Part shown: positions 1 through 64,000 of the stretch, piece by piece
Position numbering within the stretch: position 1 is the first letter of the stretch
How the letters are laid out: each line of letters begins with the position of its first letter
Assembly (NCBI RefSeq): GCF_011758655.1
Contig: NZ_JAAMPA010000001.1
Span: forward strand, 186,001-250,000
From: Modestobacter marinus
Lineage (GTDB): Bacteria; Actinomycetota; Actinomycetes; Mycobacteriales; Geodermatophilaceae
Direction of reading: 5' to 3'
Length of the DNA: 64,000 bases
Notes under the pieces: model-generated
What the model saw: the letters and a program-made list of their open reading frames with translations, nothing else
Database searches by the model: none
What the model was told of the DNA's origin: nothing
Program-made: the position numbers and the translations under genes

Positions 1-737
1 CCGAGCAGTTCGCCACGCTGAGCGCGTTCGCCCCCGGCCGGGTCGACCTCGGGCTGGGCCGCTCCCCCGGCTTCACCGCGCCGGTGCGGCAGGCGCTGCG
101 CTCCACCGGCGAGCCGGACTTCGCCGGCGACCTGACCGAGCTCCGGGCCTTCCTCGCCGGCTCCGCGCCGATCACCGCGCACCCGCGCCCGGCCGCCGCC
201 GTCCCGATGTACGTGCTGGCGACCGGCTCGGGGCTCACGGTCGCGGCCGAGCTGGGGCTGCCGGTGATCGTGGGCGGCCCGCTGCTGGGCGTGGCCGGGG
301 ACCCGGAGCCCGGCCTGGCCGCGCTGGCGGGGTACCGGCGCAGCTACCGGCCGAGCGAGGAGGCACCGGAGCCGCGGGTGGCGATCAGCCTCGACGTGCT
401 GGTCGCCGACACCGCCGCCGAGGCCGCCGACCTGCTGCTGCCCGAGGCCTGGGCGATGGCCCAGGCCCGCACCACCGGCGCCTTCCCGCCCCTGGAACCG
501 GTGGACGCGATCCGGGCCCGCACGTGGACCTCGCGCCAGCGGTCCCACGTCGAGCAGACCACCGCCGCGGCGATCGCGGGCAGCCCCACCCAGGTGGCGA
601 GCCGGCTGACCGAGCTGTGCGAGCGGACCGGCGCCGCGGAGCTGGTCGCCTCCAGCAGCACCTCCGACCGCGCGGCGCTGGCCGCCTCCGACGCCGCCCT
701 GGCCGGGCTCCTCGGGTCGCCGCGCGCCGCCTCCTGA
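1..737 (+). CDS. LLM class flavin-dependent oxidoreductase (5' truncated)
   Basis: The window opens inside this gene; the reading frame is open from base 3, so the N-terminus is missing. The visible start, with EQFATLSAFAPGRVDLGLGR, is the typical stretch of bacterial luciferase-like monooxygenases (TIM-barrel, FMN/F420-type flavin oxidoreductases), and the C-terminal part fits the same family. About 245 residues remain of a usual 320-340. The substrate cannot be told. The next gene starts 108 bp downstream behind its own ribosome binding site. The family call is firm; the reaction is not known. Confidence 0.8.
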   Translation, partial: EQFATLSAFAPGRVDLGLGRSPGFTAPVRQALRSTGEPDFAGDLTELRAFLAGSAPITAHPRPAAAVPMYVLATGSGLTVAAELGLPVIVGGPLLGVAGDPEPGLAALAGYRRSYRPSEEAPEPRVAISLDVLVADTAAEAADLLLPEAWAMAQARTTGAFPPLEPVDAIRARTWTSRQRSHVEQTTAAAIAGSPTQVASRLTELCERTGAAELVASSSTSDRAALAASDAALAGLLGSPRAAS

Positions 738-834
738 CCACCGGCGTCCGGACCCGTTCCGGACACGCACGCCAGGTGGTGTCGCCCGGCCCTGCGCTGT
801 GCCACGGTGCTCCCGCCCAGCCCCGTCCCCCGAC

Positions 835-840
835 AGGAGG
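835..840 (+). promoter_or_regulatory. Ribosome binding site deciding the GTG 846 start
   Basis: AGGAGG lies 5 nt before GTG 846. It selects this codon over an in-frame ATG at 807 that has no such site. Confidence 0.7.
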
Positions 841-845
841 CACTC

Positions 846-1760
846 GTGCCGGCCGTGGAGATGCACGCGGTGTCCAAGAGCTACGCCCGGCGCGGCCGTC
901 CGCCGCAGCGGGCCCTGGACTCCCTGGACCTGGTGGTCGAGTCCGGCGGCGTGCACGGGTTCCTCGGCCCGAACGGCTCGGGGAAGACGACCACCATCCG
1001 GGTGCTGCTGGGCCTGATCCGGCCCGACGCCGGGGACGTGCGGCTGCTGGACCGGCCGGTGCCCGACGGGCTCCCGCAGGTCATCGGCAGCGTGGGCGCC
1101 CTGGTCGAGACCCCGCTGTTCTTCCCCGGCTTCTCCGGCCGCCGCAACCTGCGGCTGCTCGCCGAGACGGCCGGGCTGCCCCGCACCCGGGTCGAGGAGG
1201 TGCTGGAGACCGTCGAGCTGCGCGACCGGGCCGACGACAGGTTCAAGGGGTACTCGCTGGGGATGAAGCAGCGGCTGGGCATCGCCGCGGCGCTGCTGAA
1301 GTCCCCGCGACTGCTGATCCTGGACGAGCCCAGCAACGGGCTGGACCCGGCCGGCATCCGGGACGTGCGCGAGCTCATCCGCCGGCTGGGCCACGACGGC
1401 TCGACGACGGTGCTGCTCAGCTCGCACCTGCTGGCCGAGATCGAGCAGGTCGCCGACCGGGTCTCGATCATGGCGCGTGGCCGCTGCATCGCCTCGGGAC
1501 CGGTGCACGAGGTGCTCGCCGGCCGTTCCTCCGGCGACGTGCGGGTGCGGGTGCCCGACCGGGCTGCCGCGACCGCGGTGCTCACCGCCGCCGGTTTCAG
1601 CGTCACCCCGACCGAGGACGCACTGCTCGTCTCCGCCGTCCCGGCTCCGGGTGAGGTCACCCGGGTGCTCGCGCAGCACGGTCACTACCTGGAGGAGCTG
1701 ACCCCGGTGGCGGCCGACCTGGAGAGCGCGTTCCTGGCGCTGACGGCGGAGCCGGCATGA
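846..1760 (+). CDS. ABC-2 type transporter ATP-binding protein
   Basis: This 304-residue protein is the ATPase of an ABC exporter. Walker A GPNGSGKT is at about 41-48, the signature SLGMKQ at about 137-142, Walker B with LDEP around 159-162, and the switch histidine in SSHLL near 192. The C-terminal ~90 residues form the regulatory tail common in this subfamily. GTG 846 is chosen because AGGAGG lies 5 nt upstream. The stop overlaps the permease start by 4 bp (ATGA), so the two are translationally coupled. The exported substrate is unknown; drug or lipid export is usual for the family but is not shown here. Confidence 0.93.
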   Translation: MPAVEMHAVSKSYARRGRPPQRALDSLDLVVESGGVHGFLGPNGSGKTTTIRVLLGLIRPDAGDVRLLDRPVPDGLPQVIGSVGALVETPLFFPGFSGRRNLRLLAETAGLPRTRVEEVLETVELRDRADDRFKGYSLGMKQRLGIAAALLKSPRLLILDEPSNGLDPAGIRDVRELIRRLGHDGSTTVLLSSHLLAEIEQVADRVSIMARGRCIASGPVHEVLAGRSSGDVRVRVPDRAAATAVLTAAGFSVTPTEDALLVSAVPAPGEVTRVLAQHGHYLEELTPVAADLESAFLALTAEPA

Positions 1761-2776
1761 CCGCCGTCCGCACCGAGGCACCCCCGACCGCACCCGCCGG
1801 CCGGTTCGGCGGACTGCTGAGGGCCGAGGCGCACCGCTTCGGCGCCCGCCGGTTCATCCAGGTCCTGCTGCTCCTGGCGGTGCTCGGCTGGGCCGCGTTC
1901 ACCGCCGTCGGCCTCACGCAGTTCGCCACCCCCACGCCGGAGCGGCTCGCCGCGGCCCAGCAGGAGCTGCAGGCGGAGGTGGAACGGTCGAACGAGTTCC
2001 GGGAGCAGTGCCTGGCCTCGGCCGACGTCCCGCCGGACGTCTCCCCCGAGGAGTTCTGCGGCCCACCGGTCACCGCCGCGGACCTCGACCTCGACTGGTA
2101 CCTGGACCCGGCGCCGTTCTCGTTCTCCGCGGACGGCGTCGCCGGGGCGGTGGCGTTCAGCGCAGCCGGTGCGGTGCTCGCCTTCCTGATCGGCGCCACG
2201 TTCGTCGGCGCCGAGTGGTCGTCCCGGTCGATGGTGGCGCTGCTGTTCTGGGAGACCCGGCGGCCGCGGGTGCTCGGCGCGAAGATCGTGGTCGTCGCCG
2301 TCGCCTCCGCCGTCCTCGGGGTGGTCGCGCAGGGCGCGTGGCTGGCGATGGCCGGCCTGTGGCGGTCCTTCGCCGGCGACGGCGTCGCCCTCCCCGACGG
2401 CTTCTGGTCGGAGCTGCTGGCCACCGGGGGCCGCGGGGTGCTGCTCACCACGCTGACCGGGCTGCTCGGGTTCGGGCTCACGAACCTGGTCCGCAACACC
2501 GGCGCGACGCTCGGGATCGGGTTCGTCTACTTCGCGGTGCTCGAGACGGCGGTGCGGGCGGTGCGCCCGGCGTGGCAGCCCTGGCTGCTCACGAACAACG
2601 CCTCGGCCCTGGTGGTGCCCGACGGGCTGAGCCTGTTCACCGGCTCGGACCGGGTCACCGGGGAGTCCACCGTGTACGTCCTGGGGAACCTGCAGGCCGG
2701 CGTCTACATGACCGTGGTGACGGCCGTCGTCCTGCTCCTGGGCACCGTGCTCTTCGCCCGCCGGGACCTGCACTGA
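1757..2776 (+). CDS. ABC-2 type transporter permease
   Basis: A 339-residue membrane protein partnering the ATPase just upstream, with which it overlaps by 4 bp. A first hydrophobic segment (about residues 33-55) is followed by a ~70-residue extracellular stretch with two cysteines, then five more hydrophobic segments ending with the short RRDLH tail. This is the layout of ABC-2 permeases that carry a large first loop. Sequence gives no substrate. A short hairpin overlaps the stop codon. Confidence 0.85.
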   Translation: MTAVRTEAPPTAPAGRFGGLLRAEAHRFGARRFIQVLLLLAVLGWAAFTAVGLTQFATPTPERLAAAQQELQAEVERSNEFREQCLASADVPPDVSPEEFCGPPVTAADLDLDWYLDPAPFSFSADGVAGAVAFSAAGAVLAFLIGATFVGAEWSSRSMVALLFWETRRPRVLGAKIVVVAVASAVLGVVAQGAWLAMAGLWRSFAGDGVALPDGFWSELLATGGRGVLLTTLTGLLGFGLTNLVRNTGATLGIGFVYFAVLETAVRAVRPAWQPWLLTNNASALVVPDGLSLFTGSDRVTGESTVYVLGNLQAGVYMTVVTAVVLLLGTVLFARRDLH

Positions 2777-2792
2777 GCGCGCCTGCGCGCTC
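2775..2792. terminator. Hairpin at the end of the ABC-2 operon
   Basis: GAGCGCG and CGCGCTC form a 7-bp stem around a 4-nt loop. It begins inside the stop codon of the permease. No U-tract follows, as is common in high-GC actinobacteria. Confidence 0.4.
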
Positions 2793-2934
2793 TCGGCGCC
2801 CCGTCCCCTCCTCCGCGGCCACTGGTCCCACCGTGCAGCCGGGGCCGAACCTCACCGGCGGCGGACGGGCAGGGCCGGCGGAGGTCCGCCTCGTGCGCTG
2901 AGCCGCCCCGGTGTCTGAAGACCCGATGACAGGC

Positions 2935-2962
2935 GTTTGGGGCCGGGGAGGGTCGCGGGTAG
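2935..2962 (+). promoter_or_regulatory. SigB/SigF-like stress promoter of the DUF2252 gene
   Basis: GTTT at 2935-2938 and GGGTAG at 2957-2962 are separated by 18 nt. This is close to the GTTT-N15-17-GGGTA pattern of actinobacterial general-stress sigma factors. The predicted start of transcription falls almost on the ATG at 2972. Confidence 0.5.
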
Positions 2963-2971
2963 GCGGAGGGC

Positions 2972-4519
2972 ATGGACACAGACCTCGAGTCCGCCACCCG
3001 CACCGAACTGCTCCGCCGCGCGCGTGAGCAGGACGTACCCGGACGTTCGTCGATGACCAAGGAGCAACTGGTCGACGCGCTGACGTCCGGCGACGGCGCC
3101 TCGTCCGACGGCGCCTCGTCCGACGGTGCCTCGTCCGACGGCGTCCGCGGCGACGGGTCGCGTCCGGTGCACTCCCGGGTCGACGCCTTCCGGCTGCTGG
3201 CCGAGGCGCGGGCCCGCGGCGAGATGGTGCTGATCCCCCGCATGCTCACCGGCAACGACCGCCGGGTGCACGTGCGGGAGACCGTCCGTGAGGACCACGA
3301 GACCCGCATCGCGACCGGCGACCTGGAGGCTCGCGAGAAGTTCGACAAGCTCGCCGGCTCGGTCTTCCACTTCTTCCGCGGCACCAACCTGCTCTTCTAC
3401 CGCGACCTGGTCGGCGAGGACGCCCGGCTGCCCACGGTGCTCGCCCTCGGCGACGTCCACCCCGGCAACTTCGGCGTGATGCCGAGCTCGGACAACGTGC
3501 CGATCTTCGGCGTCAACGACTTCGACGACGCCTACTACGCGCCCTTCACCTGGGACCTCAAGCGCGGCGCCGTCGGCTTCATGCTCGGCGCAGCCGAGAA
3601 GTCCGGCCACGGCCCGAAGAAGCAGCGGGCCATCGCCCGCCGGTTCCTGCGCGGCTACGTGGCCGGGATCGCCTCCTACGCCGCTGACGGCCAGGAGCAG
3701 ACCGAGCAGCTGCGGATGGACAACGCCCCGCCGCTGATCGCGGAGCTGATCGCCAGCACGCTGGAGACCAGCCGGGCCGAGTGGCTGGCGGACCTGCTGG
3801 AGGACACCCGCCGCGGTTTCCGCACCGACGAGGAGCTCGTGCCGGTCAGCAGCCGCCGCGAGGAGTTCCAGGGCATCGTCGACCGGTACCTGAAGGAGAA
3901 CGAGGTCGCCGTGCCGGAGCGGGCCGGAAAGATGCGGGTGAAGGACGTCGCCGAGAAGCGCGGCAGCGGTACTGCGTCGCTCGGGCTCACCCGGTTCTAC
4001 GTGCTCATCGCCGGCGTGCGGGACGACGGCACCGACGACCTGCTCCTGGAGTTCAAGCGCGCCCGCCGGTCGGCGCTGGCCGGGCTGGTGCCGCCCTCGG
4101 GGTACGAGGTCGACGCGCAGGGTGACCGGATCCGGCACGCGCAGCGGGTGCACCTGGTCGACGGCGACGTCTTCTACGGCAGCGTCGACATCGACGGCAA
4201 GAGCTTCATGGTGCGCGAGCGGGCCCCCTTCCGCGACGACATCAGCCTCGGCTCGCTGTCGACCGACGAGTGGAAGGAGTACGCGGAGATCTGCGGCCGG
4301 GTCCTCGCGCACACCCACGCGATGTCCGACGATGCCGGCAACGTCGACTACGACGTCGAGCCCGCGATCCTGGAGGCGATCGGCGGGCGGGACCTGTTCG
4401 TCGACGACATCCTGCGCTTCGCCGAGGAGGCCGCCGAGCGGGTCCGCCGGGACCACGAGCACTTCGTCGCTGACCACGCCCTGGGCGCCTTCCGCAGCGT
4501 GGACGTCGTCTACCGCTGA
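2972..4519 (+). CDS. DUF2252 family protein with Rho-N/SAP-like head
   Basis: This 515-residue protein belongs to DUF2252, a family without an established function. Residues about 5-38 look like a Rho-N/SAP-type helix-extension-helix nucleic-acid domain. A linker of near-identical DGASS repeats follows (three 15-bp units), then the DUF2252 domain. In it, GDVHPGNFG followed by VNDFDDAYYAPFTWDLKR closely resembles the catalytic loop and metal-binding loop of aminoglycoside-phosphotransferase-like kinases; that match is my inference. The ATG follows a SigB/SigF-like promoter by 9 nt, suggesting stress control and a very short leader. Confidence 0.85.
   Translation: MDTDLESATRTELLRRAREQDVPGRSSMTKEQLVDALTSGDGASSDGASSDGASSDGVRGDGSRPVHSRVDAFRLLAEARARGEMVLIPRMLTGNDRRVHVRETVREDHETRIATGDLEAREKFDKLAGSVFHFFRGTNLLFYRDLVGEDARLPTVLALGDVHPGNFGVMPSSDNVPIFGVNDFDDAYYAPFTWDLKRGAVGFMLGAAEKSGHGPKKQRAIARRFLRGYVAGIASYAADGQEQTEQLRMDNAPPLIAELIASTLETSRAEWLADLLEDTRRGFRTDEELVPVSSRREEFQGIVDRYLKENEVAVPERAGKMRVKDVAEKRGSGTASLGLTRFYVLIAGVRDDGTDDLLLEFKRARRSALAGLVPPSGYEVDAQGDRIRHAQRVHLVDGDVFYGSVDIDGKSFMVRERAPFRDDISLGSLSTDEWKEYAEICGRVLAHTHAMSDDAGNVDYDVEPAILEAIGGRDLFVDDILRFAEEAAERVRRDHEHFVADHALGAFRSVDVVYR
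3091..3150 (+). repeat. 15-bp in-frame tandem repeat in DUF2252 linker
   Basis: Units at 3091-3105, 3106-3120 and 3121-3135 differ at one base; a degenerate fourth unit runs to 3150. They encode a DGASS-type spacer between the N-terminal domain and the DUF2252 domain, so slippage would change linker length without breaking the frame. Confidence 0.85.
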
Positions 4520-4575
4520 CCCCGCAGCCGGCGGGGGCGGGGCTGCCGTCCCGTCCCCGCCGGAACTGTCAGACC

Positions 4576-4591
4576 TCGAACGTATGTTCGA
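4576..4591 (+). promoter_or_regulatory. LexA (SOS) box overlapping a leaderless promoter
   Basis: TCGAACGTATGTTCGA is a perfect match to the actinobacterial SOS consensus TCGAAC-N4-GTTCGA. The -10-like hexamer TATGTT (4583-4588) lies inside it and ends 6 nt before GTG 4595. LexA bound here would cover the promoter directly. Confidence 0.88.
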
Positions 4592-4594
4592 TGC

Positions 4595-6217
4595 GTGACG
4601 ACGACGCTGCCTTCCGGCCCGCTGGGTGCGGTCGTCGACGTGTTCTTCACCGGCAGCCTGCACGGTGCCCGGAGGGCGTCGGCCGAGCCTGGGTCGCGTG
4701 ACCGGCAGCTGGCTGCCTGGTTGCGGGCCGTGCAGCGGCGGCGGGCGATGGCCGCCGCTGAGGAGGCCGAGCTGATCCTGGAGCTGGCCGGCCACCGGCC
4801 CGCCGCCCTGGACCCCGACGGCCCCGGAGCCCGACGGCCCGGGTGGGCCAATGAGCCCGGCGGTGAGGAGATCAGTGAGTTCTTCCTCGCCGAACTCGCC
4901 ACCGTCCTCAACCTCGGTCGGGGGACGGCGGCGGTCCGGTTGCGGCGGGCACTGACCTGGTCGAGGAAGCTGCCGGGCACCTTCGCCGCCCTGGCCACCG
5001 GGGAACTGGACGAACGCCGCGCCCAGGTACTGGCCGATGTTCTGGAGCACACCCACGCCCAGCTCGCCGGCCAGGTCGAGGCCGCGCTGCTGGACCAGGC
5101 GCGGGACCTGTCGGTGGCCCGGCTGGAGAAACGCGCCACCGAGGAACTGCTCCGCCTGGACGCCGCGGCCGCCGAGGAACGCCGGGCCGAAGCCGCGAAG
5201 TCCGCCGACGTACGCCTCTACCCCTCAGGGATCGACGGCCGGTCCACGTTGGCCGCGGACCTGCCCACCGACGAGGCCGCCGAGTGCCACGACCTGCTCG
5301 ACCAACTCGCGCGGATGCTCAAAGCCGACGGCGACCCCCGCCCGATCGGGGCGCTGCGGGCGCACGTGCTCTCGGCGCTGATCCGCCGCCCCGCCGACAC
5401 CGGCCTGCCCGCGGTGGCCGCCCACCTGACGATCACCGCCGACCTGGCCGCCCTCACCGGTGCCAGCAGCACACCGGGTGAGGTCAACGGGCTGCCGATC
5501 ACCGCCGCCCACCTGCGCGAACTCCTCGCTCGGGTCGGCGCACTGGGCCTCACCACCCCCGAGGGCGGCACCCTGACCTACGCCCTCACCGGCCCGAACG
5601 GGCAGCTGCTGGCCACGCTCACCCCCGCCGAACTCGCCCGCCTGGCCCGCCGCGGCTGCCCCAGTCACCCGAACGATCGCGCCGGCGGCGCTGCCGACCG
5701 GCGCGCCAACGGAGAAGGGCGCAATGGAGGCGGCGGCGGAGACGGATGCGACGGGGACGGCGAGGCGGGCAGCCGGCCGTGCGACTGCGCGGTGCCCGGG
5801 CCGCCACCACCGACCGACGCCTACCGACCCACCGACCGCCAACGCGCCTTCGTCCTCACCCGCGACCAACGCCGCCGGTTCCCCAACTGCGGCCAACGCG
5901 TCGGCTGGACCGACCTCGACCACGTCACCGCCCACGCCTGCGGCGGAGCCACCGACTGCACCAACCTCTGCTGCCTGTGCCGCTCCCACCACCGACTCAA
6001 GACCTTCGCCCCCGGCTGGCAGTACCGGCTCGACAGGGACGGGACCCTGCACGTCACCACCCCCAGCGGCGTCACCCGGATCACCCGACCACCCAGCCAA
6101 CGACCACCCGGCCAACGACCACCCGACTCCTCACCGCCGGAGAGCGCGGCCTCCCAGCCAGGACCCTCAGCGGGACCACCACCCTCCGACCCGACTGACG
6201 ATCCGCCACCCTTCTGA
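4595..6217 (+). CDS. DUF222 / HNH endonuclease (13E12-type family)
   Basis: A 540-residue protein with an N-terminal DUF222 region (about 40-330), a Gly/Asp-rich linker (about 360-405) and a C-terminal HNH domain (about 418-472) with DLDHVTAHACGG and NLCCLCRSHHRLK. This is the architecture of the mycobacterial 13E12 repeat family, several members of which are DNA-damage induced; the perfect LexA box just upstream fits. GTG 4595 is chosen because the -10 hexamer ends 6 nt before it. An oddity is that the first zinc cysteine usually seen before FPGC is an arginine here (RRRFPNC). The Pro/Ser-rich tail is low complexity. The cellular target is unknown. Confidence 0.9.
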   Translation: MTTTLPSGPLGAVVDVFFTGSLHGARRASAEPGSRDRQLAAWLRAVQRRRAMAAAEEAELILELAGHRPAALDPDGPGARRPGWANEPGGEEISEFFLAELATVLNLGRGTAAVRLRRALTWSRKLPGTFAALATGELDERRAQVLADVLEHTHAQLAGQVEAALLDQARDLSVARLEKRATEELLRLDAAAAEERRAEAAKSADVRLYPSGIDGRSTLAADLPTDEAAECHDLLDQLARMLKADGDPRPIGALRAHVLSALIRRPADTGLPAVAAHLTITADLAALTGASSTPGEVNGLPITAAHLRELLARVGALGLTTPEGGTLTYALTGPNGQLLATLTPAELARLARRGCPSHPNDRAGGAADRRANGEGRNGGGGGDGCDGDGEAGSRPCDCAVPGPPPPTDAYRPTDRQRAFVLTRDQRRRFPNCGQRVGWTDLDHVTAHACGGATDCTNLCCLCRSHHRLKTFAPGWQYRLDRDGTLHVTTPSGVTRITRPPSQRPPGQRPPDSSPPESAASQPGPSAGPPPSDPTDDPPPF

Positions 6218-6251
6218 CCCCCGCAGCAGGCGTCGCCCCGGCCTGCCCCTG

Positions 6252-6319
6252 TGTCGACGACCTCCTGTCGAGTCGCCTCATGTCGACATGCCGCTCCGTC
6301 GACATGCCCGCTTGTCGAC
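6252..6319. repeat. Cluster of GTCGAC words, including a 12-bp palindrome
   Basis: Four GTCGAC hexamers lie within 67 bp (starting 6253, 6282, 6298 and 6314). One is part of the palindrome CATGTCGACATG (6279-6290). The gap 6218-6469 holds no convincing gene. This cluster is its only structure and could be a regulator binding region for the deacetylase gene. Confidence 0.45.
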
Positions 6320-6469
6320 GAGCGCTGTCGTCGTCAAGCCCACCTGCCGACTTGTCCACCTGCGACCGACCTCTGCCAAGGCCTCCTGTCGTCCCTGCGG
6401 CTGCTCGCCTGCCGGCGACACGTCGAGAGGGGTTTGCACCGGCACCCCTCGGTGCGCGACGGTGAGGCC

Positions 6470-7342
6470 GTGCGCAGACGTGACTTCCTGGCTGCCAGCG
6501 GCGCGTTGTTCCTCGCTGGGTGCAGCCGGTCCGACAGCTCCTCGGAAGCTGCATCGAGCACGTCCGCGACGCCCACGAGGTCGGCAGCCGAGTCCTCCAG
6601 CGCAGCCCCCAGCCCCACCGAGGAACCCGCGCCCACCCCGGGGACACCGGCGGAGATCCTCGCCCGGTCGACGGTGCCGGTGCTCTGCTTCCACCAGATC
6701 CGCGAGTTCCGCCCCGACGACAGCGCCTACGCCCGCACGATCATCACGCCCCCGGCCGTGCTCACCGCCCAGCTCCAGGCCCTGCGCGACGGCGGGTACA
6801 CCCCGGTCACCGCCCCGGCGCTCGTCGACCACCTGCAGTTCGGCACCGCCCTCCCCGACCGGCCGGTCCTGCTGACGTTCGACGACGGGTCGGTCACCCA
6901 TGTCACGGCGGCCCTACCGGTGCTCCGCCAGTTCGGCTTCCCGGCGGCGTTCTTCCCGATGACCGTGGTGCTGGACAAGCCCGACTGGCTCAGCAGCGAC
7001 CAGCTGCGGGAGCTCGAGGCGGCGGGCATGACGATCGGCGCGCACAGCTGGGACCACCAGCGGATGGACCAGCTGACCGGTGACCAGTGGACCGAGCAGC
7101 TCGACGCCCCGGCGGCCACCCTCGCCGGCATCTTGGGCCACCCGGTCGACCTGCTCGCCTACCCGCACGGCATGTGGAGCCAGGAGGCGCTGCCGCACGT
7201 CGCCGCCGCGGGCTACCGGGCCGCGTTCCAGCTCTCCGAGCCCACCGACCCGGCGCAGCCGCTGCTCACCATCCGGCGGATCATGCCGCCGCCGACCTGG
7301 GACGGGCCGACGCTCCTCGGCCACCTCGACAGCGACTTCTGA
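6470..7342 (+). CDS. Polysaccharide deacetylase, Tat lipoprotein
   Basis: A 290-residue exported carbohydrate esterase of the NodB/CE4 family. The N-terminus VRRRDFLAASGALFLAGC combines a twin-arginine motif with a lipobox, so it should be folded, exported by Tat and lipid-anchored. A Ser/Thr/Pro-rich linker precedes the domain. Catalytic motifs are TFDDG (about 136-140), HSWDH (about 191-195, metal ligands) and AYPHG. GTG 6470 is chosen because it places the RR motif at the N-terminus; GTG 6452 is an alternative. It probably removes acetyl groups from peptidoglycan or another surface polysaccharide. A strong hairpin follows the stop. Confidence 0.87.
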   Translation: MRRRDFLAASGALFLAGCSRSDSSSEAASSTSATPTRSAAESSSAAPSPTEEPAPTPGTPAEILARSTVPVLCFHQIREFRPDDSAYARTIITPPAVLTAQLQALRDGGYTPVTAPALVDHLQFGTALPDRPVLLTFDDGSVTHVTAALPVLRQFGFPAAFFPMTVVLDKPDWLSSDQLRELEAAGMTIGAHSWDHQRMDQLTGDQWTEQLDAPAATLAGILGHPVDLLAYPHGMWSQEALPHVAAAGYRAAFQLSEPTDPAQPLLTIRRIMPPPTWDGPTLLGHLDSDF

Positions 7343-7346
7343 CCCC

Positions 7347-7374
7347 GGACGGCCGTCCGGCCGGCATCGGCCGG
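7347..7374. terminator. Overlapping palindromes after the deacetylase gene
   Basis: GGACGGCCGTCC (7347-7358) overlaps a 7-bp stem CCGGCCG/CGGCCGG with a 4-nt loop (7357-7374). The structure begins 5 nt after the stop codon and probably ends the transcript. Confidence 0.5.
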
Positions 7375-7507
7375 AGTGCGCTCCCTCGTGCGTCGCCGCC
7401 CGTGACGCCACCTTCCGGCGACCCGAACAGCTCCAGGGGGACCAGCCCCGGCACGCGGCTGCGCCCGCAGGCGGCCGTCCCGGAGACCGCGGCCGGCGCC
7501 CGCTGAC

Positions 7508-7513
7508 TACGGT
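7508..7513 (+). promoter_or_regulatory. Leaderless -10 box of the CrtI-family gene
   Basis: TACGGT ends 7 nt before GTG 7521. This spacing puts the transcription start at or within a base or two of the start codon. Confidence 0.5.
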
Positions 7514-7520
7514 GGGCGGC

Positions 7521-9026
7521 GTGGCCCGGGTCGTCGTCGTCGGCGCCGGGCTCGGGGGTCTCGCCGCCGCCGCCCGGCTGGCCGCGACCGGCCACGCGGT
7601 GACCGTGCTGGAGCAGGCGCCGCAGGTCGGCGGCAAGCTCGGCTGGTACGGCCGCGACGGCCACGGCTTCGACACCGGGCCCAGCCTGGTCACGCTGCCG
7701 CAGGTGCTCGAGGACCTCTTCGCCGCCACCGGCGCCCCGCTGTCGGAGGTCCTGCCGCTGCAGCGGCTGGACCCGGCGGTCGCCTACCGGTTCGCCGACG
7801 GGACCACGACGGCGATGCCCGGGCACCTCGAGGACGTCCCGGCCCGGCTGGACGCCGACCTCGGCCCCGGCAGCGGCGCCCAGTGGGCGGGGCTGCTCAC
7901 CCGCGCCGAGGCGATGTGGCGGGCCACCGAGCAGCCGTTCCTGCGCACCCCGCTCGCCGGTGCGGCCACGCTGGCCCGGCTTGCCCGCGACACCGCCGAC
8001 GTCCGCACGATCGCACCCGGCCGAACGCTGCGCGGCCTGGGCGCTGCCTACCTGACCGACCCGCGGCTGCGGATGCTGCTGGACCGGTACGCGACCTACT
8101 CCGGCTCCGACCCCCGGCGCGCCCCCGCCGCACTGCTCACCGTCCCCTACGCCGAGCAGGCCTTCGGCTCCTGGTACGTCCCCGGCGGGCTGCGCCGGCT
8201 GCCCGAGGCGGTGGCCGCGCGGGCGGTCGAGCGGGGAGCGGTCGTGCGCACCGACGCCGCGGTGACCGAGGTGCTGGTGACGGCGGGCCGGGCGGCCGGG
8301 GTGCGGCTGGCCGACGGCGAGGTGGTGCCGGCCGACGTCGTCGTGTGCAACGCCGACGCGGCCAGCCTCTACGGCCGGCTGCTCCCCCCGCAGGCACCGG
8401 TGCGGCGGGCCCGGACCGCGCTGCGCCGGGTGACACCGTCGTCCTCGGGCTTCGTGCTGCTGCTGGCCCTGCGCGGCCGCACGCCCGGGCTGGCCCACCA
8501 CACCGTGCTGTTCCCCACCGACTACGACGCCGAGTTCGACGCGCTCTTCGGGGGCCGGGGCAGACGCGGCAGCCCGAAGCGCCCGGTGGCCGACCCGACC
8601 GTCTACGTCAGCGCCCCCGACGACCCGGCCACCCGACCGGACGAGGACAGCGAGTCGTGGTTCGTGCTGGTCAACGCGCCCCGTCACGAGCCGGGCGCCG
8701 GGGTCGACTGGACCGCGCCCGGGCTGGCCGACCGGTACGCCGACCAACTGCTCGCCACGATGGCCGCCCGCGGGCTCGACGTGCGGGACCGGCTGCGCTG
8801 GCGGGTGGTGCGCACCCCGGCCGACCTCGAGCGCGAGACCGCGAGCCCCGGCGGGTCGATCTACGGCACGTCCAGCAACGGCGCCCGCGCCGCCTTCCTG
8901 CGGCCGGCCAACGCCTCGCCGCTGCCCGGCCTGTTCCTCGTCGGGGGCTCGTCGCACCCCGGCGGCGGGCTGCCGCTGGTCACGCTCTCCGCGGAGATCG
9001 TCGCCGGTCTGGTGGGCCCGGCCTGA
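7521..9026 (+). CDS. CrtI-family phytoene desaturase-like FAD oxidoreductase
   Basis: A 501-residue flavoprotein. The dinucleotide-binding motif VVVGAGLGGLAAAARLA is at the N-terminus, followed by QVGGKLGWYGRDGHGFDTGP, typical of carotenoid desaturases. The C-terminus has LFLVGGSSHPGGGLP, the CrtI-type FAD motif. It probably desaturates a carotene precursor or a related polyisoprenoid, in keeping with pigmented actinobacteria, but no crtB or crtE is adjacent, so the substrate is uncertain. GTG 7521 is chosen from the -10 box TACGGT 7 nt upstream; GTG 7512 is also in frame. The 3' end overlaps the convergent CPBP gene by 47 bp. Confidence 0.82.
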   Translation: MARVVVVGAGLGGLAAAARLAATGHAVTVLEQAPQVGGKLGWYGRDGHGFDTGPSLVTLPQVLEDLFAATGAPLSEVLPLQRLDPAVAYRFADGTTTAMPGHLEDVPARLDADLGPGSGAQWAGLLTRAEAMWRATEQPFLRTPLAGAATLARLARDTADVRTIAPGRTLRGLGAAYLTDPRLRMLLDRYATYSGSDPRRAPAALLTVPYAEQAFGSWYVPGGLRRLPEAVAARAVERGAVVRTDAAVTEVLVTAGRAAGVRLADGEVVPADVVVCNADAASLYGRLLPPQAPVRRARTALRRVTPSSSGFVLLLALRGRTPGLAHHTVLFPTDYDAEFDALFGGRGRRGSPKRPVADPTVYVSAPDDPATRPDEDSESWFVLVNAPRHEPGAGVDWTAPGLADRYADQLLATMAARGLDVRDRLRWRVVRTPADLERETASPGGSIYGTSSNGARAAFLRPANASPLPGLFLVGGSSHPGGGLPLVTLSAEIVAGLVGPA

Positions 9027-9801
9027 GGTCGGCGTCCGGCCCGGGGCGGTCCAGCAGCCGGAGCAGCCACCAGCCGTAGGCGACCAGGCCCACCACCAGC
9101 ACGACCCGGACGCCGAAGGGCAGGTTGCCGGGGCTGGCCAGCTGGGTGAAGTCGGTGAGCGCGTGCAGCAGCACCAGCGGCCAGATCGTGCCCAGGTGCC
9201 AGCGCAGCGCCGCCAGGCAGAAGCCGTAGCAGCCCGCCGCGACCACGACGTAGAGCACGTCGCCCCACGGCCGGTCGAACCAGAACCCGGACAGCGCGTG
9301 GCCCAGGCCGAACAGCACCCCCACCCAGACCGCGGCGGCGGCCGGCCCGAGCCCGGCGAGCACCCGCTGCACCAGCCCCCGGCTCAGCACCTCCTCCGAC
9401 AGCCCGATCGAGAGGGTCATCACCGCGAGGCTGCTCAGCGCGACCGAGGAGCCGGCCAACCCGGGCACCGCGAACACCGCCCCCTCGGCCACCAGCGGCA
9501 CGGCCAGCCACCAGCGACGGTCCGGCCGCCGCCAGCACAGCCCGGTCTCCCGCCACCAGCCCAGCCACCCGATCAGCGCCACGGTCCCGGCCGCCAGGAC
9601 CAGGTTCACCACGACCGCGCCCAGCGACGGCGACCAGGCCGGCGACATAGGGGGCAGCAGGTCCTCGACGGCGAACAGCGCGAGGTGCCAGAGCAGTGTC
9701 AGTGCAGCGGCGACCGTCAGCGGCCGCCGCCGGGCGAGGTCGAGCACGCGCAGGCGCACGGCCGGCAGCCTCCCGCGAGCGAGGGACCGCCGTCCAGGCA
9801 C
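8980..9801 (-). CDS. CPBP family intramembrane metalloprotease
   Basis: A 273-residue membrane protein with about seven hydrophobic segments and the three CPBP (Abi/CAAX-protease) motifs: EEVLSRG, FGLGHAL and HALTDF, which supply the glutamates and histidines of the membrane metal site. Bacterial members are linked to bacteriocin immunity or protein processing; the role here is unknown. The annotated GTG 9801 gives a basic 28-residue head; GTG 9759 is a plausible shorter start. The C-terminal tail is encoded opposite the 3' end of the CrtI-family gene. Confidence 0.83.
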   Translation of the reverse strand: MPGRRSLARGRLPAVRLRVLDLARRRPLTVAAALTLLWHLALFAVEDLLPPMSPAWSPSLGAVVVNLVLAAGTVALIGWLGWWRETGLCWRRPDRRWWLAVPLVAEGAVFAVPGLAGSSVALSSLAVMTLSIGLSEEVLSRGLVQRVLAGLGPAAAAVWVGVLFGLGHALSGFWFDRPWGDVLYVVVAAGCYGFCLAALRWHLGTIWPLVLLHALTDFTQLASPGNLPFGVRVVLVVGLVAYGWWLLRLLDRPGPDADLRPGPPDRRRSPRRA

Positions 9802-9885
9802 AGGCGTCCAGGCAGCGACGCCACGCAGGCGCGACGAGGCCCCGGTCCCCTCGTGCGGGGGGCCGGGGCTTCGTCGCGTCGTTCG

Positions 9886-10761
9886 TCAGGCGTCGCGGCG
9901 GCGGAGGACGACGTAGCCGGCGACCAGGACGGCGAGCGCCTCGGCGGCGAAGACCGCGAAGCCGGTCCACGGTGCGAGGACCGCGCCGCCGTTGAAGGGC
10001 ATCACCTGGGCGACCGAGCCGCCGGCGTTGCCGGGCATCAGCTTGGCCACCCACTCCCCCCACGTGCCGGGCAGGGCGTAGGCCAGGTTCCCGACGATCA
10101 GCACCAGCGCGATGCCGACGGTCAGTGCCGCGCCGGTGTTCCGGATCAGGAAGCCGGCACCGAGGGCCAGCACGCCCAGCCCGGCGAGGTAGAGCCCGTT
10201 GCCGAACAGGGCACGGACCACACCGTCGTCGGACAGCGCCAGCCCGATGCCCTCCCGGTCGAGGAACCAGTTGCCGCCCAGGTAGCCGATGAAGGCGGTG
10301 ACGACACCGGCGACGAACAGCACCGGAGCCAGCACCAGCGCCTTCGCTGCGACCACCCGGCCGCGGCGCGGGACCGCCGACAGCGTCGCCCGGATCATCC
10401 CGGTGCCGTACTCGCTGGTGACCATCAGCGTGCCCAGCGCGATCGCGGTGAGCTGGGAGAACAGGAGGCCCCAGGTGATGAACGACGCCGGGGACTCCCC
10501 CGTGTCACCGGCCGCGAGCTCCCCGGCCGCGGCCCAGCAGACCAGCGTGGTGAGTCCGGCGCCGAGCAGGAACAGCAGCCCCAGCGACCAGCGGGTGGAG
10601 CGCACGGTCCAGAACTTGACCCACTCCGCGTGCAGCACCTGGGCGAAGCCCGGCTGCCGGACGCCGGGGACGTGCCGGTTCGGGTCGAGCCGGACGACGT
10701 CGGCGGCGGAACCGGCGCCGGGTCGGGCGGACACGGTGCTCACGGTCGGCGAGGCGCTCAT
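9886..10761 (-). CDS. ABC-2 type transporter permease
   Basis: A 291-residue permease with six hydrophobic segments. After a cytoplasmic N-terminal ~45 residues it shows AEWVKFWTVRSTRWSLGLLF, typical of actinobacterial ABC-2 permeases, and TSEYGTGMIRATLSAVPRR, the conserved cytoplasmic region. Its ATG overlaps the stop of the upstream ATPase gene by 4 bp (ATGA), so the two form a coupled operon. The substrate is unknown. It is not closely similar to the permease at 1757-2776, so this is a separate exporter. Confidence 0.86.
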   Translation of the reverse strand: MSASPTVSTVSARPGAGSAADVVRLDPNRHVPGVRQPGFAQVLHAEWVKFWTVRSTRWSLGLLFLLGAGLTTLVCWAAAGELAAGDTGESPASFITWGLLFSQLTAIALGTLMVTSEYGTGMIRATLSAVPRRGRVVAAKALVLAPVLFVAGVVTAFIGYLGGNWFLDREGIGLALSDDGVVRALFGNGLYLAGLGVLALGAGFLIRNTGAALTVGIALVLIVGNLAYALPGTWGEWVAKLMPGNAGGSVAQVMPFNGGAVLAPWTGFAVFAAEALAVLVAGYVVLRRRDA

Positions 10762-11684
10762 CGCGCTGCTCCTGCGGTCTCGGTGGGGTGGGTGGCGTAC
10801 TCGACGCTGTCGGCGGTCAGGGTCATGAAGGCGTCCTCCAGCGAGGACTGGACGAGGGCGAGCTCGTGGATGTGGAGCCCGGCGCCACCGATCAGCTCAC
10901 CGATCTCGGCGGCGTTCCGGCCGCGCACCCGCAGCTCGTCGCCCGCCGGGTCGACGTCCAGACCGTTGTTGCGCAGCAGCGCCTCGGCGTCGCGCAGCCG
11001 CGGGCTGCGGACCCGGACGTAGGAGGACGCGTGCTCGGTGATGAAGTCGGCCATCGAGCAGTCGGCCAGCATCCGGCCGCGGCCGACGACGACCAGGTGG
11101 TCGGCGGTGAGCGCCATCTCCGACATCAGGTGGCTGGAGACCAGCACCGTGCGCCCCTGGCCGGCGAGCTCCCGGGCGAGGTTGCGCACCCAGCGGATGC
11201 CCTCCGGGTCCAGCCCGTTGACCGGCTCGTCCAGGACGACGACCGGCGGCTCGCCGAGCAGCGCCACCGCGATGCCGAGCCGCTGGCCCATGCCGAGGGA
11301 GAAGCGACCCACCCGCTGGTCGGCGACCGCCTCGAGACCGACCAGGTCGAGCACCTCGTCGATCCGGGTGCGCGGGATGCCGTTGCTGGCGGCCAGCCAG
11401 CGCAGGTGGTCGCGGGCGCTGCGGCCGGGGTGCAGCGCCCGGGCCTCCAGCAGCGCACCGACCTCGCGCAGCGGCGCCGGGGAGGCGGCGTAGGAGCGGC
11501 CGTTCACGGTCACGCTGCCCGACGTGGGGCGGTCCAGGCCGAGGATCATCCGCATCGTCGTGGACTTGCCGGCCCCGTTCGGGCCGAGGAAGCCGGTGAC
11601 CCGGCCGGGCTCGACGGTGAAGCTCAAGTTGTCGACGGCGGTCTTGGCGCCGTAGGTCTTGGTGAGTCCCCGGGCGACGATCAC
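10758..11684 (-). CDS. ABC-2 type transporter ATP-binding protein
   Basis: A 308-residue ATPase with Walker A GPNGAGKS (about 34-41), signature SLGMGQ, Walker B VVLDEP and the switch region VSSHLM. The C-terminal ~80 residues are a regulatory tail. GTG 11684 is chosen because a G-rich ribosome binding site (GGGGGGAC) lies just upstream and the family N-terminus VIVARGLTKTYG starts there; an upstream ATG would add 25 basic residues. It is the first gene of the pair with the permease 9886-10761. Confidence 0.92.
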   Translation of the reverse strand: MIVARGLTKTYGAKTAVDNLSFTVEPGRVTGFLGPNGAGKSTTMRMILGLDRPTSGSVTVNGRSYAASPAPLREVGALLEARALHPGRSARDHLRWLAASNGIPRTRIDEVLDLVGLEAVADQRVGRFSLGMGQRLGIAVALLGEPPVVVLDEPVNGLDPEGIRWVRNLARELAGQGRTVLVSSHLMSEMALTADHLVVVGRGRMLADCSMADFITEHASSYVRVRSPRLRDAEALLRNNGLDVDPAGDELRVRGRNAAEIGELIGGAGLHIHELALVQSSLEDAFMTLTADSVEYATHPTETAGAAR

Positions 11685-11847
11685 AGCGTCCCCCCGGGGT
11701 GGGCGGGAGAGGTGGTGTCCATGCCGACGAGCCTGTCGGCGCGGCGTCCTCGGCGACATCGGTGAGCGCCCTGAACCGACCCTGAGCCGCCCCGGAGCCA
11801 GACCCTGAGGCCCCCGCTCGGGGTCCGGCCCGACCGGCGGCGAGGGG

Positions 11848-12546
11848 TCAGCCGCCGACCAGTGCGCCGACGACCACCCAGCTGAGCAGGAACGCCCAGC
11901 CCCCGGTCAACCGCCGCCCACCGGGACGCGGCGCCGGCAGGCCGGGGAACGGACCGGACAGCAGCAGGAACGCCAGGCTGCCGATCGGGGGCCAGCTCAG
12001 CCAGAGCCAGGCCCAGCGCGTGGCCCGGGCCGGGGGTGGACCACCCACCAGCACGAGCACCACCGCCACGGCGTGCCCCAGCAAGACCGTCCCGGTCCAG
12101 CCCGGCAGCCACCAGCCGAGCACCTCCGCCGAGGTGGGCGGCTCCACCCACGGGACGACGCGCAGGTCGGGGTCCGCGGCCTGCAGCTGGTCGGCCAGGT
12201 CGCGGCGCAGCACCGGCCGGCTGTCCTGCGGGACCGCGACCCCGGGAGCGGCCTCCCACACCTCGGTGCGGTGGGTGACCGGACCGGACCGCCAGACCGC
12301 TATCTGCCAGGCGTAGCCGGTCGCGCCCGGCTCCAGCCCCTCGCTGACCCGCACCGTCTCCACCCGACCGGCGTCGACCGCCGCCCGCAGGTCCGCCAGG
12401 GACGCCGGACGCTGACCGACGAGGACGGCGACCACGACCATGCCCAGCCCGACCACGACCAGCACCACCCGCAGCGCCGTCCACGGGTCCCGCACGCGCG
12501 GCCGCGGCCGGGGCGGGGCCGGGGTGAGGGGTCCGGTGGCCGGCAT
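11848..12546 (-). CDS. Hypothetical membrane protein
   Basis: I do not recognise this 232-residue protein. A Pro/Arg-rich N-terminus precedes one hydrophobic segment (about 25-43). A soluble region of roughly 90 residues follows, then two or three hydrophobic segments (about 145-230). The soluble part has no cysteines or obvious catalytic motif. It stands 160 bp from the ABC operon and 49 bp from the next gene, all on the minus strand. Confidence 0.7.
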   Translation of the reverse strand: MPATGPLTPAPPRPRPRVRDPWTALRVVLVVVGLGMVVVAVLVGQRPASLADLRAAVDAGRVETVRVSEGLEPGATGYAWQIAVWRSGPVTHRTEVWEAAPGVAVPQDSRPVLRRDLADQLQAADPDLRVVPWVEPPTSAEVLGWWLPGWTGTVLLGHAVAVVLVLVGGPPPARATRWAWLWLSWPPIGSLAFLLLSGPFPGLPAPRPGGRRLTGGWAFLLSWVVVGALVGG

Positions 12547-12595
12547 GGCGGAACCGTAGAGGTGACCGGCCGTCAGCGGAACACGGCCGGCCGGT

Positions 12596-14044
12596 TCAGC
12601 TGCGTGCGGCGCCCAGTCCCAGCACCGCCGCCAGGCCCAGCGCGCTGCGCGGGGCGTACGGGGTGCGCCACAGCCCGCCGTGCGCCGCGGCGTGCGCCTC
12701 GTCCTGCCAGGGGTGCTGCTGGGCGGCGCCGCCGTCGGTGTGCAGGTCGTGCACGAGCAGCGCCGCCATCAGCACGTTCGACGTCGACGGCTCGAACACC
12801 TCCACCCCGAAGCGGTGCGCACCGGCGTAGGCGGCGGCCAGTGCCCGGTTCTTGACCACCGAGCGGGTGCGGGTGGGCGGGGCGACGTTCATCGACACGG
12901 TGCTGCCCGCCTCCCGGGCCACCGCGGCACGCCAGCGCTGCAGCCGCTTGGCCAGGGCGTAGTTCGGCCCCTGCTGCGGCACCAGGCTGTCGGCGATGCC
13001 CGGGTCGGCGCCCGGCACGTACGCCCGGCGCAGCAACCGGCCGGCCGAGAGCGTGCGCAGCGGCCGGCCGACCAGCTTCGCCGTCCGTGGCCGGGCGGCG
13101 TAGGCGGCGACGGAGAAGTCGACGGCCTCGCCGGGCACCGCGAAGACGTCGGTCGGGGTGGCGAGGAAGGCCAGCGCCAGGTCGGGGCGGGCGCCGGCCA
13201 GCCGCAGGGTGAGGGCGTCGACGGCGGTGGAGACCCGGACGTTGGTCGCGCCGTCGGCGTAGACGTAGTTGCCCAGCACCGGCGAGCCGGACAGGGCGGC
13301 GAGCCAGTCGGTGACCGCGGGCACCTCGGTGATCAGGTCGGCGCCGGCTGCGTCGTCCTCCCCGACCGGCAGCAGCAGCGTGCCGGCGCCGCGCCGGGCG
13401 GTGTCGCGCACCCGCTCCCACAGCGGCGGCCGGGGCAGGTCGACGGCGGCGACGCGGACGCCCCAGCGCAGCAGGGCGGTCAGCGGCCCCATCTCCGCGC
13501 CGGCCCCGAGCACCGCGACCGTGCGGTCGGGCAGCGCCAGCCACTCGGGGTGGTCGGCCACGGTGCGCACGGCGTCGGCGCAGCTGGGCTCGATGACCCC
13601 GGCGTCGACCCAGGCGACCAGCCGGCGGTGCAGCTCGTCGCCGCGCAGCCGGGCACCGCGGTAGGGCAGGGACAGCTCGCGCTCGGGCTCGGCGTCCCCG
13701 GTCAGCTCGACGGTGCGCAGCCGGCGCGCGGCCGGCGCGGTCTGCAGCGCGCCGAGGTCGGTCTCGCCGTCCGGGCCGGCCACCCGCATGCGGGCGTGCA
13801 GCGAGTCCAGTCCCGCACCGGCGATCTGCAGCGCCGCAGCGCGGGAGCTCAGCCCCGCCTCCACCGCGCGGCGCAGGTGGGGCAGGTAGCCGGCCCGCCA
13901 GTTGGTCTCCTGCTCGGCCGCCCGCGCACCGGTCGGGTCGACCGGCCGCAGCGCGTCGGCGACCACCGCCCGGCCGAGCGTGGCGGTGCTGCGCCGGCCG
14001 TCAGGCCCGGCCGGGAAGACGACTCCGCGCTGTTCGTCGGTCAC
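12596..14044 (-). CDS. Conserved Rossmann-like protein of unknown function
   Basis: A 482-residue protein I cannot name. A central VAVLGAGAEMGPLTALLRWG (about residues 185-204) looks like a nucleotide-binding Rossmann motif. It is followed by VAAVDLPRPPLWERV and ADLITEVPAV, as in NAD(P)-dependent enzymes. The C-terminal half contains NYALAKRLQRWRA and FEPSTSNVLMAALLVHDLH, which look strongly conserved. No signal peptide or membrane segment is visible. GTG 14044 (VTDEQRG) is preferred to an upstream ATG at 14095 that adds 17 unlikely residues. A dehydrogenase or reductase role is only a guess. Confidence 0.72.
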   Translation of the reverse strand: MTDEQRGVVFPAGPDGRRSTATLGRAVVADALRPVDPTGARAAEQETNWRAGYLPHLRRAVEAGLSSRAAALQIAGAGLDSLHARMRVAGPDGETDLGALQTAPAARRLRTVELTGDAEPERELSLPYRGARLRGDELHRRLVAWVDAGVIEPSCADAVRTVADHPEWLALPDRTVAVLGAGAEMGPLTALLRWGVRVAAVDLPRPPLWERVRDTARRGAGTLLLPVGEDDAAGADLITEVPAVTDWLAALSGSPVLGNYVYADGATNVRVSTAVDALTLRLAGARPDLALAFLATPTDVFAVPGEAVDFSVAAYAARPRTAKLVGRPLRTLSAGRLLRRAYVPGADPGIADSLVPQQGPNYALAKRLQRWRAAVAREAGSTVSMNVAPPTRTRSVVKNRALAAAYAGAHRFGVEVFEPSTSNVLMAALLVHDLHTDGGAAQQHPWQDEAHAAAHGGLWRTPYAPRSALGLAAVLGLGAARS

Positions 14045-14101
14045 GGGCCGATCCTGCCCGACGCGGCCGGGGCACTGGGCCCCAGCCGCGGGCACGGTCG
14101 G

Positions 14102-14275
14102 TTACTGGTTGCCGATCTTGCCGTCGGCGGCGTCCCGCCCCTTGTCGATCTGGGCGTCGTGCGTGCCACCGGTCTTCTTGTCGGCGAACTGCTCGCCCTT
14201 GTCCAGCGCGGAGTCGCTGACCTTCTCGCCCTTGTCGCTGTTCAGTGCGCCCTTGGCCTTGTCCATCATGCTCAC
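14102..14275 (-). CDS. MT0933-type small antitoxin-like protein
   Basis: A 57-residue, highly charged protein: MMDKAKGALNSDKGEKVSDS, then DKGEQFADKKTGGTHDAQIDKGRDAADGK in overlapping blocks. This matches the Rv0909/MT0933 antitoxin family, in which KTGG and QIDK are characteristic. No toxin gene is adjacent, so it may be an orphan or have a general role. GTG 14275 is chosen from AGGGGG 7 nt upstream; ATG 14269 is an alternative start. Confidence 0.75.
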   Translation of the reverse strand: MSMMDKAKGALNSDKGEKVSDSALDKGEQFADKKTGGTHDAQIDKGRDAADGKIGNQ

Positions 14276-14355
14276 GGGTGGTCCCCCTGTGATCCGGTCG
14301 CGCCGACGGCGCGGCTCGAGCCCGGACATGCCCGCCGACCGGCGCCGGCAACCAC

Positions 14356-15942
14356 TCAGTCGCGGACGACCGGTTCCGGCAGCTCGGCCGGCGCGCCGGC
14401 CTCCAGCCAGCGCAGCAGCGTGCGGACGCCGAACCCCGTGCCGCCCTTGACCACCTCGGCGTCGTCGCTGCCGGCGCGTGCGGGGCCGGCGATGTCCAGG
14501 TGCGCCCACGGCAGGCCCCCGGCGAAGGGCTGCAGGAACAGCGCCGCCGTGGTCGACCCCGGGTTGCCCGGGGCGTTGTTAGCGTCGGCCACCTCGGAGT
14601 CGAGCTGCGCGCGCAGGTGCCCGACGTGCTCCTCGGTCAGCGGCATCCGCCAGCACGCCTCACCGGCGTGACCGGCTGCGGTGAGCAGGGCGTCGGCCAG
14701 CCCGTCGGCGGTCGCGTACAGCCCGGCGGTGCGCGCCCCCAGCGCCGTCCGCATCGCCCCGGTCAGGGTGGCGACGTCGACGAGCACGGTGGCCCCCAGC
14801 GCCAGCCGGGCGTGCGCCAGCGCGTCGGCGAGCACCAGCCGGCCCTCGGCGTCGGTGTTGCGCACCTCGGTGGTGCGCCCGCCCACGTGCCGCACGACGT
14901 CGGCCGGGCGGTAGGCGGCACCGGAGACGGCGTTCTCGCACAGCGCGACGACGGCGGTGACGGCGCCGGGCAGCTGCAACCGGGCCGCGGCGTCGACGGC
15001 GGCGAGGACCGCGGCGGCACCGGCCATGTCGGTCTTCATCTCGCGCATGCCCGCGTTGGTCTTGATCGATATGCCGCCGGTGTCGAAGGTGATGCCCTTG
15101 CCGACCAGCACCGGGTGGGCCGGTCCGGCGCCCCGCGGCCGGTAGGTGGCGACCACCACCCGCGGTGGGGACGCCGATCCCCCGCCGACGGCGAGGACCC
15201 CGCCGAACCCACCGGCGCGCAGCTCGTCGGCGCCGAGCACGGTGACCGTCACGCCGGCGACCGCAGCCAGCCGCCCACGGGCCTGCTCGGCGAGCCAGTC
15301 CGGGGTCTTGGTGCTGCTGGGGGTGTTCACCAGGTCGCGGGCCCACGCCACGGACTCCGCGGCGACCCGGCCGGCGAGCTCACCGGCGGCCACCGCCGGG
15401 TCGTCGGCAGCAGCAGCCACCACGAGCACCTCGGCGAGCCGGGTCGGGTGCGGGGTCGAGGTGTCCCGGAAGCGGTAGCCGGCCAGCAGCGCGGTCTCGA
15501 CCGCCGTGCGCACCTCGTCCGCCCCGGCCGGGGCCACGCCGGTGTCCAGCGGCAGCACGAGCCGGCGGGCGCCGGACTCGGCGAGCGTCTGCGCCCGCCG
15601 GACGGCGACCGCCACGTAGGAGCGCAGGTGCGGCAGGGTGGCATCGCCCACCCCGACCGCCAGCACGCTGCGCGGGCGCCGGCTCTGCAGCGGCACGTTG
15701 GTGATCCCGCCGGGCTTGCCGCCGTTGCCGGTGTCGGCCAGGGCCGCGGCGAGGAACCCCGGGTCGACCGGCGGCTGGTCGGCCGCGGTCAGCCAGTCCG
15801 GCAGCGCGCCCTGGGCACCCACCGGCACGGCCAGGACGTCGTCGGCACCCATGACCGGCAGCGCCGGGACGACCTCGACCCGCGGCGACGGCAGGGCACC
15901 CTGGCGGGCTCCACCCTGAGGAGCCGCCTGGGACGACGGCAC
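14356..15942 (-). CDS. pepA: Leucyl aminopeptidase (M17 family)
   Basis: A 528-residue cytosolic zinc/manganese peptidase that removes N-terminal residues from peptides. The M17 domain is C-terminal: VGKGITFDTGGISIKTNAGM supplies the catalytic lysine and metal aspartate, and NTDAEGRLVLADAL is the family signature with the metal-binding aspartate and glutamate. Length fits the family (about 500). GTG 15942 is the first start with no stop before it in frame. The frame stays open upstream into the DUF3117 gene without another good start, so a few extra N-terminal residues are possible. Confidence 0.93.
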   Translation of the reverse strand: MPSSQAAPQGGARQGALPSPRVEVVPALPVMGADDVLAVPVGAQGALPDWLTAADQPPVDPGFLAAALADTGNGGKPGGITNVPLQSRRPRSVLAVGVGDATLPHLRSYVAVAVRRAQTLAESGARRLVLPLDTGVAPAGADEVRTAVETALLAGYRFRDTSTPHPTRLAEVLVVAAAADDPAVAAGELAGRVAAESVAWARDLVNTPSSTKTPDWLAEQARGRLAAVAGVTVTVLGADELRAGGFGGVLAVGGGSASPPRVVVATYRPRGAGPAHPVLVGKGITFDTGGISIKTNAGMREMKTDMAGAAAVLAAVDAAARLQLPGAVTAVVALCENAVSGAAYRPADVVRHVGGRTTEVRNTDAEGRLVLADALAHARLALGATVLVDVATLTGAMRTALGARTAGLYATADGLADALLTAAGHAGEACWRMPLTEEHVGHLRAQLDSEVADANNAPGNPGSTTAALFLQPFAGGLPWAHLDIAGPARAGSDDAEVVKGGTGFGVRTLLRWLEAGAPAELPEPVVRD

Positions 15943-16025
15943 GGCCCCGGTCGCCGGCGTGCTGCCGGCGGCCGGGGCCGCGTCGTCGGTCGCGGGGCTG
16001 CCCGGGGGCAGACTCGCGTCGGTGT

Positions 16026-16193
16026 TCAGCTGATCGCGCCCTTCAGGGCCTCGGAGAGGGCGCTCGCCTCGTCGGGGGACAGCTCGACGACCAGCCGGCC
16101 ACCACCCTCCAGCGGGACGCGCATGACCAGGCCGCGGCCCTCCTTGGTGACCTCGAGGGGACCTTCACCCGTACGCGGCTTCATGGCCGCCAT
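16026..16193 (-). CDS. DUF3117 family small protein
   Basis: A 55-residue protein beginning MAAMKPRTGEGPLEVTKEGR and containing RVPLEGGGRLVVELSPDEA, a near-textbook member of DUF3117, which is nearly universal in actinobacteria and has no known function. AGGAGG lies 6 nt before the ATG. It sits next to the 3-methyladenine glycosylase gene, as I recall for its mycobacterial counterpart. Confidence 0.92.
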   Translation of the reverse strand: MAAMKPRTGEGPLEVTKEGRGLVMRVPLEGGGRLVVELSPDEASALSEALKGAIS

Positions 16194-16309
16194 GCGTGCC
16201 TCCTTCACCGGCCACCCACAGCCCGGTTGGACCGTGGTGTGGCAACTGTTCGTGCAGAGCTGTGCGGTCCATGATCCCGTATCCCCGGCCATCGACCAAC
16301 CCGGACCCC

Positions 16310-16888
16310 TCAGTCCGGGTACGTGCCGGCCGCCCGGAAGCACGTCGCGACGTGGTCGTCGACCATCCCGGTGGCCTGCATCAGGGCGTAGGAGGTGGTC
16401 GGTCCGACGAAGGAGAACCCCCGCCGTTTCAGCTCCTTGGCCAGCGCAACGGACTCCGTGCTGGTCGCCGGGACGTCGGCGAGGGTCTCCGGCCGTGGCC
16501 GTCCCGCGGGCGGCGCGAAGGACCACAACAGCGCCGACAGACCCTCCGGCAGGTCGAGTGCCGCCCGGGCGTTTCGCACCGCAGCCGTCACCTTGGCGCG
16601 GTTGCGGACGATCGCCGCATCGGCCATCAGCCGCTCGACGTCGTCGTCGGTGAAGGCGGCCACCGCCGGGATCGAGAAGCCGGCGAACGCGGCCCGGAAG
16701 GCGGGGCGCTTGCGCAGGATGGTGATCCAGGACAGGCCCGACTGGAAGGCCTCCAGGGTGACCCGCTCGAACAGCGCGTCGTCGCCGTGCAGCGGCACCC
16801 CCCACTCCTCGTCGTGGTAGCGGACGTACTCGGGCGCGCTCGTCGCCCACCCGCACCGTTCCACCGACGCCGGCGTCTCCCCGGTCAC
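16310..16888 (-). CDS. tag: DNA-3-methyladenine glycosylase I
   Basis: A 192-residue base-excision repair enzyme that removes 3-methyladenine from alkylated DNA. RCGWA near residue 12 and YHDEEWGVP supply N-terminal zinc ligands; DDHVATC near the C-terminus supplies the second His/Cys pair. The helix-hairpin core is represented by LFERVTLEAFQSGLSWITIL. GTG 16888 overlaps the stop of the upstream exporter gene (GTGA, 4 bp), so the two are co-translated. Length is normal for the family. Confidence 0.94.
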   Translation of the reverse strand: MTGETPASVERCGWATSAPEYVRYHDEEWGVPLHGDDALFERVTLEAFQSGLSWITILRKRPAFRAAFAGFSIPAVAAFTDDDVERLMADAAIVRNRAKVTAAVRNARAALDLPEGLSALLWSFAPPAGRPRPETLADVPATSTESVALAKELKRRGFSFVGPTTSYALMQATGMVDDHVATCFRAAGTYPD

Positions 16889-17793
16889 GGGACGGCCGTG
16901 TCGAGGTCGTCGAACTCCGACCGCGCGGTGCGGACCGGGCTGCGCCGGGTGGCCAGCACGCAGCCGACCAGCACCAGCGGGAGCCCCAGGGCCAGGCCCA
17001 GGGTGAACGGCTCGTCGAGCACCAGGACGCCCAGCAGCACGGCGACCGCCGGGTTGACGAAGGTGATCACCAGCGCCCGCTGCGGGCCGGCCTCCCGGAT
17101 CAGCGCGAAGAACAGCGCCAGGGCCAGCGCGGTGCAGACCGTGCCCAGCGCGAGCAGCGCCAGCCAGGCCTGCGGCGGCGCCTCGACGGCCTCGCCGAGC
17201 CGGGGCAGGGCGAACGGCGCGTAGACCAGGGCGGTGAACAGCAGCGCGAAGGACGCCGCCGTCACGCCCGGCACGTCGGGCAGCCGGTGGCTGATCACGA
17301 TCGGGGCCACCGCGTAGCCCACCACCACCAGCGCGACCGCCCCGATCGCGCTGAGCTGCGCCCCGCCGACGTCCAGCCCCAGCAGGGCCACGATGCCGAC
17401 CACCCCGATGAGCATCCCGACCACCCGCAGCGGGGAGAGCCGGTCCTCGTCGCCGGCGAGCAGGGCCGCCACCGCCGCCACGAACGGCACCGCCGCGACG
17501 AGCAGGCCGGTCAGCGAGCTGGACAGCGACTGCTCGGCCCACGGCAGCAGCAGCCAGGGCCCGGTCATCTCCAGCACGGTGAACAGCAGCAGCGCCCGCC
17601 AGTGCCGGCGCAGCGCGGTGCCCAGGTGCCCGCGGGCCAGGGTCCACGGCACGAGCAGCGCCGCGCCGATCGCGCAGCGCAGGAAGACCACGACGACCGG
17701 GGAGACGTCCTCGACCGCCACCTTGATCAGCAGGTACGGCAGTCCCCAGATCAGCGACATCGCCACGAACAGCGCCCAGCCCCGCCGGCTCAC
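16885..17793 (-). CDS. EamA/DMT superfamily transporter
   Basis: A 302-residue membrane protein with about ten hydrophobic helices in two repeated halves, the drug/metabolite transporter layout. N-terminal GWALFVAMSLIWGLPYLLIK is typical of EamA. Such proteins export amino acids or small metabolites; the substrate cannot be predicted. It overlaps tag by 4 bp, forming a two-gene operon. The start is GTG. Confidence 0.88.
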   Translation of the reverse strand: MSRRGWALFVAMSLIWGLPYLLIKVAVEDVSPVVVVFLRCAIGAALLVPWTLARGHLGTALRRHWRALLLFTVLEMTGPWLLLPWAEQSLSSSLTGLLVAAVPFVAAVAALLAGDEDRLSPLRVVGMLIGVVGIVALLGLDVGGAQLSAIGAVALVVVGYAVAPIVISHRLPDVPGVTAASFALLFTALVYAPFALPRLGEAVEAPPQAWLALLALGTVCTALALALFFALIREAGPQRALVITFVNPAVAVLLGVLVLDEPFTLGLALGLPLVLVGCVLATRRSPVRTARSEFDDLDTAVP

Positions 17794-17969
17794 CCTCGTC
17801 CTCCCGCCACCACGCCCACCGGCACATCATGGCCGCCCGGTCCGACGGTCCCGGCGGGCCGCCGTCAGCTGCGTCCCACCGACCCGCGGTCCCGCCGTGG
17901 TGGCCGGCGTTTCCCCGGCGGGTCCGGCGGGCAGCGAGCGGGCACATGCCCGGAGACGACGGAGGCCCC

Positions 17970-18434
17970 GTGACCGCAGCCGACCCCGCGCGGACCGACC
18001 GTCGCCGGCTGCTCGTCTCCGGCCTGCTGCTCGGCATCGGCGCGATGGGCGCGCTCGACGAGATCGTCTTCCACCAGCTGCTGCACTGGCACCACTTCTA
18101 CGACCGCGCCGGCGGGGACGCCGCGCTGGTCTCCGACGGCCTGCTGCACGCCGTCACCTGGTCGGCGACCGTGGCCGGCCTGGCGCTGCTCGCCGACGTG
18201 CGCCGCCGAGGCTCGTTCACCCCGCGCACGTGGTGGGGGGCGGTGCTGGTGGGCGCCGGGGCGTTCCAGACCTTCGACGGGGTCGTCGACCACAAGGTGC
18301 TGCGGGTGCACCAGGTCCGCTACGGCGTCGACCTGCTGCCCTACGACGTCGCCTGGATCGGTGCGGGCGTCGTCCTGCTGGCCGCCGGTCTCGCGCTGCT
18401 GGCGCGGGCCCGGACCCCGGCGGCCGACCGGTGA
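17970..18434 (+). CDS. DUF2243 family membrane protein
   Basis: A 154-residue protein with four hydrophobic segments and the DUF2243 hallmark GALDEIVFHQLLHWHHFYDR, rich in histidines, followed by FQTFDGVVDHKVLRVHQVR. Function is not established; the clustered histidines suggest metal or heme chemistry (inference). GTG 17970 follows GGAGG by 4 nt; ATG 17946 is an alternative. It lies 10 bp upstream of the CtaG-like gene and is probably co-transcribed. The 176-bp gap before it shows no feature. Confidence 0.85.
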   Translation: MTAADPARTDRRRLLVSGLLLGIGAMGALDEIVFHQLLHWHHFYDRAGGDAALVSDGLLHAVTWSATVAGLALLADVRRRGSFTPRTWWGAVLVGAGAFQTFDGVVDHKVLRVHQVRYGVDLLPYDVAWIGAGVVLLAAGLALLARARTPAADR

Positions 18435-18444
18435 GCGCCCGCCC

Positions 18445-19194
18445 GTGACCGGCGTCGTCCTCGCCGTCCTGGCCCTGCTGGCGCTGGGCTACGTGCTGGC
18501 GGCCGTCGACCTGCGCTGGTCACCGCTGCGGACGGCGAGCTGGCTGGCCGGGCTGGCCGTGGCGGCGGCGGGGCTGACCGGCCCGCTGGCGCAGGCGCAC
18601 GGCGACCTGCGGGCGCACCTGGCCGCCCACCTGCTCACCGGGATGGTGGCGCCGGTGCTGCTGGTGCTGGCCGCACCGGTCACGGTGCTGCTGCGGGCGC
18701 TCCCGCTCGGCCGCGCCCGCTCGGTGAGCCGGCTGCTGCGCTCGGCACCGGCCCGGGTGCTCGGCGACCCGTTCGTCGCGGTCGCGCTCAACGTCGGTGG
18801 GCTGTGGGTGCTGCACGGCAGCGGGCTGCTCGGCACCGTCGCGCACTCGCCCGGCAGCCACCTGCTGGTCTCGGTGCACGTGCTGCTGACCGGCTGGCTG
18901 GCCACCGCCGCCGTCCTGGCGGTCGACCCGGCGCCGCACCGGCGGGGCGTGGTGGCCCGCGCCGTCGCCCTGGGCGCCGGCATGGCCGGGCACGACGTGC
19001 TGGCGAAGTGGCTGTACGCCCACCCACCGGCCGGGGTGACGCACGCCGAGGCGGGCGCGCGGCTGCTGTACGACGGCGGCACCGTCGTGCACGTGGTCGT
19101 CGCCGCGCTGCTGTGGCGGCAGTGGTACTGCAGCCGGGCGGCGGTCCGGGACGCCGAGCAGGCGGCCGGTCAGCGCCCGTGGGCGCGGGCGTAG
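18445..19194 (+). CDS. Cytochrome c oxidase assembly protein, CtaG (caa3) type
   Basis: A 249-residue protein with about seven hydrophobic helices. HLAAHLLTGMVAPVLLVLAA carries the paired histidines and MVAP motif of the caa3_CtaG family, thought to help copper delivery to cytochrome oxidase. Further histidines lie in HDVLAKWLYAH. It follows the DUF2243 gene closely, a frequent pairing in actinobacteria. The start GTG 18445 has a weak ribosome site. The last 25 bp overlap the convergent SRPBCC gene. Confidence 0.82.
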   Translation: MTGVVLAVLALLALGYVLAAVDLRWSPLRTASWLAGLAVAAAGLTGPLAQAHGDLRAHLAAHLLTGMVAPVLLVLAAPVTVLLRALPLGRARSVSRLLRSAPARVLGDPFVAVALNVGGLWVLHGSGLLGTVAHSPGSHLLVSVHVLLTGWLATAAVLAVDPAPHRRGVVARAVALGAGMAGHDVLAKWLYAHPPAGVTHAEAGARLLYDGGTVVHVVVAALLWRQWYCSRAAVRDAEQAAGQRPWARA

Positions 19195-19634
19195 GCGGCG
19201 AACCGGCGCAGCGACAACCGCACGCCGGCGGCCATCACCGGGCGCACCAGCGGCCAGCCGGCCCGGCCCAGCGCGCCGAGCGGGAGGTCGAGCCCCTCGG
19301 TCCAGACGAACGTCGACCCGCCGCCCTCCCGGGGCCGCACCTCGAAGGTGCCGGTGCCGCGCACCACCCGGCCGGTGTGCCGCACGTCGACCCGGCGGGG
19401 CGGCTCCCAGCCGGTGATCAGCATGGTGTCGAGCACCCCCACCCGCCGGCCGAGCACCGGCAGCCGCACCCCGGTCGTCGCGGCCAGCTCACCGCCCACG
19501 CCCTGGCCGTCCTTCGCGCCGGCGCGGACGTCGGTGAGCAGCATCCACTCCCCCTGCCGGTCCCAGTCGACCAGCGCCGCCCACACCTGCTCGGGTGGTG
19601 CGTCCACGTCCACCTGTTCCACCAGCTCAGGCAT
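19170..19634 (-). CDS. SRPBCC family protein
   Basis: A 154-residue START-like fold protein. VDVDAPPEQVWAALVDW is the typical first strand and helix of polyketide-cyclase/dehydrase-like SRPBCC proteins, which bind hydrophobic ligands. The ligand here is unknown. ATG 19634 gives the family-like start; an in-frame GTG at 19655 would add seven residues. The gene overlaps the DivIVA-like gene upstream by 8 bp. Confidence 0.8.
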   Translation of the reverse strand: MPELVEQVDVDAPPEQVWAALVDWDRQGEWMLLTDVRAGAKDGQGVGGELAATTGVRLPVLGRRVGVLDTMLITGWEPPRRVDVRHTGRVVRGTGTFEVRPREGGGSTFVWTEGLDLPLGALGRAGWPLVRPVMAAGVRLSLRRFAAYARAHGR

Positions 19635-20019
19635 CGGCCCGCCTCTCCTCGTCACTCCCGCGGCCGTCGCCCACGACGGGGACGCCTCCGGGGTCGGTGT
19701 CCTGCTGATCGGCTCCCCGGTGTCCCGCGGGGAGCTGCGCGCGCAGGGCCGCGATCTCCGCGTCCCGGTCGTCCAGCACCGAGGCCAGCTGGTCCAGCAG
19801 CCAGTCGACCTCGGTCATCCGGTACCCGCGCACGGCCACCGAGAGGCGCAGCGCCCGGACGTCGTCGGCGACCACCGCGCGGCCCTCGGGCAGCTGCACC
19901 GAGGAGCGCCCGGGCTCGGCCGGCGGCTGGGTCTCCCCCCGCCCGAGCAGCAGCGAGGCGCCGAGGAACAGCAGCCCGCCGACCAGCAGCAGGCTGATGA
20001 CGAAGACGAGTCCGGTCAT
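19627..20019 (-). CDS. DivIVA domain-containing membrane protein
   Basis: A 130-residue protein with one N-terminal transmembrane segment (about 3-27) and a cytoplasmic part holding VRGYRMTEVDWLLDQLASVL, the short DivIVA-like motif. A charged coil follows. Similar small proteins sit near LOG and tag genes in mycobacteria (Rv1209, from memory). It may act at the membrane in growth or division, but that is inferred from the domain alone. Its start is 2 bp from the LOG stop. Confidence 0.8.
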   Translation of the reverse strand: MTGLVFVISLLLVGGLLFLGASLLLGRGETQPPAEPGRSSVQLPEGRAVVADDVRALRLSVAVRGYRMTEVDWLLDQLASVLDDRDAEIAALRAQLPAGHRGADQQDTDPGGVPVVGDGRGSDEERRADA

Positions 20020-20021
20020 GC

Positions 20022-20848
<827 letters not shown>

Positions 20849-20852
<4 letters not shown>

Positions 20853-21979
20853 GCGTCACTCCCGCTCAGGTAGGCGATCAGGGCGTCCTCGGCCGGCTGC
20901 AGCCGGTCGACCCGGACGTGCTCGTCGACCGTGTGGGCCAGGGTCGGGTCACCCGGGCCGTAGTTCACCGCGGGGATGCTGAACGCGGCGAAGCGGGCCA
21001 CGTCGGTCCAGCCCAGCTTGGCCCGCGGCGGCTGCCCGACGGCGGCCACGAACGCCGCCGCGGCCGGCTCGGCCAGCCCCGGCAGCGCACCGCCGGAGGA
21101 GTCGGTGAGCTCGAGGGCGACCCCGGCGGCCAGCGCGTCGGCGAACACCTCGCGCACGTACGCCAGGGCCTGGTCCTCGTCCCGGTCCGGGGCGAACCGG
21201 AAGTTCACGGTCACCCGGCACTCGTCGGGGACGACGTTGCCGGCGACCCCGCCCTCGATCCGCACCGCGTTGAGCCCCTCGCGGTAGAGCAGCCCGTCGA
21301 TCTCGACCTCCCGCGCCTGGTGGGCGGTCAGCGTGGCGAGGATGCCGGCGGCGCCGTGCACGGCGTTGACCCCCAGCCAGGAACGGGCGCTGTGCGCACG
21401 GGTGCCGGGCACGGTGAGGACGACGCGCAGCGTGCCCTGGCAGCCGCCCTCGACCACCCCGTCGGTGGGCTCCAGCAGCACCGCCAGGTCGCCGTAGAGC
21501 CAGCCGCGGCGCTCGCGGGCCACCCGGCCCAGCCCGTTGCGGACCGCCTCGACCTCCTCGTTGTCGTAGAAGACGAACGTGAGGTCGCGGGCCGGCTGCG
21601 CGCCGCGGACGCCGAACACCCCGGCCAGCCGCAGCATCACCGCGTCGCCGGCCTTCATGTCGCTGGTGCCGCAGCCGTAGAGCCGCTCCTCGCCGTCGAC
21701 GACCTCGAGCCGGCTGGGCAGGTCGCCGGCGAGCGGCACGGTGTCCAGGTGGCCGGCGAGCACGATCCGGGTGGGCCGGTCGAGGTTCGTGCGGGCGAGC
21801 ACGGTGTCGCCGACCCGCTCGACCTCCAGGCCGCCCAGCCCGCGCAGCGCGGCCTCGACGGCGTCGGCCAGGGGCCCCTCGGTGCCGGAGACCGACGGGG
21901 CGTCGACCAGCGCCCGGGTCAGGGTGAGGACGTCGGCGGACAGGTCCAGCGGGGGCAACGGCTCGTCGGCGGGGCTCAC
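20849..21979 (-). CDS. dapE: Succinyl-diaminopimelate desuccinylase
   Basis: A 376-residue M20-family zinc peptidase that releases L,L-diaminopimelate and succinate in lysine and peptidoglycan synthesis. [10 protein letters not shown] and [16 protein letters not shown] hold the metal ligands, and DNEEVEA the catalytic and metal glutamates. GTG 21979 is chosen because a -10 box TACCCT (minus strand, 21988-21993) ends 8 nt upstream, suggesting a leaderless message. Divergent dapD starts only 52 bp away. The stop overlaps the LOG start. Confidence 0.94.
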
Positions 21980-21987
21980 GACTGCCG

Positions 21988-22023
21988 AGGGTAGTGAAGG
22001 GGACGCGGCGCGCTGGGTAGCCT
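21988..22023. promoter_or_regulatory. Mirror-image leaderless promoters of dapE and dapD
   Basis: On the minus strand TACCCT (21993-21988) ends 8 nt before the dapE GTG. On the plus strand TAGCCT (22018-22023) ends 8 nt before the dapD GTG. The whole divergent regulatory region is 52 bp. Confidence 0.55.
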
Positions 22024-22031
22024 CGACGCCC

Positions 22032-23015
22032 GTGACGACCGCTGCAGAGACCACCGGCGCGAACGGCGTCGGCATCGCCACCCTCACCGCCGACGGGACG
22101 GTGCTCGACACCTGGTTCCCCTCCCCCACGCTCAGCGGGGCCGACCAGGGCGAGAGCGGCACCCAGCAGATCGGGGTGCTGGAGCTGGAGGGGCTGCTCG
22201 GCCCCGACTTCTCCGGGCTGGTGCGCAGCGACGAGGCCCGTGGCGTGCGGTCGGTCGCCGTCTCCACCACCATCGCCGACCTCTCGGCCCCGCCGGTCGA
22301 CGCCCACGACGTCTACCTGCGCCTGCACCTGCTCTCCGCCCGGCTGGTCCGGCCGCACGGCATCAACATGGACGGCGTCTTCGGGCTGCTGGCCAACGTC
22401 GCCTGGACCAGCGCCGGACCGGTGCTCGCCACCGAGCTCGACGCGGCGCGCGCCCGGCTCCGTTCCGCCGCCGGGCACCTGACCGTCTTCGGGGTCGACA
22501 AGTTCCCGCGGATGGTCGACTACGTCGTCCCCTCGGGGGTGCGGATCGCCGACGCCGACCGAGTGCGGCTGGGCGCCCACCTCGCCGAGGGCACCACGGT
22601 CATGCACGAGGGCTTCGTCAACTTCAACGCCGGCACGCTGGGCCCCTCGATGGTGGAGGGCCGGATCAGCGCCGGGGTCGTCGTGGGCGCCGACTCCGAC
22701 GTCGGCGGTGGGGCGTCGATCATGGGCACCCTCTCCGGGGGTGGCAAGCAGGTCATCTCGATCGGCAAGGGCTGCCTGCTGGGCGCCAACGCCGGCATCG
22801 GGATCTCCCTCGGCGACGGCTGCGTGGTCGAGGCCGGCTGCTACGTGACCGCCGGGTCGAAGGTGCAGCTCCCCGACGGGACGTCGATCAAGGCCGGCGA
22901 GCTCTCCGGGCGCGACGGTCTGCTGTTCCGCCGCAACTCCCTGAGCGGCGCGCTCGAGGCGCTCCCTCGCGACGGCGACTGGGGCGCGCTGAACGCGGCA
23001 CTGCACGCCAACTGA
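22032..23015 (+). CDS. dapD: Tetrahydrodipicolinate N-succinyltransferase
   Basis: A 327-residue enzyme that succinylates tetrahydrodipicolinate, the first step of the succinylase branch of diaminopimelate synthesis. The C-terminal part has hexapeptide-like repeats of a left-handed beta helix ([20 protein letters not shown]-type turns, about 215-300), with [20 protein letters not shown] typical of the actinobacterial form. GTG 22032 lies 8 nt after TAGCCT, consistent with a leaderless transcript. It is divergent from dapE, which acts two steps later. Confidence 0.93.
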
Positions 23016-23087
23016 TCGAGGACCCCCTGCCGGGGACCGGGCGCCGCGCGGGCCCGCGTCTTCCAGGTTCCTGACAGCTCGGCGACC

Positions 23088-23093
23088 TACGAT
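23088..23093 (+). promoter_or_regulatory. Leaderless -10 box of the lysozyme-like gene
   Basis: TACGAT ends 7 nt before ATG 23101, and no ribosome binding site is visible between them. Confidence 0.5.
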
Positions 23094-23100
23094 CGGCGCG

Positions 23101-24021
23101 ATGGTGAGCACCCCGGTCGCGGGCCGACGGCCCCCGCCGCGGGCCAACCGCCCCGCCGCGCGCCCGGCACGCCGTCCCCCGGCCCGGCCCACACCCCGGC
23201 GCCCCGCGCGCCGGACGAGCCGTGGCCGGGCCCTGGGGCCATTGGTGCTCGTGGCCGTCCTCCTGGCCGCGGTCGCCCCGTTCTGGCGCGAGGAGGAGGG
23301 CACGCCGTCGGTGCTCGCCGGGTGCACGGTGCCCGGCACGGACGTCGCCGTCACCACGGAGCAGGCCGCCAACGCGGCGACCATCGCGGCGGTCGCGCGG
23401 TCGCGTGGCCTGCCGCCGCGGGCCACCGTCATCGCGCTGGCGACCGCGCAGCAGGAGTCCCGGCTGCGCAACCTGGACTACGGCGACCGCGACTCCCTCG
23501 GGCTGTTCCAGCAACGGCCCTCGCAGGGCTGGGGCAGCGAGGCGCAGGTGCAGGACCCGGTCTACTCGGCCGGCAAGTTCTTCGACGGCCTGGTCGAGGT
23601 GCCCGGCTGGGAGACCGGACGGCTCACCGAGGTGGCCCAGGCGGTCCAGCGCAGCGGCTACCCGGAGGCGTACCAGCAGTGGGAGCCGATGGCGAGCGCG
23701 CTGAGCGGCGCCCTGCTCGCCACCTCGCCCTCGGCCCTGGCCTGCGGCGCCGAGCCGGGCGCCGGGCCCGCCACCGTGGCCGACCGGACGGCCGTGGTCA
23801 CCGAGGCCGCCCGGCGGGAGGCCGGTGCGCCCACGGTCGAGGCCGACGGCACCGTCTCCATCGCCGGTGCCGGCTGGCCGGAGGCCACCTGGGCGGTGGC
23901 GCACGCCGAGCGCTTCGGCCTCACCGGGATCGAGATGGACGGCTGGCGCTGGACGCCCGCGGCCGGCTGGGAGAGCACCCCGAGCACGTTCGAGCTCCCG
24001 CTCCGGCTCCGCCTGGCCTGA
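23101..24021 (+). CDS. Secreted lysozyme-like (transglycosylase-fold) protein
   Basis: A 306-residue protein with an Arg/Pro-rich cytoplasmic head (1-45) and one transmembrane or uncleaved signal segment (about 46-64). The extracellular domain contains ATAQQESRLRNLDYGDRDS then LGLFQQRPSQGWG, reminiscent of lytic transglycosylases, where the glutamate in QQES would be catalytic (inference). Homologues are often misnamed in databases. It probably acts on cell wall or anchors an unknown domain (about 245-306). The -10 box TACGAT ends 7 nt before the ATG. Confidence 0.7.
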   Translation: MVSTPVAGRRPPPRANRPAARPARRPPARPTPRRPARRTSRGRALGPLVLVAVLLAAVAPFWREEEGTPSVLAGCTVPGTDVAVTTEQAANAATIAAVARSRGLPPRATVIALATAQQESRLRNLDYGDRDSLGLFQQRPSQGWGSEAQVQDPVYSAGKFFDGLVEVPGWETGRLTEVAQAVQRSGYPEAYQQWEPMASALSGALLATSPSALACGAEPGAGPATVADRTAVVTEAARREAGAPTVEADGTVSIAGAGWPEATWAVAHAERFGLTGIEMDGWRWTPAAGWESTPSTFELPLRLRLA

Positions 24022-24027
24022 CCCCGG

Positions 24028-24495
24028 TCAGTCGGCCGTCACCAGCACGAGGGCCGTCGCCGCCCCCGTGGCGGCGAGCGAGCGCACGGTGTTCCACCGG
24101 GTCCAGCGGCCGGCGTTCGCCCGCCACTCCTCCGCCGCACCCGGTGCCGCGGCGTCCAGCCGGGCCAGCGCGTCGTTGAGCGGGACGTTCGCCAGCACGG
24201 TGACCCCGACGACGCCGAACAGGTACAGCGCGACCCCGGTCAGCAAGGCCGGCCGGCGCTGCCCCGCGAGCTCGACCCCACCCAGCACCAGGCAGACCAG
24301 CGCCGTGCCGAAGAGCAGCGTCATGAACCCCGGACGGATCGCCGCCCGGTTGACCGACTGCATGGCCGTCGCCCCGGCCGCCCCGGGCAGGGCGGTCAGC
24401 GCGGGAACCACCATCAGGCTGAAGACGGCGAAGGCCCCGGCCACCAGCCCCGACCCGATCGTCGCGACCACCACCAGCGGCCGCTCCCCGCTCAC
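24028..24495 (-). CDS. DUF1772 (anthrone oxygenase-like) membrane protein
   Basis: A 155-residue protein with four hydrophobic segments. AGAFAVFSLMVVPAL, NRAAIRPGF and LNDALARLD fit DUF1772, a family that includes fungal anthrone oxygenases. The function in bacteria is unclear. GTG 24495 overlaps the stop of the NAD(P)-binding protein gene by 4 bp, so both probably belong to one operon. Confidence 0.8.
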   Translation of the reverse strand: MSGERPLVVVATIGSGLVAGAFAVFSLMVVPALTALPGAAGATAMQSVNRAAIRPGFMTLLFGTALVCLVLGGVELAGQRRPALLTGVALYLFGVVGVTVLANVPLNDALARLDAAAPGAAEEWRANAGRWTRWNTVRSLAATGAATALVLVTAD

Positions 24496-25319
24496 ACCCA
24501 GCTCCCGACGCTGCGGCGGACGGCGGAGGCGAGGTCGGTGGCCGGCCGGCCGAGCGCCTGCTGCACCCCGTCGGCGGGAGCGGCGTTCCGCCCGTCGAGC
24601 ACCTCGGTGAACAGGTGATTCAGCAACCCGATCACGTCGTCGGGCACCCCGGCGGCGGCCAGCTCCGCGGCGTAGGCCGGGAACGGCACCGTGCGGAAGC
24701 ACGCCGGCCGGCCGGTCGCCGCCGCGACCCCGGCGACCGCCTCGGCGAAGGTGAGCGCCCGGGGGCCGGTCAGCTCGTGGGTCCGCCCGGCGTGGCCGTC
24801 GTCCAGCAGGGCGGCGACGGCCACCTCGGCGATGTCCTCGGCGTCCACGAACGGCTCGACGACGTCGGCCACGGGCAGCGCGAGCTCACCGGCGCGCACG
24901 GCGTCGGCGAACTGGCCCTCGGTGAAGTTCTGCACGAACCAGCTGCAGCGCAGCACCGTCCAGCTCAGCCCGGCAGCGTCGGCGGCGGCCCGCACCGCCA
25001 GCTCGGCCTGCTGGGCGGCCGGCTCGCCGCGCCCGGACAGCAGCACAACCCGGCGCACCCCGGCCGCGGCGGCGGTCCGGGTGAACGCGGCGAGCACCTG
25101 GTCCGAGCCGGGCACGGCGAGGTCGGGGGCGTAGGCGAGGTAGACCGCCCCGGCGCCGGCCAGGGCCGGTGCCCAGGTACCGGGCTCGGCCCAGTCCAGG
25201 CGGCAGGCGCTGCTGCGGGAGGCCACCCGGGCGTCGACGCCCCGGGCACGGAGGCGGGCGGTGATGCGGCTGCCGGTGGTGCCGGTGCCGCCGGTCACGA
25301 GGATCGTCTGTGCGGTCAT
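24492..25319 (-). CDS. NmrA/SDR-like NAD(P)-binding protein
   Basis: A 275-residue atypical short-chain dehydrogenase. The N-terminus TILVTGGTGTTGSRITARL is the GxxGxxG nucleotide motif, followed by VYLAYAPDL and VDAEDIAEVAVAALL, typical of NmrA-like/azoreductase QorB-type proteins. The substrate may be a quinone or other small molecule. It is divergent from an AraC regulator and forms an operon with the DUF1772 gene. Confidence 0.85.
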   Translation of the reverse strand: MTAQTILVTGGTGTTGSRITARLRARGVDARVASRSSACRLDWAEPGTWAPALAGAGAVYLAYAPDLAVPGSDQVLAAFTRTAAAAGVRRVVLLSGRGEPAAQQAELAVRAAADAAGLSWTVLRCSWFVQNFTEGQFADAVRAGELALPVADVVEPFVDAEDIAEVAVAALLDDGHAGRTHELTGPRALTFAEAVAGVAAATGRPACFRTVPFPAYAAELAAAGVPDDVIGLLNHLFTEVLDGRNAAPADGVQQALGRPATDLASAVRRSVGSWV

Positions 25320-25400
25320 GTCGTCAGTACAGCCACCGCCGGCGAGACGATCCATGGCGCAGGAGCGCATATGCATACGTCGGCGTCTACGCTGCCCGAT
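25320..25400. promoter_or_regulatory. Divergent control region between NmrA-like and AraC genes
   Basis: This 81-bp gap holds a locally AT-rich palindromic stretch GCATATGCATACG (25368-25380) and, on the plus strand, TACGCT (25388-25393) 7 nt before ATG 25401. The AraC protein probably binds here to control the divergent operon. Confidence 0.45.
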
Positions 25401-26339
25401 ATGGACCCGGTCGCCGCGCTGCTGGGCGGGCCGCACGCCCGCGGCGCCTTCCTGTTGCGCTCGGTGCTGCGGCCACCCTGGTCGATGCGGATCGCCGACG
25501 AGGCCCCGCTGACCGTGCTCACCGTGCTGCGGGGGTCCGCCTGCGTCGTCCTCGCCGGCGACCGGACCGTGCCGGTGCCGGCCGGGGACGTGGTCCTGCT
25601 GCGCGGTCCGGAGCCGTACACGGTGGCCGACGACCCGGCGACGCCGCCGCAGGTGCGGGTCGGCCCCGGCCAGGTGTGCACGCCCGTCGACGGGGCCCCC
25701 GGCGACCGGATGGCCGGTCTGGGCGGGCGGTCGTGGGGCAACGACGCGGCCGGCTCGACGGTGCTGCTCACCGGCACCTACCCCGCACCGGGTGCGGTGG
25801 GCGAGCGGCTGGTGCGCGCCCTGCCCGAGCTGGTCGTGGTCCCCGCCGACGCGGGCACCCGGGCGGTGACCGAGCTGCTCGCCACCGAGATCGACCGGGA
25901 CGCCGCCGGGCAGTCCGCGGTGCTCGACCGGCTCCTCGACGTCCTGCTGGTGTCGGCGCTGCGCACCTGGGCGGCCCGACCGGACGCCGGCGCCCCGGGC
26001 TGGTACCTGGCCGCCGGCGACCCGGTGGTGGGACCCGCGCTGGCCCTGCTCCACGACCGGCCGGCCGAGCCGTGGACGGTCGCCGCGCTGGCGACCGCGG
26101 TCGGGGTCGCCCGGGCGACCCTCGCCCGCCGGTTCACCGACCTGGTCGGCGAGCCGCCGATGAGCTACCTGACCGGCTGGCGGATCGCGCTGGCCACCGA
26201 CCTGCTCCGCGACCCCGGCCTCACCCTCACCACCATCGCCCGGCGGGTCGGTTACGCCAGCCCCTTCGCGCTGAGCGCCGCGTACAAGCGGGCGACCGGC
26301 GTCAGCCCGGCCGTCCACCGGTCCACCCTGGTGGGCTGA
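25401..26339 (+). CDS. AraC family transcriptional regulator
   Basis: A 312-residue regulator of the cupin_6/AraC type. The N-terminal ~180 residues are a ligand-binding cupin (AACVVLAGDRTVPVPAGDVVLL-like strands). Residues about 215-312 carry two helix-turn-helix motifs: WTVAALATAVGVARATLARR and LTTIARRVGYASPFALSAAY. ATG 25401 is preferred over ATG 25371 because TACGCT ends 7 nt before it. It probably controls the divergent NmrA-like/DUF1772 operon. Confidence 0.9.
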   Translation: MDPVAALLGGPHARGAFLLRSVLRPPWSMRIADEAPLTVLTVLRGSACVVLAGDRTVPVPAGDVVLLRGPEPYTVADDPATPPQVRVGPGQVCTPVDGAPGDRMAGLGGRSWGNDAAGSTVLLTGTYPAPGAVGERLVRALPELVVVPADAGTRAVTELLATEIDRDAAGQSAVLDRLLDVLLVSALRTWAARPDAGAPGWYLAAGDPVVGPALALLHDRPAEPWTVAALATAVGVARATLARRFTDLVGEPPMSYLTGWRIALATDLLRDPGLTLTTIARRVGYASPFALSAAYKRATGVSPAVHRSTLVG

Positions 26340-26388
26340 GCAGGCGTTCGGGCCCTCCCGGCGGCCACGCTGTTGGCCTGAGCACCGG

Positions 26389-27492
26389 TCAGGCGGTCAG
26401 GCGCTCCACGGCGGCGTCGATCCGCTCGTCGGTGGCGGTGAGCGCCAGCCGGACGTGCCGGCTCCCGGCCGGACCGTAGAAGCTGCCAGGTGCGGCGACG
26501 ATGCCCAGCCCGGCGAGCCAGTCGATCGTCGCCCAGCAGTCCTCGTCGCGGGTGACCCACAGGTACAGCCCCGCCTCGGAGTGGTCGATCCGCGCGCCGG
26601 CGGCCCGCACGGCCGGCGCCAGCCGGTCCCGGCGGGACCGGTAGCGCTCCCGCTGGGCGTCCACGTGCGCGTCGTCGGCCAGCGCCGCGGCCATCGCCGC
26701 CTGCACCGGGGTGGGCACCAGCAGGCCGAGGTGCCGGCGGACCTCCCACACCCGGCGGACCAGCGCCGGGTCACCCGACAGCAGGCCGGCGCGGTAGCCC
26801 GCGGCGGTCGACTGCTTGGACAGCGAGTGGACGGCCAGCAGACCGGCGTGGTCCGGTCCGGCGACGTCCGGGTGCAGCACGGACCGCGGCCGGACGCCCT
26901 CCCAGCCCAGCTCGACGTAGCACTCGTCGGCCACGACCGGCACGCCGTGCGCCCGGCCCCAGGCCACCCAGGCCCGGAGCTCGTCGTCGGTGAGCACCCG
27001 GCCGTGCGGGTTGCCCGGCGAGTTCAGCCAGACCAGGACGGCGTCCCCCGGCTCGGCCGGCGGGCTGTCGGTGCGCTGCACCGAGAGCCCGGCCACGACG
27101 GCACCCACCTCGTAGGTCGGGTAGGCGACCTCGGGGATCAGCACCGTCCCGGTGCCCGACAGCCCCAGCAGGGTCGGCAGGAGCGCGACGAGCTCCTTGG
27201 AGCCCACCGTCGGGACCACCGACGGCACGGCCCCCAGCGGGTCGGCCAGCCGGACGCCGAGCCGGCGCGAGAGCCAGCCGGCCGCCGCCTGCCGCACGTC
27301 CACGGTGCCCAGCGCCGTCGGGTACCCCGGGGCGTCCCCGGCTGCCGCCAGGGCCTCCCCCAGCAGGGTCGGCGTCGGGTCGACCGGCGTGCCGATCGAC
27401 AGGTCGACGGCACCACCGGGGTGCTCAGCGGCGCGAGCGCGCGCAGGACCCAGCGAGTCCCAGGGGAAGTCCGGCAGCCGGACCGCGCTCAG
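26389..27492 (-). CDS. dapC: Succinyldiaminopimelate transaminase
   Basis: A 367-residue PLP aminotransferase (fold type I) that makes N-succinyl-diaminopimelate, the step between DapD and DapE. LNSPGNPHG, VADECYVELGW and HSLSKQSTAAGYRAG (PLP lysine) are the expected motifs. The N-terminus RLPDFPWDSLGPARARAAEH fits actinobacterial DapC. The only start that keeps it is CTG 27492, overlapping the ferredoxin stop as CTGA; the next in-frame GTG lies about 50 codons later. The pair fdxA-dapC is conserved in actinobacteria. Confidence 0.9.
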   Translation of the reverse strand: MSAVRLPDFPWDSLGPARARAAEHPGGAVDLSIGTPVDPTPTLLGEALAAAGDAPGYPTALGTVDVRQAAAGWLSRRLGVRLADPLGAVPSVVPTVGSKELVALLPTLLGLSGTGTVLIPEVAYPTYEVGAVVAGLSVQRTDSPPAEPGDAVLVWLNSPGNPHGRVLTDDELRAWVAWGRAHGVPVVADECYVELGWEGVRPRSVLHPDVAGPDHAGLLAVHSLSKQSTAAGYRAGLLSGDPALVRRVWEVRRHLGLLVPTPVQAAMAAALADDAHVDAQRERYRSRRDRLAPAVRAAGARIDHSEAGLYLWVTRDEDCWATIDWLAGLGIVAAPGSFYGPAGSRHVRLALTATDERIDAAVERLTA

Positions 27493-27815
27493 CTTCCCTC
27501 GCCCTGCGGCGGGAGGGCGGCCACCAGCGGGTGGTCCTTGTCGATCTTCCCGGTCTTGGCGGCGCCGCCGGGGCTGCCCAGGTCGGAGAAGAACTCCACG
27601 TTGGCGTTGTAGAAGTCCTTCCACTTGTCCGGGACGTCGTCCTCGTAGTAGATGGCCTCGACCGGGCAGACCGGCTCGCAGGCGCCGCAGTCCACGCACT
27701 CGTCGGGGTGGATGTAGAGCATCCGGTCGCCCTCGTAGATGCAGTCCACCGGACACTCGTCGATGCACGCCTTGTCGAGGACGTCGACACAGGCCTGGGT
27801 GATGACGTAGGTCAC
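27489..27815 (-). CDS. fdxA: Seven-iron ferredoxin
   Basis: A 108-residue electron carrier with one [3Fe-4S] and one [4Fe-4S] cluster. Cysteines are at 9, 17, 21 and 25, then CVDCGACEPVCP gives 40, 43, 46 and 50. The C-terminal region KWKDFYNANVEFF is typical of mycobacterial FdxA/FdxC. GTG 27815 follows GGAGGA by about 7 nt. It overlaps dapC by 4 bp. It may feed the sulfite reductase or other redox enzymes, but no partner is specified by context. Confidence 0.95.
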   Translation of the reverse strand: MTYVITQACVDVLDKACIDECPVDCIYEGDRMLYIHPDECVDCGACEPVCPVEAIYYEDDVPDKWKDFYNANVEFFSDLGSPGGAAKTGKIDKDHPLVAALPPQGEGS

Positions 27816-27846
27816 GGGGTTCCTCCGGGACGTGCGGGGCGGTGAG

Positions 27847-27866
27847 CTCCCTGGCCGGCCAGGGAG
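27847..27866. promoter_or_regulatory. 20-bp perfect palindrome upstream of fdxA
   Basis: CTCCCTGGCCGGCCAGGGAG is a perfect inverted repeat. It lies 31 bp before the fdxA start and about 150 bp before the divergent GGDEF-EAL gene. It could be an operator or a hairpin in the fdxA leader. Confidence 0.45.
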
Positions 27867-28013
27867 TGCGGTCGATCATGTCCAGTATCACCCGAGGCCT
27901 CCCCGCTCAGCGCGATGGGTGGGCCACCGATCTGCCACCGGGGCGCGCCACCCGATCGGGGGGTGACCTGCTGCACACCCTCCAGGACCGCGCCGTCCCG
28001 CCGATGGAGTGGT

Positions 28014-30863
28014 GTGTCAGAGGTCGGGACGTCCGGGGACGGAGCGCAGGGCCGCGGCGGCCCGCCCTCGCCGTACGACGCCGTCGCAGCCCTCGAGCAG
28101 CTCCTGCTCCGGTTGCAGCGCAGCTCCGGCGCCAGCCGGGTGGCCGTCTGGGTGCACGAGGCCAGCACCGGCGTCGCCGTCCCGTTCCGCCAGGTCCGCG
28201 CCGGCGAGCCGGTCGGCCAGGTGCCGGCCGCCGACCGGGTGCCGCTGTCCCTGGACCGCTCACCCGTGCTCTCCGCCGTGATCGGCGAGCGCCGCACGCT
28301 GAACATGACCCTCGACGACGCCCCGCAGTCCCTCGCCGACGAGGCCGGCAGCTACGGCGTGCGCTCCGCCCACGGCGAGCCGCTCCTGGTGGGCGACGAG
28401 GTCGTCGGCGCCCTCATCATCGAACCGGCCGCGGCGGCCTCGGCGTCCCAGCTCCGGCACGCGACGCCGCGACTGGCCCTGGCCCTGCGGGCGGCCTGGA
28501 CGCGACGGTCGGAGCAGCGCCGGCTCGCCCAGGCCGAGGTGCTGCTCGGGCTCATCGAGCGGGCCGCCCTCGCCCGGTCGATGGACCAGCTGCTCAGCTC
28601 CGCCTGCGAGCAGCTCGCCGCGCTGGGCGAGGTGCACCGCGCCTGCGTGTTCCTGCTGGAGGACGGCGTCCTGGTGCCGCGGATGGCCAGCTACGCCGAC
28701 GGCCGGCGCGGCCCGGACGACTGGACGCCGCTCTGCCAGGCGCCCGAGCCGCTGCGGCTGGCCGACGAGGTGCTGCGCACCGGTCGCCCGCTGTCCGCCG
28801 ACCGGGACTCCTCCCTGCTGACCGGCTGGTGGGTCGACGCCTTCGGCATGGCCTCCGCCCTCGCCGTGCCCCTGGGCCGCAGCCCCCAGCTGTCCGGGGT
28901 GCTGACCCTGGACAGCCCCTCGATCCAGCCCTTCTCCGAGGACGTCCGCCGGCTCGCCGCGGCCGCCGGCGCCCACCTGGGCGGGGTCATCGAGCAGGCG
29001 CGCGCCACCGAGTCCCGCGCCGCCTCGCTCCGCACCGCCCGCGCCGTCCGCCAGCTGCTCGTGGACGGGGCGTCGGTGACCGGGGTGGCCGAGGCGGCCG
29101 AGGTGCTCGCCACCGTGCTGCGCGGGCTGGCCGGCACCGAGCGGAGCGCCGCCTTCCTGCTCGACGACGCCGGCCGGCTCGCCGAGGTGCGCCACGTCGG
29201 CTGGTCCGCGGAGAACGTCGGGGTGGTCCGCGACCGGCTGGTCGGCCGGGACGTCGCCGACGTCCGGCTGTGGCGGCTGACCGCCCGTGACCGGCGGCCG
29301 GTCTTCGTCCCCGACGCGGTCGCCAGCGACCTGCTCGACGCCGACCTCGTGCAGGCACTGGCGCTCAGCTCCTACGTCAGCGTGCCGCTGCTGTCCGGCG
29401 ACCGGTTGCACGGGATCGTGGTCACCGGCTCCTCCAGCGGGACGGGTGAGTGGTCACCGGCGCTGCGCCAGGCCGTCGAGCAGGTGGTGCTCGAGGGCGC
29501 CCTGGTCGTGCAGAACGCCGAGCTGCGGGCCGTGGAGCAGCTGCGCGTCCAGCAGCTGGCGCTCGAGGCGCACAACGACCCGCTCACCGGCCTGGCCAAC
29601 CGACGGCGCTTCACCGAGGAGCTGGAGCGCACCGTCTACGCGACGCCGGCCCGGTCCTGCGCGGTGCTGATGATCGACCTGGACCGCTTCAAGGAGGTCA
29701 ACGACAGCTTCGGGCACAGCGTCGGCGACGAGCTGCTGCGCCTCGTCGGCCCCCGGCTCGAGGAGCCCCTGGGACCGGCGGACCTGCTGGCCCGGATGGG
29801 GGGCGACGAGTTCGCCGTCCTGCTGCCCGACGCCGACGCGGAGCGGGCCCAGCAGGTGGCCGACCGGCTCGGCGCCGCGCTGCGGGCGGCCTTCGTGCTC
29901 GACGGCATGTCGCTGCACGTCGACGCCAGCATCGGCATCGCGGTGTGCCCCGACCACGGCCGGGACCGCTCGCTGCTGCTGGCCCGCGCCGACACCGCGA
30001 TGTACTCGGCGAAGCGGGCCCGGGACGGCTCCCAGGTGTGGACCCCGGACGGCGCCACGGACCCCCGCGACCGGCTGCAGACCCTCGAGGAGCTCCGCGG
30101 CGCACTCGACTCCGACCAGCTCGTGCCGCACTACCAGCCGCAGCTGGACCTGCGCAGCGGCCAGGTCACCGGGGTGGAGGCGCTGGTGCGGTGGGCGCAC
30201 CCCGAGCGGGGCCTGCTCGCCCCGGACACCTTCCTCGGCCTCGCCGAGCAAGCGGGCCTGATGCGCCGGCTCGCGCTGCGGGTGCTGGAGCGCTCCCTCC
30301 GCGACCTGCAGGGCTGGCGCGCCGCCGGCCACGACCTGTCGGTCGCGGTGAACCTGTCGGTGTCCAACCTCGCCGACGTCGCCCTGCCCGACCAGGTCGC
30401 CATGCTGCTGGAGGCGACCGGCGTGCCCGCCGCCGCGCTCACCCTGGAGATCACCGAGGACGTGCTGATGGCCGACGCGGCACGCAGCTCCCAGGTGCTC
30501 GCCGGGCTCCGGGCCCTCGGCGTCCGGCTCTCCATCGACGACTACGGCACCGGCTACTCGTCCCTGACCTACCTGCGCGCCCTGCCGGTGCACGAGCTGA
30601 AGCTGGACCGGAGCTTCGTCGGCCAGCTCACCTCCGACGTCCGGTCCGCGGCCATCGTGCGCAGCACGCTGCAGCTGGGCCGGGACCTGGGGATGACGAT
30701 CGTGGTGGAGGGCGTCGAGGACGCCGCCGCGCTGGCGGTGCTGCGGGAGTGGCGGTGCGACGTGGCGCAGGGCTACCACGTCGCCCGGCCGATGGCGGCC
30801 GAGGACGTCCTGGACTGGCTCGCCGCCCGGCTGCCGACCCCGGCCGCACCCCTGCCCGGCTGA
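28014..30863 (+). CDS. GAF-GGDEF-EAL cyclic di-GMP protein
   Basis: A 949-residue cytoplasmic signalling protein. The first ~530 residues form about three GAF-like sensor modules joined by coiled segments. The GGDEF domain (about 550-690) has intact MGGDEF near 595-600. The RxxD inhibitory site is absent (GPAD instead). The EAL domain (about 715-945) keeps VEALVRW, LEITEDVLM, DDYGTGYSS and VVEGVE. Both cyclic di-GMP synthesis and breakdown are therefore possible. GTG 28014 follows GGAG by 4 nt; an upstream extension of the frame is unlikely to be coding. Confidence 0.92.
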   Translation: MSEVGTSGDGAQGRGGPPSPYDAVAALEQLLLRLQRSSGASRVAVWVHEASTGVAVPFRQVRAGEPVGQVPAADRVPLSLDRSPVLSAVIGERRTLNMTLDDAPQSLADEAGSYGVRSAHGEPLLVGDEVVGALIIEPAAAASASQLRHATPRLALALRAAWTRRSEQRRLAQAEVLLGLIERAALARSMDQLLSSACEQLAALGEVHRACVFLLEDGVLVPRMASYADGRRGPDDWTPLCQAPEPLRLADEVLRTGRPLSADRDSSLLTGWWVDAFGMASALAVPLGRSPQLSGVLTLDSPSIQPFSEDVRRLAAAAGAHLGGVIEQARATESRAASLRTARAVRQLLVDGASVTGVAEAAEVLATVLRGLAGTERSAAFLLDDAGRLAEVRHVGWSAENVGVVRDRLVGRDVADVRLWRLTARDRRPVFVPDAVASDLLDADLVQALALSSYVSVPLLSGDRLHGIVVTGSSSGTGEWSPALRQAVEQVVLEGALVVQNAELRAVEQLRVQQLALEAHNDPLTGLANRRRFTEELERTVYATPARSCAVLMIDLDRFKEVNDSFGHSVGDELLRLVGPRLEEPLGPADLLARMGGDEFAVLLPDADAERAQQVADRLGAALRAAFVLDGMSLHVDASIGIAVCPDHGRDRSLLLARADTAMYSAKRARDGSQVWTPDGATDPRDRLQTLEELRGALDSDQLVPHYQPQLDLRSGQVTGVEALVRWAHPERGLLAPDTFLGLAEQAGLMRRLALRVLERSLRDLQGWRAAGHDLSVAVNLSVSNLADVALPDQVAMLLEATGVPAAALTLEITEDVLMADAARSSQVLAGLRALGVRLSIDDYGTGYSSLTYLRALPVHELKLDRSFVGQLTSDVRSAAIVRSTLQLGRDLGMTIVVEGVEDAAALAVLREWRCDVAQGYHVARPMAAEDVLDWLAARLPTPAAPLPG

Positions 30864-30881
30864 CACCGCAGGATCGACGCC

Positions 30882-31634
30882 ATGGGACAGCGGCGCTCAC
30901 CCCTGGGGGTACCGGAGCTGGAACTGCTGGCCGCCCGCGGCTGGCAGGCCCTGGAGGAGGAGCGGCTGGGCGACTGGCTGCTGCGCGCCGGCGGCGGCTT
31001 CACCGGCCGGGCCAACTCGGCCCTGGTCGTCGGTGACCCCGGGGTGCCGCTGCCCGAGGCGGTGGCCGCCGTCGCCCGCTGGTACGACGAGCGGGGGCTC
31101 CGGCCGGCCGCCCAGCTGCCCGGCGTGCAGTCCCGGCGTGCCGACGCGGCCTTCGACGCCGCCGGGTGGACCCGGGACGAGGACGTGCTGGTGCTCACCG
31201 CCCCGCTCGGCCGGCCGGCCGAGCCGGCCGTCCCGGTCGACCTCTCCCCCACCCCGGACGACGCCTGGCTGGCCGGCTACCGGCACCAGGGGGCGGCGCT
31301 GCCGCCGGTCGCCCGCCGGGTGCTCACCTCCGCCCCGGACGTCGTCTTCGCCTCCGTGCGGCTCGCCCCGGAGCCCGCGCCCCTGGCGGCGGTCGCCCGG
31401 GGGGCGCTGACCGACGGCTGGCTGGGGGTCACCGCGGTCACCGTGGCCGAGGAGCACCGGCGCCGCGGGCTGGCCACCGCCGTGATGGCCGCGCTGGGAC
31501 GGTGGGCGGCCGAACGGGGCGCGCACTCGGTGTACCTGCAGGTCACCGCGGGCAACGCCCCGGCCCGGGCGCTCTACCGGCAGGCGGGGTTCATCGAGCA
31601 CCACCGCTACCACTACCGGCGCGGGCCGGCCTGA
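30882..31634 (+). CDS. GNAT family N-acetyltransferase
   Basis: A 250-residue acetyltransferase. The C-terminal half has the acetyl-CoA motif A, TVAEEHRRRGLATAVMAAL, then [17 protein letters not shown]. The N-terminal ~110 residues are a degenerate GNAT-like half. The substrate is unknown. A -10-like CAGGAT ends 7 nt before the ATG. The last 44 bp overlap the convergent membrane protein gene. Confidence 0.86.
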   Translation: MGQRRSPLGVPELELLAARGWQALEEERLGDWLLRAGGGFTGRANSALVVGDPGVPLPEAVAAVARWYDERGLRPAAQLPGVQSRRADAAFDAAGWTRDEDVLVLTAPLGRPAEPAVPVDLSPTPDDAWLAGYRHQGAALPPVARRVLTSAPDVVFASVRLAPEPAPLAAVARGALTDGWLGVTAVTVAEEHRRRGLATAVMAALGRWAAERGAHSVYLQVTAGNAPARALYRQAGFIEHHRYHYRRGPA

Positions 31635-32016
31635 CCTGCCTGACCGGCTCGGCGCCCAGCGCCCGGCCGACGGCGAAGGCCGCGGCGACCACGCCGAACA
31701 GCAGGAACCCGAGCGTGACCGCCTGCGTTGCGGCGTCGCCGCCGGGCAGCAGCAGGTCGCCCTCCGGACGGCGCATCGTGCCGGCGATCGCGATGACCAG
31801 CCAGACGACCGCCGGGAGGACGGCCACCAGCCGGGAGCCGGACAGCCGGCGGGCCGCGTCGACCAGCATCAGGTTGCCGACCACGGCCACCAGCAGGGAC
31901 ACCGGCACCGGGACGCCACCGACCCGCCAGGGCAACCAGAACACCTCGACCAGCGCCAGCCAGGCGGCGACGGCCACCGCCAGGACCGACCAGCCCAGCA
32001 GGCGCAGCACCCTCAC
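31591..32016 (-). CDS. Small membrane protein downstream of mshB
   Basis: A 141-residue protein with four hydrophobic segments and a charged C-terminal tail; no family with a known role is recognised. GTG 32016 overlaps the mshB stop by 4 bp. A small membrane protein follows mshB in mycobacteria too (Rv1171, from memory), so this may be its counterpart. The 3' end overlaps the convergent GNAT gene. Confidence 0.75.
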
Positions 32017-32909
32017 CCGGGCAGCCCGGCGAACAGGTCGTCCTCCCAGCCCTGCGGGCCGGGCCCGGCCGGGCCCCGCTCGCCGCGCACCAGCCGGTAG
32101 TGCTCGGTGGCCAGCACCTCCTGGCCCAGGTCGTTCGACAGCGCGAAGAACGGGCCGTCCACGGTCAGCTGCGTCCGGTGGGCGCGCATCGCGGCCTCCT
32201 TGCGTGCGGCGTGGTCCCGGGCGTCGACCTCGGTGGTGACGACGTCGTCGGCGACCGCGAACGGGACCTCGTCCAGGCCGGCCGGGACCGCGAAGGGCGA
32301 GGCCTCCCCCAGGGCGGTCAGCGCGTCGATGCCCCGTTGCACGACCGAACGCGGCATGGCGTTCCAGTAGATCTTCGCCACCTGCCAGGCCGGTCCGAGG
32401 TCGGCCCGGTAGCCGGGGTCGGCGGCCGCCTGCACCGCACCCATCGCGACCCGGTGCGCCTGGATGTGGTCGGGGTGCCCGTAGCCGCCGTTCTCGTCGT
32501 AGGTGACCAGCACCTGCGGGCGCACCTCACGGACGACGGCGACCGCGTGCGCCACCGCCTCGTCCAGGTCGGCTCGCCAGAAGGAGCGCGGGGCGTCGTT
32601 CGGCGGGGTCCCCATCATCCCGGAGTCCCGGTACCGGCCCGCCCCACCGAGGAACCGCCAGTCGGTGACGCCGAGCGCGGCCATCGCCGCGGCCAGCTCA
32701 CCGATCCGGTACCCGCCGAGCTGGTCGGCCTGGTCGGCGGCCAGCTGGGCGAGCTCGGGCACGAGCACCTCGCCCTCCTCGCCCAGCGTGCAGGTGAGCA
32801 GCGTGACCTGCGCCCCCTCGGCGACGTACCGGGCCATCGTGGCGCCGTTGTTGATCGTCTCGTCGTCAGGATGGGCGTGCACGAGCAGAAGCCGCCGCGG
32901 AGCAGTCAC
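32013..32909 (-). CDS. mshB: Mycothiol biosynthesis deacetylase
   Basis: A 298-residue zinc hydrolase of the LmbE/PIG-L family that deacetylates GlcNAc-inositol in mycothiol synthesis. [12 protein letters not shown] holds zinc ligands and the catalytic aspartate; [10 protein letters not shown] gives the third ligand. Length matches mycobacterial MshB (about 300). GTG 32909 follows GGAGG by about 9 nt. Mycothiol is specific to actinobacteria. It is co-transcribed with the small membrane protein. Confidence 0.93.
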
Positions 32910-32965
32910 CGCCCCATCCTCCCGGAGCCGGTCACCCGAGCCCGGACGACCCACCCCCACGCCCC

Positions 32966-33133
32966 GCGAGCGCAGCGAGCTGTCGGCGGCAGGCACGGAC
33001 CCGGAGGGTCCTGCCTGCCACCGACGTACGCGCGTCCCGGCAGCCGGCCCGCGACCCAGCCGCGATGCGGTACGCGAGCAGAGCGAGCTGTCGGATCCGA
33101 GCACGGACCCGGAGGGTCCTGCTCGGATCCGAC
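32966..33133. repeat. Two hairpin repeats with conserved apex and exchanged stems
   Basis: Each copy has a 16-nt head, GCGAGCGCAGCGAGCT (32966-32981) or GCGAGCAGAGCGAGCT (33074-33089), then a long hairpin. Hairpin 1 is 32982-33025 (19 bp, one mismatch, one bulged C). Hairpin 2 is 33090-33133 (20 bp, one bulged C). Both end in GGACCC-GGA-GGGTCC. The middle stem is GGCAGGCA/TGCCTGCC in one and GATCCGAGCA/TGCTCGGATC in the other. This fills the otherwise gene-free gap 32910-33211. Confidence 0.8.
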
Positions 33134-33175
33134 GAAACGGCTCAACGCAGCCCGGGCACGCCCCCTGGCCGCGGT

Positions 33176-33217
33176 GCGATCCGCCAGGATCGCCATGTCA
33201 CAGCCGCCATGTCACAA
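33176..33217. terminator. Hairpin and direct repeat at the end of the peptide importer operon
   Basis: GCGATCC/GGATCGC (33176-33182, 33187-33193) forms a 7-bp stem with a 4-nt loop. Next to it CGCCATGTCACA occurs twice, 14 bp apart (33191-33202 and 33205-33216); the second copy overlaps the stop codon of the last importer gene. Confidence 0.5.
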
Positions 33218-34276
33218 CACCGACTTGGCCTCCGCGTAGTGGCAGGCGTTGAGGTGACCGGCGCCGCGGTCCTCGAGCTTGGGGTCGACGGTCAGGCACA
33301 TCTCGCGCTGGCCGTCGGTCAGCTCGTTGGCGAACTTCTGGCACCGGGTGCGGAAGCGGCACCCCGACGGCGGGTTGGCCGGGCTGGGGACGTCGCCGGT
33401 GATGATGATCCGCTGCCGGGCGCGCTCGCGGCGCGGGTCGGGCAGCGGGATCGCCGACAGCAGCGCTTGCGTGTACGGGTGCGCCGGTCGGCTGAACAGC
33501 GTCTCCTGGTCGGCGATCTCGATGATCCGCCCCAGGTACATGACCGCGACCCGGTCGGAGATGTGCCGGACCACCGACAGGTCGTGGGCGATGAACAGGT
33601 AGCTCAGCCCCAGGCTGGCCTTGAGGTCCTCGAGCAGGTTGATGACGCCGGCCTGGATGGAGACGTCCAGCGCCGACACCGGCTCGTCGAGGACGAGCAC
33701 CTTGGGCTGCAGGGCCAGCGCCCGGGCGATCCCGATGCGCTGCCGCTGCCCCCCGGAGAACTCGGCGGGGTAGCGGTTGGTGTGCTCGGGGTTCAGCCCG
33801 ACGGTCTCCACCAGCTCCCGCACCCGCGAGCGGAGCTCGTCCTCGTCCTTGGTCAGCCCGTGGATGATCATGGGCTCGGCGACGATGTCGAAGACCGGCA
33901 GCCGCGGGTTCAGCGAGGCGTACGGGTCCTGGAAGACCAGCTGGATGTCCCGGCGCAGCGGGCGCATCTGCTTGCGGTCGAGGCCGACGAGCTCCCGCCC
34001 CTGGAACACGACCGAGCCGCCGGTCGCCGGCTGGAGGTTGAGGATGGCGCGCCCGGTGGTGGACTTGCCGCACCCGGACTCGCCGACCAGGCCGAGCACC
34101 TCACCGGGGTAGAGGTCCAGGTCGATGCCGTCGACGGCACGGACCGCGCCGACGGTCCGCTTGATCAGGCCGCCGCCCTTGATCGGGAAGTGCTTCTCCA
34201 GACCACGGACCGACAAGATCGGCTCACCGCGCTCGGGCGTGCCGTCGGCGGGCCGCTGGGTGGTGGGGGCGGTCAT
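33212..34276 (-). CDS. Peptide ABC importer ATPase (DppF/OppF type)
   Basis: A 354-residue ATPase, last gene of a five-gene peptide import operon. Walker A is GESGCGKS, the signature FSGGQRQR, Walker [12 protein letters not shown]. The C-terminal oligopeptide-transporter tail contains [11 protein letters not shown] and CHY, whose cysteines bind an iron-sulfur cluster in several relatives. It forms a heterodimer with the preceding ATPase, overlapping it by 4 bp (ATGA). Confidence 0.93.
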
Positions 34277-35571
34277 GCCCGGTCTCCGTTCGTGGGGCGT
34301 GGCGGGGCGCTGACGACGCTCTGGGTGCCGGCGTCCTCCGCGCCGGCCCGGGGCGCGGTCTGGTCACCCGGTGGGACGGCCGGACCGTCGCCGTCGAGGT
34401 CGTCCGCGGCGAGGGCCACGCCGGCCGGGGCCGGGGTGGTCCCCAGGTCCCGGTCGTCGGCGGACTCGCTGAAGATGTCCGCGGCGTGCCCGTGGGCCGC
34501 CGCGACCTCTGCCGTGCGGATGCAGGCGGCGGTGTGGCCGGGGCCGACCTGGAAGCGCTCGGGCTCGGCCTCGTCGCACTCGTCGATGTGCAGCGGGCAG
34601 CGCGGGGCGAACGGGCAGCCGGGCGGCATGTTGACCACCGAGGGCGGTGCGCCCTTGATCGGGGTGAGCCGCTCGCGGGTCGCGGAGTCCAGCCGGGGCA
34701 GGGAGCCCAGCAGACCGAGCGTGTAGGGCATCCGGGGCTCGTAGTAGATGTCCTCGACGCTGCCGATCTCCACCGGCCGGCCGGCGTACATGACCAGGAC
34801 GCGGTCGGCGATGCCGGCCACGACCCCCAGGTCGTGGGTGATCATGACCATCGCCGCGCCGGTCTCGTGGAGGGCGGTCTGCAGCACCTCGAGGATCTGG
34901 GCCTGGACGGTGACGTCGAGCGCCGTCGTCGGCTCGTCGGCGATGATCACCTCGGGCTGGTTGGCCATCGCGATCGCGATGACCACCCGCTGGCGCATGC
35001 CGCCGGAGAACTCGTGCGGGTAGGAGTGCACGCGGTCGACGGCGTTCGGGATGCCGACCAGCTCCAGCAGCTCGACCGCCCGTGCCTCGGCCGCCTTCGA
35101 CGACAGCTGCTTGTCGTGGATGCGCAGCGTCTCCTCGATCTGCGCGCCGACCTTGTAGACCGGGTCCAGCGACGTCATCGGGTCCTGGAAGATCATCGAG
35201 ACGCCCTTGCCGCGGACTCGCGACATGCTGCGGTCGCTCTGCCCCAGCAGTTCCTGGCCGCGGTACTTGATCGAGCCGGTGACGCGCGCGGAGCCGGGCA
35301 GCAGCCCCATCACCGCCAGCGACGTCACCGACTTGCCGGAGCCGGACTCCCCGACGATGCCGAGCACCTCACCGGAGCGCAGCGAGTAGTCGACGCCGCG
35401 GACGGCGTGCACCAGGCCGTCCTCGGTGGGGAACCGGACGTTGAGGTCGCTCACCTCCAGCAGCGGCGCGCTCGGGTCGAACCCGGGCAGGCTGGTGGTG
35501 CGGCCCTGGTGCATGGTGCCCGTGGAGGTGGCACCGGACATGCTGGGGCCCGTGGTCCCGGTCGTGGACAT
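34273..35571 (-). CDS. Peptide ABC importer ATPase (DppD/OppD type)
   Basis: A 432-residue ATPase with Walker A GESGSGKS, signature FSGGMRQR, Walker [11 protein letters not shown] and the C-terminal cysteine motif [10 protein letters not shown]. It is longer than usual because of a Ser/Thr/Gly-rich head of about 35 residues and an acidic, Pro/Ala-rich tail of about 75 residues. ATG 35571 follows GAGGAG. The start is 11 bp after the permease stop. Confidence 0.92.
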
Positions 35572-35582
35572 GGAGCTCCTCG

Positions 35583-36539
35583 TCAGGCCCGCACGCGGCG
35601 GTTGCTCGGGTCGAAGGCATCCCGGATCCCGTCGCCGATCAGGTTGATCGACAGCACGATGATCAGCAGGGCGATGCCGGGGAAGTAGAAGAGCCAGGGG
35701 CGGGTGCTCGCGGCCTGCACCCCGTCGGACACCAGCCGCCCCAGGGAGGTCTGGTTGGCGCCGTTGACGCCGAAGCCCAGGTAGGTCAGGGCGGCCTCGA
35801 GGGTGATCGCGGTGGCGGCGGCCAGCGTCGTCCAGACGATCAGCGACCCCAGCGAGTTGGGGATCAGGTGCTTGAAGATGATCCGCACGTTGGAGGCGCC
35901 CATCGCGTGTGCCGCCTCGACGTACTCCTTCTCCCGCAGGGAGAGGAACTGGCTGCGCACGATCCGGGCGAGGTCCAGCCAGCCGAACAGCCCCAGGATG
36001 ATGCCCACGCCCAGCGGGGTGCGGGAGCCCGGGAAGTTGCTGGCCACGACGATCAGCACGACCAGCAGCGGCACGGTGAGGATGAGGTCGACCAGCCGCA
36101 TGAGCACGCTGTCGACCCACCGGCCGAAGTAGCCGGCCAGCGCCCCGACCAGCAGGCCCATCGGGAACGCGATGGCGACGAAGAGCAGAACGATGAACAG
36201 CGAGCGCTGGACCCCGGTCATGATCCCGGCCATCAGGTCACGGCCGATGGCGTCGCTGCCCATCAGGTAGCCGGCGGTGCCCGGGGGGACGGACTGGAAA
36301 CCGCTGTCCTGATCGGCGTAGTCGACCCCGGTGACCAGCGGGCCGAGGAACCCGAAGGCGAGCAGCAGCACGAAGATGACCGCGCCGGTCATCCCCACCT
36401 TGTTGTGCAGGAAGCGGCCGACGATCTGCTGGCGCTGGCTGCGCGCCTTGACGGTGAACTCGCGCTCGACCGGGCCGCCCTCGGGCGTGCCCGGTGTCGC
36501 AGGGACGACGGGTCCGGTGGTGGTCTGGGTGGTGGCCAT
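35583..36539 (-). CDS. Peptide ABC importer permease (DppC/OppC type)
   Basis: A 318-residue inner-membrane permease with an N-terminal cytoplasmic extension containing [20 protein letters not shown] and six hydrophobic segments. The cytoplasmic EAA loop reads [24 protein letters not shown]. It pairs with the DppB-like permease to form the import channel for di- or oligopeptides. Confidence 0.93.
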
Positions 36540-36566
36540 GTGTCCGTTCCTTCTCGCGAGTCCGGG

Positions 36567-37556
36567 TCAGGACAGCCGGATGCGCGGGTCGAGCACCGCG
36601 TAGAGGAGGTCCGCGACCAGGTTGAAGACGACCACGAACACGGCGCTGACCAGCAGCCAGCCGAGCACCACGTTGATGTCGTTCTGATCGATGCCGTTGC
36701 TCAGCAGGTACTCGCCCATGCCGTGCCAGACGAACACCGTCTCGGTGATGACCGCGCCGCCGAACAACGTGCCCACGCCCAGCGCGACCACCGTGGTGAG
36801 CGGGATCAGCGCGTTCCGCAGCCCGTGCTTGAGCACGGTGCGACGGTAGGTGAGGCCCTTGGCCCGGGCCAGGCGCATGTAGTCCGAGCCCAGCACGTCG
36901 AGCATGGCGGCCCGCTGGAACCGGCTCCAGGCCGCGAAGGACAGCGCGGCCAGGCTGATCGTGGGCAGCACCAGGTGGCCGAGCCGGTCGGACCACAGTT
37001 CCCACCCGGAGGCGTACAGCGACAGGCCCGGTGTCTCCTCGCCGATCGTGTAGAGCAGTTGCTGCCCGAACAGGTCGTTGACCCCGCCGGCGACGTACTC
37101 CTTGAGCAGCGCGGCGAACCAGAAGGTCGGCAGGGCGATGAGGATGTAGGCGATGAACGTGAAGGTGTAGTCCGAGGCCTTGTACTGCCGCACGGCGCCG
37201 ATGACGCCCACGATGATCGCCAGCAGGATGGCGATCACGATCGCACCGATGATCATCCGGCCGGTCACCATGAGCCGCGGCCAGAGCTGCTCGGTCACCG
37301 GGGTGCCGTTGACGGTCTCGCCGAAGTCCCCGGTGACGACCCCAGAGAGCCAGTTCCAGTACCGGACGAAGAAGTTGTCGTTCAGGCCCAGGGTCTCGCG
37401 GAGGTTGTTGAAGAACGACTCCGGCGGCCGGGGGTTCTGTGTGTAGTACTTCTCCAGCGGGTCGAAGCTGGCCGCGCACAGTGCGAACACCAGGAACGAG
37501 CTGACCAGCAACACGAGGACCGACGCGAGCAGACGCCGGATCGTGAAGAAGAACAT
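36567..37556 (-). CDS. Peptide ABC importer permease (DppB/OppB type)
   Basis: A 329-residue permease beginning MFFFTIRRLLASVLVLLVSS, the conserved start of DppB/OppB proteins, with six hydrophobic segments and the EAA loop DYMRLARAKGLTYRRTVLKH. It lies 226 bp downstream of the binding-protein gene, behind a strong intercistronic hairpin, and 27 bp before the second permease. Confidence 0.93.
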   Translation of the reverse strand: MFFFTIRRLLASVLVLLVSSFLVFALCAASFDPLEKYYTQNPRPPESFFNNLRETLGLNDNFFVRYWNWLSGVVTGDFGETVNGTPVTEQLWPRLMVTGRMIIGAIVIAILLAIIVGVIGAVRQYKASDYTFTFIAYILIALPTFWFAALLKEYVAGGVNDLFGQQLLYTIGEETPGLSLYASGWELWSDRLGHLVLPTISLAALSFAAWSRFQRAAMLDVLGSDYMRLARAKGLTYRRTVLKHGLRNALIPLTTVVALGVGTLFGGAVITETVFVWHGMGEYLLSNGIDQNDINVVLGWLLVSAVFVVVFNLVADLLYAVLDPRIRLS

Positions 37557-37677
37557 GTGGTGACCTTACGCCGAGAGCGGAAGCCGTCCGGCCGATCGGC
37601 CGGTCCGGCGTGCCTTCGCCGGACCCGTCGCAGGTCGTGCCGGGTCCGGAGGGAGCGGTGTGCCGGGCCCCGACACA

Positions 37678-37713
37678 CCGCGGCCCCCGGGGATGGTCTC
37701 CCGGGGGCCGCGG
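37678..37713. terminator. Intercistronic hairpin between binding protein and permease genes
   Basis: A perfect 14-bp G/C stem (37678-37691 with 37700-37713) closes an 8-nt loop, GATGGTCT. It probably stops part of the transcription or protects the 3' end of the binding-protein message, so that this protein is made in excess over the membrane parts. Confidence 0.7.
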
Positions 37714-37730
37714 GTGCCGGTGGCCCGGTG

Positions 37731-37780
37731 GTGTTCAGCCGTGCTGGGTGGTGCTCAGCCGTGCTGGGTGGAGCTCAGGG
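37731..37780. repeat. 20-bp tandem repeat after the binding-protein gene
   Basis: GTGTTCAGCCGTGCTGGGTG (37731-37750) and GTGCTCAGCCGTGCTGGGTG (37751-37770) differ at one base; a partial third unit ends at 37780, 2 bp from the stop codon of the binding-protein gene. Confidence 0.8.
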
Positions 37781-37782
37781 GG

Positions 37783-39501
37783 TCACTCGACCGTCCAGGT
37801 CTCCGAGTTCCACAGCGGACCGGCCTCGGTCGGGTTGTCCTGCACACCCTCGATGTTGGCCTGGTGCGCGACGAAGGTCGGCTTCTGGTAGAGCGGGATG
37901 GTGGCCATCTGCTCCCAGAGCAGACCGTCGATCTGGTTGCCCAGCTCGGCCTGACGCTCGCGGTCCGGCTCGGTGGCCAGCTCGGCGAAGAGCGCGTCGA
38001 TCTCGGGGTTGCCGATCCGGCTGTAGTTCTGCTGGATGTTGTCACCCTGCGGCGACTGGTAGATCGACTGGGAGGAGGTGATGAACGGGTTGCCCACCCA
38101 GGCGAAGAGCGCCGCCTGGAAGCCGCCGCCCTCCAGCGAGGTCGGCGACTCGGCACCGGCGAAGATGTCCGGGTTGGCGTTGAAGGACGCGTTGATCCCG
38201 GCCTCGGCCAGCTGCGGGATCATGACCTCGATCGTGGTCTGCCGCAGCGGGTTGTTCTCCGTGGTGTCGATCTGGATGTTCAGCGGGCCACGCTCCGGGT
38301 GGGTGTAGAACCCGTCCGGACCGGCGGTGTAGCCGGCCTGCTCCAGCAGCGCGCGGGCCTCCTCGACGTTCTGGGTCTTGACCTGCTCCGGCGCGGTGTC
38401 CTCGTACTCGGGCTGGGTGTTCAGCCAGATCCGGTTGTTCAGCACCTGCGCGTCGGAGGAGAACTGCCCGACGGTCTGGTCCACGATCTCCTGGCGGTCC
38501 AGGGCGTAGGCGAGGGCCTGGCGCACCAGCGGGTCCGCGAGGTGCGGGTCCTGGGTGTTCAGGTCGAGGTGCTCGAAGGTGAGACCGAAGTTGATCTCGC
38601 TCTCGACGTTCGGCTCGAGGGCCTGGACCTGCTCGACCAGGTCGAGCTGGGGCTGCGGGTAGATGACGCCCAGCTCACCGGACTGCAGACCCTGGACGGC
38701 GGTCGTCGGGTCGTTGCCGATGTTCTGGATGATCAGCTGCTCGAGCTCCGGCCCGTCGCCCCACCACTCGGGGTTCGGGGTCAGCACGATGACCTGCTGG
38801 CCGGCGTCGATGTTCGACACCTGCCACGGGCCACCGGAGATGCCCTCCGGCAGACCCTCGGCGATCGGCCAGCCCTCGGTGATCGTCTCGCAGACCGCGG
38901 CCGGGTCGTCGGCGTCCATCAGGTGGGCCGGCAGCAGGTTCTCGAAGTTGCCCTGCCAGTCGGCGAAGGGCGTCTCGTACGTGACGACGACGGTCTTGTC
39001 GTCCTCGCCCGGCTCGACCGACGCGATCTGCTCGTAGCCGGTGGTCGACAGGACCGCGGGGCAGCCGCCGTCGGCCGGGTCACCGCTGCGGTTGGCCCGC
39101 CAGGTGAACTCGAAGTCCGCCGCGCTGATCGGGGTGCCGTCGCTCCACACCGCGTCCGGGTTGATCTCGTAGGTGTTCACCTGCTGGCCGTCGACCTCCT
39201 CGAGGGTCGGCTCGCCGGTGAAGAGGTCCTCGTTGAACTCGACGGTGAAGTCGGGCTGGATGTGGTACGCGGAGGGCAGCACCTTGATGAGGACGTTGGC
39301 CACCGAGGTGGCGTTGCCGGCCGCGATGTTCGGGTAGAGGTTCTCCGGGAAGTCGGTCGACTCGCCGAAGACCACGCGACCCGAGCCGCCACTGGCCTCG
39401 CCGCCGCCTTCGTCCTCGCTGCCGCCCCCACACGCCGAGAGCGCCATCGCACCGGTGAGCCCGGTCGCGATGAGCATGGAAGTGCGCTTGCTCAACTTCA
39501 C
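37783..39501 (-). CDS. Peptide ABC importer substrate-binding lipoprotein (family 5)
   Basis: A 572-residue extracytoplasmic solute-binding protein. The signal peptide ends in the lipobox LSAC at about residues 21-24, so it is lipid-anchored outside the membrane. A Gly/Ser/Glu-rich linker precedes the SBP_bac_5 domain. It captures peptides for the permeases encoded downstream. GTG 39501 follows GGAGG by about 9 nt. Family members next to mshB include the mycobacterial LpqW (from memory), so a cell-wall-related ligand is possible. Confidence 0.92.
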   Translation of the reverse strand: MKLSKRTSMLIATGLTGAMALSACGGGSEDEGGGEASGGSGRVVFGESTDFPENLYPNIAAGNATSVANVLIKVLPSAYHIQPDFTVEFNEDLFTGEPTLEEVDGQQVNTYEINPDAVWSDGTPISAADFEFTWRANRSGDPADGGCPAVLSTTGYEQIASVEPGEDDKTVVVTYETPFADWQGNFENLLPAHLMDADDPAAVCETITEGWPIAEGLPEGISGGPWQVSNIDAGQQVIVLTPNPEWWGDGPELEQLIIQNIGNDPTTAVQGLQSGELGVIYPQPQLDLVEQVQALEPNVESEINFGLTFEHLDLNTQDPHLADPLVRQALAYALDRQEIVDQTVGQFSSDAQVLNNRIWLNTQPEYEDTAPEQVKTQNVEEARALLEQAGYTAGPDGFYTHPERGPLNIQIDTTENNPLRQTTIEVMIPQLAEAGINASFNANPDIFAGAESPTSLEGGGFQAALFAWVGNPFITSSQSIYQSPQGDNIQQNYSRIGNPEIDALFAELATEPDRERQAELGNQIDGLLWEQMATIPLYQKPTFVAHQANIEGVQDNPTEAGPLWNSETWTVE

Positions 39502-39897
39502 GTTCGCTTGCCTCCTCGACCCGCAGGAGCGGGGGGAACGATCAGGTCTGACCGACCCGGGATCGCCGGGCGGACTGGGCTCCTACATGAACACGCGCTG
39601 TCATCCAGCTGTCGGGACGCTTTCGGACGAGCGCAACGGCCAGACCCTAGGCAGAGCCGGAAGAGGCCGTCCACGGCCGTCATCATTTTGTGACCTGTGC
39701 AAACGAACGGCGGGGAACACCTGAAACATCGCCGCAATAAGCGGCCTCCGACCGCACGGTTTTCGGTTGTCCGCATCACATCCCGGAGAACGTGATCTTG
39801 GCCTGTGAACCGCCTGCTCACGGTCCGTGTGCACCGCCCCCGCCCGGGTACCGCCGCACCGACGCCGGTCCATCGGCGTCCCCGACGGAGGAGTCCC
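39502..39897. promoter_or_regulatory. Divergent promoter region of peptide importer and csbD
   Basis: This 396-bp gap has no gene I believe in. The stretch 39680-39790 is the most AT-rich in the window's centre. A possible minus-strand -10, TAGGGT (39644-39649), could serve the importer operon. A stress-type promoter for csbD lies at 39827-39851. GGCCGTCCACGGCC (39666-39679) is a short inverted repeat. Confidence 0.4.
39827..39851 (+). promoter_or_regulatory. SigB-like stress promoter of csbD
   Basis: GTGT (39827-39830) and GGGTAC (39846-39851) are 15 nt apart, matching the GNNT-N14-16-GGGTAC pattern of actinobacterial SigB promoters. csbD genes are classic general-stress genes. Confidence 0.6.
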
Positions 39898-40068
39898 ATG
39901 AGCGGCATCGACAAGATGAAGAACAAGGCCCAGGAGCTGTCCGGCAAGGGCAAGGAGGCGCTCGGCGACGCCACCGACGACCCGGACCTCAAGGCCGAGG
40001 GTCAGAACGACCAGGCCGCGGGCAACGTCAAGCAGGCCGGCGAGAAGGTCAAGGACGTCTTCAGGTGA
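39898..40068 (+). CDS. CsbD family stress protein
   Basis: A 56-residue, Lys/Asp/Glu-rich protein with DKMKNKAQELSGKGKEALGD and DLKAEGQNDQAAGNVKQAGE, the two repeats of the CsbD family. CsbD proteins are among the most strongly induced general-stress proteins, but their biochemical role is unknown. GGAGGAG lies 4 nt before the ATG, and a SigB-like promoter lies about 46 bp upstream. Confidence 0.92.
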   Translation: MSGIDKMKNKAQELSGKGKEALGDATDDPDLKAEGQNDQAAGNVKQAGEKVKDVFR

Positions 40069-40143
40069 CCCACCGCCGCTGCTGAGCCGTGACGGGGACG
40101 CCGTCCCCGGTCCGCCGGGGGCGGCGTCCGCGCAGCAGAGGGG

Positions 40144-40917
40144 TCAGCGGTCGACGAGGAGGGCGCGGACGGCAGGGAGGAGCGGGCGGTCGGCCGGGAT
40201 CCAGTCCAGGTCCTCCAGCTCCTCGGGCCCCAGCCAGCGCAGTTCGCTGTGCTCGTGGGCGACCAGCTCACCGGCGGTGATCCGGCCCCACCACAGGCGC
40301 AGGGTCGAGGCCCCCGGCACGCCGCCGGCGACCACGCCGTCCAGCGGAACCTCCCCCAGGAAGGCCCGGGGCGTGATCCCGACGCCGAGCTCCTCGCGGC
40401 ACTCCCGCACCAGTGCCGCCACCTCGGGCTCCCCCGGCTCGACCTTCCCGCCGGGGAACTCCCACAGCCCGGCCAGCGGCCCCGAACCCCGCTGCGCGAC
40501 CAGCACCCGCTGCCGGTCGTCGACCAGCGCGGCGCCGACCACCTGGGTGACCTCCTGCGCGCGCCGGGCGGCCGCCGCCGCGTACGCGTCCAGGTGCGCC
40601 TGCATCGCCCGCACGAGCCGGCGGCGGAGCGTGGGCCCACCCAGCCACCCCGGCAGCGCGGCCTCCACGTCGACCTGCTCCTCGACCAGCGTGCCGGCCG
40701 CGGTGGCCGTGAAGGAGCGGGTGTGCACCAGGGTCCGCCAGCCGTTGCCGGGTGGGGCCACGTGCACGTCGCGCCAGGGCCGCTCGGAGACGACCTCCTG
40801 CAACGGGTGCGGCCACGGCCGCCCCAGGGCACGGGCGACGTCGAAGGCGACGGTGAGGGGCGCCTCCACCAGGGTGGTGAACCGCAGCTGGAACACGGGG
40901 AGCAGGGTCGCAGACAC
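40144..40917 (-). CDS. Nudix hydrolase with N-terminal SRPBCC-like domain
   Basis: A 257-residue fusion. Residues about 125-255 are a Nudix domain of the MutT type with the full box GKVEPGEPEVAALVRECREE followed by LGV; it probably cleans oxidised nucleotides such as 8-oxo-dGTP. Residues about 8-115 (QLRFTTLVEAPLTVAFDVAR onward) look like an SRPBCC ligand-binding fold, which is unusual in a MutT protein. GTG 40917 is 15 bp from the divergent Rrf2 gene. Confidence 0.82.
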   Translation of the reverse strand: MSATLLPVFQLRFTTLVEAPLTVAFDVARALGRPWPHPLQEVVSERPWRDVHVAPPGNGWRTLVHTRSFTATAAGTLVEEQVDVEAALPGWLGGPTLRRRLVRAMQAHLDAYAAAAARRAQEVTQVVGAALVDDRQRVLVAQRGSGPLAGLWEFPGGKVEPGEPEVAALVRECREELGVGITPRAFLGEVPLDGVVAGGVPGASTLRLWWGRITAGELVAHEHSELRWLGPEELEDLDWIPADRPLLPAVRALLVDR

Positions 40918-40932
40918 GGCAGGATGGACCGC

Positions 40933-41406
40933 GTGCGCATCTCCGCCCGGGTCGACTACGCCGTCCGCGCCGCCGTCGAGCTCGCCGCGGTGGCACCCGA
41001 TTCACTGACCTCCGAGCGGATCGCCCAGGCGCAGGGCATCCCGGCCCGCTTCCTGCAGGCCATCCTCGGGGACCTGCAGCACGCCCGGCTGGTGACCAGC
41101 CAGCGGGGCCGGGAGGGCGGCTACCGGCTGGCGATGCCGCCGTCGGAGATCTCCGTCGCCCGGGTCATGCGGGTGGAGCAGGGCTTCCTCGCCGAGGTCC
41201 ACGGCCAGCGCCCCGAGGACGTCGAGTACCCCGGCGCCGCCGGGCCGCTGGCCTCGGTGTGGGTGGCGGCCCGGGAGTCCTACCGCCGCGTGCTGGAGAA
41301 CGTGACGCTGGCCGACGTCGTCGCCGGCACGATGCCGCCGCACGTGGCCGAGATGATCGAGCTGGAGAGTGCGTGGCGCTCCTTCGGGGTCCCCGCTGCG
41401 GACTGA
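40933..41406 (+). CDS. Rrf2 family regulator of sulfur assimilation
   Basis: A 157-residue winged-helix regulator starting VRISARVDYAVRAAVELAAV, the Rrf2 hallmark, with the recognition region LTSERIAQAQGIPARFLQAI and the wing QRGREGGYRLA. It contains no cysteine at all, so unlike IscR or NsrR it cannot hold an iron-sulfur cluster; CymR-type control of cysteine metabolism is a better model. It stands immediately upstream of the sulfite/APS reductase genes. ATG 40924 is an alternative start. Confidence 0.87.
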   Translation: MRISARVDYAVRAAVELAAVAPDSLTSERIAQAQGIPARFLQAILGDLQHARLVTSQRGREGGYRLAMPPSEISVARVMRVEQGFLAEVHGQRPEDVEYPGAAGPLASVWVAARESYRRVLENVTLADVVAGTMPPHVAEMIELESAWRSFGVPAAD

Positions 41407-41455
41407 CCGCGGACCGCCGCGGCCGCGGTCGGGAACACGAGTCGGCCCGGTGTGG

Positions 41456-41461
41456 CACGAT
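41456..41461 (+). promoter_or_regulatory. -10-like box of the cysteine leader peptide
   Basis: CACGAT ends 6 nt before GTG 41468. The same GGCACGAT-N6-start arrangement recurs before the pterin dehydratase gene at 44300. Confidence 0.45.
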
Positions 41462-41467
41462 CGAGGC

Positions 41468-41554
41468 GTGACGGACTGCGGCGCCCTCCTCGTGGAGCGC
41501 CTGCACGTCGACTTGGCGCGGGTCTCCAGCGCCGCCTGTCGCGCCGCGCGCTGA
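41468..41554 (+). CDS. Putative cysteine leader peptide of the sirA operon
   Basis: A 28-codon open frame starting at GTG: VTDCGALLVERLHVDLAR then VSSAACRAAR. The pattern LHVDLxRVSSxxC matches the actinobacterial putative leader peptides found before sulfur genes. It contains two cysteine codons (positions 4 and 24). In mycobacteria, leaderless cysteine-rich small ORFs act as cysteine-responsive attenuators of downstream operons; the same role is inferred here. It ends 93 bp before the sirA start. Confidence 0.75.
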   Translation: MTDCGALLVERLHVDLARVSSAACRAAR

Positions 41555-41647
41555 CCACGGCCCCGCTCCCCCGCAGCCTCCCTGCTGCACCCACACCCGG
41601 CCGCGTTGCGCACGCTCGGCGTGCCGGCGCAGAGGAGAACGACTGAC

Positions 41648-43327
41648 GTGTCGACCCCCACCCGCAGCAGCAACCGCCCCGTCCGCGGACAGGGCCAGTG
41701 GGCGCTGGGCTACCGCGAGCCGCTGAACCCCAACGAGCGGATGAAGAAGGACTCCGACGGGCTGGACGTGCGCCAGCGGATCCTGGACATCTACGCGCAC
41801 ACCGGCTTCGACGGCATCGACCCCGGCGACCTGCGTGGCCGGATGCGCTGGATGGGCCTCTACACCCAGCGGGCGCAGGGCATCCCCGGCGGCAAGACCG
41901 CCGTGCTGGAGGCCGAGGAGCTCGAGGACTCCTACTTCATGATGCGGGCCCGGATCGACGGCGGGCAGCTGACCAGCGAGGCACTCCGGGTCCTCGGTGG
42001 GATCAGCACCGAGTTCGGCCGGGACGTCGCCGACGTCACCGACCGGCAGAACGTCCAGTACCACTGGATCCGGATCGAGGACGTGCCGGAGATCTGGCGG
42101 CGGCTGGAGTCGGTCGGCCTGAGCACCATGGAGGCCTGCGGCGACGTGCCGCGCGTCATGCTCGGCTGCCCGCTCGCCGGGATCCTCGAGGACGAGGTGC
42201 TCGACGCCTCCGACGTGCTGGCCCAGACGGTGGCGAAGTACCTGGGCGACCCGCAGTTCAGCAACCTGCCGCGCAAGTGGAAGACGTCGATGTCCGGCTG
42301 CGTCGACCACTGCACCGAGCCCGAGATCGACGACGTCTCCTTCGTCGGCGTGGTGAACGCCGAGGGCGAGGCCGGCTACGACCTGTGGGTCGGCGGCGGC
42401 CTGTCGACCAACCCGATGTTCGCCAAGCGCATCGGCGTCTTCGTCCGCCCGGACCAGGTCAGCGACGTCTGGGCCGGCTGCACCGCGATCTTCCGCGACT
42501 ACGGCTACCGCCGGTCGCGCAACCACGCCCGGATCAAGTTCCTCATGGCCGACTGGGGCCCGGAGAAGTTCCGCCAGGTGCTGCAGGACGAGTACCTGCA
42601 CGCCGCGCTGCCCGACGGCCCGGCCCCGGCGCCGGCGCAGCACGACCAGCGCGACCACGTGGGGGTCAGCAAGCAGAAGGACGGGAACAACGCCCTCGGG
42701 TTCGCGCTGCGCACCGGCCGGATCAGCGGCAGCCTGCTCACCCGGATCGCCGACCTGGCCGAGGAGTACGGGACCCAGGGCGGGCGGATCCGGACGACGA
42801 CCCAGCAGAAGCTGGTCATCCTGGACGTCCCCGACGCCCGCGTCGAGGACCTGGTCGACGCGCTGGCCGAGCACGACCTGCTCGTGCGCCCCAGCGCCTT
42901 CCGCCGCGGCACGATGGCCTGCACCGGGCTGGAGTTCTGCAAGCTGGCGATCGTCGAGACCAAGCAGCACGCCCAGGAGCTCTACGCCGAGCTCGAGCGC
43001 CGGCTGCCGGACTTCGACGAGCCCATCGGGATCAACGTCAACGGCTGCCCGAACAGCTGCGCCCGGTTCCAGACCGCCGACATCGGCTTCAAGGGCATGA
43101 TCGTCCGCAACGCCGAGGGCGAGAGCGTCGAGGGCTTCCAGGTCCACCTGGGCGGCCACCTCGGCGTCGACGCCTCGTTCGGCCGCAAGTTCCGCGGTCA
43201 CAAGATCACCAAGGACGAGACGGCGGACTACTGCGAGCGGGTGCTCCGCGGCTACCTCGACCGCCGCGAGCCCGGCGAGCGCTTCGCCGCCTACGTGGCG
43301 CGGGCCGACGACGAGTGGCTCGTGTGA
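41648..43327 (+). CDS. sirA: Ferredoxin-dependent sulfite (nitrite) reductase
   Basis: A 559-residue siroheme/[4Fe-4S] enzyme that reduces sulfite to sulfide with six electrons from ferredoxin. The cluster and siroheme are held by four cysteines in ACTGLEFCK (about 424 and 430) and NGCPNSCAR (about 467 and 471). Two repeated ferrite-reductase halves are present. Neighbouring cysH makes sulfite reduction more likely than nitrite. GTG 41648 follows GAGGAG by about 10 nt. Length matches mycobacterial SirA/NirA (about 560). Confidence 0.93.
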   Translation: MSTPTRSSNRPVRGQGQWALGYREPLNPNERMKKDSDGLDVRQRILDIYAHTGFDGIDPGDLRGRMRWMGLYTQRAQGIPGGKTAVLEAEELEDSYFMMRARIDGGQLTSEALRVLGGISTEFGRDVADVTDRQNVQYHWIRIEDVPEIWRRLESVGLSTMEACGDVPRVMLGCPLAGILEDEVLDASDVLAQTVAKYLGDPQFSNLPRKWKTSMSGCVDHCTEPEIDDVSFVGVVNAEGEAGYDLWVGGGLSTNPMFAKRIGVFVRPDQVSDVWAGCTAIFRDYGYRRSRNHARIKFLMADWGPEKFRQVLQDEYLHAALPDGPAPAPAQHDQRDHVGVSKQKDGNNALGFALRTGRISGSLLTRIADLAEEYGTQGGRIRTTTQQKLVILDVPDARVEDLVDALAEHDLLVRPSAFRRGTMACTGLEFCKLAIVETKQHAQELYAELERRLPDFDEPIGINVNGCPNSCARFQTADIGFKGMIVRNAEGESVEGFQVHLGGHLGVDASFGRKFRGHKITKDETADYCERVLRGYLDRREPGERFAAYVARADDEWLV

Positions 43328-43557
43328 CCCCGAGCGATGCGTCCGAGCCGGACCCGGGCGGTGTGACCCCGCCGGACCCGGGCGGTGTGACAGAGCGCAC
43401 GTCCGGAAGGACGCGACAGCTGCCGCCGTTCCACTGTCCGTACTGCGGCGAAGAGGACCTGACCCCGCACGGTGACGAAGCGACCGGCTGGCACTGCGGT
43501 GCCTGCCTGCGGACCTTCACCCTGCGGCTGACCGGAACGGGGGTGCAGCACCCATGA
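43324..43557 (+). CDS. Small zinc-ribbon protein between sirA and cysH
   Basis: A 77-residue protein. The C-terminal half FHCPYCGEEDLTPHGDEATG then WHCGACLRTFTLRL is a CxxC...CxxC zinc ribbon. The N-terminal half is a repeat-derived Pro/Gly/Asp-rich tail. GTG 43324 overlaps the sirA stop (GTGA), and the gene overlaps cysH (ATGA), so all three are coupled. Two in-frame GTG codons (43363, 43387) inside the repeat are alternative starts. The function is unknown; a role with sulfite or APS reductase is likely from position. Confidence 0.8.
   Translation: MTPSDASEPDPGGVTPPDPGGVTERTSGRTRQLPPFHCPYCGEEDLTPHGDEATGWHCGACLRTFTLRLTGTGVQHP
43348..43391 (+). repeat. In-frame 24-bp repeat in the zinc-ribbon gene
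   Basis: CCGGACCCGGGCGGTGTGAC occurs at 43348-43367 and 43372-43391. Each copy encodes PDPGGV and carries an in-frame GTG, so it duplicates a possible start codon. Confidence 0.85.
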
Positions 43558-44267
43558 CGATCGCGATCACCACGCCGACGCCGGAGCTGGCGGCCGAGGC
43601 CGATGCGCGCTTCGAGGGGATCACCGACCCGGTCGAGCAGGCGCTGGCCGTGCTCACCTGGGCCGGGGACACCTTCGGGGAGTCCTTCGCCATCACCTCG
43701 AGCATGGCCGACGGGCTGCTCGCCCACCTGGCCAGCCGCGCCGTCCCCGGCGTCAACGTCGTCTTCCTGAACACCGGGTACCACTTCGCCGAGACGATCG
43801 GCACCCGCGACTGGATCACCAGCGTCCTGCCGATCACGCTGCACGACGTCCAGCCGCCGCTCACCGTCGCCGAGCAGGACCTGGAGCACGGGCCGCGGCT
43901 GTACGAGCGCGACCCGGACCTCTGCTGCTCGATGCGCAAGGTGCAGCCGCTGGCGCAGGCACTGGCCGGCTTCACCGCGTGGGGGTCGGGCGTCCGCCGG
44001 GACGAGTCGGCCACCCGGACGGGCACCAGGGTCGTCGACTGGGACGCCAAGCGCGGCATGGTGAAGGTCAACCCGCTCGCTGCCTGGACCCAGGACGACG
44101 TGGACGCCTACGTCGCCGAGCACCAGGTGCCGGTCAACCCGCTGTCGGAGATCGGCTACGCCTCGATCGGCTGCGAGCCCTGCACCCGTCCGGTCGCCCC
44201 GGGCGAGGACCCGCGCGCCGGCCGCTGGGCCGGCAAGAACAAGGTCGAGTGCGGGCTGCACACCTGA
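43554..44267 (+). CDS. cysH: Adenylyl-sulfate (APS) reductase, assimilatory
   Basis: A 237-residue reductase converting activated sulfate to sulfite. It has two cysteine pairs, LCCSMRKV (about 123-124) and GCEPC (about 206-209), which bind a [4Fe-4S] cluster and mark the APS-specific bacterial type rather than the PAPS type. ECGLH (232-236) carries the catalytic cysteine. VFLNTGYHFAET is the sulfonucleotide loop. It delivers sulfite to SirA. It overlaps the zinc-ribbon gene by 4 bp. Confidence 0.94.
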   Translation: MTIAITTPTPELAAEADARFEGITDPVEQALAVLTWAGDTFGESFAITSSMADGLLAHLASRAVPGVNVVFLNTGYHFAETIGTRDWITSVLPITLHDVQPPLTVAEQDLEHGPRLYERDPDLCCSMRKVQPLAQALAGFTAWGSGVRRDESATRTGTRVVDWDAKRGMVKVNPLAAWTQDDVDAYVAEHQVPVNPLSEIGYASIGCEPCTRPVAPGEDPRAGRWAGKNKVECGLHT

Positions 44268-44299
44268 CGCAGCACCTCCTCGCACGGCACGATGGGCCG

Positions 44300-44593
44300 A
44301 TGCCCCGCCCCTCGCGCTTCTCCCCCGACGACGCCGCCGCCGCACTGCGCGACCTGCCGCTGTGGTCCGGTGGGGTCGAGGGCATCGAACGCACCCTGCA
44401 GCTGCCGACCTTCCGGGCGGCCGTCGAGGCGGTCAGCGCGATCGCCGACGTCGCGGAACTGCTGGACCACCACCCGGACATGGACCTGCGCTGGACCAGC
44501 GTGCGCGTCGCGGTCGTCACGCACTCGGCCGGCGGGCTCACCGAGCTGGACCTGGAGCTCGCCCGCCGGGTCGACACCCTCTTCCCCGGCTGA
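44300..44593 (+). CDS. 4a-hydroxytetrahydrobiopterin dehydratase
   Basis: A 97-residue pterin-4a-carbinolamine dehydratase. ELLDHHPDMDLRWTSVRVAV then VTHSAGGLTELD contains the HHP and TH active-site histidines and the whole family signature. It recycles oxidised pterin cofactor, or may have another role where aromatic hydroxylases are absent. CACGAT ends 6 nt before ATG 44300, suggesting its own leaderless promoter apart from cysH. Confidence 0.92.
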   Translation: MPRPSRFSPDDAAAALRDLPLWSGGVEGIERTLQLPTFRAAVEAVSAIADVAELLDHHPDMDLRWTSVRVAVVTHSAGGLTELDLELARRVDTLFPG

Positions 44594-44676
44594 CCCCGGC
44601 CATCGACCCTCGGTCACGGCGCGCGGACGGCGACCCGCGCCGTCGAGACCGGACCGTCACCCCCGCGTGTCGCGAG

Positions 44677-44682
44677 TAGCTT
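44677..44682 (+). promoter_or_regulatory. Leaderless -10 box of the NTF2-like gene
   Basis: TAGCTT ends 7 nt before GTG 44690; there is no ribosome binding site between. Confidence 0.5.
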
Positions 44683-44689
44683 CCGGGCG

Positions 44690-45073
44690 GTGAGCACCAG
44701 CACCGTCGACACCGCCGTCGACAGCTGCGCACGCGCCCGGCTGGAGACCGACGCGACGGCGCGCCGGGCCCTGCTCGACCGGTGCTGGGCCGAGGACGGC
44801 GTCCACTGCGACCCGATCGGCCGGGCGGCCGGGCGGGACGGACTGCCCCACCACATCGGCGGCTTCCAGGCCGAGCAGTCCGGCGCCCGCCTCGAGGTGG
44901 TCAGCGGCGTCGACGAGCACGACGGCCACCTCCGCTCCGCCTGGCAGCTGCGGGCAGCGGACGGGTCGGTGGCGCTGGAGGGCACGGACTTCGGGGAAAT
45001 GGACGGCGACGGGATGGTGCGCCGGGTCATCGGCTTCTTCGGCCCCCTCCCCCCGGGTGGGTCGACGGGCTGA
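44690..45073 (+). CDS. SnoaL/NTF2-like protein
   Basis: A 127-residue protein with the cone-shaped NTF2 fold: LDRCWAEDGVHCDPIGRAAG, HIGGFQAEQSGARLEVVSGV and a closing strand with RRVIGFFGPL. Such proteins are small-molecule isomerases, hydrolases or binding proteins. It lies 32 bp upstream of an FAD oxidoreductase, so both may act on one secondary metabolite (inference). GTG 44690 follows TAGCTT by 7 nt. Confidence 0.82.
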   Translation: MSTSTVDTAVDSCARARLETDATARRALLDRCWAEDGVHCDPIGRAAGRDGLPHHIGGFQAEQSGARLEVVSGVDEHDGHLRSAWQLRAADGSVALEGTDFGEMDGDGMVRRVIGFFGPLPPGGSTG

Positions 45074-45105
45074 CACCGACGCCGCCTCTGGAGAGGGAGG
45101 ACGGC

Positions 45106-46530
45106 ATGGCTGCGATCGTGGTGCTCGGCGGTGGCGTGTGCGGGCTGGCCACCGGCATGGTGCTCGCCCGGGACGGGAACGACGTCCTGGTGCTGGAGCG
45201 GGACAGCGAGCCGGTGCCGACCTCCCCCACCGAGGCCTGGGACGGCTGGCGCCGGGCCGGGGTGGCCCAGTTCCACCAGGCGCACTACCTGCACCCCCGG
45301 TCGACCCGGGTGCTCGACGCGGAGCTGCCCGACGTCCGCGACGCGTTGCTCGCCGCCGGCGCGTTGCGCCACGACCCGCTGCGGAACGCCCCGCCCACCG
45401 TCGGGGTGCTGGACCGCCGGCCGGACGACGACCGGTTCGTCAGCGTCACCGCACGGCGCCCCACCCTCGAGCAGGTGGTCGCCCGGTCGGCCGAGGCGGA
45501 ACCGCGCCTGCGGGTCGAGCGGGGCGTGCAGGTGGAGGGCCTGGCGACCCGGCAGGTGGACGGCGCCGCGCACGTGACGGGCGTGCACACCACCACCGGC
45601 CGGCGGGTGGACGCCGACCTGGTCGTGGACGCGACCGGACGGAGGTCGCCGCTGCCGGCGTGGCTGCAGGCAGCCGGTGCCCGCCCGCCGCAGACGGAGG
45701 CGACGGACTCCGGGTTCACCTACTACACCCGGTTCTTCCGGTCGCGGTCCGGTGGTCTGCCCCCGATGCGGGCGAGCATGCAGACCCACGTCGGCACGTT
45801 CTCCCTGCTCACCCTGCCGGGCGACTGCGGCACCTGGTCGATCACGCTGGTCGTCGACTCGCACGACCGGCCGCTCAAGGAGCTGCGGCACGAGGACGCC
45901 TGGACCGCGGTCGTGGCCGCCTGTCCCCGGCACGCCCACTGGCTGGACGGTGAACCGATCACCGGGGTGCTGTCGATGTCCGGCGTCCTGGACCGCTGGA
46001 CCCGGGCGGTGGTCGACGGTGCGCCGGTGGTCACCGGGCTGGTCGCCGTGGGCGACGCCTGGTCCTGCACGAACCCCTCGCTGGGCCGCGGGATCAGCAT
46101 GGGGCTGATGCAGGTCGCGTGCCTGCGGGACGTCCTGCGGGACGGCGTGGACGACGGCCCGCAGGAGTTCGCCGAACGCTGGGACGACCGCGTGGAGAGC
46201 GCCCTGACCCCGTGGTACCGGGCGACGCTGGCGGTCGACCGGGCACGGCTGGCCGAGGTGCGCGCACTCCGGGAGGGGCAGACGCCCGCGCCACCAGAGG
46301 GACGGGCCGCCCTGGGGCCGGCGCTGGGCCGGGCCGCGGCGCACGACGCCGAGCTGTTCCGCGCGATGCTGGAGATCGCCGGCTGCCTGGCCCTGCCCCC
46401 GGAGGTGTTCAGCCGCCCGGGTCTGGCCGAGCGGGTGATGCGGGTCGCCGGGGAGCACCCGCCGGACGCTCCCCCCGGGCCGGACCGGGACCAGCTGCTG
46501 CGGCTGGTGGCCGGCGCAACCGCGAGCTGA
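45106..46530 (+). CDS. FAD-dependent oxidoreductase (halogenase/geranylgeranyl reductase-like)
   Basis: A 474-residue flavoprotein. IVVLGGGVCGLATGMVLARD binds FAD at the N-terminus, ADLVVDATGRRSPLPAWL is the DG-like second motif, and VGDAWSCTNPSLGRGISMGL is the GD motif of group A flavin monooxygenases and related halogenases. The tryptophan-halogenase WxWxIP motif is not seen. It is probably a monooxygenase or reductase. ATG 45106 follows GGGAGG by 5 nt. It is in an operon with the NTF2-like gene. Confidence 0.85.
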   Translation: MAAIVVLGGGVCGLATGMVLARDGNDVLVLERDSEPVPTSPTEAWDGWRRAGVAQFHQAHYLHPRSTRVLDAELPDVRDALLAAGALRHDPLRNAPPTVGVLDRRPDDDRFVSVTARRPTLEQVVARSAEAEPRLRVERGVQVEGLATRQVDGAAHVTGVHTTTGRRVDADLVVDATGRRSPLPAWLQAAGARPPQTEATDSGFTYYTRFFRSRSGGLPPMRASMQTHVGTFSLLTLPGDCGTWSITLVVDSHDRPLKELRHEDAWTAVVAACPRHAHWLDGEPITGVLSMSGVLDRWTRAVVDGAPVVTGLVAVGDAWSCTNPSLGRGISMGLMQVACLRDVLRDGVDDGPQEFAERWDDRVESALTPWYRATLAVDRARLAEVRALREGQTPAPPEGRAALGPALGRAAAHDAELFRAMLEIAGCLALPPEVFSRPGLAERVMRVAGEHPPDAPPGPDRDQLLRLVAGATAS

Positions 46531-46537
46531 CCACCGC

Positions 46538-46589
46538 GGCCGGAGCAGCAGCCCACACCGGGCGTCCGGGGTGCGCCGCTGCTCCGGCC
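46538..46589. terminator. Bidirectional terminator between convergent genes
   Basis: GGCCGGAGCAGC (46538-46549) pairs with GCTGCTCCGGCC (46578-46589), 12 bp around a 28-nt partly structured loop. It lies between the ends of the FAD oxidoreductase gene and the first phoX gene. Confidence 0.65.
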
Positions 46590-46596
46590 CGTGCGG

Positions 46597-48828
46597 TCAG
46601 CTGCCGACCCGACCGCCGTCCTCGCGGAAGACGACCGCCACGCTGGGCCGCGGGTAGGCCTTGTCGGCGAGCTTGTCCGGCCAGGTGCTCGACGGGGACT
46701 CACGGGTGGAGCCGGCCGTCTCCCCGGGGTGCTGCACCGAGACGAACACCGAGCGGGCGTCCGGGGTGATCAGCGGCCCGCTGCACTCGGCACCGAACGG
46801 CACCGTGAGGAACGCCTTGAGGTGCCCGCGCTCGGGCCCGGCGGTCGGCACGGCGAAGAGCCCGTCGTTGGTGCCGGCGAAGGTGCCCTCCTCCCGGTTG
46901 CGGGTGGAGAGCACGTTCCCGTCGGTGGAGATCCACAGGTTGCCGGCCGGGTCGAACTCCAGGTTGTCCGGGCAGGACAGGGCGCTGACCTGGCTCTTGT
47001 CGTAGCCGGCGAAGTAGGTCCCCGGCGTCTCGGGGTCACCGGCCACGATGAAGACCCGCCAGTAGAAGTCGTCCCCGGCGATCCCGTCGGTCTCCTGCCA
47101 CTCCAGGACGTGCCCGTTCCGGTTGCCGGACCGCTCCTCGTAGGTGCCGTCCTCGATGTCGAAGGCGAAGGACCGGGAGACCGGGTTGGGCTCGTCGGCG
47201 ACCTCGCGCTGCGAGTTGTTGGTCAGCGCGGCATAGACCCGGCCGTTGACCGGGTTGACCTGGATGTCCTCGGGCCGGTCCATCCGGGTGGGCAGCAGCG
47301 CCGGCTCGACGACCACCGGGGCGGCCGGGTCGGGGAAGTCGCCGTTGGCGTCCAGCTGCTTGCCCAGCCGGTCGGCGGCCAGCCGGGTGAAGGTCAACAC
47401 CCAGGGCACCGACTTGCCGGGGATCATCGACTGCCCGTCCTTGACCAGCGGGAGCCACTGGCCAGTGCCGTCGAACTCACCGTCGGCCGGCACCGTGGCC
47501 AGGCCGTCGATCTGCTCCGCCGGGGAGTCGCCGGTGAACCGGGCGACGTAGAGGTCCCCCTCGTCCAGCAACGTCATGTTGTGCGCGCGGGACGCGCGGT
47601 CGATGCCGGGGCGGTAACGGGCCTTGGAGACGAACTTGTAGATGTAGTCGAACCGCTCGTCGTCCCCGGAGTAGGCGACCACCCGGCCGTCCTCGGCGAT
47701 CTGGACGTTGGCCCCCTCGTGCTTGAAGCGCCCGAGCGCGGTGCGCTTCTTCGGGGCGGAGGTGCGGTCGTAGGGGTCCAGCTCGACGACCCAGCCGAAG
47801 CGGTTCACCTCGTTGGGCTCGAGGGCGAGGTCGAACCGCGGGTCGATCTCGTCCCACCGGCGGCCGGGCAGCTCCTCGGTGGAGATGCCGTACCGGGACA
47901 GGCGGGGCTCCCGCGGGTCCTCGGTGATCACCGTCGAGGTGCCGAAGTACTGGTTGAAGTTCTCCTCGCCGTGCAGGGTCGTCCCCCACGGCGTCGTCCC
48001 GCCGGCGCAGTTGTTCAGCGTCCCGAGGACGGACCGCCCCTCGGGGTCGGCCGAGGTCCGCACGTACTCCGACCCGGCCACCGGGCCGGTGAGCTCGAAG
48101 GTGGTGACCGGGGTGATCCGCCGGTTGCGGGTGCCCTTCCGGTCCGGCCGCCAGTTGCCCGTGCGGCCGTCCCGGCGCAGCTCGACCACCGAGATGCCGT
48201 GCGCCATCAGCGCGATCCGCTTCTGCTCCACGGTGGTCGGCGCCTCCTCGTCGGCCACGCCGGCGAACATCAGCTGCTCGTCGGTGTACTCGTGGTTGAC
48301 GATCATCAGCGCCCGGTTCCCGCTCCGGTCCAGGGGCAGCAGGCCGATGTAGTCGCAGTTGTAACCGAACTGCTTGGCCTGGGCCTCGGGGGTCTGGGCG
48401 TCGACGTCGAAGTCCGGCGCGTCCGGCTCCACCGGGTCGCCCCAGCGCATCACCACGCCGTAGGAGTAGCCGGTGGCCGTGACCAGCTCGTCGAGGAGGT
48501 TCTGCTCGACCGGCTCGAAGGTCAGCGGCTCGTCCAGGCCCGGCCGCCAGTCCTGGAAGGGCAGCTCCGCGGCCCGCGCGTTCGGGGTCTGCAGCTGACC
48601 CGCCGTGACGACGAGTGCACCGACGCCGGCCGCCTTGAGCGCGGTCCGCCGGCTGAACGCACCCTCGACGACCTCGCCGATGGTGGGGTTCGTGGTGGCG
48701 TTCGGCACCGGGTGGTCGCAGGCGTTGCCGCACTTGTAGTAGCACGTCACGTTGCTGCGGCTGCCGTGCCGGACGGTGTTCAGCAGCGGGAGGAGCAGGC
48801 GACGGCGGGCAGGGACGATGTCCGTCAT
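46597..48828 (-). CDS. PhoX family (DUF839) phosphatase, copy 1
   Basis: A 743-residue exported phosphatase. PhoX enzymes are calcium/iron-dependent alkaline phosphatases active on phosphate esters outside the cell. TCYYKCGNACDHPVPN (about 29-44) is the conserved N-terminal cysteine motif. FSRRTALKAAGVGALVV (about 59-75) is a Tat signal, set far from the N-terminus as in other actinobacterial PhoX. HGEENFNQYFG and ITPDARSVFVSVQHPGE are conserved active-site regions. It is a tandem paralogue of the gene at 49021-51249. A GTTCACC half-site lies upstream. Confidence 0.9.
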   Translation of the reverse strand: MTDIVPARRRLLLPLLNTVRHGSRSNVTCYYKCGNACDHPVPNATTNPTIGEVVEGAFSRRTALKAAGVGALVVTAGQLQTPNARAAELPFQDWRPGLDEPLTFEPVEQNLLDELVTATGYSYGVVMRWGDPVEPDAPDFDVDAQTPEAQAKQFGYNCDYIGLLPLDRSGNRALMIVNHEYTDEQLMFAGVADEEAPTTVEQKRIALMAHGISVVELRRDGRTGNWRPDRKGTRNRRITPVTTFELTGPVAGSEYVRTSADPEGRSVLGTLNNCAGGTTPWGTTLHGEENFNQYFGTSTVITEDPREPRLSRYGISTEELPGRRWDEIDPRFDLALEPNEVNRFGWVVELDPYDRTSAPKKRTALGRFKHEGANVQIAEDGRVVAYSGDDERFDYIYKFVSKARYRPGIDRASRAHNMTLLDEGDLYVARFTGDSPAEQIDGLATVPADGEFDGTGQWLPLVKDGQSMIPGKSVPWVLTFTRLAADRLGKQLDANGDFPDPAAPVVVEPALLPTRMDRPEDIQVNPVNGRVYAALTNNSQREVADEPNPVSRSFAFDIEDGTYEERSGNRNGHVLEWQETDGIAGDDFYWRVFIVAGDPETPGTYFAGYDKSQVSALSCPDNLEFDPAGNLWISTDGNVLSTRNREEGTFAGTNDGLFAVPTAGPERGHLKAFLTVPFGAECSGPLITPDARSVFVSVQHPGETAGSTRESPSSTWPDKLADKAYPRPSVAVVFREDGGRVGS

Positions 48829-48869
48829 GAGAGGGGTCCTCTGGTCGGGTGGGGCTGTTCCGACCCGTG

Positions 48870-48903
48870 ACGCTAGGAAGGCCTGACCACCCATCCGGTG
48901 AAC
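48870..48903 (-). promoter_or_regulatory. Promoter and possible PHO half-site of phoX copy 1
   Basis: On the minus strand GTTCACC (48903-48897), the PhoP-box unit of streptomycetes, lies 21 nt upstream of the -10 TAGCGT (48875-48870), near the expected -35. The second phoX gene has the same CCTAGCGTC (-10 at 51293-51288) but a weaker upstream site, GGTCACC. Confidence 0.4.
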
Positions 48904-48975
48904 GGCGGCCGAAACCGGAGTGACCTGTGGGCTTCCTGGGGACGATCGGGCGTGTCGCGCCGAGGCACTGGCGCA

Positions 48976-49011
48976 GCAGGAGCCCGGCCGCAGGTGTGGC
49001 CGGGCTCCTGC
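48976..49011. terminator. Hairpin between the two phoX genes
   Basis: A perfect 14-bp stem (48976-48989 with 48998-49011) closes an 8-nt loop, GCAGGTGT. It begins 10 bp after the stop of phoX copy 2 and probably ends its transcript, leaving copy 1 to its own promoter. Confidence 0.7.
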
Positions 49012-49020
49012 GTCACCGGG

Positions 49021-51249
49021 TCAGCTGCCGATCCGACCGCCGTCGGCCCGGAAGACGACCGCAACGCTGGGCCGCGGGAACGGCCGCTCGGCCAGCCGGT
49101 CCGGCCAGGTGCTGGACGGCGCCTCCCGGGTCGACCCGGGCGTCTCCCCGGGGTGCTGGACGGAGACGAAGACCGAGCGGACGTCCGGGGTGATCAGCGG
49201 ACCGCTGCACTCCGCACCGATCGGCACCGTCAGGAACGCCTTGAGGTGACCACGCTCCGGCCCCGCCGTGGGCACGGCGAAGAGCCCGTCGTTGGTCCCG
49301 GCGTAGGTGCCGACCTCCCGGTTGCGGGTGGAGAGCACGGTCCCGTCGGTGGAGATCCACAGGTTGCCACCGCGGTCGAACTCCAGGTTGTCCGGACAGG
49401 AGAGGGCACTGACCTGCGTCTTGTCGTAGCCGGCGAAGTAGGTCCCCGGCGTCTCCGGGTCACCGGCCACGATGAACACCCGCCAGTAGAAGTCGTCGCC
49501 GGCGATCCCGTCGGTCTCCAGCCACTCCAGGACGTGCCCGTTCCGGTTCCCGTCCCGCAACTCGTAGGTGCCGTCCTCGAGGTCGAAGGCGAAGGACCGG
49601 GACACCGGGTTCGCCTCGTCGGCCACCTCCCGCTGCGAGTTGTTGGTCAGCGCCGCGTAGACCCGGCCGTTGACCGGGTTCACCTGGATGTCCTCGGGCC
49701 GGTCCATCCGGGTCGGCAGCTGGGACGGGTCGACGACCACGGGTGCGGCCGGGTCGGGGAAGTCGCCGTTGGCGTCCAGCTCCTTGCCCAGCCGGTCGGC
49801 GGCCAGCCGGGTGAAGGTGAGCACCCAGGGCACCGACTTGCCCGGGATCATCGACTGCCCGTCCTTGACCAGCGGGAGCCAGTGTCCGGTGCCGTCGAAC
49901 TCACCGTCGGCCGGCAGCGTCGCGAGCCCGTCGATCTGCTCGGGCGGCGAGTCGCCGGTGAAGCGCCCGACGTAGAGGTCGCCCTCCTCGAGCAGGGTCA
50001 TGTTGTGCGCCCGCGACGCGCGGTCGAAGCCGGGCCGGTAGGACTTCTTCGACACGAACTTGTAGATGTAGTCGAACCGCTCGTCGTCGCCGGAGTAGGC
50101 GACCACCCGCCCGTCCTCGGCGATCTGGACGTTGGCCCCCTCGTGCTTGAAGCGCCCGAGCGCCGTCCGCTTCTTCGGCGTGGAGGTGGGGTCGTACGGG
50201 TCGAGCTCGACGATGTACCCGAAGCGGTTGGCCTCGTTGGGCTCCTGGGTGACGTCGAAGCGGGGATCGACCTGGTCCCACCGGCGGCCGCTGGGCTCCT
50301 CCGTGGAGATGCCGTAGCGGGACCACCGCGGCTCCCTCGGGTCCTCCGCGAACGGCGTCGACGGCCCGAAGTACTGGTTGAAGTTCTCCTCCCCGTGCAG
50401 GGTGGTGCCCCAGGGCGTCGTGCCGCCGGCACAGTTGTTCAGCGTCCCGAGGACGTGGCGGCCTGCCGGGTCGGCGTTCGTCTGCACGTACTCCGAGCCG
50501 GCCGCCGGTCCGGTGAGCTCGAAGGTCGTCGCCGGCGTCAGCCGACGGTTGCGCTTTCCCCTCGGGTCCGGTCGCCAGTTGCCCGAGTCCCCCTCCCGGT
50601 GCAGCTCCACCACGGAGAGCCCGTGGGCCATCATCGCGATGCGCTTCTGCTGGTCGGTGGTGGGCGCCTCCTCGTCCGCCACGCCCGCGAACATGAGCTG
50701 CTCGTTGGTGTACTCGTGGTTGACCACGATCAGCGCCCGGTGCCCGCTCCGGTCCAGGGGCAGGACCCCGATGTAGTCGCAGTTGTAGCCGAACTGCTTC
50801 GCCTGGGCCTCCGGCGTCTGGTTGTCGACGTCGAACTCCGGTGCACCCGGTTCCACCGGATCGCCCCAGCGCAGGACGACGGCGTACTGGTAGCCGGTGG
50901 CGGTCACGAGTTCGTCCAGGAGGTTCTGCTCGACCGGCTCGAAGGTGAGGGGCGCCTCCGGGTGCGGCTGCCAGCCTCCGCCCGGCCCGCTGGCCAGCGC
51001 GGGTGTGGAGCGCACGGAGCCCACCGCCACGACCAGCGCCCCGGCGCCGGCGGCCTTGAACAGGGACCGCCGGCTGAAGGCGCTCTCGACGACCTCGCCG
51101 ATGGTCGGGTTGTCCGACTTGTTCGGCACGGGGACGTCACAGGCGTTGCCGCACTTGTAGTGGCACGTCGTGTGCGTCCGACTGCCATGGCGGAAGGAGT
51201 CCAGGAGAGGGAGAAGCAGACGACGGCGGGTGGGCGCGATGTCCGTCAT
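49021..51249 (-). CDS. PhoX family (DUF839) phosphatase, copy 2
   Basis: A 742-residue close paralogue of the downstream phoX gene; long blocks such as GRFKHEGANVQIAEDGRVVA are identical. TCHYKCGNACDVPVPN and FSRRSLFKAAGAGALVV mirror the cysteine motif and Tat signal. Differences cluster in the mature N-terminus (about 75-110) and in short surface patches, so the copies may differ in substrate or regulation. It has its own promoter-like TAGCGT and is followed by a hairpin. Confidence 0.9.
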   Translation of the reverse strand: MTDIAPTRRRLLLPLLDSFRHGSRTHTTCHYKCGNACDVPVPNKSDNPTIGEVVESAFSRRSLFKAAGAGALVVAVGSVRSTPALASGPGGGWQPHPEAPLTFEPVEQNLLDELVTATGYQYAVVLRWGDPVEPGAPEFDVDNQTPEAQAKQFGYNCDYIGVLPLDRSGHRALIVVNHEYTNEQLMFAGVADEEAPTTDQQKRIAMMAHGLSVVELHREGDSGNWRPDPRGKRNRRLTPATTFELTGPAAGSEYVQTNADPAGRHVLGTLNNCAGGTTPWGTTLHGEENFNQYFGPSTPFAEDPREPRWSRYGISTEEPSGRRWDQVDPRFDVTQEPNEANRFGYIVELDPYDPTSTPKKRTALGRFKHEGANVQIAEDGRVVAYSGDDERFDYIYKFVSKKSYRPGFDRASRAHNMTLLEEGDLYVGRFTGDSPPEQIDGLATLPADGEFDGTGHWLPLVKDGQSMIPGKSVPWVLTFTRLAADRLGKELDANGDFPDPAAPVVVDPSQLPTRMDRPEDIQVNPVNGRVYAALTNNSQREVADEANPVSRSFAFDLEDGTYELRDGNRNGHVLEWLETDGIAGDDFYWRVFIVAGDPETPGTYFAGYDKTQVSALSCPDNLEFDRGGNLWISTDGTVLSTRNREVGTYAGTNDGLFAVPTAGPERGHLKAFLTVPIGAECSGPLITPDVRSVFVSVQHPGETPGSTREAPSSTWPDRLAERPFPRPSVAVVFRADGGRIGS

Positions 51250-51389
51250 GGGAGGTCCTCTGGTCGGGTGGGCCGCTGAGGACGGGGACGCTAGGTGACC
51301 TGCATCACTCTCCGGAGGAGGAGGGAGGAATGCTGGGTCGCCTGCGGGAGCCCGGCGGGGCGTCTGAGCGCATCGTGTACAGCCGTAGA

Positions 51390-51405
51390 CGGTGAGTAGT
51401 CACCG
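51390..51405. other. Short inverted repeat in the gap upstream of phoX copy 2
   Basis: CGGTGA-GTAG-TCACCG is a 6-bp inverted repeat in the gap 51250-51482. It may be an operator for phoX copy 2 or a terminator for the convergently read DUF3037 side. Nothing else is visible there besides the promoter-like box at 51288. Confidence 0.35.
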
Positions 51406-51482
51406 ACCGGAACGGGAGCGGCGGCGGGGGAGCGCGGACACGCCACGAGAGGGGCCGGGACCGCGGTCCTCGGACCCGGAGG

Positions 51483-51878
51483 TCAGGCCTGGACGGGGAG
51501 GACGAGCAGCTCCAGCAGCCGGTCGGCCTCGGCGTCCGGGTCGGCGGTGAGCCCGGTGTGCACCGCGCCGGGCTGGACGACGGTGCTGCGCGGCGCGGTC
51601 AGCCAGCGGAACCGCGACCCCAGCGCCTCCCGCCCGGCGGCACCGGCCCCGACCGCGGCGGAGCAGACGTCCGCGGCCGCCTGCAGGGCGGCGGCGATCG
51701 CGACCGGGTCCGCGGTCGGGTCGAGCGCGCGCAGCCTCTCGGCGTCCAGGTGCACGCGTGAGCCCAGGTAGTCCCGCTGGCGGCAGTAGACGAGCACCCC
51801 GGCGTTGAGCGACTCCCCACGCTCGACGCGGGGCACCACCCGGAGCACCGCGTACTCGAAGGTGTCCCGGCCGGTCAT
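51483..51878 (-). CDS. DUF3037 family protein
   Basis: A 131-residue protein with FEYAVLRVVPRVERGESLNA then GVLVYCRQRDYL, the DUF3037 hallmark. No function is established. Its ATG overlaps the stop of the HipA-like gene by 4 bp; the two families are regularly paired, which suggests a joint function. Confidence 0.87.
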   Translation of the reverse strand: MTGRDTFEYAVLRVVPRVERGESLNAGVLVYCRQRDYLGSRVHLDAERLRALDPTADPVAIAAALQAAADVCSAAVGAGAAGREALGSRFRWLTAPRSTVVQPGAVHTGLTADPDAEADRLLELLVLPVQA

Positions 51879-52732
51879 CGCTGGGTGACCCCCTCGGGCG
51901 GCGGCGGCCCGAGCCACGTCGGCCGGTTCTGCCCCCGCGGCGCGGTGCGTCGTCCCGCGCCACCGGCCGCGGCCGCCGCGACGACGCCGGGGAGCCAGGC
52001 CTCGCGGGCGGCCAGCCGCTGCAGCAGCTGGCCGACGTAGCGGGCCCGGACCTCCTCGGCGGGCTCCTCGGCCGTCGGGCCCTCCAGCCAGGCGTCGGGC
52101 ACCTGGGCCAGCACCTCGGTGAGCAGCCGACCGGTGACCTGCGGGGCCAGCGCCGCATCGGCGGCTCCGACGTCGGGGTCGCACTCCACCAGGGCGTGCT
52201 GGGTCGCGTCGTAGGCCCGGGTGACGGCGGCGGGCGTGCCGGGCCAGTTGTGGTGGAACGTGAGCGCCGCGCCGTGGTCGATGAGGTGCAGACGCCCGTG
52301 CCAGAAGAGCATGTTGGGGTTCCGCCACGAGCGGTCGACGTTGCCGGTCAGCGCGTCGAACCACAGCACCCGCCCGGCCAGCTCCGGGTCGACCTGGGCG
52401 GCGCCGGCCTCGAAGTCCAGCGCGCCGGGGAGGTAGTCCATCCCCAGGTTGGTCCCGGCGGAGTTGCGCAGCAGCTCCTGGACCTCCTGGTCCGGCTCCC
52501 CCACCGCGAGCTCGGGGACGACGTCCACCGTCACCAGCGCGGGCACCGGGAGGGACAGCCGGCGGGCCAGCTCCCCGCAGACCACCTCGGCGGCGAGCAC
52601 CTTGACGCCCTGCCCGGCGGCCCGCCACTTGACCACGTAGGTGCCGAGGTCGTCGGCCTCCATGAGCCCCGGCAGCGAGCCACCCTCGCGCAGCGGGGTG
52701 ACGTAGCGGGTGGCGGAGACGGCGGGGAGCAC
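51875..52732 (-). CDS. HipA-like kinase-fold protein
   Basis: A 285-residue protein of the HipA_2-type family. YVVKWRAAGQGVKVLAAEVV resembles the lysine and glutamate of a kinase N-lobe. TGNVDRSWRNPNMLFWHGRL then HLIDHGAALTF resembles the catalytic and metal loops of HipA Ser/Thr kinases. The usual HipB DNA-binding partner is absent; DUF3037 takes its place. GTG 52732 is chosen from TAGGGT (52748-52743) just upstream; GTG 52744 is an alternative. A kinase activity is inferred. Confidence 0.83.
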   Translation of the reverse strand: MLPAVSATRYVTPLREGGSLPGLMEADDLGTYVVKWRAAGQGVKVLAAEVVCGELARRLSLPVPALVTVDVVPELAVGEPDQEVQELLRNSAGTNLGMDYLPGALDFEAGAAQVDPELAGRVLWFDALTGNVDRSWRNPNMLFWHGRLHLIDHGAALTFHHNWPGTPAAVTRAYDATQHALVECDPDVGAADAALAPQVTGRLLTEVLAQVPDAWLEGPTAEEPAEEVRARYVGQLLQRLAAREAWLPGVVAAAAAGGAGRRTAPRGQNRPTWLGPPPPEGVTQR

Positions 52733-52784
52733 AGTGCTGGGCACCCTACCGGCGGGCCGGGGCGCGGCCGGGGAGACTGACGGC

Positions 52785-53333
52785 GTGGGACTCCTCCGGC
52801 GCACGACGCTGGCGCAGCTGGCCGACGCGCCGTTCACCTACCCCGAGGTCGGGGCCACGCAGGAGGCGACCCTGCCGGCCGGCTACGACCACGTCGAGCG
52901 GTCCGCCGTCGTCGGCGCGGGCCGGGCGGAGTTCGACCGGGCCGGGGCCGCGGTGTTCCGCTGGGCCGCCCAGCGTGGCGCCGGGCTGCGGGTCCGGGCC
53001 GACGGCCCGGCCAGCACCCCCGGCACGGTCGTGCTGATGACCGCCGGGCTGCACCGGCTCGGGCTGGAGATCCCGTGCCGGGTGGTGTGGGCCGTCGACG
53101 AGCCCGGACGACGCGGGTTCGGCTACGGCACGCTGCCCGGGCACCCCGAGAGCGGTGAGGAGTCCTTCGTCGTCACGCTGGGCCCCGGCGGCGAGGTGGT
53201 CTACACGCTGCGGGCGTTCTCCCGGCTGGCGACGCCGCTGGCCCGCCTCGGCGCACCGGTCAGCCGGCGGGTGCAGCGACTGGCCCTGGACCGCTACGTC
53301 GGAGCGATCCAGCGGGCCGCGCGGACCGGCTGA
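52785..53333 (+). CDS. DUF1990 family protein
   Basis: A 182-residue protein with FTYPEVGATQEATLPAGYDH near the N-terminus and FGYGTLPGHPESGEESFVV in the middle, both typical of DUF1990. An SRPBCC-like fold is likely. The function is unknown. It is divergent from the HipA-like gene, with 52 bp between the starts. Confidence 0.85.
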   Translation: MGLLRRTTLAQLADAPFTYPEVGATQEATLPAGYDHVERSAVVGAGRAEFDRAGAAVFRWAAQRGAGLRVRADGPASTPGTVVLMTAGLHRLGLEIPCRVVWAVDEPGRRGFGYGTLPGHPESGEESFVVTLGPGGEVVYTLRAFSRLATPLARLGAPVSRRVQRLALDRYVGAIQRAARTG

Positions 53334-53335
53334 CC

Positions 53336-54181
53336 TCACCGGCCGGCCGACGCCCGCTCCTCCTTGATCATGTCCTTGCTGCGGACCAGGCGCAGCGCGG
53401 TGACCACGAACAGCCCGCCGACCATGTTGAGCAGGGCGGTGTACCAGAACCACGACAGCCAGTCGACGTAGCCGAACGGCGCCCCGGCGTGCAGCGCGGT
53501 GAAGATGATCAGCGAGTCCAGGATGGAGTGGAAGAGCACCAGCCCGGCCAGCACGAAGGCGCCGGCGACGGCGGCGACGATCTTCGCCCCCTCCGAGTCC
53601 GTCCCCTGCTGCATCCGGGTCATCAGCGTGATGGCGATGCCGGCGAGGACCGCCAGGGAGGCGGCGCGCAGGTCCAGCGGGGAGTCGACGAACTCGACGG
53701 CGCTCTCGATCGCGGTGGCCCGCAGCTCGGGGAACCCGTGGGCGACCAGCCAGGTGACCACCCAGCCCCCCACGAGGTTGGCGACCAGGGTGCCGCCCCA
53801 GAGCTTCCCCAGCTGGGCGACGCTCGCCCGGCCGGCGAACACCGCGGTCACCGGGACCAGGAAGCCCTCGGTGAACAGCTCGCTGCGGGCGAGCAGGAGC
53901 GCGATGAACCCGACGGAGAAGGCCAGGCCGGCGAGCAGGTGACTGCCCGTCTCGTGGTAGACGGCCAGCAGCAGGAGCACGCCGGTCGCCACCTCCAGGC
54001 CGCCGGCGAAGCCGGTGGTGAGCACCTCGCGCCAGCTGCGGTGCAGCCGCTGGGCCCCCTCGCTGACGATCCGGTCGAACGCCTCCTGGAGCTCGTCCTC
54101 CGTCGGCCCGGCGGTCTCGCCCAGCTCTTCCCGGGCCTCGTCGTTGCCCGGCGCCCGTTCGGTGTCCTCGTGGATCGCCAC
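53336..54181 (-). CDS. Formate/nitrite transporter (FNT) family channel
   Basis: A 281-residue membrane protein with a ~60-residue acidic N-terminal cytoplasmic region and six hydrophobic helices. SELFTEGFLVPVTAVFAGRA and LWGGTLVANLVGGWV are the FNT signature regions. The family conducts small monovalent anions such as formate, nitrite or hydrosulfide; the anion here is unknown. GTG 54181 follows AGGAGGA. A stress-type promoter lies about 55 bp upstream, divergent from that of the catalase. Confidence 0.86.
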   Translation of the reverse strand: MAIHEDTERAPGNDEAREELGETAGPTEDELQEAFDRIVSEGAQRLHRSWREVLTTGFAGGLEVATGVLLLLAVYHETGSHLLAGLAFSVGFIALLLARSELFTEGFLVPVTAVFAGRASVAQLGKLWGGTLVANLVGGWVVTWLVAHGFPELRATAIESAVEFVDSPLDLRAASLAVLAGIAITLMTRMQQGTDSEGAKIVAAVAGAFVLAGLVLFHSILDSLIIFTALHAGAPFGYVDWLSWFWYTALLNMVGGLFVVTALRLVRSKDMIKEERASAGR

Positions 54182-54236
54182 GGCTGCTCCTCCTGCTCCT
54201 GCGGCCGGGGCGGCGCCGCGCGGTCTCCGGCGCGGC

Positions 54237-54261
54237 CTACCCGCTGCCGACCGGGCCACAC
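54237..54261 (-). promoter_or_regulatory. SigB-like promoter of the FNT gene
   Basis: On the minus strand GTGT (54261-54258) and GGGTAG (54242-54237) are 15 nt apart, the same layout as the csbD promoter. Confidence 0.5.
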
Positions 54262-54296
54262 CCGTCTCCGACAGCGTCACAGGGCGGGGCGCGACC

Positions 54297-54323
54297 GTTT
54301 CCCGGCGCGACCCGCTCGGGTAG
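54297..54323 (+). promoter_or_regulatory. SigB/SigF-like promoter of the catalase gene
   Basis: GTTT (54297-54300) and GGGTAG (54318-54323) are 17 nt apart, a full match to the GTTT-N15-17-GGGTA pattern. The predicted leader is about 30 nt, with a ribosome site before ATG 54362. Confidence 0.6.
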
Positions 54324-54361
54324 GCCACGCCGACCCCTTCTCCGAGCACAGGAGCTCCCGC

Positions 54362-56473
<2,112 letters not shown>

Positions 56474-56521
56474 CCCGCACCGGGTGCCGGGACGCAGACA
56501 GCTGCGTCCCGGCACCAGCGG

Positions 56522-57235
56522 TCAGCGCTTCGGCAGCTCCAGCGCCGAGGGTCCGAACCGTTCCACCCGCACCGACGCAGGCGGGAGGCCCAGCCCGACC
56601 AGCAGCTGGGATGCCGACTCGGCGAAGCCCGCCGACCCGCAGACGTAGGCGGTCTGCCCCGGCTCCCACAGGGGCAGCAGGTCCATGTCGGTCAGCCGGG
56701 CCGCCGGGCGGATGCCGTGCGCCTCCCGGGTGAGCGCGATCAACGCGCCCGCCTCGACCAGCTCGTCGGCGTAGGGCAGCTCGGCGAGCGTCCGGGCCGA
56801 GACGGCGACCCGGAGCAGGTCCAGCCGCCCCAGCGCCCGGGCGTGCCGGACCATCGCGACCAGCGGGACGACGCCGCTGCCCCCGCCCACCAGCAGTGCC
56901 GGGGTGGCGCCGTCCCAGACGAACCAGCCGCCGATCGGGCCGCGGACCTCCAGTTCGTCACCGGGCTCCACGACGTCGGCGAGGTAGGTGGAGACCTCTC
57001 CGTCGTCCAGTCGCTCGACGAACAGCTCGACCAGCGGGTCGCCCGGCGCCGACGCCACCGAGTAGGAGCGCTGGGCGGTGTACCCGTCCTCGGCGGTCAG
57101 CCGGACGACGTAGTGCTGGCCGGGCAGGTGGTCGACCCGGTCGTGGACGTCCAGCCGGAGTTCCACCGAGCGCGCGATCGGCCGGCGGAGCCCGGCGACG
57201 GTCGCCGTCCGCCAGCCGCCGGCGGGCGCGGTCAC
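56522..57235 (-). CDS. FAD/NAD(P)-binding ferredoxin reductase-like protein
   Basis: A 237-residue FNR-fold reductase. RSYSVASAPGDPLVELFVER is the FAD-binding motif, GGGSGVVPLVAMVRHARALG the NAD(P) motif, and VCGSAGFAESASQLL the C-terminal nicotinamide region. It has no iron-sulfur domain. It lies downstream of the molybdopterin oxidoreductase gene on the same strand, so it probably passes electrons from NAD(P)H to it or accepts them (inference). Confidence 0.88.
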   Translation of the reverse strand: MTAPAGGWRTATVAGLRRPIARSVELRLDVHDRVDHLPGQHYVVRLTAEDGYTAQRSYSVASAPGDPLVELFVERLDDGEVSTYLADVVEPGDELEVRGPIGGWFVWDGATPALLVGGGSGVVPLVAMVRHARALGRLDLLRVAVSARTLAELPYADELVEAGALIALTREAHGIRPAARLTDMDLLPLWEPGQTAYVCGSAGFAESASQLLVGLGLPPASVRVERFGPSALELPKR

Positions 57236-57257
57236 GCCTCCACCCCGCGGTTCGTGC

Positions 57258-57313
57258 GGCCCCGCTGCAGGGTCCCGCCGCGAGCTCGCGAGTGGTGGGG
57301 GGCAGTGGGGTCC
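57258..57313. repeat. Bulged hairpin element, copy A
   Basis: The outer stem GGCCCCGCTGC (57258-57268) pairs with GCAGTGGGGTCC (57302-57313) with one bulged T. The inner stem CCCGCC/GGTGGG closes a loop containing GCGAGCTCGC. It starts 5 nt past the stop of the minus-strand molybdopterin oxidoreductase gene. Its architecture and loop match the element at 61600-61657. A small open frame across it is probably not a gene. Confidence 0.7.
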
Positions 57314-57317
57314 TCCA

Positions 57318-57929
57318 TCAGTCGCCCTGGTACCGCTGCTGCTTCCACGGGTCGCCGCGGTCGTGGTAGCCGTTCTGCTCCCAGAAACCGGGCTGGTCCC
57401 GCTTCAGCACGGTGATCCGGCTGATCCACTTGGCGCTCTTCCAGAAGTAGAGGTGCGGCACGAGCATCCGCACCGGGCCGCCGTGCTCCGCGGTCAGCGG
57501 CTTGCCGTCGAACTCCCACACCAGCCACGCCTTGCCGCCGGTGACGTCCTCGATCGGCAGGTTGGTCGTGTAGCCGGTCTTGGACGTCGCCATCACGAAC
57601 CGGCCCTCGGCCGTCGGCCGGGCGAGCTCCAGCAGCGAGTCGACGCTGATCCCGCCGAACCGGGTGTCGAACTTCGACCAGGTGGTGACGCAGTGGATGT
57701 CGCCGCGGTACTCGGACGACGGCAGCGCGTGCGCCTCGTCCCAGGTCCAGGTGGTCGGGGTCTCCACCTCGCCGTCGACGGTGATCGTCCAGGTCTCCGG
57801 CGCGATCCGGGGCGTGGGCTCGGCGGTCAGCACCGGCCAGTCGCTGCCGGCGTCGTACTGGCCGGGTGGGAGGCGGGGGTCTCCGGCCGCGCGGCGGCGG
57901 CCGAGGAAGCCGCGGGTGGGTCCTGGCAC
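57318..57929 (-). CDS. Sulfite-oxidase-fold molybdopterin-dependent oxidoreductase
   Basis: A 203-residue enzyme of the sulfite oxidase family. IHCVTTWSKFDTRFGGISVD carries the cysteine that binds the molybdenum. RLPPGQYDAGSDWPVLTAEP is the usual N-terminal signature. There is no Tat signal, so it is cytoplasmic, unlike MsrP. The substrate is unknown; reduction of oxidised metabolites or methionine sulfoxide are options. GTG 57929 is chosen from AGAGGA 8 nt upstream. It is paired with the FNR-like reductase. Confidence 0.88.
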   Translation of the reverse strand: MPGPTRGFLGRRRAAGDPRLPPGQYDAGSDWPVLTAEPTPRIAPETWTITVDGEVETPTTWTWDEAHALPSSEYRGDIHCVTTWSKFDTRFGGISVDSLLELARPTAEGRFVMATSKTGYTTNLPIEDVTGGKAWLVWEFDGKPLTAEHGGPVRMLVPHLYFWKSAKWISRITVLKRDQPGFWEQNGYHDRGDPWKQQRYQGD

Positions 57930-58111
57930 GTCGTCGTCCTCTCGGGGCACCGGACTGGGTCGCTGCCGATCTTCCTCCACCCCGGGGGCGGTCGTCTCCC
58001 TGGGTGGCCGCCGCCGACCGGCGGCGCCGTCCGGGCCCCGGACCGGTCAGGGTCGCCTTACATGAGCTGTGTCACGGTGCGTTCACCTGGGTGTCATGTG
58101 GGCACTGGGCT

Positions 58112-58117
58112 TACCTT
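58112..58117 (+). promoter_or_regulatory. Leaderless -10 box of the sdhCAB operon
   Basis: TACCTT ends 7 nt before GTG 58125, so the operon message probably begins at the start codon of sdhC. Confidence 0.55.
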
Positions 58118-58124
58118 GGGCCCT

Positions 58125-58835
58125 GTGGCGACAGTGACGACGCAGCCGGCCCAGCGCAGGGCCCCCAAGACCGGCCGGTTCGACAACTCGGTCGTGAAGA
58201 AGACCGTGATGGCGGTCAGCGGGATCATCATGATCCTGTACTTGCTCGCCCACATGGTCGGCAACCTGAAGGCCTTCTCCGGCCCCGAGTCGTTCAACAG
58301 CTACTCCGGGTGGATCCGCACCATCGGTGAGCCGGCGCTGCCGGCCCAGACGGCGCTCTGGATCATCCGGATCGTGCTGCTGGTCGCCGTGGTGGCGCAC
58401 TTCTGGGCGGCCATCTCGCTGTGGCGCCAGGCCCGGCGGGCCCGCCCGGTGCCCTACGTGACCAAGAAGCGCGTGCAGCAGAGCTTCGCCTCGCGCACCG
58501 TCCGCTGGGGCGGCCTGATCCTGGCGCTGTTCATCATCTGGCACATCCTGGACCTCACGCTCGGCGCGGTGAACCCGGTCGGCCACGACTCCACGCCCTA
58601 CGACCGCCTGGTCGCCAGCTTCTCCAACATCCCGATCACGCTCTTCTACGTGGTCTCGATGGTGCTGCTCGGCCTGCACCTGCGGCACGGCATCTTCGCC
58701 GCCACGCAGACCCTCGGCCAGACGAACAAGCGCCGCGAGCGCGCCGTCAACGGCCTGGCCTACCTCGTCGCAGGGGTCATCACCGTGGGCTTCCTGCTCG
58801 TCCCGCTGTCCGTCGCCTTCGGCTTGATCGACTGA
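58125..58835 (+). CDS. sdhC: Succinate dehydrogenase cytochrome b subunit
   Basis: A 236-residue membrane anchor with five hydrophobic helices, the single-subunit b558 type that binds two hemes. Helix histidines occur in [29 protein letters not shown] and GLHLRHGIF. It passes electrons from succinate to menaquinone and goes with a trimeric complex (no sdhD). GTG 58125 follows TACCTT by 7 nt. It leads the operon sdhCAB. Confidence 0.92.
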
Positions 58836-58852
58836 GAGAGAAGGACACCGTC

Positions 58853-60781
<1,929 letters not shown>

Positions 60782-60799
<18 letters not shown>

Positions 60800-60823
60800 C
60801 AGCACAGCGGAGCTACAAGTGAC
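60782..60823 (+). repeat. 23-bp tandem duplication at the sdhA/sdhB junction
   Basis: CAGCGGAGCTACAAGTGAC occurs at 60782-60800 and 60805-60823 (period 23). Copy 1 holds the sdhA stop; copy 2 holds the sdhB start GTG 60819. Without the duplication, stop and start would overlap as GTGA. Confidence 0.88.
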
Positions 60824-61598
60824 CAGCACAGAGACACCGATGATGAGCCTGACGCTGCGCATCTGGCGTCAGCGTGACCGGACCAAGAAGGGCAAGATGG
60901 TGACGTACCACGTCACCGACGTCTCGCCCGACATGTCCTTCCTCGAGATGCTCGACGTGCTCAACGAGAAGCTCATCCTGGACGGCGACGACCCGGTGGC
61001 CTTCGACCACGACTGCCGCGAGGGCATCTGCGGCTCGTGCGGCCTGATGATCAACGGCATCGCGCACGGCCCCGAGCAGGCCACCGTCTGCCAGCTGCAC
61101 ATGCGGTCGTTCGCCGACGGCGACGTGCTGGACATCGAGCCCTGGCGCGCCGGCGGGTTCCCGGTGGTCAAGGACCTCGCGGTCGACCGGTCGGCCTTCG
61201 ACCGGATCATCTCCGCCGGCGGGTTCATCAGCGCCCCGACCGGCACGGCTCCCGAGGCGCACTCCACCCCGGTGCCGAAGAAGAACTCCGACGCCGCCTT
61301 CGACGCCGCGACCTGCATCGGCTGCGGTGCCTGCGTGGCCGCCTGCCCCAACGGCTCGGCCATGCTGTTCACCGCGGCCAAGGTCTCCCACCTCGGGCTC
61401 ATGCCGCAGGGCCAGCCCGAGCGCGACGCCCGGGTGCTGAAGATGGTCGCCCAGCAGGACGCCGAGGACTTCGGTGGCTGCAGCAACATCGGCGAGTGCT
61501 CCGCGGTGTGCCCCAAGGGCATCTCGATGGAGACCATCTCCCGGCTGAACCACGACCTGCTCGGCGCGCTGCGGGCCGGCGGCGTCCCGACCAGCTGA
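60819..61598 (+). CDS. sdhB: Succinate dehydrogenase iron-sulfur subunit
   Basis: A 259-residue electron-transfer subunit with three clusters. [16 protein letters not shown] and VCQLH bind [2Fe-2S]; [12 protein letters not shown] and [15 protein letters not shown] bind [4Fe-4S] and [3Fe-4S]. It links SdhA to the membrane subunit. GTG 60819 lies in the second copy of a 23-bp duplication; ATG 60840 is an alternative that would remove seven residues. A long bulged hairpin begins 2 bp after the stop. Confidence 0.94.
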
Positions 61599-61599
61599 C

Positions 61600-61657
61600 A
61601 AGGCCCCGTCCAGAGGCTCACCCCGAGCTCGCGAGGGGTGAGGAGGACGGGGTCCTT
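61600..61657. repeat. Bulged hairpin element, copy B (after sdhB)
   Basis: The outer stem AAGGCCCCGTCC pairs with GGACGGGGTCCTT (61645-61657) with one bulged T. The inner stem CTCACCCC/GGGGTGAG (61617-61624, 61635-61642) closes the loop GAGCTCGCGA. It probably works as the sdhCAB terminator, and it belongs to the same family as the element at 57258-57313. Confidence 0.75.
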
Positions 61658-61660
61658 CAT

Positions 61661-61688
61661 GGGCCGGTACCCCTCGGGGTGCCGGCCC
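61661..61688. terminator. Second hairpin before the DCC gene
   Basis: GGGCCGGTACCCC and GGGGTGCCGGCCC form a 13-bp stem with one T-G pair and a minimal loop. It directly follows the bulged hairpin after sdhB and ends 28 bp before the next start codon. Confidence 0.6.
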
Positions 61689-61716
61689 GTCCGTCGTCCG
61701 GGAGGAGGGGCGGAGG

Positions 61717-62106
61717 ATGACACCCGCGACCGGGCCCGCGCTCGTCTTCGACGGCGACTGCGCCTTCTGCACCCGCTGCGCCGACGTCGCCCGGCGGTTG
61801 CTGCCGGCCGACGTGCGGGTCGTGCCGTGGCAGTCCACCGACCTGGCGTCCGCCGGGGTGAGCCCGGCGCGGGCGCAGACCGAGGTGCTGTGGTTCGGCC
61901 GGGGCGGCGACGTCTCCGGGGGCGCGCCCGCGGTGGCGGCGGCGCTGCGGGCGGCCGGCCGGCCGTGGTCGCTGCTCGGCGTCCTGCTGTCCGTCCCGCC
62001 GGTGCGCTGGGTCGCCCCGATCGGCTACCGGCTGGTGGCGGCCAACCGGCACCGGCTCCCGGGCGGGACGGCGGCCTGCCGGGTGCCCCCGCCCGACGCC
62101 GGCTGA
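61717..62106 (+). CDS. DCC family thiol-disulfide oxidoreductase-like protein
   Basis: A 129-residue protein of the DUF393/DCC family with the N-terminal thioredoxin-like motif FDGDCAFCTRCADV. Its CxxC pair suggests redox or metal chemistry, but no substrate is known. GGAGG lies a few bases before the ATG. Two hairpins separate it from sdhB, so it is probably transcribed on its own. Confidence 0.85.
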   Translation: MTPATGPALVFDGDCAFCTRCADVARRLLPADVRVVPWQSTDLASAGVSPARAQTEVLWFGRGGDVSGGAPAVAAALRAAGRPWSLLGVLLSVPPVRWVAPIGYRLVAANRHRLPGGTAACRVPPPDAG

Positions 62107-62113
62107 GTCGACC

Positions 62114-62164
62114 GGTCGGCTGGGTCAGGCGGTCGCCTGGGTCAGGCGGTCGCCTGGGTCAGGC
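62114..62164. repeat. Three 17-bp tandem repeats at a gene end
   Basis: Units at 62114-62130, 62131-62147 and 62148-62164 are GGTCGCCTGGGTCAGGC, with one change in the first. The stop codon of the minus-strand SGNH hydrolase gene lies inside the third unit. Each unit could supply a stop, so copy number may vary without harm. Confidence 0.85.
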
Positions 62165-62767
62165 GGCGGCGTCGGTGCTCGCGGCGGCCAGCCGGAGCAG
62201 GGTCGGGGCCAGGGCCTCGGCGACCAGCGCGTAACCGGCCGAGGACGGGTGGAACCGGTCGGCGGAGAACAAGGCCGGGTCTGCCGCGAACCGCCGGGAC
62301 AGCTCGGGGGCGACCGGGGCGACGACGGCACCGGCCCGCTCCGCGGCGAGGGTCTGCCGGGCGCGCAGCTGGTCGCAGATGCCCGCGACGACCGCACGGA
62401 AGGCCGGCGGCACCCAGGCCACCGAGGACAGGTCCGGCGTGGGGACCACCAGCACGGCCGCACCGGTCCCGCGGAGGTCCTGCACGGCCGAGCCCAGCGC
62501 GGTGGCCGCCCGGGCCGGCGGCACCTGCCGGGTCAGGTCGTTGGCGCCCACCACCAGCAGCGCGACGTCGACGGGCCCGGTCACCCGGCGGACCTGGACG
62601 GCGAGGTCGAGGGAGGTGGCACCGGGCACCGCGACCAGCTGCAGCTCGACCTCGTGCCCGGCCGCCTGCAGCGAGCGGGTCAGCCGTGCGCCGAGGGTGT
62701 CCCGCGCCGTCGCGGCGCCGGTGCCGAACGCGAGGGAGTCACCGAGGACGAGGAAGCGGAGGGTCAC
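62159..62767 (-). CDS. SGNH/GDSL family hydrolase
   Basis: A 202-residue esterase or lipase-like enzyme. FLVLGDSLAFG holds the nucleophile serine, LLVVGANDL the block III asparagine, and DRFHPSSAGYALVAEAL the Asp-His pair. There is no signal peptide with the chosen start, so it is probably cytoplasmic. GTG 62767 gives a family-like N-terminus; GTG 62821 would add 18 basic residues. The substrate is unknown. Confidence 0.85.
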   Translation of the reverse strand: MTLRFLVLGDSLAFGTGAATARDTLGARLTRSLQAAGHEVELQLVAVPGATSLDLAVQVRRVTGPVDVALLVVGANDLTRQVPPARAATALGSAVQDLRGTGAAVLVVPTPDLSSVAWVPPAFRAVVAGICDQLRARQTLAAERAGAVVAPVAPELSRRFAADPALFSADRFHPSSAGYALVAEALAPTLLRLAAASTDAAA

Positions 62768-62884
62768 GTCCTGTGCAACGGCCCGGCGTCGCCCGCTGTG
62801 CCGTGATCCGGGCCTCGCCACCGTTGCTCAGCAGCTACGGGATCCGGCACCGGGAGATGCGCCGGCCCGTGGTGGTCGCGCTCC

Positions 62885-63082
62885 TCAGCCGCCCTGGGCG
62901 AAGAGCGCGGCGGCCTGCGCGTCGTCCACGAACGGGTACTTGACCTTGAACTGGGCGAGCGCGTCGGGCACCGAGAGCACGTGCGTCTCCCGCTCCCCGG
63001 CGGCGTCGATGGTCTGCACGGTGACCATGTCGCCGTTGATCGGGACCCAGTGGGTCTCGGCGTAGTCGGTGAAGACGTTCAT
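62885..63082 (-). CDS. Small conserved hypothetical protein
   Basis: A 65-residue protein beginning MNVFTDYAETHWVPINGDMV, with VSVPDALAQFKVKYPFVDDA towards the end. I do not recognise a family. Composition and codon use look like a real gene, and nothing opposes it on the other strand. It stands alone, divergent from the coiled-coil gene that starts at 63242. Confidence 0.6.
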   Translation of the reverse strand: MNVFTDYAETHWVPINGDMVTVQTIDAAGERETHVLSVPDALAQFKVKYPFVDDAQAAALFAQGG

Positions 63083-63241
63083 GCCCCCATGGTCGCCTGC
63101 CCGGGCCCGACGTCCGCACCGGGCGCGTGTCGCTCCCGGCAGCTCATGGTCACCAGGTGCTCAAGCACCGTCCGTGACCGTCCGACCTCTCTGTCAGGTC
63201 ACCCGATCGGGCGCACGAGAGCAGTGGAGGGACGCGAGGAC

Positions 63242-64000
63242 ATGGGCACCGAGGCAACGACCCAGCGCCGGACCGGCCGCCGCCCGGCGCACCGCATCGC
63301 CGGGGTGGTCGTGGCGGCGGCCCTCTGCCTGGGAGCGGCCCCCGGCGTCGCCGGGGCGACCCCGACCAACCCCTCCGACGAGCAGATCGGCGCCGCCCGG
63401 GCGCAGCAGGACGCCGCCGCGCAGCAGGTCGGCGCCCTCTCCGCCGAGCTCGCCACCGCCCAGGCCGAGGTGGACGCCGCCCGGGCCCGGTCGGCGATCG
63501 CGCTGGACACCTTCCAGGCACAACAGGCCGAGTACGAGGTCGCCCAGGCCACCGCCGACGCCGCCGCGGCCACCGCCGACCGGAGCGCGGCCGAGCTGGC
63601 CACCGCCCGCGCGGCCATCGCCGCCTTCGCCCGGCAGAGCTACCAGCAGGGCAGCACCTCCCCGACGCTGGAGGCGCTGACCACCGCCGACGGGCCGGCC
63701 CAGATGCTGGAGCGCGCCGCCCTCCTCGAGGCCGCCGGCGCCCACCAGGGCGACGTCGTCACCGAGGTGACGGCCGCCGAGGCTCGGGCCCGCGCCGACG
63801 AGACCGCTGCGCAGGCCACCCTGGCCGAGGCTGCGTCGCTGAAGCAGCAGGCCGAGGACGCGCTGGCCGCCGCCGCGGAGCTGGAGGCCGGCGCCCGGGC
63901 GCAGGCGTCCGGCCTGGCGGCCCGGCAGGCGACCCTCGAGCAGGACCTCGCCCGGGCCCAGCAGACCCTCCTCGGCCTGGAGGGCGCCCGCGCCGCCGCC
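63242..64000 (+). CDS. Secreted coiled-coil protein, probable NlpC/P60-type hydrolase (3' truncated)
   Basis: The frame is open from ATG 63242 to the end of the window (253 codons). A signal peptide covers about residues 1-40: basic RRTGRRPAHR, then a hydrophobic run, with probable cleavage after VAGA. A long Ala/Gln/Glu-rich coiled coil follows, interrupted by FARQSYQQGSTSPTLEALTT, which is typical of the N-terminal part of RipA/NlpC-P60 cell-wall hydrolases. The catalytic domain would lie beyond the window, so that assignment is inferred. Confidence 0.7.
   Translation, partial: MGTEATTQRRTGRRPAHRIAGVVVAAALCLGAAPGVAGATPTNPSDEQIGAARAQQDAAAQQVGALSAELATAQAEVDAARARSAIALDTFQAQQAEYEVAQATADAAAATADRSAAELATARAAIAAFARQSYQQGSTSPTLEALTTADGPAQMLERAALLEAAGAHQGDVVTEVTAAEARARADETAAQATLAEAASLKQQAEDALAAAAELEAGARAQASGLAARQATLEQDLARAQQTLLGLEGARAAA

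Follow-up and report, generated by a model that had tools for sequence, protein, structure and literature searches.

A leader reading frame between an Rrf2 gene and sirA

The window, by which we mean the whole 64,000-nucleotide stretch of Modestobacter marinus DNA analysed here, contains a short open reading frame between a gene for an Rrf2-family regulator and a gene of the sirA/nirA type (here sirA), with cysH farther downstream (table 1). The frame starts with GTG at 41468, stops with TGA at 41552-41554 and translates as VTDCGALLVERLHVDLARVSSAACRAAR, with Cys residues at codons 4 and 24; 61 nt separate it from the end of the Rrf2 gene at 41406 and 93 nt from the sirA GTG. The original prediction of a 28-codon frame at this place is confirmed as an observation. 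The Rrf2 gene scores 59.1 bits with the CymR model, under its cutoff of 195, and the sirA product falls under the cutoffs of the specific NCBIfam models. On the 3' side of cysH, an FAD-binding oxidoreductase-like gene (44782-46530) is over the Pfam FAD_binding_3 cutoff and far under all NCBIfam cutoffs shown, and an adjacent pair of PhoX alkaline phosphatase genes (46597-48894 and 49021-51249) lies on the minus strand.

Table 1. Features of the leader locus, in window coordinates.
Feature	Position	Strand	Basis or remark
Rrf2-family regulator gene, directly 5' of leader	40924..41406	+	TIGR00738, 97.1 bits (cutoff 73.3)
Extended -10 element TGTGGCACGAT	41451..41461	+	ends 6 nt before the leader start codon; transcript predicted to begin at this GTG or beside it
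Leader peptide ORF, predicted leaderless type	41468..41554	+	28 codons and TGA; NF042934; kept at 50/50 sirA loci
Conserved peptide core RLHVDLAR (R-5 to R2)	41498..41521	+	amino acids constrained, synonymous codons largely free
Candidate short hairpin, UGU in loop	5' arm CAGCGC 41527..41532; 3' arm 41548-41553	+	unproven
Conserved Cys codon UGU (family C8, residue 24 here)	41537..41539	+	UGU in 50/50 sirA leaders
C-rich, G-poor tract after leader stop, rut-like	41555..41604	+	C 62%, G 20%
Shine-Dalgarno (SD) AGAGGAG of sirA	41631..41637	+	sequence
sirA/nirA-type sulfite (nitrite) reductase gene, 559 aa	41648..43327	+	NIR_SIR and NIR_SIR_ferr over cutoff
cysH, (phospho)adenylyl-sulfate reductase	43554..44267	+	NF002537, 245 bits (cutoff 154)

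The leader belongs to an annotated family

The frame had been said to carry the pattern of actinobacterial putative leader peptides, and this is borne out by a curated NCBI model that already exists for such frames. Against NCBIfam NF042934 ("cis_reg_atten, putative leader peptide"), with which it shares the core and the terminal Cys, the window leader scores 33.2 bits (cutoff 27, E 2.7e-8), and because it passes the cutoff we regard it as an instance of the annotated family; a six-frame search of the 5.1 Mb genome with the same model gives it 31.7 bits (E 1.1e-6). Against NF042936, the model for the Cys-rich leader Ms4527A, it scores 23.2 bits, under the cutoff of 45. NF042934 is a protein profile and, unlike the codon finding described below, is silent on codon and mechanism. 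Three further matches at E<0.001 were found in the same genome, in front of genes for a TauE/SafE-type transporter (L002), an ABC ATPase with a NIL domain (L003) and a rhodanese (L004); two of the genome's four leaders are over the 27-bit cutoff in the genome search, and UGU is the conserved Cys codon in each of the four.

At least 56 of the 57 genomes of the same GTDB family contain a match at E<=0.01. A search with the N-terminal 200 residues of this SirA located a sirA locus in 50 of these 57 genomes, with the leader upstream in 50/50 and an Rrf2 homologue preceding the leader at 47 of these 50 loci. At least 113 of 120 genomes of the order and at least 178 of 296 of the class have a match to NF042934, and a phylum-wide draw gave one in 11 of 149 genomes, 10 of the 11 within this class; the E limits differ between the phylum, class and order searches. 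The loci retrieved from family, class and order are the better-scoring among the matches listed. The core recurs in poly-Cys leaders of relatives from the same order (TKRRAVDLCRVAGCCCCCCSC in L070 is an example), and by their sequences these leaders and the window leader look like one motif family that differs in the number of Cys residues. Paired leaders on opposite strands, their cores about 80-200 nt apart, were seen at L011, L020, L182, L191, L267, L272, L274, L276 and L280; such pairs stand in front of divergent genes, and the arrangement is frequent in the family.

Residues are numbered from the L of VDL (position 0), and the last NF042934 column is Cys 8 (C8). Leaders were collected with a core pattern of Arg/Lys at -5, Asp/Gly at -1, Leu/Met at 0, Cys at 8 and a stop at most 25 codons after C8; for the later set the stop could lie up to 30 codons after C8, and two residue classes were also widened. 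Conservation of the residues fixed by this pattern is not independent evidence, while the choice of codon for them is. Among 109 NF042934 loci and 120 loci around listed matches, 13 had no counted leader: the sequences at L117, L120, L122, L125 and L271 were already counted, L079 has no such leader, and variants outside the core pattern have UGU at L076, L081, L082, L086, L116 and L259 and UGC at L287. When identical cores were removed more strictly, 173 of the 182 leaders in the first set remained, and the 85 of the later set included one duplicate.

Of 75 non-redundant leaders all but one, which had no gene call, could be assigned a first downstream gene, and Pfam places most of these 74 among the sulfur genes: sulfite reductase (14), rhodanese/3-MST (11), luciferase-like monooxygenase (7, of which 4 match alkanesulfonate monooxygenase models), TauE (6), PLP Cys-synthase type (4), cysteine-dioxygenase type (4), APS kinase (2), sulfatase (2), TauD (1) and PAPS reductase (1). 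The other first genes include FAD/NAD-binding (5), ABC ATPase (3), DUF4395 (3) and GNAT (3) genes, and unassigned ones.

Promoter and predicted transcript start

The -10-like box that had been placed 6 nt before the leader GTG is exactly there (CACGAT, 41456-41461, part of the extended form TGTGGCACGAT), and it is kept, spacing included, at all 50 sirA loci. The pattern [TC][AG]TGnnAnnnT ends 6-7 nt before the start codon (GTG in 36, ATG in 14) in 50/50 sirA leaders, and at the same spacing before only 1 of 786 other GTG or ATG codons in the same stretches; 46 of the 50 have the strict form TGTGnnAnnnT. A consensus sigma-70 scan with a -35 box gave no site in 41000-42000, and we assign the -10 element because it is conserved across loci, not from that scan. 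The window leader and the 50 sirA leaders are thus predicted to be leaderless, with transcription starting at the start codon. Of the 75 leaders in the mixed family set, 50 are preceded by the loose -10 (control 12.6) and 22 by the strict TANNNT (control 1.4); several of the others look SD-led.

Two other motifs were noticed in these promoter regions. One resembling GATCGACTTGGTAGACA / CATCGGnCTGGTAGACATT was seen by eye upstream of leaders L021, L039, L123, L131, L139, L146, L148, L154 and L155; it is common to different operons and is possibly a regulator site. The other, resembling CTGAGTCACACC, lies upstream of the leader start at 7 of the 50 sirA loci (L050, L055, L059, L061, L063, L064 and L100), is absent from the window, and is a possible site for the adjacent Rrf2 regulator.

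The conserved Cys codon is nearly always UGU

After merging and deduplication C8 is UGU in 249 of 257 distinct leaders and UGC in the other eight, counts that are not of independent events since the leaders are related by descent. The first set had TGT 176 and TGC 6 (n=182), leaders below 80% nucleotide identity had TGT in 71/75, and 80 loci retrieved after the idea had arisen included 78 with the core, whose 85 leaders have TGT at C8 in 83 cases. As background, the Cys codons in 173 downstream genes of the same loci are TGC 472 times and TGT 25 times (n=497); the TGC:TGT ratio is 112:7 over 34 called genes of the window and 10:0 in sirA. The codon deviation at C8 (G=391) is the largest in the leader, the next being Ser5, which is AGC in 44/49 (G=84). 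C8 is the sole Cys in the stretch shown of 127 of the 257 leaders, and the base that follows it is C or T in 247 of 257 (C in the window leader, 41540).

Cys codons elsewhere in the leaders are mostly TGC, as at C1 (58/60 in the first set and 28/29 in the later set) and at C6, two codons before C8 (26/27 in the later set). Over all non-C8 Cys codons of the first set TGC occurs 149 times and TGT 50 times, TGT being common at positions 6 and 9-11, mostly in poly-Cys leaders. This use of UGU beyond C8, together with the eight UGC codons at C8 and that of L287, counts against reading C8 as a codon sensor. The codons for Arg-5 (CGC, CGG, CGT, CGA and AGG) occur, by contrast, in roughly genomic proportions, so the core is kept as peptide and C8 as codon. 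Arg2, which the core pattern does not demand, is present in 236 of 257 leaders. A weaker second synonymous bias was seen at Asp-1, where GAT is used by 72 of 256 leaders (14 of 75 non-redundant ones) and at about 4% in downstream genes.

With clusters of downstream genes named from representative members, UGU stands at C8 before sulfite reductase in 73/75 leaders, 3-MST in 36/36, DUF4395 in 26/27, cysteine-dioxygenase type in 15/15, TauE in 10/11, APS kinase in 10/10, luciferase-like in 9/9, CysK/M in 9/9 and MetN-like ABC in 5/6. Both the variation at neighbouring synonymous sites and this spread over unrelated genes argue against mere inheritance of the codon. The UGU rule fails most before an FAD/NAD-binding protein (UGU in 3 of 6; L015, L021, L148, L149, L151 and L154). 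In this cluster the FAD/NAD-binding gene forms a divergent pair with a GNAT gene, and its leader is short-gapped and looks SD-led. We found no statement of the UGU rule in the literature searched; Canestrari et al. 2020, who reportedly treat mycobacterial poly-Cys leaders with detail on ribosome-binding site sequestration, may describe it.

The 48 Rfam tRNA matches in the genome, read with ARAGORN, include one tRNA-Cys, with anticodon GCA; two tRNA-Cys-like pattern matches proved to be places without a tRNA. As one tRNA-Cys serves both Cys codons, isoacceptor (selective) charging cannot explain the choice of UGU, and the sole tRNA must read UGU by G-U wobble. Wobble reading of UGU would be the slower one, and a following pyrimidine would weaken decoding. 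Two other reasons for UGU were considered and set aside. Its retention for RNA pairing is unsupported, as over 67 leaders the third base is paired with a mean probability of 0.61, like its neighbours, and a T-to-C swap changes the fold by -0.22 kcal/mol on average. A frameshift at UGU would enter open frames with median lengths of 64 and 36 codons, much like the 61 and 44 counted from 8 codons upstream.

A C-rich tract follows the leader stop

The stretch directly after the leader stop looks, by its composition, like a Rho-loading site. Its C-G value of 0.42 is reached by 0.02% of window 50-mers sampled on both strands, and 25 control 5' regions of the window, which rest on a rough gene call, have a mean of 0.009, a maximum of 0.18 and 4 values above 0.1. 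In the family, C-G exceeds 0.1 in 39 of 52 leaders with a gap of at least 60 nt, as compared with 14 of 74 stretches upstream of promoters. The tract is strongest in the cysteine-dioxygenase cluster (12/12 above 0.1, mean 0.30) and weak behind the DUF4395 cluster (5/21 above 0.1), which, like the four control values above 0.1, counts against a role in Rho loading. A search of 41000-42000 for an intrinsic terminator (a hairpin with a T run) found none. Rfam gave no match at gathering in the window, and the two matches up to E 5 in 40800-42000 are sub-gathering and inside the Rrf2 gene.

Proposed mechanism

We think it probable that the leader is a cis-acting sensor of cysteine limitation, in which a stall at UGU decides, most likely through Rho, whether sirA-cysH is expressed. 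Transcription would start at the leader GTG, and a 70S ribosome would translate the leader at once, laying down RLHVDLAR before it meets the single conserved Cys codon. This UGU, followed by a pyrimidine, would be read by wobble by the sole tRNA-Cys, and may have been kept over UGC as the slower-read Cys codon, such that a small fall in Cys-tRNA stalls the ribosome there. When cysteine is plentiful the ribosome would leave at the stop, and the naked C-rich RNA would lead to the end of transcription, most likely by Rho; when it is scarce the stalled ribosome would prevent termination, and sirA-cysH would be expressed. The leading edge of a ribosome lies about 13-15 nt ahead. A ribosome with UGU in its A site would thus end near the stop codon and leave the C-rich tract uncovered. 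This counts against the scheme, as such a stall would not account for keeping Rho off the RNA; the link from stall to Rho is inferred, as are the slow decoding, the stalling and the sign of the response.

Most of the genes behind the leader serve to produce or to scavenge sulfur for cysteine, and this agrees with induction when cysteine is scarce. The cysteine-dioxygenase-type, TauE and 3-MST genes could be catabolic, and if those of the dioxygenase type degrade cysteine their induction at low cysteine would be senseless, which counts against the sensor reading; genes of these three kinds could also serve, as we infer, in the scavenging of organic thiols and sulfonates. That all leaders respond in the same sense seems likely, because the leaders of these three kinds almost always carry UGU and the C-rich tract is at its strongest in the dioxygenase cluster.

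Alternative explanations

The output might instead be translational: the ribosome-binding site of sirA would be hidden by RNA pairing until a ribosome stalling at the Cys codon exposed it. We consider this rather unlikely at the present locus. In its favor, translation attenuation is cited for M. smegmatis cysteine genes in the excerpts of PMC13236596 and PMC9031893, and the output reported in the former as translational counts against a transcriptional (Rho) output. The minimum-energy fold also pairs the leader with the region up to the sirA start, but its energy is no better than that of shuffled sequences (z -0.28, with 74 of 200 shuffles as good), energy models being a weak test. The folding check that accompanied the original prediction, which looked to alternative structures downstream of the leader, likewise gives no support to any (41555-41670, z -0.98), and covariation in the helices tested is no more than in shuffles (73 of 500 reach the score; RNAalifold covariation term -0.68, with changes on both sides in 4 of 25 pairs). 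These helices were examined in an alignment of 38 sirA leaders, 12 of the 50 with short or divergent gaps being left out. The helix CAGCGC/GCGCUG is complementary in 38/38 but invariant, and so uninformative, and a swap test over the family lends it no support. Masking 29 nt as a ribosome at UGU raises SD accessibility by 0.016 on average (48 of the 50 sirA leaders, two having no usable start), which is within the range for masks elsewhere (-0.008 to 0.049). Sequestration of the ribosome-binding site, as reported for the mycobacterial poly-Cys leaders, is therefore not supported here by the folding tests, which are weak ones.

The other alternatives concern what is read at C8. A nascent-chain arrest comparable to that of TnaC seems quite unlikely. 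In it the R-x3-D motif in the tunnel, and not codon speed, would stop the ribosome when UGU occupies the A site, and the ligand might be free cysteine or some other sulfur compound. The core is conserved as amino acids, including the Arg2 that our pattern leaves free, and the leader family resembles TnaC in having a C-rich or rut tract after the stop. If UGU occupies the A site, R-5 is 12 and D-1 is 8 residues away from the P-site residue, as Trp12 and Asp16 are from Pro24 of TnaC in the excerpts of PMC8429421. This match may be coincidence, R-5 and D-1 are (nearly) required by the search pattern, such that their conservation is not independent, and arrest by itself leaves UGU over UGC unexplained because both bring the same amino acid. 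It is distinctly improbable that UGUY belongs to a structure or binding site in RNA or DNA that falls on the Cys codon by chance. The pyrimidine after C8, the AGC of Ser5 and the use of GAT at Asp-1 above background suggest that more than the codon is constrained. On the other hand, at most other core positions the choice among synonymous codons resembles that of the genes, a family-wide swap test for helices between codons 2-7 and the downstream RNA found none beyond swapped pairs (P 0.89), the third base is not unusually paired and its change to C even lowers the energy slightly, UGU is kept before unrelated genes, and AGC at Ser5 can be inertia (AGC, ACC and GGC being one step apart). Finally, strong conservation by itself would also fit a functional small protein, yet the position before sulfur genes, the variable ends and the synonymous-site constraint at one Cys codon make it extremely improbable that the frame has no regulatory role, whether as a leaderless frame translated by accident or as a small protein with a function of its own.

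Within the codon-sensor reading that we prefer, we tentatively suggest a sensor of two layers, as a possibility that we hold with some doubt: the nascent-peptide motif would position or prime the ribosome, and the synonymous UGU, which the sole tRNA-Cys reads by wobble and which a pyrimidine follows, would set the sensitivity of what is then a one-codon amino-acid sensor. Codon choice within one tRNA would in that case be regulatory information of a kind that isoacceptor-charging theory does not cover, and it would be so for the sulfur regulon in a large part of the Actinomycetes.

Comparison with known systems

The poly-cysteine leaderless small frames of mycobacteria are reported to be cysteine-responsive in the excerpts of PMC13236596 and PMC9031893 (Canestrari et al. 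2020 is cited for them there and in PMC9094748). They share with the window leader a leaderless start, predicted in our case, and a position at sulfur operons, and the poly-Cys leaders L070-L072, from genomes that look mycobacterial, share its R-x-(H/A)-V-D-L-x-R core and UGU at C8. The likeness drawn in the original prediction to cysteine-rich leaderless frames does not hold as such, since the window leader has no run of Cys codons but a single conserved one, nearly always UGU, after a motif kept at the amino-acid level. Both of the Cys codons it named are present; codon 24 is the conserved one, whereas codon 4 is not conserved, and in 37 of the 50 sirA leaders the equivalent of codon 24 is the only Cys codon. 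The prediction of a leaderless-type leader before sulfur genes is supported in silico, also by the core that it has in common with the poly-Cys leaders. The earlier reading was thus right about the object and broadly right in its idea, with its interpretation partly supported.

Seliverstov et al. 2005 (PMC1262725), in the portion available, describe Cys leader frames before cys operons with no terminator, suggest Rho and call the prediction weak; their leaders have runs of Cys codons (Mycobacterium, P. acnes, B. longum cbs), whereas the window leader has one codon and a tract whose excess of C over G has been measured. TnaC, the leader of E. coli tryptophanase, is likewise short, with key residues 12 and 8 before the P site and a rut site after the stop, but it stalls at its stop codon with free Trp, and as ligand, sequence and sense differ we claim no homology (PMC8429421, in part). 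The excerpts of PMC8632094 describe another cysteine-codon leader, uORFC-8-2 before cysS in Rhodobacterales, which differs in having two tandem Cys codons, dominant UGC and an intrinsic terminator. Synonymous choice sets the sensitivity to starvation in selective-charging theory (PMC1183508) and in the serine sensor of sinR (PMC3862929), as we propose here; as far as the excerpts of both go, the theory needs different isoacceptors and sinR contrasts UCN with AGC/AGU codons, whereas the window genome has a single tRNA-Cys.

Implications

The near-invariant UGU is the part of these findings most worth following. By it, the annotation "putative leader peptide" becomes a sharp prediction, in which the change of one silent base should change the response to sulfur. 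If the proposal is true, selection can turn wobble reading by a single tRNA into a sensor, and the leader would be a defined element for cysteine-responsive expression. The sequences assembled here point to a widespread actinobacterial family of leaders that probably sense cysteine, and if they do so, sulfite reduction, the use of sulfonates, and persulfide and thiol metabolism would in many actinobacteria belong to one leader-controlled regulon.
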